From Macrosoma leucophasiata (lineage: Eukaryota > Arthropoda > Insecta > Lepidoptera > Hedylidae): a stretch of 64,000 bases of DNA. How positions within the stretch are numbered: position 1 is the stretch's first letter; the number at the start of each line of letters is the position of its first letter. Shown piece after piece: positions 1 through 64,000 of this stretch. The stretch spans positions 18,933,001 to 18,997,000 of the forward strand of contig JAWQUS010000016.1 of the NCBI GenBank assembly GCA_036365455.1. Reading direction: 5' to 3'. The notes below the pieces were generated by a model. The model was not told the DNA's origin. It did no database searches and saw only the letters and a list, made by a program, of their open reading frames with translations. Made by a program: the position numbers and the translations under genes.

Positions 1-318
1 AGAAGGGGTGTGGTGTTTCATCATGATAACGCTAGACCTCACACATCTATAGCCACTCAGCAAAAATTAAGAGAGTTTGGCTGGGAGGTGTTAATGCATC
101 TGCCGTATAGTCCTGACCTTGCACCTTCAGATTTCCACCTGTTTCGGTCTCTTCAGAATTCTTTATGCAATGTTAGGTTAACATCACGAGAGGACTGCCA
201 AATCCACTTGTCGCGGTATTTTGATGAGAAGTCCCAAAATTTTTATAACAATGGGATCATGTCCCTACCTACAAGATGGCAAAAGGTTATCGAACAAAAT
301 GGTACATACATACCTTAG
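1..318 (+). CDS. mariner transposase, C-terminal part (cut by window edge)
   Basis: This is the C-terminal third of a Tc1/mariner DDE transposase, the enzyme that cuts and pastes the element at TA sites. The frame is open from base 1 to the TAG at 316-318. HHDNARPH holds the second catalytic aspartate, and YSPDLAPSD holds the third. Counting from the Asp of HHDN to the last Asp of YSPDLAPSD gives 34 intervening residues, the D34D spacing of mariner proper. The end SLPTRWQKVIEQNG is also typical of the family. The N-terminal DNA-binding part and first Asp lie outside the window. No frameshift is visible, but whether the full protein is intact cannot be judged. Confidence 0.95.
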   Translation, partial: RRGVVFHHDNARPHTSIATQQKLREFGWEVLMHLPYSPDLAPSDFHLFRSLQNSLCNVRLTSREDCQIHLSRYFDEKSQNFYNNGIMSLPTRWQKVIEQNGTYIP

Positions 319-395
319 TTAAATTTAAATAAACTATATTAAAAAATGTTTTGAATTATCTTAAAAAATGCGAAGAAACTTTTTCCCCAACCTAA
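1..395 (+). mobile_element. mariner element, 3' end
   Basis: After the transposase stop comes a short AT-rich UTR and a terminal inverted repeat, whose complement begins ttaggttggggaaaaagttt. The repeat ends at about 395 against a TA. The 5' half is off the window. The flanking sequence from 398 is the interior of repeat E (compare 31497), so the element jumped into an existing E copy. Confidence 0.85.
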
Positions 396-397
396 TA

Positions 398-597
398 TAA
401 CGAAATTAAAAGGAAAACTATCATACTTAAGTTGGCCTAGCAGGTTTGCGAGTAATAGTCGACCAAATGTATTTTACTCGAAAATTTCGAACAACTCCAT
501 AGAAAATATTTATTTATTTTTTTAATTACATCTCTTACTGTGTAACTACGGAACCCTACACTGCGCGTGGCCGGACACGCACTTGACCGGTTTTTTT
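398..597 (+). repeat. Repeat E, 3' part (E1)
   Basis: It matches 31499-31866 closely: cgaaattaaaaggaaa, then agtaatagtcgaccaaatgt, then ctacggaaccctaca and cttgaccggtttttt. The class of E is unclear; it is a widespread lepidopteran interspersed repeat without a visible ORF. The copy is cut on its left by the mariner element. It gives the unoccupied site for the B insertion in the 31.5 kb copy. Confidence 0.75.
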
Positions 598-599
598 AA

Positions 600-977
600 G
601 AAAAAAGCGCGAAAAGTATTAATTTTGTAATGTAATTTTATATCTCTTGTCATAACGGTCAGTCAATTATTGTTTTAAACAGATGAATAGGTAGGAATTA
701 TTGATTGAAAATGAAATATATCTGTAACAACCAACATTAAACCGCGAACCCGCTAGTTAAAAATATGTTACTATATTGCATGCGGTTTTAATGCAGGTTT
801 CGTGTACGTGCCGCATATTTACATGAACCACACACGCACTTGTTATGCAGTCGTGATTTTATTTGAATTATATAGGAAGAATACAGCGCGTGCCTCCTGA
901 ATCAGTGTTTACATCACACTCGCACGATGTTGTTCACTTTTAATTGTTTACAATTTAATTGACTGTACTTTGAGGGT
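600..977. other. No recognised feature
   Basis: AT-rich sequence with no long ORF and no match to another part of the window that I could see. Confidence 0.5.
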
Positions 978-1345
978 GAAGCGCGCATGGTTCCGCGGCT
1001 GGTGTAGATCGGTAGCGATCTACTCGGTTAAGCGAGCCGGGCGCGGTCGGGTGTGTGATGGGTGATCGCTAGTGGCAAATTAAAATGTTTCCGTTGCTTT
1101 CCGTGCTTCGAAGGGCACGTTAATTCGTCGGTCCCGGTTGTAATCGATATATAGCAGTCGTTAAACCTTGTCGAGGGCCTTATCGGCGGTTTGAAAACAT
1201 CCGACAACGGGTTGGCCACTACCCCTTATCTCCACCAGCCTGCATTTGAGCAGCGTGGTGGAGTAAGCTCTAGGCCTCCTCCCAAGAAGGGGAGAGACTC
1301 GTGCCCAGCAGAGGGACGTATCAAGGGTTGCCATTATTATTATTA
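978..1345 (+). repeat. SINE family A, 5S rRNA-like head (A1)
   Basis: The element runs from gaagcgcgcatgg to ccattattattatt. In consensus the head contains gttaagca, cgggcgcggt and gatgggtgaccgc in the order and roughly the spacing of the internal promoter of insect 5S rRNA. This copy has drifted (gttaagcg, gggcgcggt, gatgggtgatcgc). The tail gactcgtgcccagcag plus (att)n resembles the 3' end of a LINE (see 9313). About eight copies lie in the window. The assignment as a 5S-derived SINE is inference from sequence likeness. Confidence 0.75.
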
Positions 1346-1386
1346 TGTCTCTCGTCAGGACGGGGTCCAATTTGAACCCCGGACCT
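1346..1386 (-). repeat. LINE F 3' tail fragment
   Basis: The stretch gtctctcgtcaggacggggt followed by ccaatttgaaccccgg is the reverse complement of 43757-43799, the tail of LINE F. It directly abuts the (att)n tail of A1, so the two 3' ends face each other across a shared att-rich stretch. Confidence 0.6.
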
Positions 1387-1814
1387 TTATTATTATTAAA
1401 CTTTTGGGATGATATTCACAGACTACACTACGACTTTACTTTAATTTGGAGTAGAACTTACAATGTAGGTACCTATATTTTGTCTCAAAGACGTGTTAAA
1501 CTGTTATATTAATTTAAATAAAAAAAATCCGTTAATCACGCATACAAACTGTGAGAAAAGTTTCACCCTGAGTTGTTTCTTCAGAGCGACAATGAGAGAG
1601 TTTTTTTTTAATTGTGTCAAAATAGTAGAGGCTGGCAGGGCCTTGATGATTCTCCTATTGTTTAATATGTGAAAAAGCCGTATGTGAAATACTTATAACA
1701 TATGAAAACTAGCTTACGACTGTAGGTACGAGTATATGGCTGAATGCGATGATAGTCGTACAAAAAAAAAATTGTGTACCTGCCCTACACGTAAGAGGGG
1801 ATGCGAGTGGGGAT
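1387..1814. other. No recognised feature
   Basis: AT-rich sequence without a recognised repeat or ORF. Confidence 0.5.
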
Positions 1815-1905
1815 GGGGGTACGTGTAATAGTCGACCAACTTGTAAAATGTACTTCGAAACATGTTACCCTACATTGCGCGTGTCCTACATACTTAGCCG
1901 TTTTT
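1815..1905 (+). repeat. Degenerate repeat E fragment (E2)
   Basis: It shares gtaatagtcgacca, a run near aatgtacttcgaaa, ccctacattgcgcgtg and the final ccgttttttt with E, with internal loss. A SINE C sits right after it. Confidence 0.5.
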
Positions 1906-1918
1906 TTATAATATAACG

Positions 1919-2225
1919 TAACTTCACGCCTGTAATCCCCGAAGGGGTAGGCAGAGGTAAATGCATGCATTCAAGCATACATGCAAACACCCACGATTCG
2001 CCGGTTACGTTTTTGGCCCATGTAACAGGTGGCGAGCCTGTTGACATCTCCGGGCACATTACCAAACTTCAAGGTACTGGGAAATTTCCAGAAAATGGAA
2101 AAATCCCAATAGAACCAGAGAAAATGGACTTTACACCATCATCTCTGATAACCCCCTACCCGGGAATCGAACCCAGGACCTCAGCGTAGTAGTAGTGGCC
2201 TGCTACCACTAGGCTACCGAGGCAG
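1919..2225 (-). repeat. SINE family C, tRNA-headed (C1)
   Basis: Read on the minus strand this is a SINE with a tRNA-like head: A box tagcctagtgg, here partly degraded, and B box ggttcgattcc. A ~200 bp body and the tail ctctgcctaccccttcgggg..ggcgtgaagttacg follow. A 13-bp target duplication, ttataatataacg, lies at 1906-1918 and 2226-2238, so the ends are exact. The tail resembles that of LINE G, which suggests that a G-type enzyme mobilises C. Confidence 0.9.
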
Positions 2226-2332
2226 TTATAATATAACGCTACAAACATTATTGAACTGCGCACCCCATTACAAATACGATTAAAATAAAATAGCATACCT
2301 TTGGAACTCTTAAGCATAATACTTCCATTAAA

Positions 2333-3157
2333 GATGATGCGGTAATTGTTAGCTCTATACCATCTGGGCTACAAGCACTAGTCACAGTCATGAAAGAGGA
2401 TTGTATGGAGAAAGGCTTACAATTGAATGTGGATAAAACGAAAGTATTAGTATTTGAAAGAGATGAACAGAGAACAAATGCAAGGGTAGTAGTAGATGAT
2501 GCAGTGTTAGAACAGGTTGATGAAATTGTATATCTTGGATGTGCTTTTAGCAAGGATGGTAGGTACACCACTGACATAGAAAGAAGAGTGCTTGCTGGGA
2601 ATTGCGTGAATGGAGCGTTGGGTAAGCTGCTAGAATCTAAACATCTCAGCCAGCGGGCTCGACTAGCCGTACATAATGCTGTACTTACTCCAACGCTTTT
2701 ATATGGAAGCGAGAGCTGGGTATGCAGGAAAGAGCATGAAAGTAAGTTGAACGCGGTCGAGATGAGATCTTTGCGCAAGATCTGCGGTGTATCACTCACC
2801 GATCGCGTTCGTAATGAAGATGTAAGAAAGAGACTTTGTGTGAATGATAGTATCGGTGTAAAAATGAAAAAAGGCATGCTCCGATGGTTCGGGCATATAG
2901 AAAGAATGTCGAATGAGCGAATGACTAAACAGATATACAATGCGAATGTGGATGGTTGCAGAGGCCCAGGAAGACCAAGGCTGACTTACCATGACCAAAT
3001 AGGTCGAGTTCTGTCTGATGGTGGGGTCAAAAGTCTTAGGAATCGGCGTGCATGTATGAAGAGAATGATGAAGGTAGACGAGGCACGAGAGGTTTGTCAG
3101 AACCGGGATGTCTGGCGCTCTACACTCTCTGCCTACCCCGTTAGGGACCTGGCGTGA
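2333..3157 (+). CDS. LINE G reverse transcriptase, C-terminal part
   Basis: The frame is open from the insertion junction: DDAVIVSSIPSGLQALVTVM runs into the ORF that begins with ATG at 2390. DD is the end of the reverse-transcriptase (Y/F)xDD motif; VDKTKVLVFER and YLGCAFSKDG follow, then LTPTLLYGSESW, MLRWFGHIERM, GPGRPRLTYHDQ and the end WRSTLSAYPVRDLA. These are the late palm, thumb and C-terminal regions of an insect non-LTR retrotransposon ORF2, probably RTE-like. The endonuclease and most of the RT are missing, so it is dead although this part has no stop. It is the best preserved of six G fragments here. Confidence 0.9.
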   Translation, partial: DDAVIVSSIPSGLQALVTVMKEDCMEKGLQLNVDKTKVLVFERDEQRTNARVVVDDAVLEQVDEIVYLGCAFSKDGRYTTDIERRVLAGNCVNGALGKLLESKHLSQRARLAVHNAVLTPTLLYGSESWVCRKEHESKLNAVEMRSLRKICGVSLTDRVRNEDVRKRLCVNDSIGVKMKKGMLRWFGHIERMSNERMTKQIYNANVDGCRGPGRPRLTYHDQIGRVLSDGGVKSLRNRRACMKRMMKVDEAREVCQNRDVWRSTLSAYPVRDLA

Positions 3158-3175
3158 AGATACATACATACATAC
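2333..3175 (+). mobile_element. LINE G, 5'-truncated insertion (G1)
   Basis: A perfect 14-bp target duplication, atacttccattaaa, lies at 2319-2332 and 3176-3189. The element therefore starts inside the RT motif codons and ends in a (taca)n tail after ggcgtgaagatacatac. This is target-primed reverse transcription with severe 5' truncation. The open frame and exact duplication indicate a fairly young insertion. Confidence 0.92.
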
Positions 3176-3227
3176 ATACTTCCATTAAATATTAATTAAT
3201 ATCGTATGTTAAAAAAACTATAACATA

Positions 3228-3370
3228 AGCAATGGTACATAATAACACTTTAACTACTTATTTAAATTAAAACATGTAATTACTACAAGCTACCATTCTC
3301 GTAAAGATTAATTATATAATTATCCATCGATCTTCACACGCAAGTCTTCGTACATAGAATCGATTCGCGA
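3228..3370 (+). repeat. Unclassified repeat, copy 1 of 2
   Basis: It aligns with 4735-4872: both have aataaca.tttaactact, gtaatt.c.acaagc, ttatataattat and cacgcaagt..., ending near gattcg. Class unknown; either an old local duplication or a dispersed element. Confidence 0.6.
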
Positions 3371-3522
3371 CCTCCGACGGAAAAGAGGGTGTAATAAGTT
3401 CGATGTTTATTTGTGTGTGTGTTTGTGTCATCATAGCTCACATTCACCAGCAGTAGTTACTAATATATTCAGGTCTGATTGGAATGGCTATGTGCCTATC
3501 CCAAATTTTGGTTATATTTTTA

Positions 3523-3671
3523 CCCCCTTATTCATAAACGTATTTTAGCTAAAGTGTTGCTAATGTCTCCTTTGTCTCTTTCTATCCTGCACATTTGACA
3601 ATGCAACTGACAAAGGCAAACATTCTATAGCTAAAACGTATCTAATGTACCTACGTTTATGAATAAGGGGG
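3523..3671. repeat. Palindromic MITE H (H1)
   Basis: Terminal inverted repeats cccccttattcataaacgt and acgtttatgaataaggggg enclose ~110 bp. The element is flanked by tta on both sides, a PIF/Harbinger-like 3-bp duplication. A second copy is at 36391. Confidence 0.8.
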
Positions 3672-3713
3672 TTAGTTTTAGTAGTAAGTATTTTCAAACC
3701 CATCAACTAAATG

Positions 3714-4000
3714 AGGGTCTCATGAGAACCAATTATTTGTAAAAGAATCTCGGCTAATATTGAAGCCAAGAATTCCAAAATTGAAAAATTAGAAAAATAG
3801 AACCCTGTAAATGGTCTCATGGTGACCACCTACTTGTGAAAGGATTTCAATCAATATTGAACTTAAGAATTTCGCGTTATGTTCATACGTTTTCTGTACC
3901 ATTTTATATAGGTACCACTCTATAAGTGAGGGTCTCATGATGACTAGCTTGTGAAAGAAACTTTGTAAATAATTAACCAAAGAATTACAAATTTTGATCA
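3714..4000. repeat. Three diverged tandem units
   Basis: The motif ggtctcatg, then a short gap and (t)tgtgaaag or a variant, recurs from about 3714, 3813 and 3930. Each is followed by AT-rich sequence, some with aatattgaa and aagaatt. The units are ~100-115 bp and strongly diverged. Confidence 0.5.
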
Positions 4001-4517
4001 AATTATTATGCTTAGTTTTAGTAGTATTTTTTTTATTTCTCACTAAAGATGATTCTGCAACTTGAAATAGTTAAACCAAAAACTCTCTTCCGAATTGTCT
4101 GAATTTTAGATAGGAGCATTGTTTGGGCACATTTTACACCCTCTCAGAATATCTGACACACTCTCAACCCAGGACGTTAATGCCGTGTTTTTTTCAAACA
4201 TGATGGTGAAATATTACTCAAGAATGACAGATACTCAGAGAGGATGTAAATGAACAAATCATAGTTCCCATCCAAAATTTTGACGATTTGTATGTGAGGC
4301 AAGCTTGTGGCATCAGCCCTCAGTGTTAGGGCCTCCACCAACGGGGTACAAGGTATCTCCTATATATTAATCTGACGTGCTGGAGTAAATTCAAAAATCC
4401 ATTCTTGGGCTCCCCTAGTATAAAGATTGAAGGAATGCGCAGGTATATTACAATAAGCGAATTTTGGAAAGCCAAGTCTTCTACTATTTTGTGGTTAAAA
4501 GGTACAATAGGCAATAG

Positions 4518-4620
4518 TTTCAGTAGCTTAGTGGTAAAGCGGTTGGATTGGTTATCCTGAGGTCGCAGGTTTGATACCTGCCCTTTTTCTTTCCATTTTT
4601 TATTTAATTTCTCAAGTACA
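4518..4620 (+). repeat. Family I retroposon fragment (tRNA-like)
   Basis: A tRNA-like run, tagcttagtggtaaagcg, then gaggtcgcaggtttgata, is followed by ctttttctttccatttttt, the typical I flank. The 5' side is not recognisable. It is not a functional tRNA: the acceptor stem does not close. Confidence 0.6.
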
Positions 4621-4734
4621 ATATTACCTACATGCTATACCTATAAATTAATCGTCACTCGACACGACAATGCTTGGATTAATAAGTTGAAAAGTCAACG
4701 AACGCTTTTTATTTAAAAAAATATGTCTCATCAA

Positions 4735-4872
4735 CTTTGACAACGGTAGGTAATAACATTTTAACTACTTTTTGAATTAAAGCAAGTAATTGCGACAAGC
4801 AACCTCTCTTAATAAGATGATTCATATAATTATATCCACTCTTTACACGCAAGTATGGATAGATTCGATTCG
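4735..4872 (+). repeat. Unclassified repeat, copy 2 of 2
   Basis: Partner of 3228-3370; see there. Confidence 0.6.
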
Positions 4873-4977
4873 TTTTAAGTATAGGCATACTGCAGTCCTT
4901 AAAATTATGTAGTCATTTGTGTAATCACACGTTATTACGCATTTTACAAAGTCTTTTATAATGTCTTTGTTTGTGGA

Positions 4978-5029
4978 CTCCTAATATGTACCTACCTAAG
5001 TCCATACTTAGGTAGGCACATATTAGGAG
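4978..5029. repeat. Long hairpin, 23-bp arms
   Basis: Arms at 4978-5000 (ctcctaatatgtacctacct then aag) and 5007-5029 pair with one mismatch around the loop tccata. It sits directly against the TIR element at 5036. Confidence 0.85.
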
Positions 5030-5035
5030 GAGCCT

Positions 5036-5331
5036 TAGGGAAGGGCATAGAGCAACACCGGAGGGGAGAAGCCATATGCAGGCTTTCCCCTCTGTCAAAG
5101 TACAAGCCCAAATGGGCCTATACCTGTCCTAGATGTTTAAATGTGTGCGTGAAATTGTTTTTGCATTTTGTTAAAGTCAAGGTGTGAGTTTCGTAGTAAT
5201 AGACGATTTTTGTAGTGTGCGTGTGTGTCGCACGCATTTCCCCCCGCAAAAAATGACAGACTGTTTTGCATCGGTACACGCTATGACTACTCCCCTCTGG
5301 TCCGCCGCGTTGCTCTATGGGGGAAGGGGTT
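5036..5331. repeat. TIR element (MITE)
   Basis: The ends gggaagggcatagagcaac... and ...gttgctctatgggggaaggg, with ggaggggag and ctcccctc inside them, form imperfect ~38-bp inverted repeats around ~220 bp containing a tgtgtgtg-like stretch. No transposase is present. Confidence 0.65.
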
Positions 5332-5559
5332 CATAAAACATATCTCCCGTAATATGTTTTATGTTTCTTCGGCCTTTCGTTAGTCAGTTCAAAGCATTAA
5401 TCAAACGTAAAAATGTTTACACTAAATTCGAGGACTATCTCAAGGATAGAATTGCTTGGTCTAGCTCCTCAAGGTTGTTAAATGTAATCATTATTAATCA
5501 ATGTGTGTTGATACTCGTATATTGTTTGACATTGAGTTAGTATAAATTATTGACGACCC

Positions 5560-5770
5560 GGTTAGTCCAGCGGTGTGAGATAACCATTTGATTCGAGGGG
5601 TTGCGGGCTTGATCCCCGCACCGGGACAAATATTTGTATGGCCTAGATATTTGTTTCGGGTCTGAGTGTTTGTGTAAGTGTTGTATGTGTACAATGGCAC
5701 CCACGACACAGGTTTATACCTATATTTATACCTTTTTTTTAAGGGGTTCTGAGTGTAAGCGTATTAATTT
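5560..5770 (+). repeat. SINE family K, tRNA-headed (K1)
   Basis: The head gacccggttagtccagcggt, followed by gggttgcgggcttgatcccc, looks like tRNA A and B boxes. The body contains tatttgtttcgggtctg and tgtatgtgtacaatggcac, and it ends ctgagtgtaagcgtatta. It is homologous to 30842 (minus) and 58802 (plus). Confidence 0.75.
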
Positions 5771-6032
5771 CAAGAGTACCTACCGTAATTTATACCTGTA
5801 GACATATTACGTAATTGGTATATAATTGGTTGTTCCTAACAATACTAGTAAACTACGTAAAAGCATTTTAATTTAGACATTCTACAGATTCTTGAATACA
5901 TCGTCGGTGATAAACATTTCTCAGTAGGGTTGTCACATGCGAAAATAAAAATGAGAAACTATTAGACTGCACTTTTCTATTTATAAGTAAAAGAACGATA
6001 TACATGATTCGTAATATACAATGGTTATAGTG

Positions 6033-6410
6033 ATTTTATATTATTTCGCATTAACACATGCTTGTGAAATATATTTTATTTAAAAGAAAAATGGAATGAA
6101 AAATTTGACTTCAGGCGAGACGAGTGTAATGCGAAATAATATAAAACAATTATTAAGGGTAAAAGCGACTACTTTACGATATTCAATAAACTGCAAAGTC
6201 TATTATATAGGTTGCCTAACTAGCATAGTTGGCAATAGATGGCGCTGCTGCTACCATAAAGCAATGCAATAAATGTGAAAGAAAGATTTGACAAATCGGG
6301 CTGGACCTCAGTAGCTCAATGGGAAGAGCGGCTGGACTAGATTCCCAGTAGGCCGCGACTTCGTGTCTCGCCTGAAGTCAAATTTTTCTTTCCATTTTTC
6401 TTTAAAATAA
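6033..6410 (+). repeat. Family I retroposon with tRNA-like unit (I2)
   Basis: A perfect 13-bp duplication, aatggttatagtg, lies at 6020-6032 and 6411-6423. The left end carries an inverted copy of the right-end region: aagaaaaatggaatgaaaaa with ttgacttcaggcgagac is the complement of the sequence after the tRNA-like part. A body with agatggcgctgctgctacc follows, then a tRNA-like stretch at about 6305-6378. A tRNA-like unit near the 3' end, plus inverted ends and a retroposon-type duplication, is unusual. Confidence 0.85.
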
Positions 6411-6479
6411 AATGGTTATAGTGTCATAACAGATGAAAAAAAAAAAGGAAAAAAGCCAAAGAAATGTTTCCTAGAAATA

Positions 6480-6690
6480 CAAGAGATCCGGGCAGAATAG
6501 TTTTATCCAAAGTGCCTCGGACTGCTATGTATTTAAAAAGTAGGTAATGTAACGCTATTCCAAGTGACATAAAAGCTTTACCTTTTAGAATATTTGTTAG
6601 AAGAGTGAAATTATGGTTAATCGAAAAGTGCTTCTATTCTGTATCAGAATGTATTGACTTGAAAAAAAAATCTTGTCTGTATGTAATGCT
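6480..6690 (+). pseudogene. LINE ORF2 C-terminal remnant
   Basis: In frame it reads NAIPSDIKALPF, RIFVRRVKLWLIEKCFYS and VSECID, the usual last ~40 residues of Jockey/CR1-group LINE proteins (the 'IP..I......FK..LK.WL..K.FYS..E' pattern). The 5' part is unrecognisable and the frame upstream is lost. Confidence 0.65.
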
Positions 6691-6869
6691 TCACATTTTT
6701 CTGACATTTTGTATCCGTAATTTTCATTATTTTATATTTGACCGTACAATTAGAATATCAATTATTATGTCACTATTTGAGTATTTTATTATTCATATTT
6801 TATAATTAACTAATTAATTGATGAATTGCCTTAATTTTATTGTAATTAAATTCGTTTATTAAGATTGAC

Positions 6870-7147
6870 ATGGTGGTAGAGCTCCAGTGACGGAGCTCGC
6901 GGGCGTAGGCACCACCGCATTACCTAATATACTTGCCGCTAAATGGTAGTGTTCAGCACTATCGTATTCCGGTCAGGTGGTAATGTACGGCCCGGTAATT
7001 TCCGGCACAGAGATATAACACCGTAGGCCTCAGGAGTGTTATCGCATCTGCATTTTGACTTTGGTCTTTGTGTCTATAGGCTGCAGTCATCACTTAACAT
7101 CAATGTGAACTACATGCTTGTTTGCCACTTCCATTACATGAAAAAAA
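6870..7147 (+). repeat. SINE-like family B (B1)
   Basis: Nearly complete copy. It starts tggtggtagagctccagtg, with landmarks ggcaccaccgcattacc, gttccggtcaggtggtaatg and ggctgcagtcatcactta, and ends ccattacatgaaaaaaa. The A tail marks it as a retroposon. No clear pol III boxes are visible, so SINE is inferred from size and abundance. The last ~60 bp resemble the tail of the LINE end at 11938. Confidence 0.8.
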
Positions 7148-7151
7148 CCTT

Positions 7152-7262
7152 ATGTATGGCTCCGCAACAACTATCACAGAGACAAAACAACAAAGGTCTC
7201 ACACACACAACACGATAGTGCTGATCACTACAGTACTATTGGGCGGCAGATAGATTAATTAA
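7152..7262. repeat. Scrambled B' fragments
   Basis: A plus-strand piece (ctatcacagagacaaaac, aaaggtctca) is followed by a minus-strand piece (aacacgatagtgctgatcac ... gggcggcag), both from the older B' family. Confidence 0.5.
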
Positions 7263-7332
7263 TTTCTTGAATTATTATTTTTACCCATTACAGGAAATAG
7301 AGTCGTACATTTATGTTCAATCTTATTAGTAA

Positions 7333-7887
7333 GGATCCCACTGCAGAAATATTTCGTTCATCTAGATATGCTGCAAACCTAATTTTTACGAATATTTATC
7401 TAGAGAATATATTTCCACTAGGTTGCCAATGAAAATATGGCCGCAAGTATTTGTTTTATAATTATTTGCTAGAAAAAAATGTTTTACATGTTTTTTCAAT
7501 AAAATATCATTCACTTCACGGCAATATGTATAAGAACTCTAAAAATCACGGCTGCCGTTGCGCACTTGGCCGCCATTTACATATTTACGTTCCGCCCCGA
7601 TAGCTTTTTAGTTTCATAACGTACATTTATTATTTTTAAATCAAATTAAAGCGATTTTTTTCTCATTATTATGATATACGGAAGTCAAATTATATTGGCT
7701 GCAAATAAGGGTTTCTAGCTGTTAAAAACAAAATAATTTAATTAAAAATACTAGCGGCCATATTTTGATAGGCAGGTTGCCTAGATATAGATAGCCAGTA
7801 GATTATATATTCTCTAGATCATAAATACACGTAAAAATCAGCATTGCAGCGTATCTGATTGAACAAAATAATTCTGCAGTGGGATCC
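7333..7887. mobile_element. Large TIR element with TAA duplication
   Basis: The ends ggatcccactgcag and ctgcagtgggatcc start inverted repeats that stay alignable for >100 bp, through tctagagaatatat and atatggccgc inwards. taa flanks both sides, fitting a PIF/Harbinger-type 3-bp duplication. The ~555-bp element has no transposase frame and is non-autonomous. Confidence 0.8.
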
Positions 7888-8092
7888 TAATCTATTATGG
7901 CAGCCCTATACCCAAGTATGTTGTTAAATATGTGACATGCAATTGCGAATACTTTATGCCATTAATTTACACATATTTGTGGAAAGAATGAAGACAGACT
8001 GATTCATGTTTCCCTACGCCCAGTTGAATATATGTCTGTATTAGGAGTTGGTTTATAGTTCGCTTCCGTTCCCACACGCGGGTGCAAATAAA

Positions 8093-8400
8093 TCAGGCAG
8101 CGGGTTCTTTACCGAATGAGGGCAAAAATGGCACAACAATGTTTTTGTGGGGTAAACATTTGAAGATATGAGGAATGGAAAGAATTAAACTGGGGCAAGC
8201 CTTTTTTGTCGATGTGGAAATCCTCATGGAAACCCTCGGTCTCGGGATAGCCAAGGCGGCTAGTGTGAGCCTCGTACTCATAAAAACCACCCTGGTAGTC
8301 TGCCTCTGTGCATTTGTGTTGGATACGGGAACTGCGTTGCAATGTCTTTCAAGAGCCTCCCGTGCACGACCCACTTTCATAGATTTTATGTCATGTTGAC
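8093..8400 (-). other. Unidentified GC-richer block with overlapping open frames
   Basis: Two overlapping minus-strand frames are open for about 80-95 codons. One reads YQGGFYEYEAHTSRLGYPET and HIDKKGLPQFNSF. Base composition is more balanced than in the flanks. I do not recognise a family. It could be an old retrotransposon or virus-like gene remnant, or a host pseudogene. Confidence 0.3.
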
Positions 8401-8744
8401 GCCCTCCTGGGGTGAACAGTGCTGCACGGTCAGGGTCTTCACCTTGAACCCTCCCATGATCCCCAAACTCGTTATAATCTGACTAGGCGAGGTAACAGCG
8501 CCTCGCAGGCCGCGGCCCAAAAATTTACGTTGGGAACTTGTAGTAAGTTTTTATGTAAGCAAATAAGATTGTTTGTTCTCTTAAATAAAATAAAATAATT
8601 GCGCAGCTCATGTGAAAACTTCGTACGTGCGATTAAGAACGGGCGTACGCCATCTACAATTCTAGACAAGTAATTGTGTTTCCTCAGTGTTCCACTAGGT
8701 GGCGACGTATGAATATTAAAACATTATCCAGTTATTAACTTTTT
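8401..8744. other. No recognised feature
   Basis: It continues with the GC-richer ctcctggggtgaacagtgc and aggccgcggccc, then AT-rich DNA. No repeat partner was seen in the window. Confidence 0.4.
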
Positions 8745-9035
8745 ACTGGTGATAGAGCTCCAGTGGTTGAGCTCGAGGGCGTAGGCACCACCGCATTACC
8801 TTAATATACTTGCCGCTAAATGGTAGTGTTCAGCACTATCGTGTTCCGGTCAGGTGGTAATGTACGGCCCTGTAATTTCTGGCACAGATGCATAACACCT
8901 TAGGCCTCAGGAGTGGTAATGCATCTGCACTTTGACCTTGGACTTTGTGTGAGTGTCTATAGGCTGCAGTCATCACTTAACATCAATGTGAACTGCATGC
9001 TTGTTTACCACTACTACTGTATAAAAATAAAAAAA
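8745..9035 (+). repeat. Family B (B2)
   Basis: Full-length copy starting actggtgatagagctccagt and ending in an A-rich tail (ataaaaataaaaaaa). Confidence 0.8.
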
Positions 9036-9134
9036 CTAACCGAAGTAATCGTGCCCCGAGAGGGCCTGATTTAATACTTGTCACTATTGTCATCTGCCTT
9101 AGTAAAATACATCTGATGTTCCGTAAAATATGTC

Positions 9135-9184
9135 TGACAGAAAAAATGGCGTCTTTTAAGGAAAAGACGCCATTTTTTCTGTCA
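9135..9184. repeat. Perfect hairpin, 23-bp arms
   Basis: The arm tgacagaaaaaatggcgtct plus ttt at 9135-9157 and its exact complement at 9162-9184 enclose the 4-base loop aagg. No second copy was found. Confidence 0.95.
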
Positions 9185-9312
9185 CACAAGGACTCAATTA
9201 ACACTTCATTTTTGTTTCGGCCGAAAATTCAGTGAGCATGCTGAGGGTATTGACAAACTCTTGTAAGATCTTAATTGCTCTAAACAGCCCTATTTTAAAT
9301 GTATTTTACGAT

Positions 9313-9475
9313 ATCATCATCATCATCATTCAGTCGAAAGACGTCCACTGCTGAACAAAAGCCTTACCCAAAGATTGCCACAACGAACGGTCCTGGGCCA
9401 CCCTCATCCAGCGATTGCCCGCGACCTTCACCAGACCATCGGTGCACCTCGTGGGGGACCATCCTACGCTTCGTC
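9313..9475 (-). pseudogene. LINE H ORF2 C-terminus and 3' tail
   Basis: On the minus strand one frame reads RRSVGWSPTRCTDGLVKVAG, then NRWMRVAQDRSLWQSLGKAF and VQQWTSFD, the well-known last ~45 residues of a lepidopteran LINE protein, followed by a (tga)n tail. Upstream it ends at an in-frame stop, so only the extreme 3' end was inserted. No frameshift is seen within the piece. Confidence 0.85.
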
Positions 9476-9728
9476 TTACGATTTATCCGTACGAATTACA
9501 ATTATAGATTAACTTGTACCAATGTGATCACTAGCCTAACAAGACGTCAGGTACAAAGTCCCTGCGGCGATCCTTGTTAACTGCAAGTAATGATACAGGC
9601 TGGGGGTCACTTGAGGTCTGTTTGGACTTGTTCCTTTTTATTGACAAAGAAGCCAACGGGCAACAATGATTGCAGGTGACCACTACAAGCGATGGTTTTG
9701 TTAAAATACTAATGAAGAGTAATAATTT

Positions 9729-9919
9729 ACTGGTGGTAGAGCTCCAGTGACGGACCTCGCGGGCGTAGGCACCACCGCATTACCTAATATACCTGCCGCT
9801 AAACTACCATTTGGTAGTTTTCAACACTATCGTGTTCCGGTAAGGTGGTAATGTACGGCCCTGTAATTTCCGGCACAGAGGCATAAGACCTTAGGCCTCA
9901 GGAGTGGTAACGCATCTGC
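9729..9919 (+). repeat. Family B, 3'-truncated (B3)
   Basis: The 5' end is typical. It stops at ggtaacgcatctgc without tail, and has a small inverted slip (ctaccatttggtag) in the middle. Confidence 0.75.
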
Positions 9920-9963
9920 TCAAAATTTGCTCAATTTGTTAAAGTTTTGCTCAATCAATCACC

Positions 9964-10155
9964 CTAATATTACAAATGTGAAAGTTTATTTGTTTGTCCG
10001 TCGATCACACCGAAACGACTGAACGGATTTTGATGAAACTTGTTATACAGATAGGGTATAAGCTGAATTAGATAAAAGGATACTTCTTATCCCGAAAAAA
10101 TTTTCCTGTGGGATGCCATGGGATGATTTGATGACACAGGCTAGCTAGCGAATAA
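9964..10155 (+). repeat. Helitron-like interior fragment
   Basis: aatattacaaatgtgaaagt, gaacggattttgatgaaact and ttcttatcccgaaaaa match the recurrent interior of lepidopteran non-autonomous Helitron-like repeats. No CTAG end is seen here. Confidence 0.5.
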
Positions 10156-10318
10156 TAAATGCACAATTAAGAAATATTCAACTCGAAAACACGGGGAATA
10201 ACAGTTATTTTCTAAACGTAACGTATGTATTTCTTGAAGTAATGCAGGGCTACCAGCAAAGAGAAAAATAGTGAATATTAGTGAAAGTTCACAGCATAGT
10301 AAGCTTTGTGATACGGCA

Positions 10319-10605
10319 TTTTTTTTAATTTAATAAACGTGGCAAACAAGCGTGCAGTTCACATTGATGTTAAGTGATGACTGCAGCCTATAGACACCCA
10401 CACAATGACCAGAGGTCAAAATGCAGATGCGTTACCATTCCTGAGGCCTAAGTTGTTATGCCTCTGTGCTGGAAATTACCGGGCCGTACATTACCACCTG
10501 ACTGGAACACGATAATGCTGAACACTACCATTTAGCGGCAAGTATATTAGGTAATACGGTGGTGCCTACGCCCGCGAGCTCCGTCACTGGAGCTCTACCA
10601 CCAGT
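10319..10605 (-). repeat. Family B (B4)
   Basis: Full-length minus copy, T-run at left and ctctaccaccagt at right. Confidence 0.8.
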
Positions 10606-11057
10606 AATAATAATTCGTATAATTTAGAAGTTTTTTCAACGTGTATTCACTAAAACCTGGCCAGCATTGTACGATTTCTATCTCACGGTTGTCTCCACAC
10701 GTTGCACTGGATGAAATCACAAGTGTGACATGACACAGGACATATATGGCTTCGGCCAATCTACTCTCTTATTAACCATTTACAAACGGCGAAAAAAATT
10801 ACAAGCCTACAAACTGTTAATCGCACAGCAATTTAGATAATAAAAAAAGGTAATAACCACATGTCAGCCACGCTCATACTGTCAATTTGTGTGTAGCCTT
10901 ATATAGTGTAGGTTGTCAGGTTCATATTTTTTTCAAGATGGCGGTGTATTAGACTAATTTGTTTGGTTTATTTTTGCTGGGAATTTATTTTTTGTAATAT
11001 CACGAAAATTGCGATCTCTTTAAGTTCAATCAAAAGTGATACAGAGTTCACTTGTGG
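10606..11057. other. No recognised feature
   Basis: AT-rich, no repeat partner seen. Confidence 0.45.
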
Positions 11058-11110
11058 AATGAAAAAAAAAAATCCGGACGAATTGAGAACCTCCTCTTTT
11101 TTCCGTAATT
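11058..11110 (+). repeat. Repeat Y fragment
   Basis: It contains ccggacgaattgagaacctc followed by ctctttttt, shared with about 59430 and 23640. This is the piece that usually ends gaagtcggttaaaaa. Confidence 0.5.
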
Positions 11111-11122
11111 TGCGTAATTTGC

Positions 11123-11388
11123 GTGGCAAACAAGCATGCAGTTCACATTGGTGTTAAGTGATGACTGCAGCCTATAGACACCCACATGAAGACCAAGGTC
11201 AAAATGCAGATGCGTTACCACTCCTGAGGCCTAAGGTGTTATGCCTCTGTGCCGGAAATTACAGGGCCGTACATTACCACCTGACCGGAACACGATAGTG
11301 CTGAACACTACCATTTAGCGGCAAGTATATTAGGTAATGCGGTGGTGCCTACGCCCGCGAGCTCCGTCACTGAAGATATACCACCAGT
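11123..11388 (-). repeat. Family B (B5)
   Basis: Minus copy from gtggcaaacaagcatgcag to ataccaccagt. The T-run is lost. Confidence 0.8.
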
Positions 11389-11930
11389 AAAAAAAAAAAT
11401 ACATAGTCCATTTTGTATATACCAATGACATATAAAGGAAGGAAAAAGAGTGTTAGTATTGATATCAGTGTTGAGCCTGGCTTCAAACATTGTTTTTAAT
11501 TTGTAGTCACGTAGTTTGTAGCACTATAAGTACCCACAGTACAAGGAATCCTTGTCGGTGGAAGAGGTTTTTTATCTTTTTTTACGTGTTTGTATATTTT
11601 TTGCGACAACTTCGTGTGAATAGTCCATTATGTTGACCAATGATTGACATGACAGTTACATAAAAAAGACGGCCAAGTGCAAATGGGAATCGAGGTATCG
11701 GGTCCAGGATCATAATTACCCAGGTTTTATTTTTTAAATAATACACATATTGACGCGGACTAAGGTTATCGGAGGCCCAGGCTAGCGTTACAAGCGTTGA
11801 CACCCCGGGCAAAAATATTGTGGGGCCCTATGCCTCACAAGTTAAATTTACGAGCAAACAAAAACGCTTTTACGAGGGTAAAAAAGTTTTTACCCTCTTT
11901 GTCTCCTCGTGCCCCCTAATTTAAAATACT
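11389..11930. other. Mostly unrecognised
   Basis: The only familiar piece is acggccaagtgcaaatggga at about 11668, similar to an end of repeat E. Near 11800 comes ccccgggcaaaaatattgtg, not matched elsewhere. Confidence 0.4.
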
Positions 11931-11937
11931 TATGTTC

Positions 11938-12006
11938 ATAGGCGATGGTAACCACTTTCCATCAGGTGGCCTGTCTGCTTGTCTGTCAATCCTTTCACAT
12001 TAAACA
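11938..12006 (+). repeat. LINE 3' tail fragment
   Basis: ccatcaggtggcctgtctgc plus ttgtctgtc and an A-rich end is the 3' terminus of a common lepidopteran LINE. Family B ends similarly (acatcaatgtgaactgcatg, cttgtttgcc), which hints at the enzyme that mobilises B. Confidence 0.5.
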
Positions 12007-12368
12007 AAAACTTATCAAGAAGAATGTGAGAGCGAAAAAACGACAATTCCCTCCGTAGGCCTTAAAAATTTCTTAAATTTGGTGTATAATTTTCATGATT
12101 CAAAACTCAGACGACCTGTGGAGGCCTCCAGAACCGGAGGCTATGCTGATTGCTTGCTATGGCTGATTGTCCCTGCCCCCCACCTCCCCTTAGTCCGCCA
12201 CTGGTTTGACGCCCTATTGCAGTACTATTGCAAGACCCATATAAACGATTTTTATGAAAATGAAAAAAAAGAAAATGAAAAACCAGCTTGCTGATCTCAT
12301 TCTTTTAAGATGTGAAATTGTTACTGGTCTAATTTATGTCATTAAGTTGGTAAATAAGCAAATAATTG

Positions 12369-12616
12369 ACATATTTATATTTTACGCAACAACAGCATGC
12401 GAATGAATTTAGAAATTAAAGAAAAAATGGAAAGAAAACGAAGACCTGCGATCAATGGATGTCGTCCACCGATCCTGTATCGGTGAAATAGAAAAATGGA
12501 AAGAGAAATTCGACGCTCGTATATGGGCTTCGGTAGCTTAGTGGTAAAGCGGCGGGACGGGTTATCCTGAGGTCGCAGGTTCGAACGCATCCAACGAAGC
12601 TGACTTATTTTACTAT
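12369..12616 (+). repeat. Family I retroposon (I3)
   Basis: A 10-bp duplication, caaataattg, lies at 12359-12368 and 12617-12626. The left end has attaaagaaaaaatggaaag, as in 6033. The tRNA-like part runs from about 12529, gcttcggtagcttagtggta, through caggttcgaacgc and closes with acgaagc. The anticodon loop lacks U33, so a working tRNA is unlikely. Confidence 0.75.
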
Positions 12617-12626
12617 CAAATAATTG

Positions 12627-13399
12627 TTAATTTGTATAATTTTTACTATCAGGTACTGACAAATTCGATCATTAACAGGGTCTTTTATTCATATTATTAT
12701 GATATCTACCATAATAATGCCTCAAAAAACAACTATTTAATTTTGTTTCCTATAAACTTTATGCGGTTTTTCACCATGAAGCGCGGAACTCTGAAAATCC
12801 ACCGCATTTCCGTAAACATAGCATCTGTAGCATACCTACAAGGTAACATCGAACAGGCCAGCCGGACGAGTGGACGATATGGTCGGTTAGTCGATTCAAT
12901 GCAAAAATCGATTACGAAAAACATAATTTGATATGCGACTCTGATTTCACATCGGACGTACTAATGACATCTTACATGGATACATCCTCAGCTAATTAAT
13001 CGATCCTCATTCGTGTATATCGATTTAATTAATCGATTCAGGCGATAATTCGCGGTACCTGATATATGGAGTACACACTTTTCATGAATATTCAAATATT
13101 CGTTTTATTTGCATGGATATCGAGTTTTTCAAAAATGGCGTTGTTGGTACATGGACACATTTGATGATGTTTGAATATTGATTACTTCGATGTTTTCCAA
13201 TGTACATCAATGAGATTAAATATAGAGAAGAGGGAGAACAAATAGCCGGTTCCATTGTTAAATAGATGTGACAGATATTTATGAGAGACGTTCGTATTGT
13301 TAACGATCCAGGACTTACTACAGGCTCGAACATCTGAGCCTGCGCAGAGACATTGGGAGTCTGTGCGTGTTGTACCGTCTCATATGTTGAGCATGATAG
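12627..13399. other. No recognised feature
   Basis: It includes taattaatcgat runs near 13000 but no repeat family or coding frame that I can name. Confidence 0.45.
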
Positions 13400-13756
13400 C
13401 AGCTATGGCAACCCATTATACGTCCCTTTGCATTGCACGAGTCTCTTCTCTTTTTGGGGGGAGGCCTGGAGCTTACTCCACCACGCTGCTCCAATGTGGA
13501 TTGGTGGAGATACGGGTTAGTGGCCAACCCGCTGTCGGATGTTTTCAAACCGCCCATAAGGCCTCCGACATGGTTTAACGACTGCTATCTATCGATAGCA
13601 ACCGGGACCGACGGCTTAACGTGCCCTCCGAAGAACGGAAACGCGCATTTTAATTTGCCACTAGCGGTCACCCATCACACACCCGACCGCGCTCGTAATG
13701 CTAAACCAAGTAGATCGCTTACGATCTACACCAGCCGCGGGGCCATGCGCGCTTCA
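13400..13756 (-). repeat. SINE family A (A2)
   Basis: Minus copy from tggcaacccattata to ggccatgcgcgcttca. The 5S-like motifs are present in complement (gcggtcacccatcac). Confidence 0.8.
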
Positions 13757-13789
13757 AGCGCTTAAAGGTATAGAAATATTAAATGTCCA

Positions 13790-14945
13790 AAACATCGAAT
13801 AAAAAATGTTTGCATGCAAACTCAAACTCAAAAATTCATTTAATCACTTGGAAATAATAGAATTTGCTTGTGATAGGTCAAATTACAATTTATAAAATTA
13901 AAGCGAATAACAACTGATACGTTGATTAATATGTCAAAGTAAACAAAATAAAATAAATAATAGTCCAAAAATACTTAATGTTATAAATAGGTATCAACAG
14001 AATGTTCCATACTTTCTTATACAAACGGCAAGATAAGACTAAACAAAAAAATATGGGACATTCTTTGTCATTCACTGGCAGAGTTCCAAAGAAGAAGAAA
14101 GAGAAAAAACCTGCCAAAACAAAACTCAGTAGGGTCTTTTCAAAATATGTTCCATAAAACTATTTTCACAATATGACACTTATAACTATGTTTTACAATA
14201 TCAAGTACAATGCACATTCATTTCACAAAATTATTGTTTAGTCTTGTGGAGCTAGACCAGCATTTGTCCAGGCATCTCTATCCTTTAGATAGTCATCGAG
14301 TCTATAGTACGCATTTTTACATAGTGTGCGTTTAATACATGACTTTAATTTACGAGTATCATCTGTAAGTTCAAGAATGTTGGACGGAATTTTGTTATAA
14401 AACTGTATACACCATGTTAAGAAACATTTATGTGTTTTCGATAGGCGAAAACTTGGAACTACTAATTTATTTTTATTTCTGGTATTATAAGTATGTATGT
14501 CATTAATTTTCTTAAATAAGTGCAAGTTTTTCCTAGCATACAATATATTTTCATAAATATATTGGCAAGGGACCGTCATTATATTTATTTGCTTGAATAA
14601 TTCTTTCAAGGAGTCACGACTATTTAAGTTATATATCGCTCTAATAGCTCTCTTTTGTAATATAAATATAGAATCAATTTCAGCTGCCCGACCCCACAAC
14701 AAAATACCGTAGGACATGACACTGTGAAAGTAGCAGAAATAAACGAGTCTCGCAGTGTCGACATCCGTTCTAATCTTCCTGACGGCATAAGCAGCAGAAC
14801 TTAGACGTTTTCCTAACAGTTTAATATGAGGACCCCATTGCAATTTTGAATCAAGCGTTATACCCAAGAAGACAGCTTCACTAACAAATTGTGTTTGCAT
14901 GCATTTAGGGATACAAAAAAGCCTCACAACCGATTCTCCTACTTA
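13790..14945 (-). mobile_element. LINE D, 5'-truncated (D1)
   Basis: ORF2 C-terminus plus ~440 bp of 3' UTR, on the minus strand. The UTR shares cattctttgtcattcac and the region around ggcagagttccaaag with the 55 kb copy. The 5' limit is near 14945, where the frame stops. Confidence 0.75.
14238..14942 (-). CDS. LINE D reverse transcriptase, C-terminal part
   Basis: About 235 codons are open without a stop: VSEAVFLGITLDSKLQWGPH, then RLVYFCYFHSVMSYGILLWG, LQKRAIRAIYNL and YYRLDDYLKDRDAW. This is the thumb and C-terminal region after the YxDD motif of a Jockey/CR1-group LINE. The RT core and endonuclease are absent, so it is a dead fragment with a preserved frame. The clade beyond 'Jockey/CR1 group' is not certain. 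Confidence 0.85.
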   Translation of the reverse strand, partial: VGESVVRLFCIPKCMQTQFVSEAVFLGITLDSKLQWGPHIKLLGKRLSSAAYAVRKIRTDVDTARLVYFCYFHSVMSYGILLWGRAAEIDSIFILQKRAIRAIYNLNSRDSLKELFKQINIMTVPCQYIYENILYARKNLHLFKKINDIHTYNTRNKNKLVVPSFRLSKTHKCFLTWCIQFYNKIPSNILELTDDTRKLKSCIKRTLCKNAYYRLDDYLKDRDAWTNAGLAPQD

Positions 14946-15430
14946 CCAAATATACACACAAAACGCAATGATCATTCCAGCCGTTACGAAACGAAAAATA
15001 GTATTTTTACAAACACTGACACGAGAATTTTAAATAATAGATAGATATTGTTGTATCAAACATTTCAAACTGATCGTACACATAAAATACTTAAAATTAT
15101 CTAGATACTGAATTCCGTACACGGTTATTAGCATGTAAATAATGTAATGCAATTAAGACGTAAAGAAATGGTCTCGCCAAAAAAATGCATTGCACAACCA
15201 TGTATACAAAGGTGAATCCATTTTATAGTTTTTATAAGAAAATTCTGCGCATCATCGAAATACCTTGGACTTGAAATTCGCATATCAACTCACTTATTAA
15301 CATTCCTAAATGACGTTAATCAAAGAAATTGGAAGGGTTAGTGGTTTTTTTTAATCAATTAAAGAAATAAGCCAACATTTTTAATGAGTTAACATTTTTA
15401 GCTTGATGTAGATTATTGTTGTTTACATTT
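14946..15430. other. No recognised feature
   Basis: AT-rich, no match seen elsewhere in the window. Confidence 0.45.
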
Positions 15431-16410
15431 AAAGGTCGATTTACATCAAATGAACACAGAGGTTGAGCTAGAACAAGAGCATTGTTTCGTGATCTTTCAG
15501 CGTAAACGAAAGCTAAATCATCTGAACGAATGTTCTTTACTTATTTGTGTTGTGCTCGTTGTGTGAACGTAACTACTTTTTTATTTTTTATTTTTACTTA
15601 GTTTACTATTAATATATTTTCTTTTACTATATGTAATGGTTATTCACTCTAGGTATTTTATGATTTATTGACGTTTTGAAAGTATGTATCTGTAAAGATC
15701 TATTCGAAATAAAAATATTTTCTATTCTATTCTATTCTGTGCTCAGTTTTGGTAGGCTTCTATCATTAATAAACATTTTTCTTTAGACCAATCTATAATC
15801 TAATCGATACTAAGATAATGTAACTGACTCGGTAGCCTAGTGATAACTGGCCACTACTATTACGCTGAGGTCCTGGGTTCGATTCCCGGGTATGGGGTTA
15901 TCAGAGATAGTGGTGCAAAGTTCTTTATTTCTGGTTCTATTGTGATTTTTCCATTTTCTGGAAATTTCCCAGCATGTCGAAGTTTGGTAATGTGCCCGGA
16001 GATGTTAATAGGCTCGCCAACTGTTACATGGACCAAAAACGTAACCGGCGAATCGTGGGTGTTTGCATGTATGCTAGAATGCATGCATTTACCTCTGCCT
16101 ACCCCTTCGGGGATTACAGGCGTGAAGTTACGTTTTTTTTATGATAATGTATACAATCGCTAGAACAAGAACGCTTTGAAAAGACCGCTCAGAGGCGCGA
16201 GCACATCCGAACGCGCAAGAACGCTCCAAGCAACAGTTCGCGCGCTTTAGCGCCGTTTACATCGAGCGAGCGAGCATTCAGAATATTCCACAGAATCTTT
16301 GCGAACACACTAAGAACAACGAAATAATGCTCTAAGCCTGTTTGCACTAAAATTATTTGTTATAGTGGGGATAGAATGAGCATTCGCTCGTCTAATGTAA
16401 GTCGACCTTT
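15431..16410. mobile_element. TIR element M carrying insertions
   Basis: The ends aaaggtcgatttacat and atgtaagtcgaccttt are inverted, flanked by attt on both sides. Arms continue with gagcgagcattc-like and gagcattgtttcgtg sequence. Inside lie SINE C2 and a ttctattctattctattctg stretch, so the original element was much shorter than 980 bp. Confidence 0.55.
15823..16142 (+). repeat. SINE family C (C2)
   Basis: A complete plus copy: head ctcggtagcctagtgataac, B box ggttcgattcccggg, tail ctctgcctaccccttcgggg. Target duplication gataatgta at 15814-15822 and 16143-16151. It lies inside element M. Confidence 0.88.
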
Positions 16411-16569
16411 ATTTACGCAATGATTAAATGGATGCATCATTACCAAGAGCTTTTATATAAAACTAGACAAGTGCTCGTCGTAGTGGTGTTCACAGTTTCC
16501 TATATTGTCATATATACCATAGACTTCTTATAGGTTTTTCTGTACCTAATCTATGGGTAAAAAACTATT

Positions 16570-16742
16570 TCCTTTTTTTGAAGGAAACATGCAGTTACCA
16601 TAGATGATACAAAAACTAGAGGTCAAAATACAGATGCGTTGTCACCCCTGAGTCCTCGTGTTATGTCTCCGTAGATATTGGGGGCCATTAATTACCATCT
16701 AACCGGAACACGAAAGTGGTGAACATTACCATTCAAAACAGG
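16570..16742 (-). repeat. Family B' fragment
   Basis: Minus strand: gtcaaaatacagatgcgttg and taaccggaacacgaaagtg are diverged B' landmarks. Confidence 0.55.
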
Positions 16743-16806
16743 ATCATAAAGGGGTCAAATCAAATCACCTGTTTCAAAATTTAAGACTAATTTGACTAAT
16801 TTTAAA

Positions 16807-17168
16807 TTGAAGCGCGCATGGCCCGGTGGCTGGTGTAGATCGTATGCGATCTACTCGGTTAAGCACTACGGACGCGGTCGGGTAGTGTGATGGGTGACCG
16901 CTAGTGGTAAAATTAAATGCGCGTTTCGGAGGGCACATTAAGCCGTCGGTCCCGGTTGCTATCGATAGACAGCAGTCGTTAAACCTTGTCGGAGGCCTTA
17001 GGGGCAGTTTGAAAACATCCGACACCGGGTTGACCACTCACCCGTATCTCCACCAATCCGCATTGGAGCAACGTGGTGGAGTAAGCTCCAGGCCTCCCCC
17101 CAAAGAGGGGAGAGACTCGTGCCCAGCAGTGGGACGTATAATGGGTTGCCATTATTATTATTATATAT
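16807..17168 (+). repeat. SINE family A (A3)
   Basis: Full plus copy with cggttaagcactacgg, gatgggtgaccgc and tail ccattattattattat. ttaaatt occurs just outside both ends, a possible short target duplication. Confidence 0.85.
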
Positions 17169-17451
17169 ATCTTAAATTCAAACGCTACTATCAAACACTG
17201 TTTTCATAAGACTAAAACGCTTAACAATCTCAAAACTGATACCAAGCAGTGCAAGAGGAGTAATCACATGCAATTTTCATGAGATTTATAACACTACGAT
17301 TCGCGTGAAATATCTGCCATAGCACGAGGTTTTGCCATTCTAAAATCAACCTTATTTATGGACTAATAACGACCTCAAACCATGAACGTAATTCTTAGGT
17401 GAGCACACTGGGAAGCTATTGTCCAACGTTGTCTATTTTACTGTATTAATC

Positions 17452-17510
17452 AGTGGTTCCCAAACTATTTTATGTTGAAGTCTATTATTTTTTTATAACA
17501 TTATCGTATT
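17452..17510 (+). repeat. hAT-like end fragment
   Basis: cagtggttcccaaactattt is the standard end of a hAT MITE (compare 27842), cut off by LINE D sequence on its right. Confidence 0.45.
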
Positions 17511-17790
17511 GGAATCAGAATCAGAAATTAATTTATTAATTTAGGGTGACAGGCACCTCTTATGACGCGTCAAAAACAAACAAAATAAATAAAAGTGAAT
17601 AACAATTGATATACCTACCTACATGTCTCTACACTCTCTGCCTACCCCGTTAGGGACCTGGCGTGAAGATACATACATACATACATACATGTCAATTTAC
17701 AAGCTAAAAATATATATATTTAAAGTCAAGAATATCGCTAAGATAAAACTAAATATAACATACTAACGTAAGTACGTATATCAGTAGAAT
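17511..17790 (-). repeat. LINE D 3' UTR fragment (D2)
   Basis: It shares tttagggtgacaggcacctc, aacaaacaaaataaat and aagaatatc.ctaagataaa with 19673 and 55005. It is interrupted by a tiny LINE G insertion. Confidence 0.8.
17628..17685 (+). mobile_element. 58-bp LINE G insertion
   Basis: Only the last ~40 bases of LINE G plus its (cata)n tail were inserted, flanked by tacatgtc at 17620-17627 and 17686-17693. The two other D UTR copies show the uninterrupted gatatacatgtcaaac or gatatacacgtcaaac. Confidence 0.85.
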
Positions 17791-17799
17791 TTTGGGTAA

Positions 17800-18205
17800 G
17801 TAAGGTTAAGAAAACAAAAAAATTGTTAAAATTTACTACCTTATAATAAATCGTATCTGGGCACTGTGTACAGTATTTAAAAAATATAACGAGGAGAATC
17901 GTTAATGCAATTTAATAGAACTCAAAACAATTTTTTAAAATATTTTTGTCTTTTTGTCTGTTTGTCTATATGTATGTGCGGCTGAAAGGAACTCTAAAAC
18001 ATTTGGCACATATGTACTTAAGTTATAGTGTGGAAAAAACAATAATCAAATAATATTTAGGTTATAAATATTTTATCCTGAATAACATACAACCACAGTA
18101 TAAGTACATATCACGTTAGTTTCTTAAGACTGTCGGGGCTGGAAAATCACTGACGTTCAGGGTTGAAAAAATAAGGGTGTGGGTTATTAGAACGGATTTT
18201 ATACG
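17800..18205. other. No recognised feature
   Basis: AT-rich. A gtctgtttgtctatatgtat stretch near 17950 recalls Helitron-like interiors but is too short to call. Confidence 0.4.
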
Positions 18206-18491
18206 TTTTTTTTTTATGTTATGGAATTGGTAAACAAGCATGCAGTTCACATTGATGTTAAGTGATGACTGCAGCCTATAGACACCCACAGAAAGACCAA
18301 GGTCAAAATGCAGATGCGTTACCACTCCTGAGGCGTAAGGTGTTATGCCTCTGTGCCGGAAATTACAGGGCCGTACATTACCACCTGACCGGAACACGAT
18401 AGTGCTGAACACTACCCTTTAGCGGCAAGTATATTAGGTAATGCGGTGGTGCCTACGCCCGCGAGCTCCGTCACTGGAGTCTACCACCAGT
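18206..18491 (-). repeat. Family B (B6)
   Basis: Full-length minus copy with a long T-run (poly-A tail) at left. Confidence 0.82.
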
Positions 18492-18973
18492 TTTCTGTTG
18501 TTTAGATTTTAAGAAATAAAGAACAAAAGTTTCACGACCCTATGGCAGTTAATGTTTAACCCATTTTAACTTCTTGCGTTCATAGATACCTAAAAAGAGT
18601 TATTAGGAATAAACAACTAAATGAGAGTCACTGTTTAAGAAACGCTGGCTAGTTCACTAAAAGTCGTGTAGGTGGCCAGAATACCTGCGGAATTGCGGAA
18701 TTACTCTATCCCACTTGGGGCTATTATAATACCTTTTATATAACGTTGTTGGAAATCCTGAACACCATCAAATTCATCCGGTTGAATTCATTGTTAGCTC
18801 CCCCTTATACGGATGACTTTAACTAACTTACCTATTTTGCTATAACGAATTACACCTTTTAATACGGTTTATAAATAGTTTGGGATACATTGTCCCTCTG
18901 GAGTTTGTGTTTGTAACACATTATAGTAGGTATTTTATTTACGCAATGAATTCTTTTTTTGTTTCTATGTAAG
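18492..18973. other. No recognised feature
   Basis: AT-rich, no recognised repeat or frame. Confidence 0.45.
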
Positions 18974-19482
18974 CATCTTCACGCTAAATCCCTTGCGGGA
19001 CAGGCAGAGATTGTAAAGCGCCAGATGGTAGAGCTCCAGGGACGGAGCTCGCGGGCCTAGGCACCACTGCATTACCTAATATACTTGCCGCTAAATGGTA
19101 GTGTTCAGCATTATCGTGTTCCGGTCAGGTGGTAATGTACGGCCCTGTAATTTTCGGCACAGATGCATAACACCTTAGGCCTCAGGAGTAGTAACGCATC
19201 TGCATTTTGACCTTGGTCTTTGTGTGGGTGTCTATAGGATGTGTCACTTAACATCAATGAGAACTGCATGCTTTTTTACCACTTCCATTACATAAAAAAA
19301 GATGTCCCGGTCCCGACACACCCCCCATGCTTGATCTTCATTCATCATTCTCTTCATACATGTGCGCCGATTCCAAAGATTGATCACACCCGCAGACAGT
19401 ACTCGAACTATTTGGCCAATGTAGGTCAATCTTGATCTTCCTGGGCCCCTGCAACCACAGTCGCATTGTATATCTGTTTTGT
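18974..19482 (-). pseudogene. LINE G C-terminus, split by a B insertion (G2)
   Basis: Minus strand: 18974-19026 holds the tail and last codons, and 19300-19482 holds the preceding ~60 codons (homologous to the NVDGCRGPGRPRL..RRACMKRMM region of the 2333 copy). B7 separates them. It is damaged by substitutions and an indel. Confidence 0.8.
19028..19299 (+). repeat. Family B (B7), inside LINE G
   Basis: It runs from gtagagctccagggacgg to ttacataaaaaa. agatg lies on both sides (19023-19027, 19300-19304), a short target duplication. LINE G sequence continues on both flanks, so B7 is younger than that G copy. Confidence 0.82.
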
Positions 19483-19485
19483 AAC

Positions 19486-19672
19486 ACTAGCGACCCGCCC
19501 GGCTTCGCGCGGTTGCAATGTAACCTACCCTCTCCTATTCATATCCTTAAGCCTTCCTCGATAAATGAGCTATCTAACACTGAAATTTTTTTTCAAATCG
19601 GACCAGTAGTTCCTGAGATTAGCGCGTTCAAGGAAACAAGCAAACAAAATAATAAACTCTTCAGCTTTATAA
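19486..19672 (-). mobile_element. Helitron-like element, minus strand
   Basis: It begins aCTAGcgacccgcccggctt, the complement of a Helitron 3' end, with caaatcggaccagtagttcc inside. It abuts LINE D sequence at 19673. Confidence 0.65.
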
Positions 19673-19905
19673 TCAGAATCAGAATCTCTCATTTATTAAT
19701 TTAGGGTGACAGGCTCCTCTTATGACACGTCAAAAAACAAACAAAATAAATTAAAGTGCACAACAATTGATATACATGTCAAACAAGATAAAAAATATAT
19801 GTAAAGTCAAGAATATCACTAAGATAAAACTAAATGTAATAAACTAATGTAAAAAGTATATCAGTAGAATGTCTCATTTCCCCTTTACAAACTGATAACA
19901 AAGAG
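19673..19905 (-). repeat. LINE D 3' UTR fragment (D3)
   Basis: An uninterrupted version of 17511-17790. It serves as an empty site for the small LINE G insertion there. Confidence 0.8.
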
Positions 19906-20239
19906 CTATATTACCTAAGTATAGATTTTTATTTCTTTTTGAATAGACTTATGTAGGCAACTCGTCTCGAGACGTCTCTAGTCTACTACAACCGGGCAGT
20001 AGACAAGCGCAAAAGGCCTAAATAAATTTACACGAGCCTAAGAGAGACCTCTGCGGGTCCAATCTTCGGCTTAGGGCGTTGTGGGACAAAATAGACATAT
20101 GCGATTAGAGGCGGTGCAATTCTCGAATCATTGGTTGGTGGTAAAAGGAACAGTGGCGTATGGACGACAGACATGACGGATCTATTAGGGTTCCATTTTG
20201 CCCTTCGTAAACGTGACCACAAAAACCTGTATACCTCAT

Positions 20240-20940
20240 AGTAGATTAGTCCTACAGTTAATCATTTATTTATTTATTTATCAAAAAACACCATTATCAT
20301 TACAGGAGCATCCAATGCGATAATGTGCAAAATACAAAATTACAAATTTATAAAATATAAAATTAAAAATTTGATTGAATTAGGGATACAAAAAGAGATT
20401 AAAACATAGACATTCATTAAAATTAATAAAAATAATAATTATGTGATATTATGTCATTTCAATGTGGCACCATAGCAGATGACATAATGTGTCACCCTTG
20501 TGAATTCACACAAAGAACATGAGAACAAGTTCTTCAACTCGGCAACATCATTGAGGATTGATAAGGTTCGCGTGAGGGGAGCCTTATTCACTATAGTGGT
20601 ACGGCCGCGCGGTACCATAAACAACTTCGGCCGCCGCCGACGGGAGGCATAATTATCAGGTACGGCTAGATTCATATTTGAAAGAATATTTGCATCGGTC
20701 ACCTTACCTCTTATAACTTTAAAAAATATTAGAGCCAGAGCAAACTCCTGTCTCACCTCTACTTGGTTATGCCATATTATAGCCAACCATACCTAGCACA
20801 AATAAGGTAGGATACTCGTACATTAGAGGATAAAAGGGATATACACCGTATAGCTTTAAGTACAAATAACGCGTGAATTTATTTTGTATGCGCTCTATTA
20901 TAGCGGTATATTTAGCTTCATGAGCTTCATGATCATGCCT
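20240..20940 (-). pseudogene. LINE J ORF2 C-terminus and 3' UTR, frameshifted
   Basis: On the minus strand 20787-20935 reads IIERIQNKFTRYLYLKLYGV..YPTLFVLGMVGYN. The frame then shifts, and 20454-20786 continues as NQVEVRQEFALALIFFKVIR and SRRRRPKLFMVPRGRTTI, ending SLCEFTRVTH. The order is that of a Jockey/CR1-group LINE C-terminus. The shift and an upstream in-frame stop make it non-functional. The A-rich 3' UTR lies at 20240-20453. Confidence 0.8.
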
Positions 20941-20944
20941 ATTA

Positions 20945-21325
20945 TACCAACGATCAGCGGTTATTGCTTACCATCAGGTGGTCTGTGTCAAATTAAAAAG
21001 GTTTTCCTTTCATGGAAATATAATAAGGTTGCAGTTTGCCAGTCACTATTATTCGACTAAAAGGCCTTCATTATAGCAGCATTGTCACCAAAATGTTTCA
21101 TTACGACTCATTGTAATGTACAGTTTGCATTTTAGCTGGCAACATTCCTTAACTTCAAACTTTTTATACTCTGTGCCACCTATAGAGTTAATTTAAAAAG
21201 TTAATGAGATACAATTTAATTTGTATAGATTATTAGGTAGATACTTATATCGGCTAATCTATCACTTTAATGGGTGTTCATTAATATTAACAATAGGATG
21301 TATGGATGGTATGTATGATATATTT
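20945..21325. other. Mostly unrecognised
   Basis: ccatcaggtggtctgtgtca near 20970 looks like a LINE 3' tail. The rest is plain AT-rich sequence. Confidence 0.4.
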
Positions 21326-21369
21326 CTCTTTTTTGTATGTCATGTTGTGACATGATGTACAAAAAAGAG
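21326..21369. repeat. Imperfect hairpin, 19-bp arms
   Basis: ctcttttttgtatgtcatg and catgatgtacaaaaaagag pair with two mismatches around the loop ttgtga. Confidence 0.8.
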
Positions 21370-21383
21370 TCATATAGTCTTTG

Positions 21384-21582
21384 CCACAGCAAAGAAGCAT
21401 ACAGTTCACATTGATGGTAAGTACCTAATCCTGTAGCTTATATACACGTACATGAAATCAGAAGAAGATGCGTTGCCACTCCTGAGGACTAACTGTGCCT
21501 TTGTGTCGAAAATTACCGGGCCGTACCATGACAGCTCAATAGCGTAGATTCCACCGCATTACCTAAGCTAGTGTTCAGCGTT
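21384..21582 (-). repeat. Old B-related copy (B'')
   Basis: It retains catacagttcacattgatgg, gatgcgttgccactcctga and ttaccgggccgtac. It is far more diverged than its neighbour B8. Confidence 0.6.
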
Positions 21583-21587
21583 GAAAG

Positions 21588-21877
21588 AAAGTTTTTTTTA
21601 ATGTTAAAAAGTGGCAAACAAGGATGCAGTTCACGTTGATGTTAAGTGATGACTGCTGCCTTTAGACACTTACACAATGACCAGAGGTCAAAATGCAGAT
21701 TCGTTGCCACTCCTGAGGCCTAAGGTGTTATGCCTCTGTGCCGGAAATTACAGGGCCGTACATTACCACCGAACCGGAACACGATAGTGCTGAAGACTAC
21801 CATTTAGCGGCAAGTATACTAGGTAATGCGGTGGTGACTACGCCCGCGAGCTCCGTCACTGGAGCTCTACCACCAGT
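21588..21877 (-). repeat. Family B (B8)
   Basis: Full minus copy. gaaag occurs at both borders, a possible short target duplication. Confidence 0.8.
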
Positions 21878-22071
21878 GAAAGTGTGAAGTAAAATATTCC
21901 TTTATTTACCACTTAATTCACTCCCAATTAGGGTTTTCTTCTGTCCGACTATATTTATGACCGGGCAGTCTAGCTTTCAGTAGGCTTACTTTTCATTATA
22001 AAAATTATGTATGACTTTTAAAACGTATTTTGGGCTCAAAAATAATATAATGACGCGTTTTAGCGCTTTTT

Positions 22072-22334
22072 ACTGGTGGGAGTGATATGACGGAGCTCGC
22101 GAGCGTAGGCACCATCGCATTACCTAATATACTTGCCGTTAAATAGTAGTGTTCAGCACTGTTGTGTTCCGGTCAGGTGGTAATGTACGGCCCTGTAACT
22201 TCTAATGTGCGCCTCAGAAGTGGTAACGCATCTGCATTTTGACCTCTGGTCTTTGTGTGGGTGTCTATAGGCTGCAGTCATCACTTAATTTCAATGTGAG
22301 CTGCAAGCTTGTTTGCCATTTACATTAAATAAAA
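22072..22334 (+). repeat. Family B (B9)
   Basis: Plus copy with small internal deletions; tail attaaataaaaaaa. Confidence 0.8.
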
Positions 22335-22920
22335 AAAAGAAAGTCTGGACTGATTGAGAGTATAGTTAAACTTTATATTTTTGCAAGTGACACTACCTCG
22401 GACCCTACTCTCGGAATGATCTAAATTGATCATGATTAGACGAGAAAGAACCACAAGTCTTGTAGACATGACCAATAAACAAACTTACCTCACCTAAATA
22501 AACTTAAGCAAATCAACAAGTAATTATACCGACAATTTATCGACACAAGAAAACTGTATCTCATATAATTCATTCTCAGAGCTATCAAAGAATTCGAATA
22601 CCAGCACAGCAATCAGTACTAATCCTGCATGCGTATTTACATATCGCTAAGTAAAATTTGTTGCGATAAACTCGGTACACCTGTTAGATAGCTTACTTTA
22701 TAATTGACTCTACTTGGCTAATTTGTGAAGATTGTAAAGGCATGTACAGATTTAGGACGTACACGTGTTACAATAAATATATATCACTTGCTCTTTGTGT
22801 TGTATTCTTTATTATTTAAAATAGCGTTATTCACTACGCTACCACACAATTTACGCCAAGCCTTAAACAAATAATTATATTTTAATCACTTAAATATGAA
22901 TACGAGCAAATTAATACACT
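22335..22920. other. No recognised feature
   Basis: AT-rich, no repeat partner or coding frame seen. Confidence 0.45.
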
Positions 22921-22924
22921 GAAC

Positions 22925-23017
22925 AAAACGTAACCGGCGAATCGTGGGTGTTTGCATGTATGCTTGAATTCATGCATTTACCTCTGCCTACCCCTTCGGG
23001 GATTACAGGCATGAAGT
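22925..23017 (+). repeat. SINE family C, 3' end only (C3)
   Basis: acgtaaccggcgaatcgtgg through ctctgcctaccccttcgggg. The tRNA head is absent. Confidence 0.8.
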
Positions 23018-23019
23018 TT

Positions 23020-23115
23020 GGCACCGACTTCAAACCTATTAGTAAATAGCACATATAAAAAAGGTAATATATAATTACAATTAAATCATTATTTTTTACT
23101 TTTCAGTTTTGAAGT
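23020..23115. repeat. Repeat Y, short palindromic copy
   Basis: caccgacttcaaac and gttttgaagtcggttt are inverted ends around ~70 bp of AT-rich DNA. Confidence 0.6.
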
Positions 23116-23479
23116 CGGTTTTTCATAACGTAGTTATATTTATTTAATACTTTTTAGTTTATTGCTGCATTGTCAATTAGATTAATGTACACATCTGTTG
23201 AATTTATAAAATCTGAATCTTTTAGCTTTGTGACAATTAGATACCTAATTTAAATTGTTTAGGTGTGTCGATACAAAATTATTACACGACTATACGAAAT
23301 CAATGAAAAAATTGTATCCACAAAGGAGTAAATATGCTGTGTTGTATCGTCGATGAGTAAATGTGTCATTGTCACTTGTTGTCATGCGCATTAGGACTAT
23401 CTAGAACGTCAGTGGATTCAACGCACTGTATGACAACTCGCCGTCTATTCTTATTCCTTTAGTCTGAGGTGAAAGTAAG

Positions 23480-23866
23480 TAAAAAAATGCTCATAAAATA
23501 AAAACTGATTTGCCTATCTGAATCAAATTTTTATGGGACCAATTCGAAACTATTCCGCTTCAAACAAAAGAAGAATTACGTAAATCGGTCCAGAAATATC
23601 GGCGAAATTCACGTACATACATAAAAAAAAAATATATATACCGGCCGAAATGAGAACCTTCTCGTTTTATGAACTCGGTTAAAAAATAAGTCGGATTTTG
23701 CTTCCTGACGCTATAACTCCAGAACGCACTAACCGATTTCCACGGTTTTGCATTCGTTGGAAAGGTCTCGGGCTCCGTGAGGTTTATAGCAAGAAATAAA
23801 ATAAAATTCAGGAAAAAATATTTATCAAACGACATCCACGCGGGCGAAGCCGCGGGCAACAGCTAG
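23480..23866 (+). mobile_element. Repeat Y joined to a Helitron-like 3' end
   Basis: 23520-23690 has attcgaaactattccgcttc, then gagaaccttctcg and aactcggttaaaaa. 23690-23866 continues into gctataactccagaacgcac and the end cgcgggcgaagccgcggg caacagCTAG. The stem cgcgg/ccgcg lies just upstream of CTAG, as in Helitron 3' ends. Whether this is one element or two is unclear. Confidence 0.6.
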
Positions 23867-23869
23867 TAA

Positions 23870-24305
23870 AACTATATTATTTCCAAAAAAATTACTAATT
23901 TTGAAGAAATGATTACATTTGGATTTTTGTTTAGTTGGGTTAGTTCCTTAGGCCCCTATTCCAATAGGCACCTGGCCAGTGCGCTCCCGATACAATGAAG
24001 ATCACTGCTTTTATTAGAGCAGCATAGTCGCTGACTCGCTGTGTATTGCCGCGTAAACTAGATGTGTTGTGTGTGCAGGTCTTAAACTAAACAGGTATGA
24101 TACGATGAGTGTCTTTAATAATAGATGACTACTCAGTACTTCCTAATAACAACTAACTATCTACTCGCTATTAACATCTTATGCTAGTCTAAGAGTTCGA
24201 ACATGCTTAAGTACCTATTTAACCAACTCATCTATTTACAGCTTACGTATGATAGAGTTACAGTGTTAGAACTCAAGATTCGCATTATATAGTCTATCTA
24301 TCTAT
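23870..24305. other. No recognised feature
   Basis: It ends in a tctatctatctattta stretch next to LINE G3. Confidence 0.45.
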
Positions 24306-24782
24306 TTATATGGAAGCGAGAGCTGGGTATGCAGGAAAGAGCATGAAAGTAAGTTGAACGCGGTCGAGATGAGATCTTTGCGCAAGATCTGCGGTGTCAC
24401 TCACCGATCGCGTTCGTAATGAAGATGTAAGAAAGAGATTTTGTGTGAATGATAGTATCGGTGTAAAAATGAAAAAAGGCATGCTCCGATGGTTCGGGCA
24501 TATAGAAAGAATGTCGAATGAGCGAATGACTAAACAGATATACAATGCGAATGTGGATGGTTGCAGAGGCCCAGGAAGACCAAGGCTGACCAACCATGAC
24601 CAAATAGGTCGAGTTCTGTCTGATGGTGGGGTCAAAAGTCTTAGGAATCGGCGTGAATGTATGAAGAGAATGATGAAGGTAGACGAGGCACGAGAGGTTT
24701 GTCTGAACCGGGAAATCTGGCGCTCTACACTCTCTGCCTACCCCGTTAGGGACCTGGCGTGAAGATACATACATACATACAT
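24306..24782 (+). pseudogene. LINE G C-terminus with frameshift (G3)
   Basis: Nearly identical to 2697-3175 but missing two bases in the codons for CGVSLTDR (gcggtgtcactc against gcggtgtatcactc), which shifts the frame. After that it reads on to WRSTLSAYPVRDLA, ending in (cata)n. atctat lies at both borders, a possible target duplication. Confidence 0.9.
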
Positions 24783-24786
24783 CTAT

Positions 24787-25352
24787 CGCCAAATGCTAGT
24801 GTTCAGCACTGTCATGTTCCGTTTAGATGGTAATGTATTGCCAATTAATAAATATCACAGAAAGCGCGCATGGCCCCGTGGCTGGTGTAAATCGTAACCG
24901 ATCTATTCGGTTAAGCATTACGGGCGCGGTCGGTGTGATGGGTGACCGCTAAAGGTAAATTAATATGCGCGTTTCCGTGCTTCGGAGGGCACGTTAAGCC
25001 GTCGTGCCCGGTTGCTATCGATAGATAGCAGTCGGTAAACCTTGTCGGAGGCCTTATCGGCGGTTTGAAAACATCCTACAGCGGGTTGGCCACTAACCCG
25101 TATCTCCACCAATCCGCATTGGAGCAGCGTGGTGGAGTAAGCGCCGGGCCTCCCCCCAAAAAAGGGGAGAGACTCGTGCCCAGCAGTGGGACGTATAATG
25201 GGTTGCCATTATTATTATTATTAACTATCACAGAGGGAAAACAACTAAGGCTCTAAGATGACAGCGCATTTGCATTTTGACCTTCGGTTTTTGTAGTTGT
25301 CTATAGGCTGTAGTATTCACTAACCATCAACGTGAACTGCTAGCTTGTTTGC
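24787..25352 (+). repeat. Family B' copy split by SINE A
   Basis: Left part 24787-24861 (cgccaaatgctagtgttcag, gttccgtttagatgg) and right part 25226-25352 (ctatcacagagggaaaacaa ... agcttgtttgccacc) belong to one B' copy. SINE A4 lies between them. Confidence 0.8.
24862..25225 (+). repeat. SINE family A (A4), inside B'
   Basis: Target duplication tatcacaga at 24853-24861 and 25226-25234 gives exact ends for a full-length A. Head motifs: cggttaagcattacgg, gggcgcggtc, gatgggtgaccgc. Tail: (att)n. Confidence 0.9.
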
Positions 25353-25451
25353 CACCATCAGTAAGTACATAAAATTGGTACAGTTTGGAAATAGAATTTC
25401 GGTTTGGAACTATCCCGAGATTTTTAAAAATTTAAATAAGGTGGCACACAA

Positions 25452-25695
25452 GTGATGATTAAAAAGATATATAATGGGAATGTGGATAGTTGCAGAGGCC
25501 CAGGAAGACCAAGACTGACCTACCATGACCAAATAGGTCGAGTTCTGTCTGATGGTGGGGTCAAAAGTCTTAGGAATCGGCGCGCATGTATGACGAGAAT
25601 GATGAAGGTAGTCGAGGCACGAGAGGTATGTCGGGACCGGGATATCTGGCGCTCTACACTCTCTGCCTACCCCGTTAGGGACCTGGCGTGAAGAT
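25452..25695 (+). pseudogene. LINE G C-terminus (G4)
   Basis: An open frame of 79 codons: IKKIYNGNVDSCRGPGRPRL to WRSTLSAYPVRDLA. 5' truncated. The tail is atatatata rather than (cata)n. Confidence 0.88.
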
Positions 25696-25699
25696 ATAT

Positions 25700-26275
25700 A
25701 TATAATAAATGTTTTTTAATCACCGAACGGAAACAATAGCTAAACGAACATATAACGTTGTGAAATGTAACAAAACTATAATATATTTAGCAACACGATC
25801 ACGGAACTGATAAACTGTTATCTATCCTTTTCTATCTAATTGCGTTTGGCATAATGTCGCGCGTGCATAACCTTGCATGGACTCAGTACAGTTTGGTATG
25901 GCTTCTTGTTCTGGTGTTGGTCCATATTTTATAACGAGTGTTCTGTTTGGTGTAGTGTAGCATTGTGACATTACAATATCTGTTATTTTAACAAATGTCA
26001 ACGCATATAACACGGCTAAATGCTTCACAATGGAACGGGAGCGAGCAATAAAATAATAGAATAGCATTCAATTGGCCACCTTATTCCCATCATAGAATCA
26101 TTCATTTTAAGGCCGAGTACACATAAGCGAGTTTCGTTTGTATAAAGATCGTATAGAACTACGAAAGTTTTTCTTTTGAATGGGAACATAAAATGAGACC
26201 CACGTTCTCTGACTCGTTTCTTCGTACCGCGGTCATAAACAAGTGAAACAAACTTTTGATAGTTTATAAATTAAA
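25700..26275. other. No recognised feature
   Basis: AT-rich. Short frames here look like chance. Confidence 0.45.
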
Positions 26276-26370
26276 CTAGCTGACCCGGCAAACTTCGTAT
26301 CGCTTTAAAGTAAAGATAAAAGAAATACTGAACTAATACTAACGAACAGCAATTTCTATACTCGATCATT
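26276..26370 (-). repeat. Helitron-like end, minus strand
   Basis: aaCTAGctgacccggcaaac and tactaacgaacagcaatt match the two ends of the copy at 40089, here with most of the middle lost. Confidence 0.55.
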
Positions 26371-26767
26371 ATTTTGCTGTGACGTTATTTTAAAAACTGC
26401 AATATCTTCCAAGATACTAATTTAAACCAAAGGATGTAAAGGTCAATTTTGTTTTTGAATTAAATACTTGTGATGAATAACTTATTTATTTGGACAAGAA
26501 TTAACATCATGTTTATAAAAACACCTTCGCCTATAATACATTGTTTTAGAACAAATTTGGTAAGCATAAAATAGGATATAGTGAGCAAACCTTTACTTTT
26601 AGAGGGGACCAATTCTGTCATACATGAGTTTTGCGAAACTTTAACTGTTTACGCAGCGTTTACGCAGCGCACGCAGCGGATTCTCTCAATAGGAAAAAAG
26701 CCCCCGATTTTGAAACATTCTTCGTTGGTGCTCCGCTCCTATTAATCTTAGCGTAATGATATATAGA
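26371..26767. other. No recognised feature
   Basis: It holds a small slippage repeat near 26650 (tttacgcagcg twice, then cacgcagcgg). Confidence 0.45.
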
Positions 26768-27052
26768 CTTTTTTTATGTAATAAAAGTGGCAAACAAGCA
26801 TGCAGTTCACATTGATTTTAAGTGATGAGTGCAGCCTATAGTCACCCACACAATGACCAGAGGTCAAAATGCAGATGCGCTGCCACTCCTGAGGCATTAG
26901 GTGATATGCCTCTGTGCCTGAAATTACAGGGCCGTACATTACCACCTGACCGGAACACGTTAGTGCTGAACACTACCATTTAGCGGCAAGTACATTAGGT
27001 AATGCGGTGGTGCCTACGCCCGCGAGCTCCGTCACTGGAATTCTACCACCAG
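26768..27052 (-). repeat. Family B (B10)
   Basis: Full minus copy. Confidence 0.8.
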
Positions 27053-27059
27053 TAAAAAC

Positions 27060-27115
27060 TATAGCCTTTCTCGATAAATGAGCTATCTAACACTGAAATA
27101 ACTTTTTCAAATGTA
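27060..27115 (-). repeat. Helitron-like fragment
   Basis: ctcgataaatgagctatcta and acactgaaataac match the interior of 19486-19672. Confidence 0.55.
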
Positions 27116-27215
27116 GAATTAAGTCTCAGGGGTGGCAACGCATATGTATTTTGACCTCTGGTTTTTGTGTAGTTTATCTTGCATGCTTGTTTGCCACCTT
27201 GCTTACATTAAAAAA
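27116..27215 (+). repeat. Family B' 3' end
   Basis: ctcaggggtggcaacgcat to gcttgtttgccacc and an A-rich tail. Confidence 0.65.
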
Positions 27216-27529
27216 CCTACAGTGAAAATTACTGTCAAACAATCAATTAAGCCGTGGAAAAATGTCGCATGCGGCTGACGTGCGATTCAATTGCTTCCAG
27301 TTATTAAATGATTTCTTACAAGTAACAGAAGGGAAATTCGAAATATTTTCACGATACTCCATACGCGTACATACATCAATACACCCAACTAGGCGGAGCC
27401 TGTTCAAGCATGCATGAAAAATCCAATAAATCTTCAAGTCGAACGATGATTAATGTAAAAACATGAAACATGAATTGCACACGCATATTAATGTGTACTC
27501 GCCTTTACATGCAATGAGCTTATCTTCTT
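27216..27529. other. No recognised feature
   Basis: AT-rich, nothing recognised. Confidence 0.4.
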
Positions 27530-27710
27530 AATATATATAAATCTCGTGTCACAATGTTTGTCCTCAATGGACTCCTAAACCACTTAACCGATTATAATAA
27601 AATTCGCACACCATGTGCAGTTCGATCCAACTTGAGAGATAGGATAGCTTACATTACGCTATGACTAATAGGAGCAGAGCAGCGCGGGCGAAGCCGGGGC
27701 GGGCCGCTAG
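27530..27710 (+). mobile_element. Helitron-like element
   Basis: It begins near ataaatctcgtgtcacaatg and ends gcgcgggcgaagccggggcg ggccgCTAG at 27707-27710. A GC-rich stem precedes CTAG. About 180 bp, non-coding. Confidence 0.65.
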
Positions 27711-27780
27711 TAGTAACATATAACATCATTGTTTACATGACGCATTACTGCATATTCGCAAATTATTGTTCGTTTGTTTT

Positions 27781-28312
27781 ACTGGTGGTAGAGATCTGCC
27801 GCCAAATGGTAGTGTTCAGCACTATCGTGTTCCGTTTAGATCAGAGGTTCCCAAATTATTTTTTCCTTTACAATTTTTTCTGGTTTCTGTGGACCCCCGT
27901 CCTTGCTACATTTATATCACATTCCCATATTTTTATTCACGCCTACGTAGACCCCCATCGATTCTCCCATGGACCACTTTGGGAATCACTGGTATGATGG
28001 AAGTAAATTGATACTATCAGTGTATGAGTTGAGATCCATTATCGTGGACCCCCATTTTCATTTCATGGACCCCAAATTTTTTTTTCGCTGACGCAGACCC
28101 TTTTCACTTTACCATAGACCCCCAGGGGTCGATATAGATCACTTTGGGAATCACTGGTTTAGATGGTAATGTATGGCCCCGTAATGACTATCGCAGCCGT
28201 AGATAATAACCGTTATAACTATCGTAATAACTAAGGTCTTAGGGGTGGCAACGCATCTGCGTTTAGACCTCTAGTTTTTGTTTAGATCCATGTGAATTGC
28301 ATGCTTGTTTCT
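27781..28312 (+). repeat. Family B' copy split by a hAT element
   Basis: 27781-27841 (actggtggtagagatctgcc, gttccgtttagat) continues at 28157 (gtttagatggtaatgtatgg, cttaggggtggcaacgcat). Confidence 0.8.
27842..28156. mobile_element. hAT-type MITE with 8-bp duplication
   Basis: TIRs cagaggttcccaaa and tttgggaatcactg; perfect 8-bp target duplication gtttagat at 27834-27841 and 28157-28164. The 315 bp are non-coding and rich in gtagaccccc-like motifs. A second copy of the right end, accactttgggaatcactgg, lies internally at 27974-27993. Confidence 0.93.
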
Positions 28313-28401
28313 TTATAGTAGGAGAGCTAGTGAATCCTCCGAGTTCGTCATCTGAATATGATAAAGATGATGACTTGCAGGGCTGATCCTTGCTTGATTT
28401 A

Positions 28402-28627
28402 ATATACTTGCCGCTAAATGGTAGTGTTCAGCACTATCGTGTTCCGGTCAGGTGGTAATGTACGGCCCTGTAATTTCCGGCACAGAGGCATAAAACCTTA
28501 GGTCTCAGGAGTGGTAACGCATCTGCATTTTGACGTTGGTCTTCATGTGGGTGTCTATAGGCTGCAGTCATCACTTAACATCAATGTGAACTGCATACCT
28601 GTTTACCACGTCCAATACATAAAAAAA
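28402..28627 (+). repeat. Family B, 5'-truncated (B11)
   Basis: It starts at atatacttgccgctaaatgg. Complete 3' end with tail. Confidence 0.8.
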
Positions 28628-28729
28628 TACGGAACCCTAAAAACTGTCTATGAGACTTCGTTCGGATACATGCATCAGCAGTTATAAAAGCCAACTTTTT
28701 AATATAAACGTCTTTTTACAAATACCCCA

Positions 28730-28860
28730 AGGAACCTCTGAACGATATAAAAAGTATCCTTTGTTAGAGCCATATATACTCTACCCGTGTACAAAATTTC
28801 ATCGAAATCCATATAGCCGCTTTAGCGTAATTTGGCAACAAACAAACAGACAGCAACTCG
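28730..28860 (+). repeat. Helitron-like interior fragment
   Basis: gtgtacaaaatttcatcgaa and tccatatagccgctttagcg resemble the usual interior text of these repeats. Ends not found. Confidence 0.35.
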
Positions 28861-28966
28861 CATTTATAACAGTAGTCAGATTTTCCGAGTTCAGGAATAT
28901 TTTCGGCAATACAAATATATCCGCAAAGACGGTACATTCAACCAGCCTGAACATTTAGTTACACGA

Positions 28967-28967
<1 letters not shown>

Positions 28968-28997
<30 letters not shown>

Positions 28998-29270
28998 AAT
29001 GGAAGTGGTAAACAAGCATGCAGTTCACATTGATGTTAAGTGATGACTGCAGCCTATAGACACCCACACAAAGACCAAGGTCAAAATGCAGATGCGTTAC
29101 CACTCCTGAGGCCTAAGGTCTTATGCCTCTGTGCCGGAAATTACATGGCCGTACATTACCACCTGACCGGAACACGATAGTGCTGAACACTACCATTTAG
29201 CGACAAGTATATTAGGTAATGCGTTGGTGCCTACGCCCGCGAGCTCCGTCACTGGAGCTCTACCACCAGT
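28968..29270 (-). repeat. Family B (B12)
   Basis: Full minus copy with a T-run of more than 20 (long poly-A tail), which suggests youth. Confidence 0.85.
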
Positions 29271-29274
29271 AAAA

Positions 29275-29800
29275 TCCGGTCACACTTACTCGATTCCCAT
29301 TTTTTTTCCCACAAAGACAGCCGGTCCACCTGATGGTGACTCAAGCTACCAAAGCTCCTTTTTTTCATACATTGCAAAACAGCCGGCCGCGTGACTCACT
29401 CTCACCAGCCCCTTTTTATAACCTAGGGTGGAAGTCAGCCGGCCCCCCGATTTAGTTATTACCCTTTTTATGTCTAGACCTAGGCAGCTGATGGTGATTC
29501 ATAGACCGTTGGCAGCACCAGCGTTAGAATGCAATATAGGTCGTGATGATTAGGGTCTTTAATTGACATTTTTTTTTACTGCATACTGTTTTAGGTTGGC
29601 GGATGGGGCGATAACTGACAGGCTTTTTATGGGTGATGAATCATCTAACCGTTGGGTACAGGAGCAAATTAATGCTTTGTTTATGCACTGCACGTCAAGT
29701 CACAGACTAAATGTGCACTACAAAATATGTTAAATTATGAAATAATTTTTAAATGTACGAAGCCTGAGCCTTTGTTGCCCCGCCTTAATAGAAAGGAGAC
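29275..29800. repeat. Unclassified, with repeated cagccgg motifs
   Basis: cagccgg recurs at about 29320, 29382 and 29435, and cagctgatggtgattca at 29488 echoes cacctgatggtgactca at 29329. Probably a degraded interspersed repeat. Confidence 0.35.
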
Positions 29801-30459
29801 TTTCCAAAATGTATGGAGCTTGGGCCCGCACCTTGTACACTATATTGAGAGAAGAAGCATAAAATACTAAATCATTTTCAGATATTTCAATCGTTTTTTG
29901 TACCTTAACCTTACCCTTAACCTTATTAACTGCCTCAGTAGCGTAGTGGTAGCAGGCCACTACTATTGCGCTGGTGGTCCTGGGTTCGATTCCCGGGTCG
30001 GGGACTATCAGAGATAACGGTTTAAAATCCTTTATCTCTGCTTCTATTGGTATTTTTCCATTTTCTGGAAGTTTCCCAGTACCCCGGAGTTTGGTAATGT
30101 GCCCGGAGATGGCAACAGGTTCGCCACCTGTTACATGGGCCAAAACGTAACCGGCGAGTCGTGGGTGTTTGCATGTATGATTGAATGCATGCATTTACCT
30201 CTGCCTACCCCTTCGGGGATTACAGGCGTGAAGATACGTTTTTTTACGTATTGTACCTTCAATTAATTGTCGTAAGTGTCAAAACCAAGTATGTCATAGT
30301 AGCAATATGGTAACATATTGTTGTCATACAAAAATTATATAAAAATATTTTTTAATATTATCGACAAAAAAACGACGATTCAAATATTTTTTTTAGTATT
30401 TTTCTCTATCTTTTGATATAGTGTACAAGGTGCGGGCCCAAAGTGGAACTTGTCTTTTG
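29801..30459. mobile_element. TIR element O with SINE C inside
   Basis: tgggcccgcaccttgtacac and gtgtacaaggtgcgggccca are inverted and exact over 20 bases. The arms extend to ~70 bp with matches. Removal of SINE C4 leaves ~340 bp, non-coding. Confidence 0.75.
29931..30243 (+). repeat. SINE family C (C4)
   Basis: Complete plus copy: cagtagcgtagtggtagcag, B box ggttcgattcccggg, tail ctctgcctaccccttcgggg..cgtgaagatacg. ttgtacctt occurs on both sides but is separated from the head by ~20 extra bases of cctta-rich text. Confidence 0.85.
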
Positions 30460-30531
30460 GGCTGGTGGACACTATGTTTTATTCTATTCTGTTTAGTTTT
30501 GTTATCATTGACACTATATTAAGGTAACTAA

Positions 30532-30737
30532 CGGCCCGCCCCGGCTTCGCGCGGTTGCAATGTTATCTACCCTCTCCTATTCGTCTTATGATGTTATATA
30601 GCCTAAAACCTTCGTCGATAAATGGGATATCTAACACTGAAAGAATTTTTCAAATCGGACTCATGGTTCCTGAGATTATTGCGTTCAAGCAAACAAACAA
30701 ACAAACTCTTTAGCTTTATAATATTATAAGTATAGAT
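30532..30737 (-). mobile_element. Helitron-like element, minus strand
   Basis: It begins ctaacggcccgccccggctt (CTAG mutated) and ends taatattataagtatagat. It is homologous to 19486-19672 along its length. Confidence 0.65.
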
Positions 30738-30841
30738 ATGAAAATATTGTGTGTATCAAAAACATAATGTACAAGGTCAGCGACTCGTCATAAGGCTAAA
30801 ATTAAAAAAAAAACTCATTAAAATACTAAACTATCAACATC

Positions 30842-31050
30842 AATTAAATAAATAAAATACGCTTACACTCACAGTCCCACATTAGGCATAAGCCTGTGCT
30901 ATGGGGGCCGTTGTACACACAACACATACACAAACACATAGACCCGAAACAAATATCTGTAGGCCATACAAATATGTATCCCGGTGCCCCTGACCCTTCG
31001 AATCGAGCGGTGGTCACACACCAGTGAACTAACCGGGTCGTCATAATGAT
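30842..31050 (-). repeat. SINE family K (K2)
   Basis: Minus copy; head complement ctaaccgggtcgtc at the right, body with gacccgaaacaaatatctgt. Confidence 0.8.
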
Positions 31051-31057
31051 TAATCTA

Positions 31058-31866
31058 TTTTTAGGGTTCCGTAGTAAACAAGGAACCCTTATAGTTTCGC
31101 CATGTCCGTCTGTCTGTCTGTCTGTCTGTCCGTCCGCGGTTTAGCGCAAAAATTATTAGTACTAGAGACTTTAAATTTAGCACAAGTATACACCTCAATT
31201 ACGCCGACAAAGTAATAGAATAAAAATGAGATAAAAATATTTTTTTGGGTAACCTCCCCTCCCCTACTAGTAACGCGCGGATATTTTTTTTTATTTTCGA
31301 TTTTCATATAGTGTGGTATTATTGGATAGGTCTTTAAAAAATATTACGGGTGTGCGAACATCATTTTTTGATTTAGTTTACTGTTCGTGACTTATTAAGC
31401 TTTAAAGTGCAAATTTTCGTTAGACTCAAGTGTCCCCCCCCTATAGACTAAACGGTTGTTGTTAGAAATTCAAACGTTACGGCGATAGTAGCTACATATA
31501 TCGAAATTAAAAGGAAAATTATTACACCTAAGTTGGCCCTGCAAGTTCGCGAGTAATAGTCGACCAAATGTATTTTACTAGATTTTTTTTTTTTTTTTTT
31601 ATGTTATGGAAGTGGCAAACAAGCATGCAGTTCACATTGATGTTAAGTGATGACTGCAGCCTATAGACACCCACACAAAGACCAAGGTCACAATGCAGAT
31701 GCGTTGCCACTGCTGAGGCCTAAGGTGTTATGCCTCTGTGCCGGAAATTACAGGGCCGTACTGGAAAAAAATTCGAACAACTCCATAGAAAATATTTTTT
31801 TCTTTTCATTACATCTCTTACTCTGTAACTACGGAACCCTACATTGCGCGTGCACTTGACCGGTTT
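31058..31866 (+). repeat. Repeat E, longest copy, split by B (E3)
   Basis: From ttagggttccgtagtaaaca and a tccgtctgtctgtctgtctg run to ctacggaaccctacattgcg and acttgaccggttt. gggttccgtag and ctacggaaccct are inverted, so it may have TIR-like ends. About 610 bp after removing B13. Confidence 0.7.
31580..31764 (-). repeat. Family B, 5'-truncated (B13), inside E
   Basis: T-run at left, cut at acagggccgta. It splits E between tttacta and ggaaaaaaattcg. E1 at 398 shows the joined version. Confidence 0.82.
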
Positions 31867-32159
31867 TAAAATAATGCACCGTTTATTCTAAAAGACTACT
31901 GAATTATTTAAATAAATAAGGCAACTATGGTTCATTTAAGTACTGTTTTGGATTAAAAGCTAAAATATCGACTAACATTTTGCGATCTTAAATTGGCTTC
32001 CAATCATTCCAATTAAACGATCGAATAGATATATTTTATTATACATTTACATTACCGACTGTAAAGTAAGGAGTTCAGAGCATGGCTTTCAATTATTGTA
32101 CCAATTATCGAATGAAACTTGAAGGTAATTTCATTTTGACATAAATAGGTTTACGTATT

Positions 32160-32202
32160 GATGTAGAGGTCGCGGGTTCAAGTCTTGCCTGAAGTCAATC
32201 AT
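32160..32202 (+). repeat. Family I 3' fragment
   Basis: gaggtcgcgggttcaagtct plus tgcctgaagtcaa is the T-arm and acceptor end of the I tRNA-like unit. Confidence 0.5.
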
Positions 32203-32213
32203 GCATTCAAATT

Positions 32214-32485
32214 TTAGGGGTCCGTATCTCAAAATTAAATAACGGAATACCTACTTATTACAACAGTCGTGCGTCTGTCTGTCATGCATTTTGATGATAA
32301 TTTTTTAACGTAGCGTACACTTTTGGGATACAAATTGGGGAATTCAAAATTTTTCCATAGTTTATTGTGTGATTTGTCGTGCGACAGGCCTAATTGTATG
32401 CATCTCATTTATGTATTTTTTGAACAATATAGACATTAACAGTTTCGATTTTATACCTATTTTCTTTGCGCTACGGAACCTTAAA
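32214..32485 (+). repeat. Degenerate repeat E (E6)
   Basis: ttaggggtccgtatctcaaa, gtctgtctgtc and the end tttgcgctacggaacctta keep the outline of E. Confidence 0.5.
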
Positions 32486-32489
32486 CACG

Positions 32490-33060
32490 AACCTTTGTAG
32501 GATTACTCGTGTGTCACACAACCAATGTCCACCCTGTATACCTATAAGTACAATTAGATATAATTTTTTGAAACACTTTTAATCTATGTTTTAATTTTAC
32601 CGTCCGATAATGCAATCTTAGAGATAAACCATTGAAACTCTTACGAGGTTATTGCACATCAGTTCTTCAACCATATGGAGTATGAGTAAGATGACCATTA
32701 GATATTATTTTGGACGGGACAGCTTTAGATTTTTGTCCCGCTGTCTCCAGTTAACGCAAACTAAGATTCGAACACAAAAGGGTAAAATAGATATAACAGT
32801 GTCAACCAAGGGCGGGAAAAGGTTTATAATGACGATAAAAAATCGACCTACTTGTACCTAAAAATTTCGGGCAGATAAAGGTATTTCGTGTTGGAGATTA
32901 TTTTCACCGTAAGTTTCAAAAAATATATTTTTTTCAATCGAATTACCCAATTAATAAGTATTATTGTTGAAAAGGGTTCTTTTTCATAAATCCTTAAATC
33001 ATTTATTGAATCTACAACGATATTATTAGTGTTAGTCCCTAAAATAGTAGGCATCATTTA
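32490..33060. other. No recognised feature
   Basis: AT-rich, with short frames only. Confidence 0.4.
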
Positions 33061-33065
33061 AGGTG

Positions 33066-33162
33066 AAACAGGTGGTGTTCGTGCCAAATCAGGTGGTGTT
33101 TGTGTAACACCAGGTGATGTTTGTGCTAAATCAGGTGGTGTTTATGCCAAAACAGGTGCCTA
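33066..33162 (+). repeat. 21-bp minisatellite, about 4.3 units
   Basis: Units start caggtggtgttcgtgccaaa at about 33071, 33092, 33113 and 33134, with a partial fifth. The period is a multiple of three and one frame (GGV.AKS) is open across it, but no start codon or longer ORF is present. Confidence 0.85.
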
Positions 33163-33164
33163 AA

Positions 33165-33605
33165 TGGAATTAGATTGTTTACATGAATCACACCTGTTGG
33201 TCGAATGTTGTTTACCAAGTCGAGTGAATATGCTCCCTTATATAATTCGCCATATCTTCACAAGATGGATTAATACTTGAACGGATTTTATGCCATACGA
33301 TGTAGCACGTTTTTCTGTTTGTCGAATTCTAAAAACATGTCATGTTAATTTTTTTCGCAAAACTCTCGTCTCAAACTTTTGTCAAAAATAATGGTCACCC
33401 CAGGTATACATGTAAGGGAATCAATAATCAATGCAGTTGGATGTTAACACGACATTAGTCCATCGTTATCTCTTGAATATCGAGAGTAAATTTGACTGAT
33501 GTAGTCACGATGCGCCGGCGCAACTTTCTTGTACAACTGAACTTAGGATGTGTGCTGAATCGCAACATGTGTAAATATAAATATTCTTTATTTCATACCA
33601 TAATA
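33165..33605. other. No recognised feature
   Basis: AT-rich, nothing recognised. Confidence 0.4.
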
Positions 33606-33712
33606 GGTTTTTTTATGTCATGATGTAGCAAGCAAGAATAGAGTTTACTTTGATTGTAAGTACCTAATACAAATAGCCTATAACATCGACATGAATACCA
33701 GAGATATCTAAT
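33606..33712 (-). repeat. B''-like fragment
   Basis: tttgattgtaagtacctaat and tagcctataacatcgacatg parallel 21400-21460. Confidence 0.45.
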
Positions 33713-33733
33713 ATGTACTACTAATCTTCATCA

Positions 33734-34073
33734 AATCTGAAGCGCGCATGGCCCAGCGGCTGGTGTAGATCGTAAGCGATCTACTCGGTTAAGCACTACG
33801 GGCGCGGTCGGGTAGTGTGATGGGTGACCGCTAGTGGCAAATTACGAGTAAATGCTCGTTTCCGTGCTTCGGAGGGCACGCTAAGCCGTCGGTCCCGGTT
33901 GCTATCGATGGATAGCAGTTGGTACATCCGACAGCGGGTTGGCCACTAACCCACCCACCTCCACTAATCCGCATTGGAGCAGCATGGTGGAGTAAGCTCC
34001 AGGCCTGCCCCCAAAAAGGGAGAGACTCGTGCCCAGCAGTGGGACGTATAATGTGTTGCCATTATTATTATTA
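33734..34073 (+). repeat. SINE family A (A5)
   Basis: 12-bp target duplication taatcttcatca at 33722-33733 and 34074-34085. The head keeps gatctactcggttaagcact, gggcgcggtcgggtagtg and gatgggtgaccgc. About 35 bp are deleted in the middle. Confidence 0.92.
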
Positions 34074-34329
34074 TAATCTTCATCACCCGTCGGGGTGGGG
34101 GATATCTGTCCCCGAAGCGTCGAGGGCGTGATCGAAGAGAGGCGATGCAAGCACGCAAGGAAACTCGCTAATAAAGCCATATACATTTTTATTTGTTTTT
34201 TTTTTGATAAAGAATTTTAGCGTTTTTTATGTTTGTAGATATATTTTTTTTTGGCATATTCTCTTTTCTACCTGAGCTATTCCCTCGCGTGTCGCTTACA
34301 ATTGATCTTGGGCAAGATTTTAGAGATTT

Positions 34330-34480
34330 CTATGTAAATGCGCTGCCACTCCTGAAGTTGGTATGCATCGTTGTCGGAAATTACTGGCTCGTGTTAATTT
34401 ACGTCATTCAAATGATTACCACCTGATCAGTACATGATAACACGGAACAATACTAAGCGGTAATTAGATTAGGAAAAAAA
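34330..34480 (-). repeat. Very old B-like fragment
   Basis: aaatgcgctgccactcctga, gtcggaaattactggc and gattaccacctgatcagtac preserve B order. Confidence 0.4.
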
Positions 34481-34504
34481 ATTGCCACTACGAATAGTCT
34501 TAAG

Positions 34505-34590
34505 CAGCGTGGCAGTGGGTAGGGCACATAGCTCGAAGAATCGACAGCCGTTGGGGCAGAAGACCTGGTGAAGGTTGCTGGTAATCGCTG
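34505..34590 (+). pseudogene. LINE H fragment, internally deleted
   Basis: In frame: WVGHIARRIDSRWGRR, part of the LINE H C-terminal domain. A jump of frame follows to sequence encoding DLVKVAGNR, about 30 codons further on in the 9.3 kb copy's family. Confidence 0.65.
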
Positions 34591-34618
34591 TATCTTATAA
34601 ATGTATAAAAGCGGAAGG

Positions 34619-35021
34619 GAGTTTTGGCGGGAACCTTGAAAGAGGCGTATGGTGCTCTTATTTTATTTCATTTTCTTGGTGTATTTTGAAGTTATATTGA
34701 ATAAAGTTGGTGGCATTTTGTTTGAAATTGGTTTATTACAGTGCCCGTGTATAGTGAAATAGAATAACAGTGCGAAAACACGACCTACCTAGGTTGCCTA
34801 CAAAACTTCATTGTAAATGTTCTGGTAAAGTAGCCATCGCTTTACTCGAATAACTTGACTGTAACTCACTTGACTGACATAAAATACTTGATACTTACAT
34901 ATTATACTTGATGACTATATTATACTAACTTTTACGCTGCTTAAATAAATACGAAATATCGTTTTACTTGACACTGGCAATATGCGTAATAGCGATGCCA
35001 TAATAACAAAAAAAAAAACAA
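34619..35021 (+). repeat. A-tailed retroposon P (P1)
   Basis: 12-bp duplication aaaagcggaagg at 34607-34618 and 35022-35033, with an A-rich tail ending at 35021. It starts gagttttggcgggaaccttg. No ORF. A related sequence lies inverted and partly tandem at 46852-47455. Possibly a SINE or a retrocopied RNA; the class is unknown. Confidence 0.75.
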
Positions 35022-35039
35022 AAAAGCGGAAGGTCATTC

Positions 35040-35505
35040 ACTCATTCACTCACTCACTCAATCAGTCACACATCATCGACTTATAAGCCATTATAACGTC
35101 AAAAATAAACGAAAAATTCCTTACATAATTGAATTAGCAACCATCTGGCATCAACTTTATTGTGTACTAAACCTAAGGTCTTTTACATAAGTTTATGGTC
35201 TTCGTTGTGGCGGCCATTAATTAAATCCTTATATAAAGAGGTTTGCAAACATTTTGAATGACAAAATTGCAACTGAAGACTAGTTACAAGACTACTGCCC
35301 TGCCAACTGACGGATGGTATAATTGATGTTTTTGATGTTTTAGCGAACGCTAATGAGGACATGGGTAAAGAAATTAATAATTTTATTTAGTTATTGTAGA
35401 AATGATGCGGATCTTCTCGCATACAATACTTCTGACATCCTTTTACACGAATATAATTTCAACAATGTATGAAGTTCGCGAAAACCTGCGATGAAGTTAA
35501 TAATT
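35040..35505. other. No recognised feature
   Basis: It starts with a short tcattcactcactcactcaa slippage repeat. Confidence 0.4.
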
Positions 35506-35640
35506 AACACCTTAGGCCTTAGGAGTGGTAACGCGTCTGCATTTTGTCCTTGATCTTTGTGTGGGTCTATAGGCTGCAGCCAACACTTAACATCAATGTG
35601 AACTGCTTAATTGTTTGCCACTTCCATTACATTAAAAAAA
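35506..35640 (+). repeat. Family B 3' half (B14)
   Basis: caccttaggccttaggagtg to ccattacattaaaaaaa. Confidence 0.8.
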
Positions 35641-35723
35641 TATATATTTTTATTTTGCTTGTTTAAGAAAGTTTAAAATTTGATGGCGACCTTTTAAAAC
35701 TATTGTTTTATTTTTTAAGGTAC

Positions 35724-36002
35724 GTAACTTCGCGCCTGTAATCCCCGAAGGGGTAGGCAGAGGTAAATGCATGCATTCAATCATACATGCAAACACCCAC
35801 GACTCGCCGGTTACGTTTTGGCCCATGTAACAGGTGGCGAACCTGTTGCCATCTCCGGGCACATTATCAAACTCAGGGGTACTGGGAAACTTCCAGAAAA
35901 TGGAAAAATCCCAATAGAAGCAGAGATAAAGGATTTTAACCGTTATCTCTAATATCCCCGACCCGGGAATCGAACCCAGGACCTCCAGCGTAATAGTAGT
36001 GG
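35724..36002 (-). repeat. SINE family C, 5'-truncated (C5)
   Basis: 12-bp duplication tttttaaggtac at 35712-35723 and 36003-36014. The head is cut within the tRNA part: B box present, A box missing. Confidence 0.9.
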
Positions 36003-36179
36003 TTTTTAAGGTACATTTTTGTAAACAGCACTATGTAAACATAACCGTCATTCCAGCCGAATAACATCCATTGCTGGACAAAGCCTTCCCCAAACACCAG
36101 TGTTGCGCGTTATAAGGAGAGAATATGTCATAATCGCCACGCTTGGCTGGCGGATTGGCGATCGCAGTGACGGTAGTTT

Positions 36180-36350
36180 TTTATCGCAGGACGCTGCTGC
36201 CCACCCCGCGTTGTTATATTTACTACCGCCCTGTTGGAATGGTTTGATCGCCATTGTTCGGTTGACTGACTGCGCTGGTGGAAGAATTCTCTTCCAGTGG
36301 AAAAAAATTCTTCCGCTAGTGGGCGGTGGGGTCGACACGTCCCGATGCCA
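36180..36350 (+). repeat. Repeat X (X1)
   Basis: ccaccccgcgttgttatatt, ggttgactgactgcgctgg and gaagaattctcttccagtgg with aattcttccgctagtg. Partly shared with 39540 and 43010. Contains an internal inverted repeat around gaattctcttcc. Confidence 0.5.
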
Positions 36351-36390
36351 AAAGTAAAAATAATAGTATTTTTTATTTAATAAACCCAAA

Positions 36391-36540
36391 CCCCCTTATT
36401 CATAAACTTACGTATTTTAGCTAAAGTGTTGCTAATCTCTCCTTTGTCTTTTTCTATCCTGCACATTTGACAATGCAACTGACAAAGACAAAGCATTCTA
36501 TTGCTGAAACGTATCTAATGTACGTTTATGAATAAGGGGG
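36391..36540. repeat. Palindromic MITE H (H2)
   Basis: cccccttattcataaac ... gtttatgaataaggggg, ~90% like H1. Confidence 0.8.
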
Positions 36541-36798
36541 TTAATCTGTACCTGTCGCAAAAGCCGTTCAAGTATCATCTTTGAGTGTAGTAGGAGAGAT
36601 ACTGAACCCTATGAGTACCTACCGTTGGCCCTGTAAGGCTAGAAATTTTGTAGTTATGAATCATAACATGCTAAGTACAAAAACCATCGCCCGGCAAGGA
36701 TCAACCCGTCACGTCGTCAACCCTATATTTTTGAAAATGAAAAAAAAAAGTAAAAAATCAACTAGTCGCTGTAAGCTTGAAATTTTTATATGATTTAG

Positions 36799-37076
36799 TT
36801 TTTTTTATGTCATGGAAGTGGCAAACAAGCTTGCAGTTCACATTGATGTTAAGTGATGACTGCAGCCTATAGATACCCACACAAAGACCAAGGCCAGATG
36901 CGTTACCACTCCTGAGGCCCAAGGTGATATCCCTCTGTGCCGGAAAGTACAGGGCCGTACATTACCACCTAACCGGAACACGATAGTGCTGAACACTACC
37001 ATTCAGCGGCAAGTTTATAGGTAATGCGGTAGTGCCTACGCCCGTGAGCTCCGTCACTGGAGCTCTACCACCAGTA
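36799..37076 (-). repeat. Family B (B15)
   Basis: Full minus copy with several small deletions. Confidence 0.8.
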
Positions 37077-38124
37077 AAGTATAGTATAGTAAAGTTTGAA
37101 AAATAATGACAGGCGATTACGATGAGCACAAGTGCCTACCAGGCAAACCGAAAGGTGTGATTTTTATACGTCTTTTTAATATTTAGTGATAGGTGAACTT
37201 TTGTATTGGTACCTAAAATAAAATGAAAACAAAACATTTTCACATAAACTTCGCGTTAGCAATCTCAAGAATGTTAGAAATGCACTAATAAAGATGTTCA
37301 CCTCTACCTACCTATACACATTCGAATGGCTCGCTTTTCATTGGTAATCATGAATCGTGAAGTCATATTTATGCATTAGAAATCTAAACGTAAAAAAACA
37401 CGCAATTCCGACGCCCACGTCGTGTGACGAGATATCATTCGTGTATGCGCGTGATTTTCCAATTTGTGACGGGCCGTGATTGGTCGGCATCGGCGGCGGG
37501 GAAATTACGTGATAGTACGAGTATGGCGGAGTATTGCAATGGTTTTTGCACGGATAGAAATCTCGATTGTGTTCGAAATCAATTGTAAAAAGATGTATTG
37601 GTTTCAGTTAATTGTATAGTGCGTGTTGTATAATATTATACTCGTAAAAAAATACGGCAATGCTCTGATTGGTAATCTGTGGAAATCAGTTCAATGATTT
37701 TCTCATGTGTATTTAGATAAATCGAAGAAAAATCGTATATTTTTTCTATTAACTATAGGTATATTTTCTACTACCAAAAATTCAAAAATTCAAAATTCAA
37801 TTTATTAATTCAAATAATTTATTTCAAATTGGTCTACAAGGACAGGACACTTTTGCATTGGCTACCTAGAGAGAATAACTTATAATAATAATCCAATAGG
37901 TATTAATAAATACCAATTTAATAATAATATTTAACCGGTACGTGAATCATGAAATGGCAGCCATTGCTCTCCTCGACCATTTTGAAGGGAAGTGAGCAAC
38001 CTGTCACACGACGCCGCCGAATTTTTTCAACTTTCTTGTTTAGTTGTAGATATCATAAATTATATTTTTGAGTTGGTGCATTTACGTAACGTTTGAATAA
38101 AAAGTTCAAATATAATTTTTATAA
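37077..38124. other. Mostly unrecognised
   Basis: A GC-richer patch lies at about 37400-37545 (ccgacgcccacgtcgtgtga, ggcatcggcggcgggg). At 37780-37860 an A/T-rich stretch (ttcaatttattaattcaaat, acaaggacaggacac) looks like a LINE 3' end on the minus strand. Confidence 0.4.
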
Positions 38125-38640
38125 CGTGTAGGTAAACATGTGCTTAGTGCATTTTTAACAACAAATCGAGGCGTCACAATCGACAATAAGATGTGCCTCG
38201 TAAAATTACTGATTTTCCCAATATTTCTCTACGGAGTGGAAACATGGACCATTCTGTCACGAGAAAGACTCAGAATAGATGCATTTGGGATGTGGTGTTG
38301 GCGAAGAATGTTGCGCATACCGTGGACAGCCTGGCGAACGAATTCAATCTCAATTTTATCGCAACTTTATATAACAGACCGCCTCTCCACTTTGTGCCTT
38401 CGTCGGATCATGAGCTATTTTGGTCATATAATTTAGACACGGGGAAAATAGCTTGGATAAACTGATTGTTGTGGGAAATGTTGAGGGGAAAAGGGCAAGA
38501 GGTCGGTCTCCAATCAGATGGTCTGACCAGCTCAAGGACAACCCAGCATCGCTTTTTTTCACCACGGTGCAAATGGCCGCAGACCGGAGCCGATGGAGAC
38601 ATTTCGTCCGATCGAGTGTGATGCCAGAATGATCACGATG
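38125..38640 (+). pseudogene. LINE V ORF2 C-terminus, frameshifted
   Basis: 38140-38436 reads RGVTIDNKMCLVKLLIFPIF, LYGVETWTILSRERLRI and MWCWRRMLRIPWTAWRTN, ending near YFGHII, a signature of lepidopteran endonuclease-RT LINEs (RTE-like). After stops, another frame reads VVGNVEGKRARGRSPIRWSD and AADRSRWRHFVRSSVMPE. Indels near 38437-38465 break it. Confidence 0.85.
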
Positions 38641-38756
38641 AGATGGAATCCTAAAATTTCAGTTCATTTATACATAACATCTCTACTAGCACGTGTCTCA
38701 AAATGTATTAATAACATTAAAGTAAGAAACTCTATAATTACCTACAACTTAGGTAA

Positions 38757-38865
38757 TAATTATCACAGGCAAAACAATAGGCTTCAGGGATGGCAACGCA
38801 TCTGCATCTTGAGGATAGGTTTTTGAGTAGATGTCAGTAGGCTGCAGTCAGTTCTAGATTAGAGT
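38757..38865 (+). repeat. Family B' 3' part
   Basis: ttatcacaggcaaaacaat, gatggcaacgcatctgcatc, gtaggctgcagtcag. Confidence 0.55.
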
Positions 38866-39021
38866 ATAAGCCAATTAAGCAATTCAGGACATCACATCGT
38901 GGGAGAATTTGCTCATATAGGGACACACAGGCGTATTTAAGACATAACTAAAGACGGCATCATCACAATCATCAGCCGACAGATGTAGACTCCGAGACAA
39001 AAGTCTTTTTGAAATAAAAAT

Positions 39022-39390
39022 AGTTTTCAGATTTATCTCGCGTTTGAAAAAAAGTTGTGTTAATCCTGATCGCTACGCAAGGCGTTTGCGAAATAGATGG
39101 AGGTAGTTGCAGATAATAATTTATCAAACTGCTGTCAGACAAATGTCACCACATGGCCGAATACTCAAACGTCACTCAATTTTAAGCAACTCTCAAATGT
39201 GCGCTATTTCTATCGTTTGAACGTGTTTTATAAAGATAGAAGACTTTTAAGTCCCACTTAGATTTAAGTGACGTTTGAGTATTTGGCCGTCAGTCTGCCC
39301 GAGACCACGGAAGCTGAAAAGCGACCGAAACGTCGGGTTCGATTCTAAATAATCATTTTAGTTTTATATACGCGAGATAAATCCGAAAAC
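39022..39390. repeat. Repeat U with inverted ends
   Basis: gttttcagatttatctcgcg and cgcgagataaatccgaaaac are inverted 20-mers with one mismatch. Inside is accgaaacgtcgggttcgat. Related ends occur at 53510 and 56712. Confidence 0.6.
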
Positions 39391-39539
39391 GAGTTTTTGT
39401 AGCTCGCGAAAACCTAAGAACATACTACAAAAGTCTTTCCCAGAAATGTCCTACAACAGTGTTTTCATTAGCGAAAATATGTCAATAAGTATAATGTACG
39501 CTTGTGTGAAGTGGCTATAGTAGTGCCGGTACTTTTAAC

Positions 39540-39725
39540 GCGATACTCTCTTGTTCATCCCGCGTTGTTGTATTTACTGCCGCCTATCGGTGGTTTGGTA
39601 ATAATGGTGGTAGTGGTTTTGCAGCCATTTTTCGATTGACTGACTGCACTAGAATTCTCCTCCACAAGTGACCACTGCTCACTTGTGAGAGTCAGTACGT
39701 CATGACGCCCCTAATCAGCCACTAG
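39540..39725 (+). repeat. Repeat X (X2)
   Basis: catcccgcgttgttgtattt, cgattgactgactgcact, agaattctcctccac. Confidence 0.45.
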
Positions 39726-39729
39726 TCAG

Positions 39730-40088
39730 TACGGCACACGCTTACAGACGGATATTTAAACAGAAATACGCTGAACTAAGTCCATACCAATAATTTACCA
39801 TAGATGCGATACAAAATCTTTATATCATTCAATGACCGACGTAAGATTGATGAAGCCTGATGTAGATCATGTATCAAGAGGCTGTGCCTCATAAATCGGC
39901 ATCACACTCAAATCACAATTTCTGTCAACCCTAGTCCAACATCACGTTGAATTTAAAATGCACTGTGAAATAATAAATAACGAAAGCGACTTGCGCGGGA
40001 CAGTAATAGATAGCCCACGGAATTTAGCAACAGCGGATAGCGTTTGAGTTCTGTTTTTTCAAATTATTTACAGATTTTTATATTTTAA
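39730..40088. other. No recognised feature
   Basis: No repeat partner seen. Confidence 0.4.
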
Positions 40089-40349
40089 CTAGTTGACCCG
40101 GCAATCTTTGTTGATTGACTGAGAACGAAACGTGTCAAAGGTTTGATAGATACGGACTATTTGTATGGGAAAATAAAATTGTGGTTTTTACTATTTCCCT
40201 TCAATTTCTTCATACTTTCTTAACTTTTTAACCTTTCCTGGGCTTTCAAAAAACATTTAAAACCAAAATTAGCCGAATCAGTCCTGCCGTTTTCGAGTTT
40301 AGCGAGACTAACGAACAGCAATTGATGTTTATTTATATTTTATTAATTA
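40089..40349 (-). mobile_element. Helitron-like element, minus strand
   Basis: It begins CTAGttgacccggcaatctt and contains tcctgccgttttcgagttta and gactaacgaacagcaatt. It is immediately followed by another such end. Confidence 0.6.
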
Positions 40350-40430
40350 CTAGCGACCCGCTACGGCTTCACACGAGGGGGGCCTTTATTATATTTAAGG
40401 GGGCGCGCCCGACTTCTTTGACAAAAACCG
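40350..40430 (-). repeat. Helitron-like end, back to back with the previous one
   Basis: CTAGcgacccgctacggctt at 40350, then a ggggggcc run. The interior is not recognisable. Confidence 0.5.
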
Positions 40431-40659
40431 TAATATTTAGGTAAATATAAATATGATATTGATAAATTATAGATTTAAACGTTCCTCAGAAAAGTCTGTT
40501 TGCAATATTTCAAACAAGTACAAAATCTGTTCACAACTTTCCGAGATTATCGTATACATACAGACAGAAAAAATAAGGGGATACTTTATAATATGTAGTG
40601 ATAAGCGTTCCCCACCAAAAAATTGTGAAAAAATGGTATTTTAACGCATCTAAAGAGAT

Positions 40660-41690
40660 ACCTACAGCTAAAGATTTAATTTCGTTTTCCATCTCTGATT
40701 ACACGGTAATACCCATCTTCGAATACATAGGAATGACCTTACTTCATTGCAATAAGCTAACGAGTGTTAGCGCGTCACTCTGATTACCCAGGGTGAAATA
40801 GTTTAAGCTATATTATTGTGTCGTGGTAGTTTTGAGTTTGCTAACATTATGACATTAAACAACTTTGATACTGCTAGACCGTTCATAATTTCCACATTAT
40901 TTAAGTTTAGTAACTAAAATAAATAAGATGCTAGAAAAAAATAGATTATCAAGAGACGCCTACAGCTAATGATTTGTTTTCTGACAACACGCTCCGCTCA
41001 TAATAATGCCCAAACCTCACCGCGTATAAATTGCAATAAGGTAACGAGGGTTCGCGCGTCACTATGACTAAGCATTTTATGAACAAACACGTTTTCATAA
41101 TTTCATCAATGCTGTATTAATAATAATAGTGATTTGAATGACCATTTGTTACGGAATAACGCTTTCATACAGCTACATACCGTTGCAGCCTAATGTAGGA
41201 AACATATTGTTGCGGTATCGCCGGGGCAGTACCGTTCTAAACTGGCGCTGAGATACGACAAAAAATCGCTACCGTCAGAAACCGCATGTCCTTGAAAGAA
41301 GGGTTACTTGATAGATCCAGGCCAGCTTTGTTGATATATGTTAATACATAATTTCTAACTCATCTAACTATTAGAAGATGCAAGAAACAAAATATTTATT
41401 TTTAAGGAAGTCTACATTTGTTTTTTTCAATCTCTGATGACACGCCCCGCTCATAGCAATGGCTGAACCTCACCGCATATAAATTGCAATGAGCTAACGA
41501 GTGTTCGCGCGTCACTCTGACTAGGCGTTTTGTGTAAAACGCGTTCTCATAATTTCATCAGAGTTTGTTAGTGATATAGTGGTTTAAATGACCATTTGTT
41601 ACGTTACTTGACCATGTCACATGAATTGATTGAACCAGGGTGAAATAGTTCAAGTTATGCCGTGGTAGTTTACAGTTTGCACATATTACT
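40660..41690 (+). repeat. Repeat W, three diverged units
   Basis: The core attgcaat(a/g)agctaacgagt followed by gttcgcgcgtcactctgac recurs at about 40747, 41029 and 41485. Shared flanks include gatttgttttctgac-like text before and gaatgaccatttgttacg after. agggtgaaatagtt..aagttat..gtggtagttt follows units 1 and 3. No ORF spans a unit. Confidence 0.65.
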
Positions 41691-41699
41691 CGCAACTTA

Positions 41700-41790
41700 T
41701 TAGGGTTCCGTAGTACAAGGTGGTCGCCATGTCGGTCCATCTGTCGGAAGCTTAGCTCAGAAATTCGTTGTGCTAGAAATGGAATGAAAT
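41700..41790 (+). repeat. Repeat E 5' end (E4)
   Basis: ttagggttccgtagtacaag, gccatgtcggtccatctgtc. Confidence 0.6.
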
Positions 41791-41799
41791 GAAATTTAT

Positions 41800-42770
41800 A
41801 TACCTACGCCTTTTGTACAACACTGTGTTGTTAAAATCTACACATATTTGTTTAAGTTTTGATATTGTTTCAGTTTACCCTTAACATGAACAAAATTCTA
41901 AATAGAAAAAAAAATAGGAGCATGGCAGGATCTGTGTTCGAAAACTAAAAAAAGGTAAGTAACAAATGGTCAAGGAAGCTTCATAGAATATTATTTTCAC
42001 CATACGGATCTTTTTATAACGTTGTACAAATCCTTGTATGGAACTTGCCATCATTTCTTTTGATGTCACATACGATACGGATGAACGACAGTGTGGCAGG
42101 ATCTTAAGTGTAAACGTGGACACAGATAACGAAGAAAATAAAACCATTCGTAAACCAATTAAAACGTCCTACCTGCTTGTGCAGTCTACCGTGCATTTGA
42201 TTGAAATCAGTGTATATCATAGATTGAACGGATAAGGAGAAGTGGACATTGTATTGTAACTAATGAAGCCCATCCATTAAGAACCATAGACCCACAATCA
42301 TTCCTTAGGACGCGGCCACATTACTGTAAATGATACGTTATGGATATGTTATTGAATTAATTTAGCGGATTTACTGTAATTGTTTTCGCATCCGTATATA
42401 TGGTTTAAGATTTTCAATTCACGCAATTATTTAATTGTGTAATTGAATGATATTACATGCGTTGTTGATAGCATTGATTGGCTTCTTTGATTAAATGTTA
42501 GGAAAAGGAAATGTTCAAGAATGTTAAGTTTTCCAATAAGTGTTATGCTTCACTTTTTTTGTTTTTCATTAACTCTGTTGGCCAGATAGGCAAAATTTTC
42601 ATACATACATTATTTATTTTACAGGTGATCCCTTATTTAATTCTATGTTAGCCGGTTCAGCTAGTAAGTAGGTACTTAATAATAATGCTTACTTACCAGT
42701 CAGTATTTCGTAGCGGTTCCCAATCAGTGACATTTCAAAATCTGTAACAATGAAACAAACTTTAGAAAAA
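41800..42770. other. No recognised feature
   Basis: A 65-codon plus-strand frame near 42040-42235 resembles no family I know. No repeats identified. Confidence 0.4.
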
Positions 42771-42772
42771 GT

Positions 42773-42903
42773 TAGGCTGGGTTGCACCAAGATATTTTAA
42801 TATTATTTCCTTCTCTAACTTAAAGAAATCTGTTAAAGATAGAGAGGGATGTGAAACGTTACAACTACTCTAACTTTAACAAATATTTTGGTGCAAACCA
42901 GGA
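42773..42903. repeat. MITE with gcacca TIRs
   Basis: ggctgggttgcaccaagata and atattttggtgcaaaccagg, bordered by ta, around ~90 bp. Confidence 0.7.
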
Positions 42904-42916
42904 TAAGAATTAAGAA

Positions 42917-42985
42917 CTAGGCCTTCCCCCAAAAAGGAGAGGGACTCGTGCCCAGCAGAGGGACGTATAATGGGTTGCCATTATT
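42917..42985 (+). repeat. SINE family A 3' end (A6)
   Basis: aggccttcccccaaaaagga to gggttgccattatta. Confidence 0.7.
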
Positions 42986-43009
42986 AAGCAAAGCAACGCC
43001 ACGGCAACG

Positions 43010-43140
43010 GATCTTTAGAATCCCATCACCCACTATCGAAAGAATTCTCTTCCATGGTAGTGAATTCTTCCGCTAGTGCAGTCAGTGAACCTAACAATGG
43101 TAACGTATCAAGGGTTGCCATTATTAAAATTATAATAGCT
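43010..43140 (+). repeat. Repeat X fragment (X3) with an A-like tail
   Basis: agaattctcttccatggtag, gaattcttccgctagtgcag, then caagggttgccattatta. Confidence 0.4.
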
Positions 43141-43269
43141 GCTTTATCCACAAATTAATTTTGTGTTGAACAGTGAACCAAAGTGCATACCCTCCGTCAA
43201 AGCAATATTTGACTGAAATATTAATTACTGAACTAATAATAAGTTTAAAGGGTGTTGTACGGATGATAT

Positions 43270-43809
43270 TTAGCCTCGCTCATAATAATATTAATAATTA
43301 GAAGTGAAGCGGGGAAGCCCGCTCCGAGCTCGAGAATACTCGAGAGTGATGGTGAAACCGGGGCCACACCTCTCGACACCCCCAGCCTCTCTCAACAGTG
43401 TTGCCCCCTGTCGACCATCGGGTTGGCTGTTTGGGGGGCCCACCAAGGAGAGGCGAGTCACCACCTGCCTAAAGTAGGATTCGATAATGTGAGATGTTGA
43501 ATATAGGCAGGTGCCGGATCTCACTCCATAGGCCCAGCCAGCTAGTCCCCCCAGTTCACCCACATAGCCCAAAGTTTGGCAAATCACTTTTCATTACAAT
43601 AGTCCCATTATATTCTGCGGGGTCTGTCTGTGTCTGTATTGACTATTGATGCAGCCAGAGAGAGGTCCCGCCGAATATAACCCATTACAAAGTAGATCAA
43701 AATTCTCGAAAGGGCCTCTACGTGTTGGACTCCCCATGTCCCCGCGCAAGCCTGACAAAGGTCCGGGGTTCAAATTGGACCCCGTGCTGACGAGAGACTT
43801 AATAATTAT
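43270..43809 (+). repeat. LINE F 3' region
   Basis: GC-richer non-coding text (gcggggaagcccgctccgag, ggtcccgccgaatataaccc) ends gtccggggttcaaattggac, ccgtgctgacgagagactta and ataattatt. The last part recurs inverted at 1346. LINE is inferred from the fixed 3' end with a short-repeat tail; no ORF is visible. Confidence 0.45.
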
Positions 43810-44200
43810 TCGTGATGCGCCGAATAATGGTTTAACCGGATAACCGAAAACCGAATTATATTCGGTTTAACCTGTACCGAACCGAATATTCGGCCGAATT
43901 ATTCGGTTTACCATTTCACTGTTTTGACGCGTAAACGCGGTTCTAAAATGTCGCAGTTTGCCAAATTGCCGCGTCTACACCGGACGCATGCTCGGGTGAT
44001 GCAGCCTCGTGAGCGAAATACTTCGTCAGTGACAGTCAGTGTGGACGTGCATCAGGGTCGTGCGGGCGCACGGTGCCTCGGAGCCGAGCCATGCGGCGGT
44101 GGAAAAGCGCGCGAGCTCTAAGGCGCCTCAGTGTGTGGTGTGCGTTCATGATGCGTTCGGTGGGGACGGTAGTACCATAAATAATAGTAATAATAATGTT

Positions 44201-44473
44201 TTTATTTTAAAGAAAAATTTGAATTCAGGCGAGACTCGAACTCGCGGCCTACTGGGAATCCAGTCCAGCCGCTCTTGCAATTGAGCTACTGAAGTCCTAA
44301 AATTTGACTTCAGGCGTGACTTCAGTAGCTCAATTGGAAGAGCGGCTGGACTGGATTCCCAGTAGGCCGCGAGTTCGAGTCTCGCCTGAAGTCAATTTTT
44401 TCTTTCCATTTTTCTTTAAAATAAAAATATATTTCACAAGCATGTGTTAATGCGAAATAATATAAAAAAAACA
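44201..44473 (+). repeat. Family I retroposon with two inverted tRNA-like units (I4)
   Basis: 12-bp duplication aataataatgtt at 44189-44200 and 44474-44485. A minus tRNA-like unit (44223-44296) faces a plus unit (44319-44392). The plus unit has acttcag/ctgaagt acceptor, gctc/gagc D stem and gcgag/ctcgc T stem with loop ttcgagt; the anticodon arm is irregular (two bases before the stem, a mismatch). It ends aatgcgaaataatataaaaa. Confidence 0.9.
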
Positions 44474-44567
44474 AATAATAATGTTGACTGCATATAACCA
44501 AACTACAGGGCTACAGGTTAAGAATATGTTGGTTTGAGGTTTCAAAATAAATGTTTGTAATTTAATG

Positions 44568-44868
44568 TAACATAACTTCACGCCTGTAATACCCGAAGGG
44601 GTAGGCAGAGGTAAATGCATGCATTCAAGCATAAATGCAACCCACGATCCGCCTGTTACGTTTTGACCCATGTAACAGGTGGCGAGCCTGTTGACATCTC
44701 CGGGCACATTACCAAACTTCGAGGTACTTGGAAATTTCCAGAAAATGAAAAAATCCCAATAGAACCAGAGATAAAAGACTTTATCCAACCCCCTATCCAC
44801 GAATCGAACCCAGGACCTCAGCGTAGTAGTGGCCTGCTACCACTAGGCTACCGAGGCAGTTACCTAAG
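44568..44868 (-). repeat. SINE family C (C6)
   Basis: 12-bp duplication tgtaatttaatg at 44556-44567 and 44869-44880. Full minus copy with small deletions. Confidence 0.92.
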
Positions 44869-45225
44869 TGTAATTTAATGGTTTTATTTTATTAGCTTTA
44901 TTCAACACATTCTTCATAGGATTTCTTTGGATTATAAAATAACATGAGAATTTTTATCTTGTAGTTAAGTATGTAGATACCGTGTTGTGTAGCCAATAAA
45001 ATAGAAATATTCGAACCGAATATATTCGGCAACGAAACCGAATAATTCGGCCGAATACGAATAGTGGAAATGATGCCGAATATGCCGAATACCGAATACG
45101 AACCGAATATTCGGCGCATCTCTAATAATTATGATAGTCTTCAACAGTATTGAAGAATGATGTTCATTCATTTAATAAGACAAGACACACAATAGAGAAG
45201 ACAACGCTAACAAACAGCTGGTTTA

Positions 45226-45355
45226 GTTTTTAAATTGATTTCACACATATTTATGTAAGAATTTTCCACGTCATCTGATATGTAAAAGTGTAGTAAATTG
45301 ACTTCTAGAAACTAGAACCGTGCTACCAAAGGGTCCTGTCTAATGCTTACACATG
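45226..45355 (+). repeat. Repeat T, copy 1
   Basis: catatttatgtaagaatttt, cacgtcatctgat, aaattgacttctag and gtcctgtcta parallel 52908-53060. Confidence 0.6.
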
Positions 45356-45524
45356 ATAAGCTATGGCATTCATTACTTCTTTGATTGCGATTTACAAATA
45401 CATAACAGACATAATAGATTTTTCTCTGAATTGTGAATGTTTCGATTGTAAATAACATAATTTCATGATTCATTTCGTTGAAAGCGTACTTTTTATTTAA
45501 TAGGGGCGTGCCTTCTATATATTT

Positions 45525-45625
45525 GTATGTAGGTATGTATGTATGGAGATAAAAGTAGCCTAAGTTACTCCTTAGTACATCAGCTACCCGTGGAAGTCCC
45601 GTCAAAGTCGGATACACTAACATTC
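45525..45625 (-). repeat. Helitron-like fragment, minus strand
   Basis: aaaagtagcctaagttactc and gaagtcccgtcaaagtcgga are the complement of text at 54130-54240. Flanked by two ttgtatgtaggtatgtatgt stretches. Confidence 0.6.
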
Positions 45626-45984
45626 TACTTATTTGTATGTAGGTATGTATGTATGTATGTTTATCACAAGTAAAAAAGTTAAATTACAATGCATTTACAT
45701 TAATGGCGAATTATGCAAGAGTAGGTATATTTCTATAAAAATGCGGGTAAGTGCGAGTCGGAATCATGACATGTGTTCCCACTCTTACTATGGTGTATGG
45801 TGGTTTAAGATTTTTTGCCTCTGTCAGAAATCACGGTTATATGTAACTACGTCAGCGCTTAGTTGGATCATACCTACTACTATATACCTATAAACATACC
45901 TAACATAAAAGATACTATATAGCTTTAGCCAGAGACTTCGTGTATGTGTTTTTTTAATAAAAAGTATCTGTTGTTACTTTAATA

Positions 45985-46243
45985 CCAAGATGGCAAACAA
46001 GCATGCAGTTCACATTGATGTCAAGTGATGACTACAGCCTATAGACACCCACACAAAGACCAGTGGTCAAAGTACATATGCGTTGCCACCTCTGAGAGCT
46101 TAGTTATTATGTCTCTGTGATAGGATAACCGGGCCATACATTACCATCTAACTGGAACACGATAGTGCTGAACACTACCATTTAGCGGCAGATAAATTAG
46201 GTTATGCCCTCGAGCTGATACACTGGAACTCTATCACAAGTAA
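45985..46243 (-). repeat. Family B' (near full length)
   Basis: atggcaaacaagcatgcagt to actggaactctatcacaagt. Confidence 0.75.
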
Positions 46244-46289
46244 AAAAGTTAAATGGAAAAAAAATGATATATGAAACAGCGTCTAAGAT

Positions 46290-46556
46290 ATTTCACAAGC
46301 ATGTGTTAATGCGAAATAATATAAAACAATTATTAAGGGTAAAAGCGACTTCTTTATGATATTCAATAAACTGAACATAGTTGGCAATAGATGGCGCTGC
46401 TGCTACCATAAAGCAATGCAATAGATGTGAAGGAAAGATTTGACAGGACTTTAGTAGCTCAATTGGAAGAGCGGCTGGACTAGATTCCCAGTAGGCCGCG
46501 AGTTCGAGTCTCGCCTGAAGTCAAATTTTTCTTTCCATTTTTCTTTAAAAATAAAA
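46290..46556 (+). repeat. Family I retroposon (I5)
   Basis: The 22-bp repeat beginning tatatgaaacagcgtctaag lies at 46268-46289 and again at 46615-46636, and aaaaaagttaaa at 46242 and 46557. The element has the I body (gatggcgctgctgctaccat) and one plus tRNA-like unit near 46446-46522. Confidence 0.8.
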
Positions 46557-46851
46557 TAAAAAAGTTAAAGTTTCATGACGACTCGTTAAGTAGTATTCAC
46601 ATAGTGTATTTATTTATATGAAACAGCGTCTAAGATCGTGATAGACGTCTATGAATATACCTAATCGATGTAATGCAATCCTTGTTATTTCTCCCATTAA
46701 GAGATATCTTATCTACTTATTTATCAACTGTTAAGGTAGGCGCACAAAAACCGTGCACAAGCAACTAACACATAAAATGTGCGCTATAGTGTTCCCGCGA
46801 CCCCCGCCCCTCGGATGAGTCGAAATACCCAGGGGTTTATATTGGGTCCAG

Positions 46852-47455
46852 GAATCCGTGTTTTTGCACTGTTATTCTATTTCACTATACACAGGCACTG
46901 TAATAAACCTATATCAAACAAAATGGCATCGACTTTATTTTATATAACTCAAAAATACACCAAGAAAATGTAATAAAATAAGAGCACCACACGCCTCTTT
47001 CAAGGTTCCCGCCATAACAGGCTGTCACTTACTGACGCCATTGTTATAGAGTTTATTTTTAAGGTAAAATGGCATCGCTATTACACGCATATTGCCAGTG
47101 TCGAGTAAATCGATATTTCGTATTCGTATATAAGCAGCGTACACGTTAGAATCAGTCAGTCAGTCAATTATTTTTAATGTCAGTCAAGTGAGTTATAGTC
47201 AGTAATTCGAGTAAAGCGATGGCTACTTTACCAGAACATTTACAATGAAGTTTTGGAGGAAACCTGAAAATCCGTGATTTCGCTCTGTTATTCTATTTCA
47301 CTAAACATGGGCACTGTAATAAATTTATATGAAACAAAATGCCCCAACTTTATTTAATGTAACTCAAAAATGTACCAAGAAAATGTAATAAAATAAGAGC
47401 ACCATACACCTCTTTCAAGGTTCCCTCCAAAAACGTAATAGAGTTTGGTGAAGCC
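46852..47455 (-). repeat. Retroposon P, partial tandem copy (P2)
   Basis: Two direct repeats starting aatccgtg at 46852 and 47268 (each with attctatttcactatacac or a variant, then gcctctttcaaggttccc) are separated by P sequence with gtatataagcagcgtacacg. Relative to P1 it is inverted. The unit is ~416 bp. Confidence 0.65.
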
Positions 47456-47518
47456 TCTTAATTTTGGTTCTTCATTATTTTGTCCCTCTGGATTGAATGC
47501 CTAATGGCTGATGTGTAT

Positions 47519-47862
47519 CAGTGTTGCTAAACTATCGATAGTTGCGCTATCGATAGTTGACCTCGAAAAATAGTCGATAGCGCGATAGTACTATCGAAAA
47601 TATCACCATGCTGCAATACTATCGATACTATCGATAGTATCGATAGTTAAAAATAAGCAATACTATTGCCAAAGATCAATAGTATCGATAGTATCGATAG
47701 TATTGTTATAAACAATAGACAATAAGGTCAATAGTATCGATAGTATCGATAGTATTGCAGCATGGCGATATTTTCGATAGTACTATCGCGCTATCGACTA
47801 TTTTTTGAGGTCACGATAGTTCACAATACTATCGATAGACTATTATTATTGCAACAACACTG
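47519..47862. mobile_element. hAT-type foldback element rich in TATCGATA
   Basis: TIR cagtgttg and caacactg; perfect 8-bp duplication atgtgtat at 47511-47518 and 47863-47870. Nearly the whole 344 bp is an inverted repeat (~150-bp arms). It contains ten tatcgata palindromes plus variants. Non-coding. Confidence 0.93.
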
Positions 47863-48060
47863 ATGTGTATCGCTAGCAGTAATTTGATTTGCCGAACGTC
47901 CAAAGAGTTTTTACTTGGCGTAATAAGAACTGGCGCAGCCATGACTGGCCGAAGCAATATTTAAAAGTTTTTTTTTTAAAACAATTGAAGAAAACTCATT
48001 ATGACGATTTTTTCTTTCCTCTCTTACTCTGTCAACTGCGAACACATGATTTTATATTAT

Positions 48061-48429
48061 TTAAAAGTCTGCGAATTTGCACTGAGTTTTGTTTAACCTA
48101 ATTCCGAAGTTATCGGACCCTCCGAATAAGCTGGTCGAGATCAATTTATGGTCGAAGAAGACGCCGGCGTCGAGAAGTAAACACCAAACCTGACCACGTG
48201 CGTCGTCAAGATCAATAACCAGATCTGCGGTACCTCGGTACAGTCTCCAATTTGGTGAGTGGCTTGCACGTTTGTTATTGGGGTGTTTGATCCGGGGGGG
48301 TGGGTGATCTGGTGCCGAAATTTTGAGAGTCATCATCATACTGTATTCAGGATTTATAATCCACCTTGGTGTGGACTTTTTACACGTCCCATCAGAGTTG
48401 AATATTATTAACTTTAAAATTATTAACCC
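48061..48429 (-). other. Unidentified open frame
   Basis: An open minus-strand frame of ~125 codons runs from the A7 junction: TPRWIINPEYSMMM, NWRLYRGTADLVIDLDDARG, VFFDHKLISTSLFGG. The GC content is higher than in the flanks. FDHKLI vaguely recalls the SDHxxI end of LINE endonucleases, but this is too weak to call. Confidence 0.3.
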
Positions 48430-48541
48430 TCCACCAATCCGCATTGGAGCAGCGTGGTGGAGTTAGCTCCAGGCCTCCCCCTTAAAACGGGAGAGACTCG
48501 TGTCCAGCAGTGGGACGTATAATGGGTTGCCATTATTATTA
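48430..48541 (+). repeat. SINE family A 3' end (A7)
   Basis: ccaccaatccgcattggagc to gggttgccattattatt. Confidence 0.8.
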
Positions 48542-48547
48542 TATTGT

Positions 48548-48590
48548 TAAAGAGGTGCCTGTCACCCTAAATGAATAAATGAGTTTCTAA
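48548..48590 (+). repeat. LINE D 3' end, ~40 bp
   Basis: gaggtgcctgtcaccctaaa tgaataaatgagtttc is the complement of the D 3' UTR end. It sits directly after A7. Confidence 0.7.
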
Positions 48591-48882
48591 CTTTTTTTTT
48601 TTTATGTAATGGAAGTGGTAAACAAGCATGCAGTTCACGTTGATGTTAAGTGATGACTGCAGCCTATAGACACCCACACAAAGACCAAGCTCAAAATGCA
48701 GATGCGTTATCACTCCTGAGGCCTAAAGTGTTACGCCTCTGTGCCGGAAATTACAGGGCTGTACATTACCACCTGACCGGAACACGATAGTGCTGAACAC
48801 TACCATTTAGCGGCAAGTATATTAGGTAATGCGGTGGTGCCTACGCCCGCGAGCTCCGTCACTGGAGCTCTACCACCAGAAC
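48591..48882 (-). repeat. Family B (B16)
   Basis: Full minus copy with a T-run. Close to consensus. Confidence 0.85.
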
Positions 48883-48971
48883 ATCTACTTCCCAAGAACA
48901 TTTACCCTCCGATCCACTATGTAACATCAGCGTTTTCAATTTTTTGCTATTACCTTAGAATTAAAAGTGTC

Positions 48972-49305
48972 TTAAACTGCCTCGGTAGCCTAGTGGTAGC
49001 AGGCCACTACTACTACGCTGAGGTCCTCCTCCTGAGGTGAGGGTTCGATTCCCGGGTAAGGGGTTATCAGAGATAATGGTGAAAAAGCCTTTATCTCTGG
49101 TTCTATTGGGATTTTTCCATTTTCTGGAAATTCCCAGCACCTCAAAGTTTGGTAATGTTCCCGGAGATGTCAACAGGCTCGCCACCTGTTACATGGGCCA
49201 AAACGTAACCGGCGAATCGTGGGTGTTTGCATGTATGCTTGAATGCATGCATTTACCTCTGCCTACCCCTTCGGGGATTACAGGCGTGAAGTTACGTACG
49301 TTTTT
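48972..49305 (+). repeat. SINE family C (C7)
   Basis: 11-bp duplication ttaaaagtgtc at 48961-48971 and 49306-49316. A small duplication (ctcctcctgaggtgag) lies between A and B boxes, which should weaken the promoter. Confidence 0.92.
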
Positions 49306-49500
49306 TTAAAAGTGTCAAAGATTAGTTAGTTATGGAAAATTAATTTATTGTTTTAACTATTTGCTTCATATTTTTAATCTTTTAAACCTTTAGCCTTTTA
49401 GCCAAATCGATACAGCAGTCCTCTAATTTAGTACGACTAACAAATGTCATTTCATCTTCATGTATTATAGAGATTTCTGCATAAAAACCCACTTTATAGG

Positions 49501-49674
49501 TAATTTACGGCCCTGTAATTGCCGGCACAGAGGCATAACACCTAATGCCTCAGGAGTGGCAGCGCATCTGCATTTTGACCTCTGATCATTGTGTGGGTGT
49601 CTATAGGCTGCAGTCATCACTTAACATCATTGTGAACTGCATGCTTATTTGCCACTTTTATTACTTAAAAAAAA
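49501..49674 (+). repeat. Family B, 5'-truncated (B17)
   Basis: ttacggccctgtaattgccg to ttacttaaaaaaaaa. Confidence 0.8.
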
Positions 49675-50017
49675 AGTAAGGTAATCATACCTTGACGTCG
49701 AGATTACACTGAGATTGAACTATCGAATAAGCGTTAAAACTTTTCCGCCTACAATTTATAGATCCGTCAAAGCTAGTGTGATTATAGCTTCACAATTCGA
49801 TGAACGCATAAATCACTATACAGGATGTCCGAAATAAGCCTCGAGCGTGATACCCACGCAGGCGCGTCTAACGACTATTAAATTGACAGGTGATTAGAAA
49901 TTTAATAAATTTATCTACCGTAATCACCTTACAAATGTGTTGATTTATTGAGATACTGGATTAATAATTAACTGGTGATCCCAACACAGGAAGCTAAGAG
50001 ATATAAGAGAGGTCTCT

Positions 50018-50299
50018 TTTTTATGTAATCGAAGTGGCAAACAAGCATGCAGTTCACATTGATGTTAAGTGATGATTGCAGCCTATAGACACCTACACAA
50101 AGACCAAGGTCAAAATGCAGATGCGTTACCACTCCTAAGGCCTAATATATTATGCCTCTGTGCCGGAAATTACAGGGCCGTACATTACCACCTGACCGGA
50201 ACACGATAGTGCTGAACACTACCATTTAGCGGCAAGTATATTAGGTAATGCGTTAGTGCCTACGCCCGCGAGCTCCGTCACTGGAGCTCTACCACCAGT
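50018..50299 (-). repeat. Family B (B18)
   Basis: Full minus copy. Confidence 0.82.
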
Positions 50300-50497
50300 A
50301 AAAAATCTAGGAAATTCTTACTGGAACATTTTCACAAGGATGTTCTGTTTAAAACTCAACCAAAATTCGTGATTATTATGTAAGTGGCGTACCTTAAAAA
50401 TAAAAAAAATAATACCTTGCGAGCACAGCTTTCTGCTCCCAGAAACTGATGTCATGAACAAGAGATTTCAAGGTATATGAAAATGACGCCGCTGTAT

Positions 50498-50866
50498 ACA
50501 GGGTTAATTGTAATTAGCATATCACCTCTTGCAGGTAGCCTCTCTACACCAATTCCAACAACATTTGTTCTACGACTTTTTAAAATTCATAATTTAAATT
50601 TTCTTACACAACATTTTTTTTTGCCTCTAAACTGGTATTGACCCTGAGCGTAGGTATGCCACGCACCTTACCTAGGCAAAATCGCCACGTGCAGCGGGAA
50701 GCGGGGTTGCGGGGTGACGCAGCGGCGGCAATGCTATATTATGGCAATGTTATTTTTTTTGGGTTATTTATCAAGATTTGTAAAAAGCCGTAGAACAAAT
50801 GTTGTTGGGCTTGGTCTAGAGAGGATGCCTACAGGAGGTGATGCGCTAATTTAAATTAACACTGTA
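50498..50866. mobile_element. TIR element R (MITE)
   Basis: cagggttaattgtaattagc and gctaatttaaattaacactg start ~105-bp inverted arms sharing aacaacatttgttctacg. tata at both borders. ~370 bp, non-coding. Confidence 0.8.
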
Positions 50867-50938
50867 TAAATATGGACCGGACCGGTTCTTATGTCTGACC
50901 GGATCGGGGTCATTCGTTACCATTTGCCTTTGTCCTCG

Positions 50939-51034
50939 AGTCCCACTGGAACTCTACCACCAGTAACTGGACATTAAAGCCCTATTTCTTACCCTATTTC
51001 CTACCACCAGTAACTGGACATTAAAGCCCTATTT
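50939..51034. repeat. 46-bp direct duplication with a B 5' end
   Basis: taccaccagtaactggacat taaagccctattt occurs at 50956 and again at 51002. The first half is the start of family B in complement (actctaccaccagt). Confidence 0.8.
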
Positions 51035-51191
51035 CAGACCTAAACGTTATTCGCTACCAACGTGAGGAGCGGAATTACCGAACGGGTTTCGCGACTAGAG
51101 CGGTACATAGTCGCAGAACTTCTACCGCATCACCACGCGGTATCCGCTCCCCACGTGGAGCGAATAACGCGCAGGTCTGAATAGGGCTTTA
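51022..51191. repeat. TIR element S (MITE)
   Basis: taaagccctatttcagacc and ggtctgaatagggcttta, with cgttattcgct and agcgaataacg inside; arms ~48 bp. Confidence 0.8.
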
Positions 51192-52330
51192 GGCGATATT
51201 TCCCTACAATATCTTCATTGCTTGTTTATAGCAAATGTAACTTACAATAAATTAAGACAAAAAAGTGCTGATTTCTTGGTAAACACTTCCAATCATGGCT
51301 TGCCGGTGCAATAAGACAAGACGTTTAAGACTTGCTCGATAATTCTATCGCGAGATTATGCTGTATTTGTCGCGGGCAGTATTAAAATACAATTTCCATG
51401 CAAATAAGATATAATTTCAAGGAGATATGATATTAGGAAGTTGTATTTTGTGATTTTAATTTTGTTGTGTGTTAAGTTGTCGTAACTTCACGCTATGGAA
51501 AAAAATATTTATTTATTTATGTAACTTTAATGCACAAAAGAAGGAACTGTTCATAAGGTGGACTTAACGCAACTTAGGCATTATCTACCAGTCAACCTTT
51601 GGGTAGAGAAGAGATCAACGAAATGGGTGCTATAAATTAAAAGCTATAAGTAATATAATTAAATCTTTAACATCATTACAACAAAAATTGAAAGTATATA
51701 TACTTACAATTAACAATACATATATGCCATATACTGATAATTAAGTTCTATTTTTAAACGTATGTACAATTATTTGGGACATTCTATGACATAAAATCAT
51801 GTTATAAACAGGAGAAGCCACTAATTCCCGAAATACAGTGAAAACTAGTTCGGGCATCTATGGATTCAACATATAAATTGATGTAACTATCTTTTTGTCA
51901 ATAAACAAATTTATTATTAAAAAAAAATATATATATATATATATAAATCCTAATAGTACATGTAAAGGATAATACAGGATAGGTATACAAGGTCATTAAA
52001 AATGAACATAGTTCAAGGCCCGGGAAAGGAACTAAAGGAAGAAAGATTTTTGTTGCAAACTCAAAGATTACGCAGCAAAAGTCCCGGAAATTTGGTACTT
52101 ATTGTAGGTATATTTCGGTAAGTGGGTATTAAGTAAAATATTTATTAGAAAATTGCCCTACAAAACAAATAGCATAAAATTAGAAATTCAACGAAACTTA
52201 TGGCAGATTTCAAAATGTACATACATAAGAGGTCACCATCTCAAGTTGGTCATCTTTAATCACATATACTCGTAAATATTGAATATTTGCATTTGAGATA
52301 AACCTCAGTGGTTTTAAGTAATGCATTGTT
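51192..52330. other. Mostly unrecognised
   Basis: At 51500-51610 tttatttatttatgtaactt, aaggtggacttaacgc and tctaccagtcaacctttggg resemble a LINE 3' UTR in reverse. A (ta)n run lies at about 51930. The rest is plain. Confidence 0.35.
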
Positions 52331-52347
52331 AAAAAAATTGTATATAT

Positions 52348-52577
52348 TTGTTTTATATTATTTCGCATTAACACATGCTTGCCTAACTAGCATAGTTGGT
52401 AATAGATGGCGCTGCTGCTACCATAAAGCAATGCAATAGATGTGAAGGAAAGATTTGACAAAAACGGGCAGGGCTTCAGTAGCTCAATTGGAAGAGCAGC
52501 TGGACTAGATTCCCAGTAGGTCGCGAGTTCGAGTCTCGCCTGAAGTCAAATTTTTCTTTCCATTTTTCTTTAAAAAT
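52348..52577 (+). repeat. Family I retroposon, internally deleted (I6)
   Basis: 16-bp duplication aaaaaattgtatatat at 52332-52347 and 52578-52593. The left end matches 6033 (ttttatattatttcgcatta) and then jumps from acatgcttg straight to cctaactagcatagttgg, skipping ~150 bp. The tRNA-like unit is at about 52475-52549. Confidence 0.9.
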
Positions 52578-52600
52578 AAAAAATTGTATATATACTGTGT

Positions 52601-52901
52601 TTTTTTTATGTGTTAAATAAATAAATAAAAATGGAATGGAAGTGGCAAACAACGATGATGTTAAGTAATGACTGCAGCCTATAGACACTTACACTAAGAC
52701 CAATGTCGAAATGCAGATGAGTTAGGTACCACTCCTGAGACCTAAGGTGTTATGACTCTGTGCCGGAAATAACAGGGCCGTACATTACCACCTGACCGGA
52801 ACACGATAGTGCTTAACACTACCATTTAGCGGCATGTATATTAGGTAATGCGGTGGTGCCTACGCCCGCGAGCTCCGTCACTGGAGCTCTACCACCAGTA
52901 A
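52601..52901 (-). repeat. Family B (B20)
   Basis: Minus copy with a (taaa)n-like stretch in the tail. Confidence 0.8.
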
Positions 52902-52907
52902 AAAATT

Positions 52908-53060
52908 CAAATCAATCAATTTCAAATTGATTTGACTGATATTTATGTAAGCTGTTTCCACGTCATCATGTTATTATGTTAAAGTGTGGCAAATTGACTT
53001 CTGGATACGGGAACCAGCTACCAAGAGGCGTGTCCTGTCTAGTACACATAGGTAGGTCAT
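52908..53060 (+). repeat. Repeat T, copy 2
   Basis: Homologous to 45226-45355; see there. Confidence 0.6.
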
Positions 53061-53097
53061 ACAGTGAATAGAAATGTTGTTCATCTATCTAATACCT

Positions 53098-53465
53098 TTA
53101 AACGAGCAATTCTTGTATATATAGAATCAAGATCTCGGAAACGGCTCCAACGATTTTCTTGAAACTTACAGATTAGGGGTTTTTCGGGTCAAGAAATCGA
53201 TTTATTTAGGTTTCAGGTCCAAGAAAAGCTCGGTTCCAAGTTAATAATAAATTTTCTTCATAACCGACGACTAACGCCATCTATTGATGAATAGAAGAAC
53301 CATTAGTCTACTAACGTTAGTCGTATTTTTAGCAAAGAAGAAGTGTTAGATTTGAGGTTAGACCAAAAAAAACAATTGTTTTTATTCATATTTCTTCAGT
53401 ATGCAATTCATACTAAATATAATTTTCAAAAATCGCTACGGAGCGAAGCTCGTTCAACCAGGTAT
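53098..53465 (+). repeat. Helitron-like repeat of the gagcaattcttgtatat type
   Basis: It starts aaacgagcaattcttgtata, contains tctcggaaacggctccaacg and ends gagcgaagctcgttcaacca. Recognised as a widespread lepidopteran repeat; the class is uncertain. Confidence 0.5.
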
Positions 53466-53924
53466 TAAAATATTAAGTATAATTGGGTATAGTATGTTCT
53501 TTTTTAAACAATCATTTTAGTTTAATATACGCGAGAAAAATCCGAAAACTAGTTTTATTTCAATTATAATTGGGTGACATATTAAATATGGTAATACAAA
53601 ATTGCAATATACAGAAACGACGTGAATTCCAACAAACTAAACCATAAAACCAAGAGACCTACACCGCAAACGCGGATATGAACAAATCTTGATGTTCAAA
53701 CATTTGACACGTTTCTCTGGTGAAACGAACGCGAAATTAAACAAAACACTGTCGGGGACAAGCCAAGTCTAAACAAGTTGAGTATCATTACAATGTTGCA
53801 TTTTATTGTGCAAAGAATTATGTGGCTACCTCGCCACCAAATCACAAAATCAACAACGGTTGCAACATCAGAATTTACAAAGTCGCAAAATAGTTTTAGT
53901 TACCTAGACTAATCTTCTATACAA

Positions 53925-54347
53925 ATAAATAAAATTGGAGTGTCTGTTTGTAATATTAAAATAACCGCCTTTTACTAAATGCATATGTATGTACGGTACA
54001 TTTACCAAAACAACATTTTTTACAATTTTTGTCTGTCTGTCTGTCTGTCTGTTTGTCGGGGCTTATCTCGGAAACGGCTGGACCGATTTTGACGGGACTT
54101 TCATTAGCAGATAGCTGATGTGATAAGGAGTAACTTAGGCTACTTTTATCTCCATACATCCATACATACCTACATACAAAAAATTAAATTGGAGTGTATC
54201 CGACTTTGACGGGACTTCTACGGGTAGGTAGCTAATGTAATAAGAAGTAACTTAGGCTACTTTTATACTAGCTGCGCGCACGACTTCGTCCGGGAAGATA
54301 CTGAACGATCAAATTTTTCTCACGAACGAAGTCGCGGGCACAGCTAG
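53925..54347 (+). mobile_element. Helitron-like element
   Basis: From aaattggagtgtctgtttgt, through gtctgtctgtctgtctg and aaacggctggaccgattttg, to cgaagtcgcgggcacagCTAG at 54344-54347. The middle block (ttaggctacttttat) is present twice, at about 54134 and 54253. Confidence 0.7.
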
Positions 54348-54487
54348 TTTACAATATATCTTCTGGCTAACCCGTGCATGACCCTAACTTCGAACCGTCA
54401 ACGAATCAACCAACTCAGAAATCTTTGTGGGCTCATGCGCAAGCGCAACAACTTTTTTTTCACCAGATGAAAATTGAAAATGCGTTA

Positions 54488-54519
54488 CGCGTACCCACCC
54501 TTGGTGAGAAGGGTGGGTA
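54488..54519. repeat. Perfect hairpin, 12-bp arms
   Basis: gtacccaccctt and aagggtgggtac around an 8-base spacer beginning ggtgag. Confidence 0.8.
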
Positions 54520-55004
54520 CAACTAAAGATCATTACATGATCTAAGTACGATTATAGTCACAGTTTACGATTCTATAAAGCACATACAGACAAATATACT
54601 TTTTATAGGTATATATGGAAGGTATTTTTAGGATTAATATTTTTACTAGCAACTATGAGAACACATTCACGATTTTCTTATTTTTTAACTTATTTGTATT
54701 TTTTATTAAAATGTAAAAATTATAATACTACGGTAGTAGGCCCCTAAATTCGAAAGTCGAACTTATCTCCAGAGCATAGATTTATTATCTACTTCGTTTA
54801 TACATCTATGCTCCAGAGTAGATTGGCCACCATTGAAGTATTCTGGCGAAAACGAAGTAACTACAAAAAATCTATTGAACTAAAGTAATTTTAGTAATTA
54901 AATTTAATAGTTAATTTGTGGACAACGGGGTTGATTACGCTCCTTGTAAAATTATGTACCGAGTAATTGTCCTTGTTACTTTCTGAGTGTAATTGTTTCA
55001 GAAT
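54520..55004. other. No recognised feature
   Basis: It includes a small inverted pair near 54772-54815 (agagcatagat ... atctatgctc). Confidence 0.4.
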
Positions 55005-56065
55005 CAGAATCAGAAACTCGTTTATTCATTTAGGGTGACAGGCACCTCTTATGACACGTCAAAAACAAACAAAATAAATTAAAGTGAATAACAATTGATA
55101 TACACGTCAAACATGATAAAAAATATAGGTAAAGTCAAGAATATCACTAAGATAAAACTAAATGTCATAAACTAATGTAAAAAGTAGGTATATCAGTAGA
55201 ATGTCTTATTTCCCCTTTACAAACTGATAACAAAGAGTAAAAAGAGAAGAAAAAAAGTCATTCTTTGTCATTCACCGGCAAAGTTCCAAAGGCCAATATG
55301 ATCTGAGAAAAACTTGTCGGAAAAAACTAAGTCGGCTCTTTTAAAAATATCTCTTAGGCATATTTTTACAATTTTCCATAATTTAAACAAGCTTAAAATT
55401 AACAATATAATATCAACATTACACTTTGATTATTACATTTAACACCCTTGTGGAGCTAGATCAGCATTTAGCCAAATATTTATATCCTTGAGATAGTCCT
55501 CGAGTTTATAGTAAGCCTTTTTACAAAGAGTGCGTTTAATTAATGCTTTGAATTTACCATCGGTGAGTTCAGCAATCCCGGATGGGATCTTGTTATAAAA
55601 TTCTACACTATATTTTAGGAAAGATGTATGTTTTGGGCATACTGTTAGGCATCAAATGAAGTAAATCATTAACGTAGACTAAAAACAGAAATGGTCCTAA
55701 TATTGAGCCCTATGGGACACCCATTCCTATCTTTGCACCTTGAGATTTTACTCCATTCACTTGAACTACTTGTTCCCGATACTTAAGGTAAGATTGAACA
55801 AGTTGAAGAGCTTTATTTTCAAGTCCATAATGATCAAGTTGGCCAATTAATGTATTGTAGTCCACGCAGTCAAACACCTTTGAAAGGTCGCAAAATATAC
55901 CTATAGCATCTTGTGAATCCTCTCAAGCTTCAAAAATATGTTTTAATAAAGCAACACCGGCATCGGTTGTACAACGCCCTTTTGTAAAACCAAATTGCTG
56001 TTCGTGTAAGATGTTATTTGTATTGAAATGTTGCAGCAATTGAGTAAGCATCATGAGTTTGTTGT
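55005..56065 (-). pseudogene. LINE D, internally deleted (D5)
   Basis: On the minus strand RT motifs are clear: QQFGFTKGRCTTDAGVALLK, FCDLSK.FDCVDYNTLIGQL and GVP-stop-GSILGPFLFLVY, where the Q of PQG has become TAG. A further stop follows KHIFEA. The YxDD motif and following ~200 codons are missing: sequence jumps from NDLLHLMP to the last ~70 codons, then the 3' UTR to 55005. It cannot make RT. Confidence 0.88.
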
Positions 56066-56496
56066 CCTAAATATAAAAAAAGTAAAACATAAATTAATTT
56101 TATTTGGTCTGTCATCATTTGTTTTCTGACGTAAACAAGCCTAAAGATTATCATACCACCTTCAGAAAAATGTCAGGTATTTAATAAATTTAAAAAGCTA
56201 TAATAGACTTATTTTTAAGTGAGTTCCCTGACTAGATATTTATTTTACTCACAATTTAAAATATATACAGTTGTCCTGTCGATAATTGCTTTCAATGGAA
56301 AAATACATATGGGCATCCGATTTGAAGAAATTAAGCCCTCTTACGAATATAAAAAAAGTATTAAGTAAGTCCCCCATTTAGGGCAGCAAGGTGATTTCAA
56401 TGTCGACAAAAACTTATCGCTTTGGTATAATCTATAAGATCAGCTGATAAGTCGTCATTACATTAATTATGCTAATAAGTACCATGACAAATAAAA
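56066..56496. other. No recognised feature
   Basis: AT-rich, nothing recognised. Confidence 0.4.
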
Positions 56497-56722
56497 AACC
56501 GGCCAAGTGCGAGTGTGATTCGTGTTTAATTCTTCTTCTAATTTATTCTTCAAGATTTCGACAAGTTTTCACTCAGGATTTTTTTTTGTTATACGCGTAA
56601 TTGCGTATATGATTGGATCACTAATTTCAACTCCCGTAGTTTCGAGGCAACTCAATCGGCTGTGATAGATGGACAGATAGACAGACGCAGGAGTGATCTT
56701 ATAAGGGTTCCTTTGTAGAAAT
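56497..56722 (-). repeat. Repeat E, minus copy (E5)
   Basis: aaaaccggccaagtgcgagt at left, gacagatagacagacgcagg and ataagggttcctttg at right. Confidence 0.65.
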
Positions 56723-56830
56723 TATATTTTAGAATTTTCTCGCGTATAAAATACTGCCAACTTCCTCTCTTACCCGACGTTTCGGTCTCTCGCATTACCG
56801 TGGACACAGGTAGACTAATATAATTTTTAT
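56723..56830 (-). repeat. Repeat U fragment
   Basis: ttttctcgcgtataaaatac and acccgacgtttcggtctctc match the end of U at 39300-39390 in complement. Confidence 0.5.
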
Positions 56831-56868
56831 AATGCATGAAGCTCTCGAAAAACTGGTAAAACGTTACA

Positions 56869-57122
56869 GTAACACCCCGACTTACACTACCTCGTTTTAC
56901 GCGAATTCCGAGATATTCGATTTTTTTATTATACCACGCGCAACGGTTTTCCCTATCGAGAAGTTCGACTTTACCTTCATTATTGATTTACCTATAATTA
57001 TGTCATCCGAAAAACCAAAAAATGAGTAATTAGTAGGTATCAAGCATTTATATGCCAAGGTGAACGCCGACTTACGCGAATTCGACTTACACTGCTATAG
57101 CGTAAGTCCGAGGTTTTACTGT
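56869..57122. repeat. pogo/Tigger-like MITE
   Basis: cagtaacaccccgacttac and gtaagtccgaggttttactg approximate the cagtaaaacctcg ends of pogo-type elements. ~250 bp, non-coding. Confidence 0.5.
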
Positions 57123-57125
57123 TTT

Positions 57126-57308
57126 TATTAAGTTTTTTATTTTATTATTTAATGGAAGTGGCAAACAACCATGCAGTTCACATTGATGTTAAGTGATGAC
57201 TGCAGCCTATAGACACCCACGCAAAGACCAAGATCAAAATGCAGATGCGTTACCACACCTGAGGCCTAAGGTGTTATGCCTCTGCGCCGGAAGTTACAGG
57301 GCCGTATA
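57126..57308 (-). repeat. Family B, 5'-truncated (B21)
   Basis: T-rich left end, cut at acagggccgtat, at almost the same internal point as B13. Confidence 0.8.
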
Positions 57309-57440
57309 TTTAGATAGGTATTGTAGGTTTTTTTATTTCTCCCTTTTGACGTACGGAACTCCAATAATTACAAGCTTTTCACTAGCCGACAACAAAAACA
57401 TAAGTATAAACCTGAATACGTTAAATAAATGACGAGCATG

Positions 57441-57745
57441 GCTCTTATATACAAACTCGCTTTTCAGACTAAATTCGTTTCTAAACAGCTCCCGTTATTC
57501 TGTTAGGGAGTGAAAATTAGCGTACCTAAGGATTATGTCAAGATGTGTACAAAAAATGTAAAAATATATAAAGTGAAATAATTTTGAAATATTGTTTGGC
57601 TTTTATAAACAAACTTGCTTTTCCGACGAAATTCGTTTCGACATAGCTTCCGTTATTCTGTTTAAGTGTGGAAATTCATGTCGATATGTGTACAAAAAAA
57701 AATGAAAATAATGTACAATTAAATAATTTTGAAATATTATTCCGA
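57441..57745. repeat. Two diverged tandem units
   Basis: tataaacaaactcgctttt..., aaattcgtttc, ccgttattctgtt, gatgtgtacaaaaaa and aataattttgaaatattgtt occur in unit 1 (57441-57600) and unit 2 (57601-57745), with variants. Confidence 0.75.
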
Positions 57746-57769
57746 GAACCACAAACAATATTTTCCGTT

Positions 57770-58036
57770 TTTTTAATGTAATGGAAGTAGAAACAAGCAC
57801 GCAGTTTACATTAATGTTAAGTGATGACTGCAGCCTATAGACACCCACACAAAGACCGAGGTCAAAATGCCGATGCGTTACCACTCCTGAGGCCTAAGGT
57901 GTTATGCCTCTGTGCCGGAAATAACAAGGCCATACATTACCACCTGACCGGAACACGATAGTGCTGAACACTACCATTTAGCGGCAAGTATATTAGGTAA
58001 TGCGGTGGTGCCTACGCCCGCGAGTTCCGTCACAGG
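57770..58036 (-). repeat. Family B (B22)
   Basis: Full minus copy ending gagttccgtcacaggagctc. Confidence 0.8.
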
Positions 58037-58072
58037 AGCTCGCGTAGGCACCCCCGCATTACCTAATATACA
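58037..58072 (+). repeat. Family B 5' piece in opposite orientation
   Basis: gcgtaggcacccccgcatta cctaatata is the start of B on the plus strand, joined head to head to B22 at gagctcgcg. Confidence 0.8.
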
Positions 58073-58272
58073 CCAAAATATTTTTTTTTACAATTTTTCT
58101 GTCTGTCTGTTTGTTTCCGCTAATCTCGGGAACGGCTGAACCGATTTTGACGGGTCTTTCACTGGCAGATAGCTTATGTAATAAGGAGTAACTTAGGCTA
58201 CCCACGACTTCGTCCGGGTAGATACTGAACAATCATAAATTCTCACGCTGACGAAGTCGCGGGCGCAGCTAG
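58073..58272 (+). mobile_element. Helitron-like element
   Basis: ctgtctgtctgtttgtttcc, ctgaaccgattttgacgggt, and the end gacgaagtcgcgggcgcagCTAG. Confidence 0.7.
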
Positions 58273-58695
58273 TTTGACATAAATATTCAAGTCATACCAC
58301 TTTTTGTTGTAACATCACTGGCAACACCGGTCGACTTTTTCTCCGTATCAGATAACACTGTGTGATAAGCATAAGCTGTTGATGTATAAAACAATGTTCG
58401 CGGGTAATGATTTTCATTTGTGTTCATTAGTGATCGGTCTGCCGTCATTTGACCATAGATGCTGTTAGAAAAAGTAGCGGCGCCGTCTAGTTTTCATATA
58501 TCATTCATGTGCGGGAATTGGCCTTTTTGTTCCAATGGGCCGCTAATATGGTTCAGAATGATCAGATGTGAACCAATTTTAAATGACTGATTTAAGTGTT
58601 CAAAAATCTGTATGGATTATTAAATTTATTCCATTAAAAATCGAGTGTACATCAAATATTTTTCCGAAAAAAATATAGGGGTGATTTAAGAATAG
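58273..58695. other. No recognised feature
   Basis: No repeat partner seen. Confidence 0.4.
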
Positions 58696-58699
58696 TAAC

Positions 58700-59099
58700 A
58701 GAAACCCAAAAGAAACAGTTTTTGGAAATTTTTGTCTGTCTGGTACGTTATAACTTCGAAACTACTAAACGGATTTGAACGATAAGGGTTTATGATCCAA
58801 AATGACGACCCGGTTAGTCCAGCGGTGCGAAACCACCGTTTGATTCGAAGGGTCGCGGGTTCGATCCCCGCACCGAAACAAATATTTGTGTGGCCTACAG
58901 ATATTTGTTTCGGGTCTGGGTGTTTGTGTATGTGTTGTATGTGTACAACGGCACTCACGACACAGGTTTATACCTACTGTGGGGCTGTGAGTGTAAGCGT
59001 ATTTTATTTATTTATTTATTTAAAATAAACCAAAAGTTATATCCGAAAATGCCGCCCAAAGTCACAGTTCCACGCAAATGAAGTCGCGGGCACAGCTAG
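58700..59099 (+). mobile_element. Helitron-like element split by SINE K
   Basis: Left part (aacttcgaaactactaaacg) and right part (agttatatccg ... aatgaagtcgcgggcacagCTAG at 59096-59099) flank SINE K3. ~170 bp without the SINE. Confidence 0.65.
58802..59030 (+). repeat. SINE family K (K3)
   Basis: The best K copy: gacccggttagtccagcggt, B box gggttcgatccccgc, body to gctgtgagtgtaagcgtatt and a (ttta)n tail. Confidence 0.85.
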
Positions 59100-59139
59100 T
59101 TATTTGATATTCACTTGCAGTAAGCAGCAAGAAATATTG

Positions 59140-59575
59140 CATCTCGAACCTACGAAAGTGACAATCGATTAGTTTCGACTTCGTAGAGCGTTATCTCTGC
59201 TGCACACTGCCTACGTAAGTACTGATAGTCCGGTATTGGTTAAAACTTGATCAAAAACGTCACATAGGTATGGTGCGAAAGAGATAACGCTCTACAGATC
59301 CGAAATAAGCCGAAATCTCGTTCAGGAAGGAGCTTCGGAAAGAGACAATCAGCTAGTTTCGAGCTTATAGAGCGTTATCTCTGCTACACACTGCTTACGT
59401 AAGCACTAATAGTCCGGTTTAAGTAAAAAAAAGATTCCGACGAATTGATAACCTCCTCCTTTTTTCGAAGTCGTTTAAAAACGTGATCAAAACGGTCGAC
59501 AAACGTCACATAGTTTTTGTGCAAAAGAGATAACGCTCTACAGAGCCGAAATTAGCCGAAGTCCTCCTAAAGTCC
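59140..59575. repeat. Two tandem hairpin units, one carrying repeat Y
   Basis: Each unit has tagagcgttatctctgct near its start and aaagagataacgctctacag near its end, inverted to each other. Unit 1 is 59140-59336, unit 2 59337-59575. Unit 2 holds an extra ~50 bp (ttccgacgaattgataacct...cgaagtcg), a repeat Y piece. Confidence 0.8.
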
Positions 59576-59653
59576 ATACGTTATACATCTTGCTGTGCAG
59601 TGTACTGTATCTTGGTTTATAGAGACACATGAAATTATAAAACTTTTTAGATT

Positions 59654-59897
59654 AAAAATTAAAAAGAAAAAAAATTAAACGAACAATTTGATTTCAGGCG
59701 AGGCGGGAACCTGCGACCTCAGGATAACCAGCCGCTTTACCACTAAGGTACTAAAGTCCTTCAATGTTCCTCCGTCATTGGTTATCTTGAGGTCGCAGGT
59801 TCGATTCCTGCTTGAAGTTTAATTTATCTTAGCATTTTTTCTTTAATTTTTAAATTCACTCGCACGTGTTATTGCGGGAAATAAAAATATTACAACC
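59654..59897. repeat. Family I retroposon, inverted tRNA-like pair (I7)
   Basis: tttagatt borders both sides. A minus tRNA-like unit (aacctgcgacctcaggataa ccagccgctttaccac) faces a partial plus unit (ggttatcttgaggtcgcagg ttcgattcctgc). It ends cgtgttattgcgggaaataa, matching the end of I4. Confidence 0.7.
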
Positions 59898-59899
59898 TT

Positions 59900-60271
59900 T
59901 AGATTTTGTGCCCAAATATAAAAACAAATGTATTCATCGGAATGGGTCGCCGGTTAACTGTATCGAGCATAGGAAAATCATTAGACTAATTAAAATAACT
60001 ATCCCTATCTAGAAATCTAGTTTCCTAAACAATTCAACAATACGACTTATAATTCAGAGAGGCTGGGCGGCCCCAATTATTCAACATGGACGAGTTAACA
60101 AACATTGGAATACATTATCACACAATATATTCAACTGCAGTACTGGACGACATGTTCCTACTCGTACATTGTGGTAGCCGGAAGACTATGGAGCTGGGAC
60201 ATTTTCATAATGATAAAGTAGGTTACATATTTGGGTTCACTTTTTGTTTTTAAACTGGCAAATTAGCTTAA
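59900..60271. other. No recognised feature
   Basis: AT-rich, nothing recognised. Confidence 0.4.
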
Positions 60272-60453
60272 TAATGGCAACCCTTGAAATGTCCCAGTGC
60301 TGGGCACGGGTCTCTCCCCTTTTTGAGGACAGGCCTGGAGCTTATCCCACCACGCTGCTTCAATGCGAGTTGGTGGAGATACTGCGGTCACTCATCACAC
60401 ACCCGACCGCGCCCGTATCGCTAACTACACCAGCCGCGGGGCCATGCGCGCTT
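60272..60453 (-). repeat. SINE family A, internally deleted (A8)
   Basis: aatggcaacccttgaaatgt to accagccgcggggccatgcg, with ~180 bp missing from the middle. Confidence 0.75.
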
Positions 60454-60455
60454 CC

Positions 60456-61075
60456 TTAAGAAAATAAGTTAGCTTACTTAAGTCTTAGTACGTCTTCATA
60501 AACTATCAAGACAAGAAAGACGAAGGTGAATTAACTATTGAAATTAATTGTCATATTTTTCTCGCGAGCGTTTATCGTGGCGCCACGAGGTAATTAATCA
60601 GAAGAACAACCGTCTAAAACCGTCGATATTGACTAACACAAATTTTAGAGAACAGCATCGCATCCATGTTGGTCAAACCGCTTAGAAGATAATTAGGAAC
60701 ACTGAAGTGCACATACAAGCAAGCAAACAACCCCTCATTCTTAACGCATATACTCTCGTCGTAAGTTAAAATTAGAGATATGTTTGGTCTTTGCGATTCA
60801 ATTGCACGGTATACCTACGTTTGGTTGTGGAAAAGGCGTGTCTGTCTATACATGCGTAAATGCATGTGTGCAAGGCAAGGCAGCAAGGCAATGGCCGCTC
60901 AGTAAGGCACACACACTGACTCATTCTACATCTATATTTTCACGTATAAATAATACAAGCACTAAGGAATTAATGGGACTATATTTACTAATTATTTCAT
61001 ATTAGATACGTATAATGACGTGACAAAAACTACAAGAATGTATTTTTTAAAGCACTAGCATGTGTTATTGCGAAA
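60456..61075. other. No recognised feature
   Basis: Only the last bases (agcatgtgttattgcgaaaa at about 61055) recall the end of family I. Confidence 0.4.
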
Positions 61076-61556
61076 AATAAAGGAGATGTTGCAAAAATGT
61101 ATGGACCTCCGGCCATGTATTGTACACAATATCATTTAGCAGGCAAAATCAATTTATAAACGTTTTTACTGCATATTTTCACTTATTTAGCTTCGTTTGC
61201 AGTTACAAAACATTATTTGCAGTTAGAATTGCAACTCAAAACCAACATGGCGAATATGGCGGGCGATGTCATTTTGACATTTTCGTTTTTTAAATTGTAT
61301 TTTGGTTTTATAGTACTTAGAGAAAAAAGTAATATTTTCTAAATACTATCAAAATCGATTGATCCCAAGTGTCGGCTGTATCGCCACCATGTTTAACATA
61401 GTTAAAAATGATAAAATCGTTTGGATTAAATGTGGTTGTAACTCTAAAATATATTCTTGAATAAATTAATTGTATTTTTTTCGGATTCTTCTTTAATTTA
61501 CCCATTTTTTGAGGACGTGTACGAACCAGAGCCGAGCTCTCAACATCTCCTTTATT
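61076..61556. mobile_element. TIR element with exact 16-bp ends
   Basis: aataaaggagatgttg at 61076-61091 and its exact complement at 61541-61556. Just inside the left end, aaaatgtatggacc and tgtattgtacac parallel element O (29810). ~480 bp, non-coding. Confidence 0.7.
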
Positions 61557-61732
61557 ACAAAAATCCCCGAGAAACCAAACTCCTTGTAACTTTTTTTCGT
61601 AATGATTGATTTCGGTTCTACTATAAATAGAGCGGATGTTTACCACTACAATAAACTTATCAACTCATCCTAAATATTTTTCATTCCTAGGTTTTTTCGT
61701 TAAAATATGGGCAAAAGGAACTCAAAAATAAA

Positions 61733-61960
61733 AATAAGTAAATGCAGTGTTGCGTGCAAGTTCACTGTCAACGCGGCCGCGCGATACCATCGCAGATTGT
61801 AGCGATAAGTATCACAGATATAACACGCTAATATACTGCATTTACTACCATTGTAACATTATATTATTTATAGGTAATGGTCGAGCTAGGGTGATCAACA
61901 ACGCGAGTAGGCGTATCTCATTTAGAATTGGAGTTTTTAATTATACCATAGTGACAAAAA
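61733..61960 (+). repeat. CpG-rich block, copy 1
   Basis: tgcgtgcaagttcactgtca, cgcggccgcgcgataccatc, gcagattgtagcgataagta, agatataacacgctaatata. Lacks a 16-base piece (atgatgcatgcgcgcg) present in copies 2 and 3. It extends through gtcgagctagggtgatcaac. Confidence 0.9.
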
Positions 61961-61964
61961 ATTC

Positions 61965-62080
61965 AAGGTAGATGAGGCTCGAGAGGTATGTCAGGACCGG
62001 GATATCTGGCGCTCTATACTCTCTGCCTACCCCGTTAGGGACCTGGCGTGAGGGTACATACATATATACATACAAAAAAT
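61965..62080 (+). pseudogene. LINE G last ~25 codons and tail (G5)
   Basis: gaggctcgagaggtatgtca to gttagggacctggcgtgagg and a tacatacatatatacatac tail. Confidence 0.85.
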
Positions 62081-62340
62081 TAATTGTTTAAAATAAACAG
62101 CAAAATTAGAAGTTTAATACAGATAAATTACTACTACTAGGTACTGGTCTAGGATAATATATTTGAATATTTGTCCTCATATATCATCATATCAATCGAC
62201 ATACCAATACCATAGCTAACCATAAGTCTTGTTATCAACTACCCGAAACAAACTGCTTTACGTGTATGTTCCATTACCTACTCGTCTCGTAAAGAAAAAA
62301 CATAAGCGTCGTTAAATGAACACTAACATTAAATTTAAAA

Positions 62341-62615
62341 ATGTTTCTCAATAAACAACATAAAGTAGGTGAATACAGTGAATATTGCGTGCAACTTCAC
62401 TGTCACCGCGGCCGCGCGATGATGCATGCGCGCGATACCATCGCAGATTGTAGCGATAAGTATCGCAGATATAACACGCTAATATACTGCATTTACACAT
62501 TTACCTCCATTGTTACCTTATATTTTACATTGTGAATTGTGTATATAACAGTCGAGATAGGATGGTCAACTGCATAAGTAGGTGTATCTTGATTATTCTT
62601 AAACGTTTAAAAGTC
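62341..62615 (+). repeat. CpG-rich block, copy 2
   Basis: The core 62375-62500 is nearly identical to copy 3 (three differences over ~125 bases). The weaker 3' part contains cagtcgagataggatggtca. An open frame of 64 codons covers it, but differences between copies change amino acids, so it is unlikely to be coding. Confidence 0.9.
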
Positions 62616-62924
62616 ACAATGGCTAAAAGTAATTGGTTAATGTAAATAGCAGATGAGATGCTACTCCTGAGGTCTGAGATAATATATATACTTATTTTAA
62701 TATTTGTCGTTAATCTGTCAGCTCGCGAGAAAAATATGACTATTGATTTCAAATTGTTCGTGAACCGATATCGGTCCAATATTGGCATTGCATCACATGT
62801 TAATGTACGATTACCATTTGATTATCCATGTACTCATTAAATCAATTATCTATCTATTCCATTGCACACCTCTTAGAGAAATTACAGCAGAATTGTTAAG
62901 AAAACAAATACATATATATGTACC

Positions 62925-63068
62925 TTCACGACAGGTCCCTAACGGGGTAGGCAGAGAGTGTAGAGCGCGAGATATCCCGGTCCTGACATACCTCTCGTGC
63001 CCCATCTACCTACATCATTCTCTTCATACATGCACGCCGATTCCTAGGACTTGACCGCGCCCTCAGAC
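62925..63068 (-). pseudogene. LINE G C-terminus (G6)
   Basis: Minus strand: tgtaccttcacgacaggtcc (tail) back to cattctcttcatacatgcac and the RNRRACM codons. Confidence 0.85.
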
Positions 63069-63117
63069 AGAATAAACAAATACATGGTGCTTATAATATG
63101 ATTAACGAAACAAAGGT

Positions 63118-63350
63118 AGGAAAATATGGGTGAATATTGCGTGCAAGTTCACTGTCGCCGCGGCCGCGCGATGATGCATGCGCGCGATACCATCGCAGAT
63201 TGTAGCGATAAGTATCGCAGATATAACACGCTAATATACTGCGTTTACACATTTACCTCCATTGTTGTCTTATGTTCTGTGAATATGACAGTCGAGCTTG
63301 GATAGTCAACAATATAAAAGGGCGTGTCTCGATTGTAGAGTGTATTTTAT
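63118..63350 (+). repeat. CpG-rich block, copy 3
   Basis: Same core as copy 2, including gcgatgatgcatgcgcgcga. It ends around gtcgagcttggatagtcaac aatataaaagggcgtgtctc. A 59-codon ATG frame at 63126-63305 spans it. Confidence 0.9.
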
Positions 63351-63495
63351 TGATTCGAAATGTCAAAGCATATGTTTTACATTGATGAAACATACATTCT
63401 TTTGGTTAGTTTCCATTGGTAGTTAAGTAACAGTATAGTGCATAGGCATTACCGCTAAAGAAGTTTTAACTTCATCATCAGTGTGAGCAACGAGT

Positions 63496-63767
63496 TTGTT
63501 TTTTTTTTAATGTAATGAAGTTGGCAAACCAGGGTGCAGTTCACATTGATATCTACACAAAAAAAATAGGTCAAAATGCAGATGAGAGATTGCGTTGCCA
63601 CCCCTGAGACCATAGTTGTTATGTCTCTGTGATAGTTATTACGGGGCCATACATAACCATCTAACCGGAACACGATAGTGCTGAACACTGCCATTTGGCG
63701 GCAGGTTGAAAGTAATGCGGTGGTACCTACGCCTTCGAGCTCCTACACTGAAACTCTACCACCAGTA
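63496..63767 (-). repeat. Family B' (full length)
   Basis: T-run at left, ctgaaactctaccaccagt at right. The most complete B' copy; note ctgagaccatagttgttatg. Confidence 0.78.
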
Positions 63768-64000
63768 AAGTTGAATGGCGGTTAATTAAATTTATTTTCA
63801 TGCGCTCTGTCATTTACGACCACTTGTAAGATATTCATTTTTAACCGATGAAAAAACGGTGGTTTTCAAGTCGTCGCGTATATTTTTTTATGTAACGCAT
63901 ATCTTTTTACTGAGAAGTCTTATTTTGATATTTCTTTTTTATTGGAAAGGGCATACCTTGAAGTTGGTCCCATATAAATATCATCATCTTATCAGCCATA
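63768..64000. other. No recognised feature
   Basis: AT-rich end of the window. A gaaaaaacggtggttttcaa stretch near 63848 is unexplained. Confidence 0.4.

Follow-up and report, generated by a model that had tools for sequence, protein, structure and literature searches.

The segment at positions 33734–34073 (plus strand) of the 64-kb stretch of DNA analysed here, which we call the window, is one copy of a short interspersed element (SINE), family A, with a unit of about 362 bp and a 3′ end made of (ATT)n. A BLAST search with this segment as query found eight copies in the window, bearing out the initial annotation, which had described a repeated element at this locus. Alignment shows that six of the eight keep a head: A1 (977–1345, plus strand), A2 (13405–13756, minus strand), A3 (16808–17163, plus strand), A4 (24862–25225, plus strand), the query copy A5, and A6 (60269–60454, minus strand), whose middle is deleted, leaving the 3′ end and a portion of the head. 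The other two are 5′-truncated, A7 (42911–42986, plus strand) to the 3′ end only and A8 (48428–48542, plus strand) to the 3′ body and tail. Lying 117 bases past A7 is a 24-base piece (43103–43126) whose resemblance is limited to the final bases of the SINE tail, in the form found in A1; it is either an extremely truncated copy or a chance match.

A5 is composed of a 5S-like head, a body and an (ATT)n tail (34061–34073, plus strand, as read from the sequence); the recognisable start of the element, GAAGCGCGC, is at 33739 (plus strand) and is preceded by five extra bases. Aligned with A4, it lacks 34 internal bases, and A4 is therefore the better full-length example. A consensus of 362 nt was built from 13 copies, eight of which come from other parts of the genome and five from the window, to which the copies are 89–98% identical (A1, at 90.0%, is the most diverged among the five window copies included); it replaced an earlier consensus of 361 nt that was one base shorter between the intermediate element (IE) and the C box.

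Eight copies had been thought to share three motifs in a fixed order. The eight copies and, within the heads, the order of the motifs are as described, but heads are found in only six copies and all three motifs are exact in only two, A4 and A5. The A3 head has a one-base change in one motif, the A1 and A2 heads have two changes each, and in A6 the second motif is intact, the third has one change, and GTTAAGCA is absent from its place. The gapped triple TTAAGCA-CGGGCGCGGT-GATGGGTGACCGC has two exact matches in the window, at 24911–24949 (the 5S-like promoter triple of A4, plus strand) and at 33789–33831, compared to none in each of 100 shuffles. At up to three mismatches, GATGGGTGACCGC by itself has 22 window matches, where shuffles average 6.73 and reach at most 15; ten of the 22 have the identical sequence GATGCGTTACCAC, each of them inside another repeat, family B. 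This second repeat is very abundant and about 290–300 bp long, running from ACTGGTGGTAGAGCTCC to an A run; it is represented by 8735–9036 and 30 other BLAST rows across the window, 17 longer copies were aligned, and the repeat hosts A4.

Element ends and target sites

The exact target duplications attributed to the copies at 24862 and 33734 are both present: A4 is flanked by the 9-bp sequence TATCACAGA (24853–24861 on the left and 25226–25234 on the right), and A5 by the 12-bp sequence TAATCTTCATCA (33722–33733 and 34074–34085). A4, the best-defined copy, interrupts its family-B repeat, and its flanks, when joined with a single TATCACAGA, align across the junction to the family-B consensus. 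The joined flanks thus represent the empty site, which fixes both ends of the element at 24862 and 25225 (364 bp) and, together with the duplication, confirms that the full unit is well defined. Exact duplications of at least 9 bp adjoin none of the other four head-bearing window copies; A6 has an imperfect candidate of 11 bases, separated from the element, which about 2% of shuffles equal.

Among seven copies examined elsewhere in the genome, six have candidate shared flank words of 6–12 bp, some of them not adjoining the element and all scored without a chance control; the seventh, L010, has no shared flank word. Candidate target duplications, 9 and 13 bp long, flank two of four very short copies elsewhere (L070 and L046) and fit target-primed reverse transcription with 5′ truncation. 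Directly after the tail, A1 and two genomic copies (L048 and L055) carry nearly the same sequence (GTCTCTCGTCAG..ACGGGG; 1346–1388 and 43757–43798), which reflects either insertion of all three into one repeat or a larger unit that includes the SINE copies.

Similarity of the head to host 5S rRNA

Host 5S genes were located in the assembly (615,993,266 bases in 61 contigs) with the Rfam model RF00001, which gave at least 42 matches, all above its cut-off, from 47 scored among 25,798 first-look candidates. The reference used below is the commonest sequence in 30 fetched loci, and its count of 50 is redundant because the loci overlap. The matches listed lie on contigs C2, C4, C7, C9, C21 and C28, in both orientations and unevenly spaced, not as a single ordered array. 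The reference agrees with Bombyx 5S at 117 of 120 positions, and Spodoptera 5S primers match it with one and no mismatch; both fit a lepidopteran host, as does the range in which SINEs of this type are known.

Element nt 50–93 align with host 5S nt 51–94, with 36 of 45 columns in agreement and 44 nt contributed by each. In A5 this 5S-like internal control region, placed by alignment to the host 5S, spans 33788–33831 (plus strand) and includes part of the A box (33788–33795), the IE (33799–33808) and the C box (33819–33831). The strict local score of nt 1–130 against the host 5S is 42, whereas shuffled sequences have a mean of 15.1 and a maximum of 33 (z 12.0; 0 of 5000 as good), which supports the proposal of a 5S-derived SINE. 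Taken singly, each of A1–A5 outscores every one of its 1000 shuffles, A2 with a margin of a single point; for A6, 5 of 1000 shuffles do as well. Under the same scoring, no score above 24 is seen among 6062 background stretches taken from the window, and A1–A5 range from 26 to 42.

The C box GATGGGTGACCGC also lies within 5S primers printed for a copepod (PMC4664967) and an oyster (PMC4778033) and, reverse-complemented, within one printed for Spodoptera litura (PMC3269709). A string search of the literature found the C-box string printed in 5S primers and in a human small RNA, and further 5S strings, in the papers examined, in 5S primers.

The initial annotation had proposed aligning the first ~95 bases to 5S rRNA; the promoter block of ~44 nt matches, but the rest of these bases do not do so convincingly. 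Outside the block, shuffles align globally as well as the element does in 42% of cases for nt 1–31, 43% for nt 94–131 and 53% for the body, and nt 32–49 are borderline, with 4% of shuffles as good globally and 12% locally. The promoter nevertheless lies 49 nt from the 5′ end of the element versus 50 nt in 5S, and the head is thus a 5S control region behind a leader of 5S-like length that is unrelated or fully diverged. The Rfam 5S model has no match on the element even at lax thresholds, which suggests that only a fragment of 5S has been kept, rather than that the head is unrelated to it; the Rfam scan returned one weak match, to an lncRNA family (E 0.39), which we take as chance. The A5 head folds no better than its shuffles (z −0.47), which gives no reason to think that the 5S fold has been kept.

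Features of a tRNA-type promoter can be picked out in the same heads, and would make the head tRNA-derived (as in SINE2 elements) and its 5S likeness incidental. A stretch resembling an A box (TGGCCCAGCGG in A5) begins at consensus nt 11, and the pattern TRGYNNARNGG fits A5 with no mismatch and the other five heads with one; a loose B-box pattern fits with one mismatch at consensus nt 40. The full B box, however, has 3–4 mismatches of 11 across the six heads, the Rfam tRNA model has no match on A4 or on the A5 head, ARAGORN calls no tRNA there, and the 5S match stands far above shuffles, so we regard a tRNA origin of the head as very improbable. With its B box mismatched and no Rfam tRNA match, family A does not group with the tRNA-headed SINEs.

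Proposed transcription and mobilisation, and abundance

The best explanation of these features, to which we give a probability of about 0.93, is that family A is a 5S-headed SINE of the SINE3 type, which would be transcribed by RNA polymerase III and mobilised by a LINE. Nucleotides 50–93 are a 5S internal control region, which would recruit RNA polymerase III; given the near-identical offset of the promoter in element and gene, the polymerase most likely starts at the first base of the element. The reverse transcriptase of a putative partner LINE would then recognise the 3′ end with its (ATT)n and copy the RNA into new sites. TTTT is absent from both the 361-nt and the 13-copy consensus, although this is weak evidence, since 1344 of 2000 shuffles are likewise free of it.

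The (ATT)n tail reported earlier is present in the copies seen and follows GGGTTGCC. We found no partner LINE with the same tail among the tail-variant sites looked at, which were 30 of 33 in one design and four of 72 in a second. In the first, BLAST places SINE body in the 1.5 kb upstream of 26 of the 30 fetched sites, and the remaining four have the tail alone in common with each other. In the second, four sites were fetched from 14 of one form, each with roughly 900 bases of upstream sequence; every one of them matches the SINE 3′ end, three also with an earlier piece and one (L073) over nt 292–360 only, and their longest forward frames are 54–81 aa, far below the size of a reverse transcriptase. 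For an assumed form of a (TGA)n tail, GCCCAGCAGTGGGA followed by TGATGATGATG within 6–16 bases has no match in the assembly, a count that does not prove its rarity. The window itself contains three fragments resembling one LINE reverse transcriptase family (2294–3157, 24373–24762 and 25410–25715), the first matching PF00078 below its cut-off; none of the three is among the listed matches of the SINE consensus.

Across the 616-Mb assembly, 13,390 occurrences of the C-box 13-mer were counted (6676 + 6714), a number that takes in the 5S genes themselves, compared to 149 (79 + 70) for a reversed control. All eight C-box sites that were fetched, which head the listing and are confined to contig C1, carry the family A SINE at 82–96%. 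The exact C box is present in only four of the six window heads, so the heads in the genome may somewhat exceed 13,000, which is an estimate and not a count. Degenerate 5S pseudogenes, or a chance 13-mer repeat, might be proposed in place of a mobile element, and 5S retropseudogenes are known in animals. We consider this scarcely credible in view of the ~362-nt unit with body and tail that the full copies have in common, the empty site and target duplication at A4, and the presence of the family A unit at every one of the eight fetched C-box sites.

A relocated 5S promoter is expected to be silent or weak in published discussions (PMC3272025, PMC8010984), and the success of family A would run contrary to this. 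Somewhat short of an even chance, in our estimate, is the reading that family A is an unusually successful 5S-promoter SINE, which reached well over 10,000 copies although only the 44-base control region and its spacing survive, and with a head that is perhaps older or from another lineage. The family could be used to test whether a type 1 RNA polymerase III promoter needs upstream sequence.

The IE of family A is CGGGCGCGGT, which the Drosophila and Bombyx 5S genes also carry at this position. All six printed forms of the host 5S have GCGCGTT at the IE, five as CGGGCGCGTT and one as TGGGCGCGTT. On the simplest reading of these sequences, the head was captured before the 5S of the host lineage changed; less simply, it may have come from a different lineage, or the SINE may have undergone a back change. 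This one-base IE difference between host 5S and SINE means that the family could help to date the capture of the head.

Relatives of family A

SINEs with 5S heads have already been published from Lepidoptera, and family A belongs to this known kind. As is expected of SINE3 elements, its head resembles 5S over all three promoter boxes (A, IE and C), which keep the order and spacing of the gene, and its short copies are scattered, start at a defined 5′ end and, in A4 and A5, lie between target duplications. HaSE3 of Helicoverpa armigera is described as a 5S-headed SINE (SINE3) with an RTE-type end (PMC3272025); like family A it has a 5S-derived head, strongest over the A, IE and C boxes, and a body, followed in HaSE3 by a LINE-type 3′ end, and target duplications are reported there for two of its relatives in H. 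subflexa. The two differ in their tails, HaSE3 sharing with HaSE1 a 3′ end of TGA repeats, in contrast to the (ATT)n of family A, and in abundance, HaSE3 being said to be much scarcer than HaSE1 (PMC3272025), whereas C boxes number 13,390 in the assembly studied here. In PMC7764229, 85 H. armigera sequences are assigned to HaSE3. Lacking the HaSE1-type TGA-repeat 3′ end, family A is probably not HaSE3 itself.

HaSE3 does raise the possibility that family A is a chimera, in which a 5S promoter replaced the head of an older tRNA-headed SINE, leaving a HaSE1-like body and tail. HaSE3, for which such an exchange is proposed, shares its body and tail with the tRNA-headed HaSE1 (PMC3272025), and the tRNA-headed ObSE2 shares a 122-bp centre with the 5S-headed PxSE4 (PMC8010984). 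Against this, no tRNA-headed element with the family A body was found in the window and 69 further sequences (272,664 bases), most of which had been selected on motifs of the SINE itself or as 5S loci. We hold a chimeric origin to be a serious but distinctly minority possibility.

Further lepidopteran elements described in PMC8010984, PxSE4, LaSE2, CsSE2 and PxSE5, are 294–389 bp long and resemble family A in having 5S heads with A, IE and C boxes, and the Plutella pair of 5S-headed SINEs is given there as ~63% identical to Bombyx 5S. Their tails are (TGA)n in PxSE4 and CsSE2 and (ATGT)n in PxSE5, with that of LaSE2 listed as not determined, unlike the (ATT)n of family A (PMC8010984). Copy numbers of 4415 for PxSE4, 1214 for LaSE2, 532 for CsSE2 and 1952 for PxSE5 are given in the same source, counted differently from those of family A. 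SINE3-1_LyPhl, SINE3-1_ChrCul, SINE3-2_ChrCul and SINE3-1_EnnFus have, as family A does, a conserved promoter and diverged upstream sequence (PMC10886601), and family A may be an orthologue of one of these, as far as their descriptions allow a comparison. More distantly, vertebrate SINE3 elements and SINE3-1_TC of Tribolium likewise have heads with a 5S-type RNA polymerase III promoter (PMC3272025, PMC7245038), and are described as mobilised by LINEs of the CR1 and, seemingly, the I clade (PMC7245038). We saw no link to 5S in what PMC6685494 gives on the heliconiine Metulj SINEs.

Body and tail strings of family A were not found printed in the article texts searched, though Repbase or Dfam may list it; family A is perhaps an unlisted family, but may be identical with one of those published. 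Searches of IMG/VR with six patterns gave only two contigs, with a chance 14-base match from one pattern, and searches of prokaryote contigs found no relatives. With family A, the 5S-headed SINEs known from Lepidoptera gain a member that is well bounded and present in high copy number, and comparison with the host's own 5S gene shows directly which bases have persisted, namely the promoter and its spacing.

The window also contains a repeated tRNA-like sequence, at 44220–44394, 46447–46523, 52472–52548, 6305–6379 and 4523–4582, which may be a dispersed tRNA-derived repeat. Four of its copies are called tRNA-Ser by ARAGORN, and two form a back-to-back inverted pair in which the plus-strand copy is followed by a T run.
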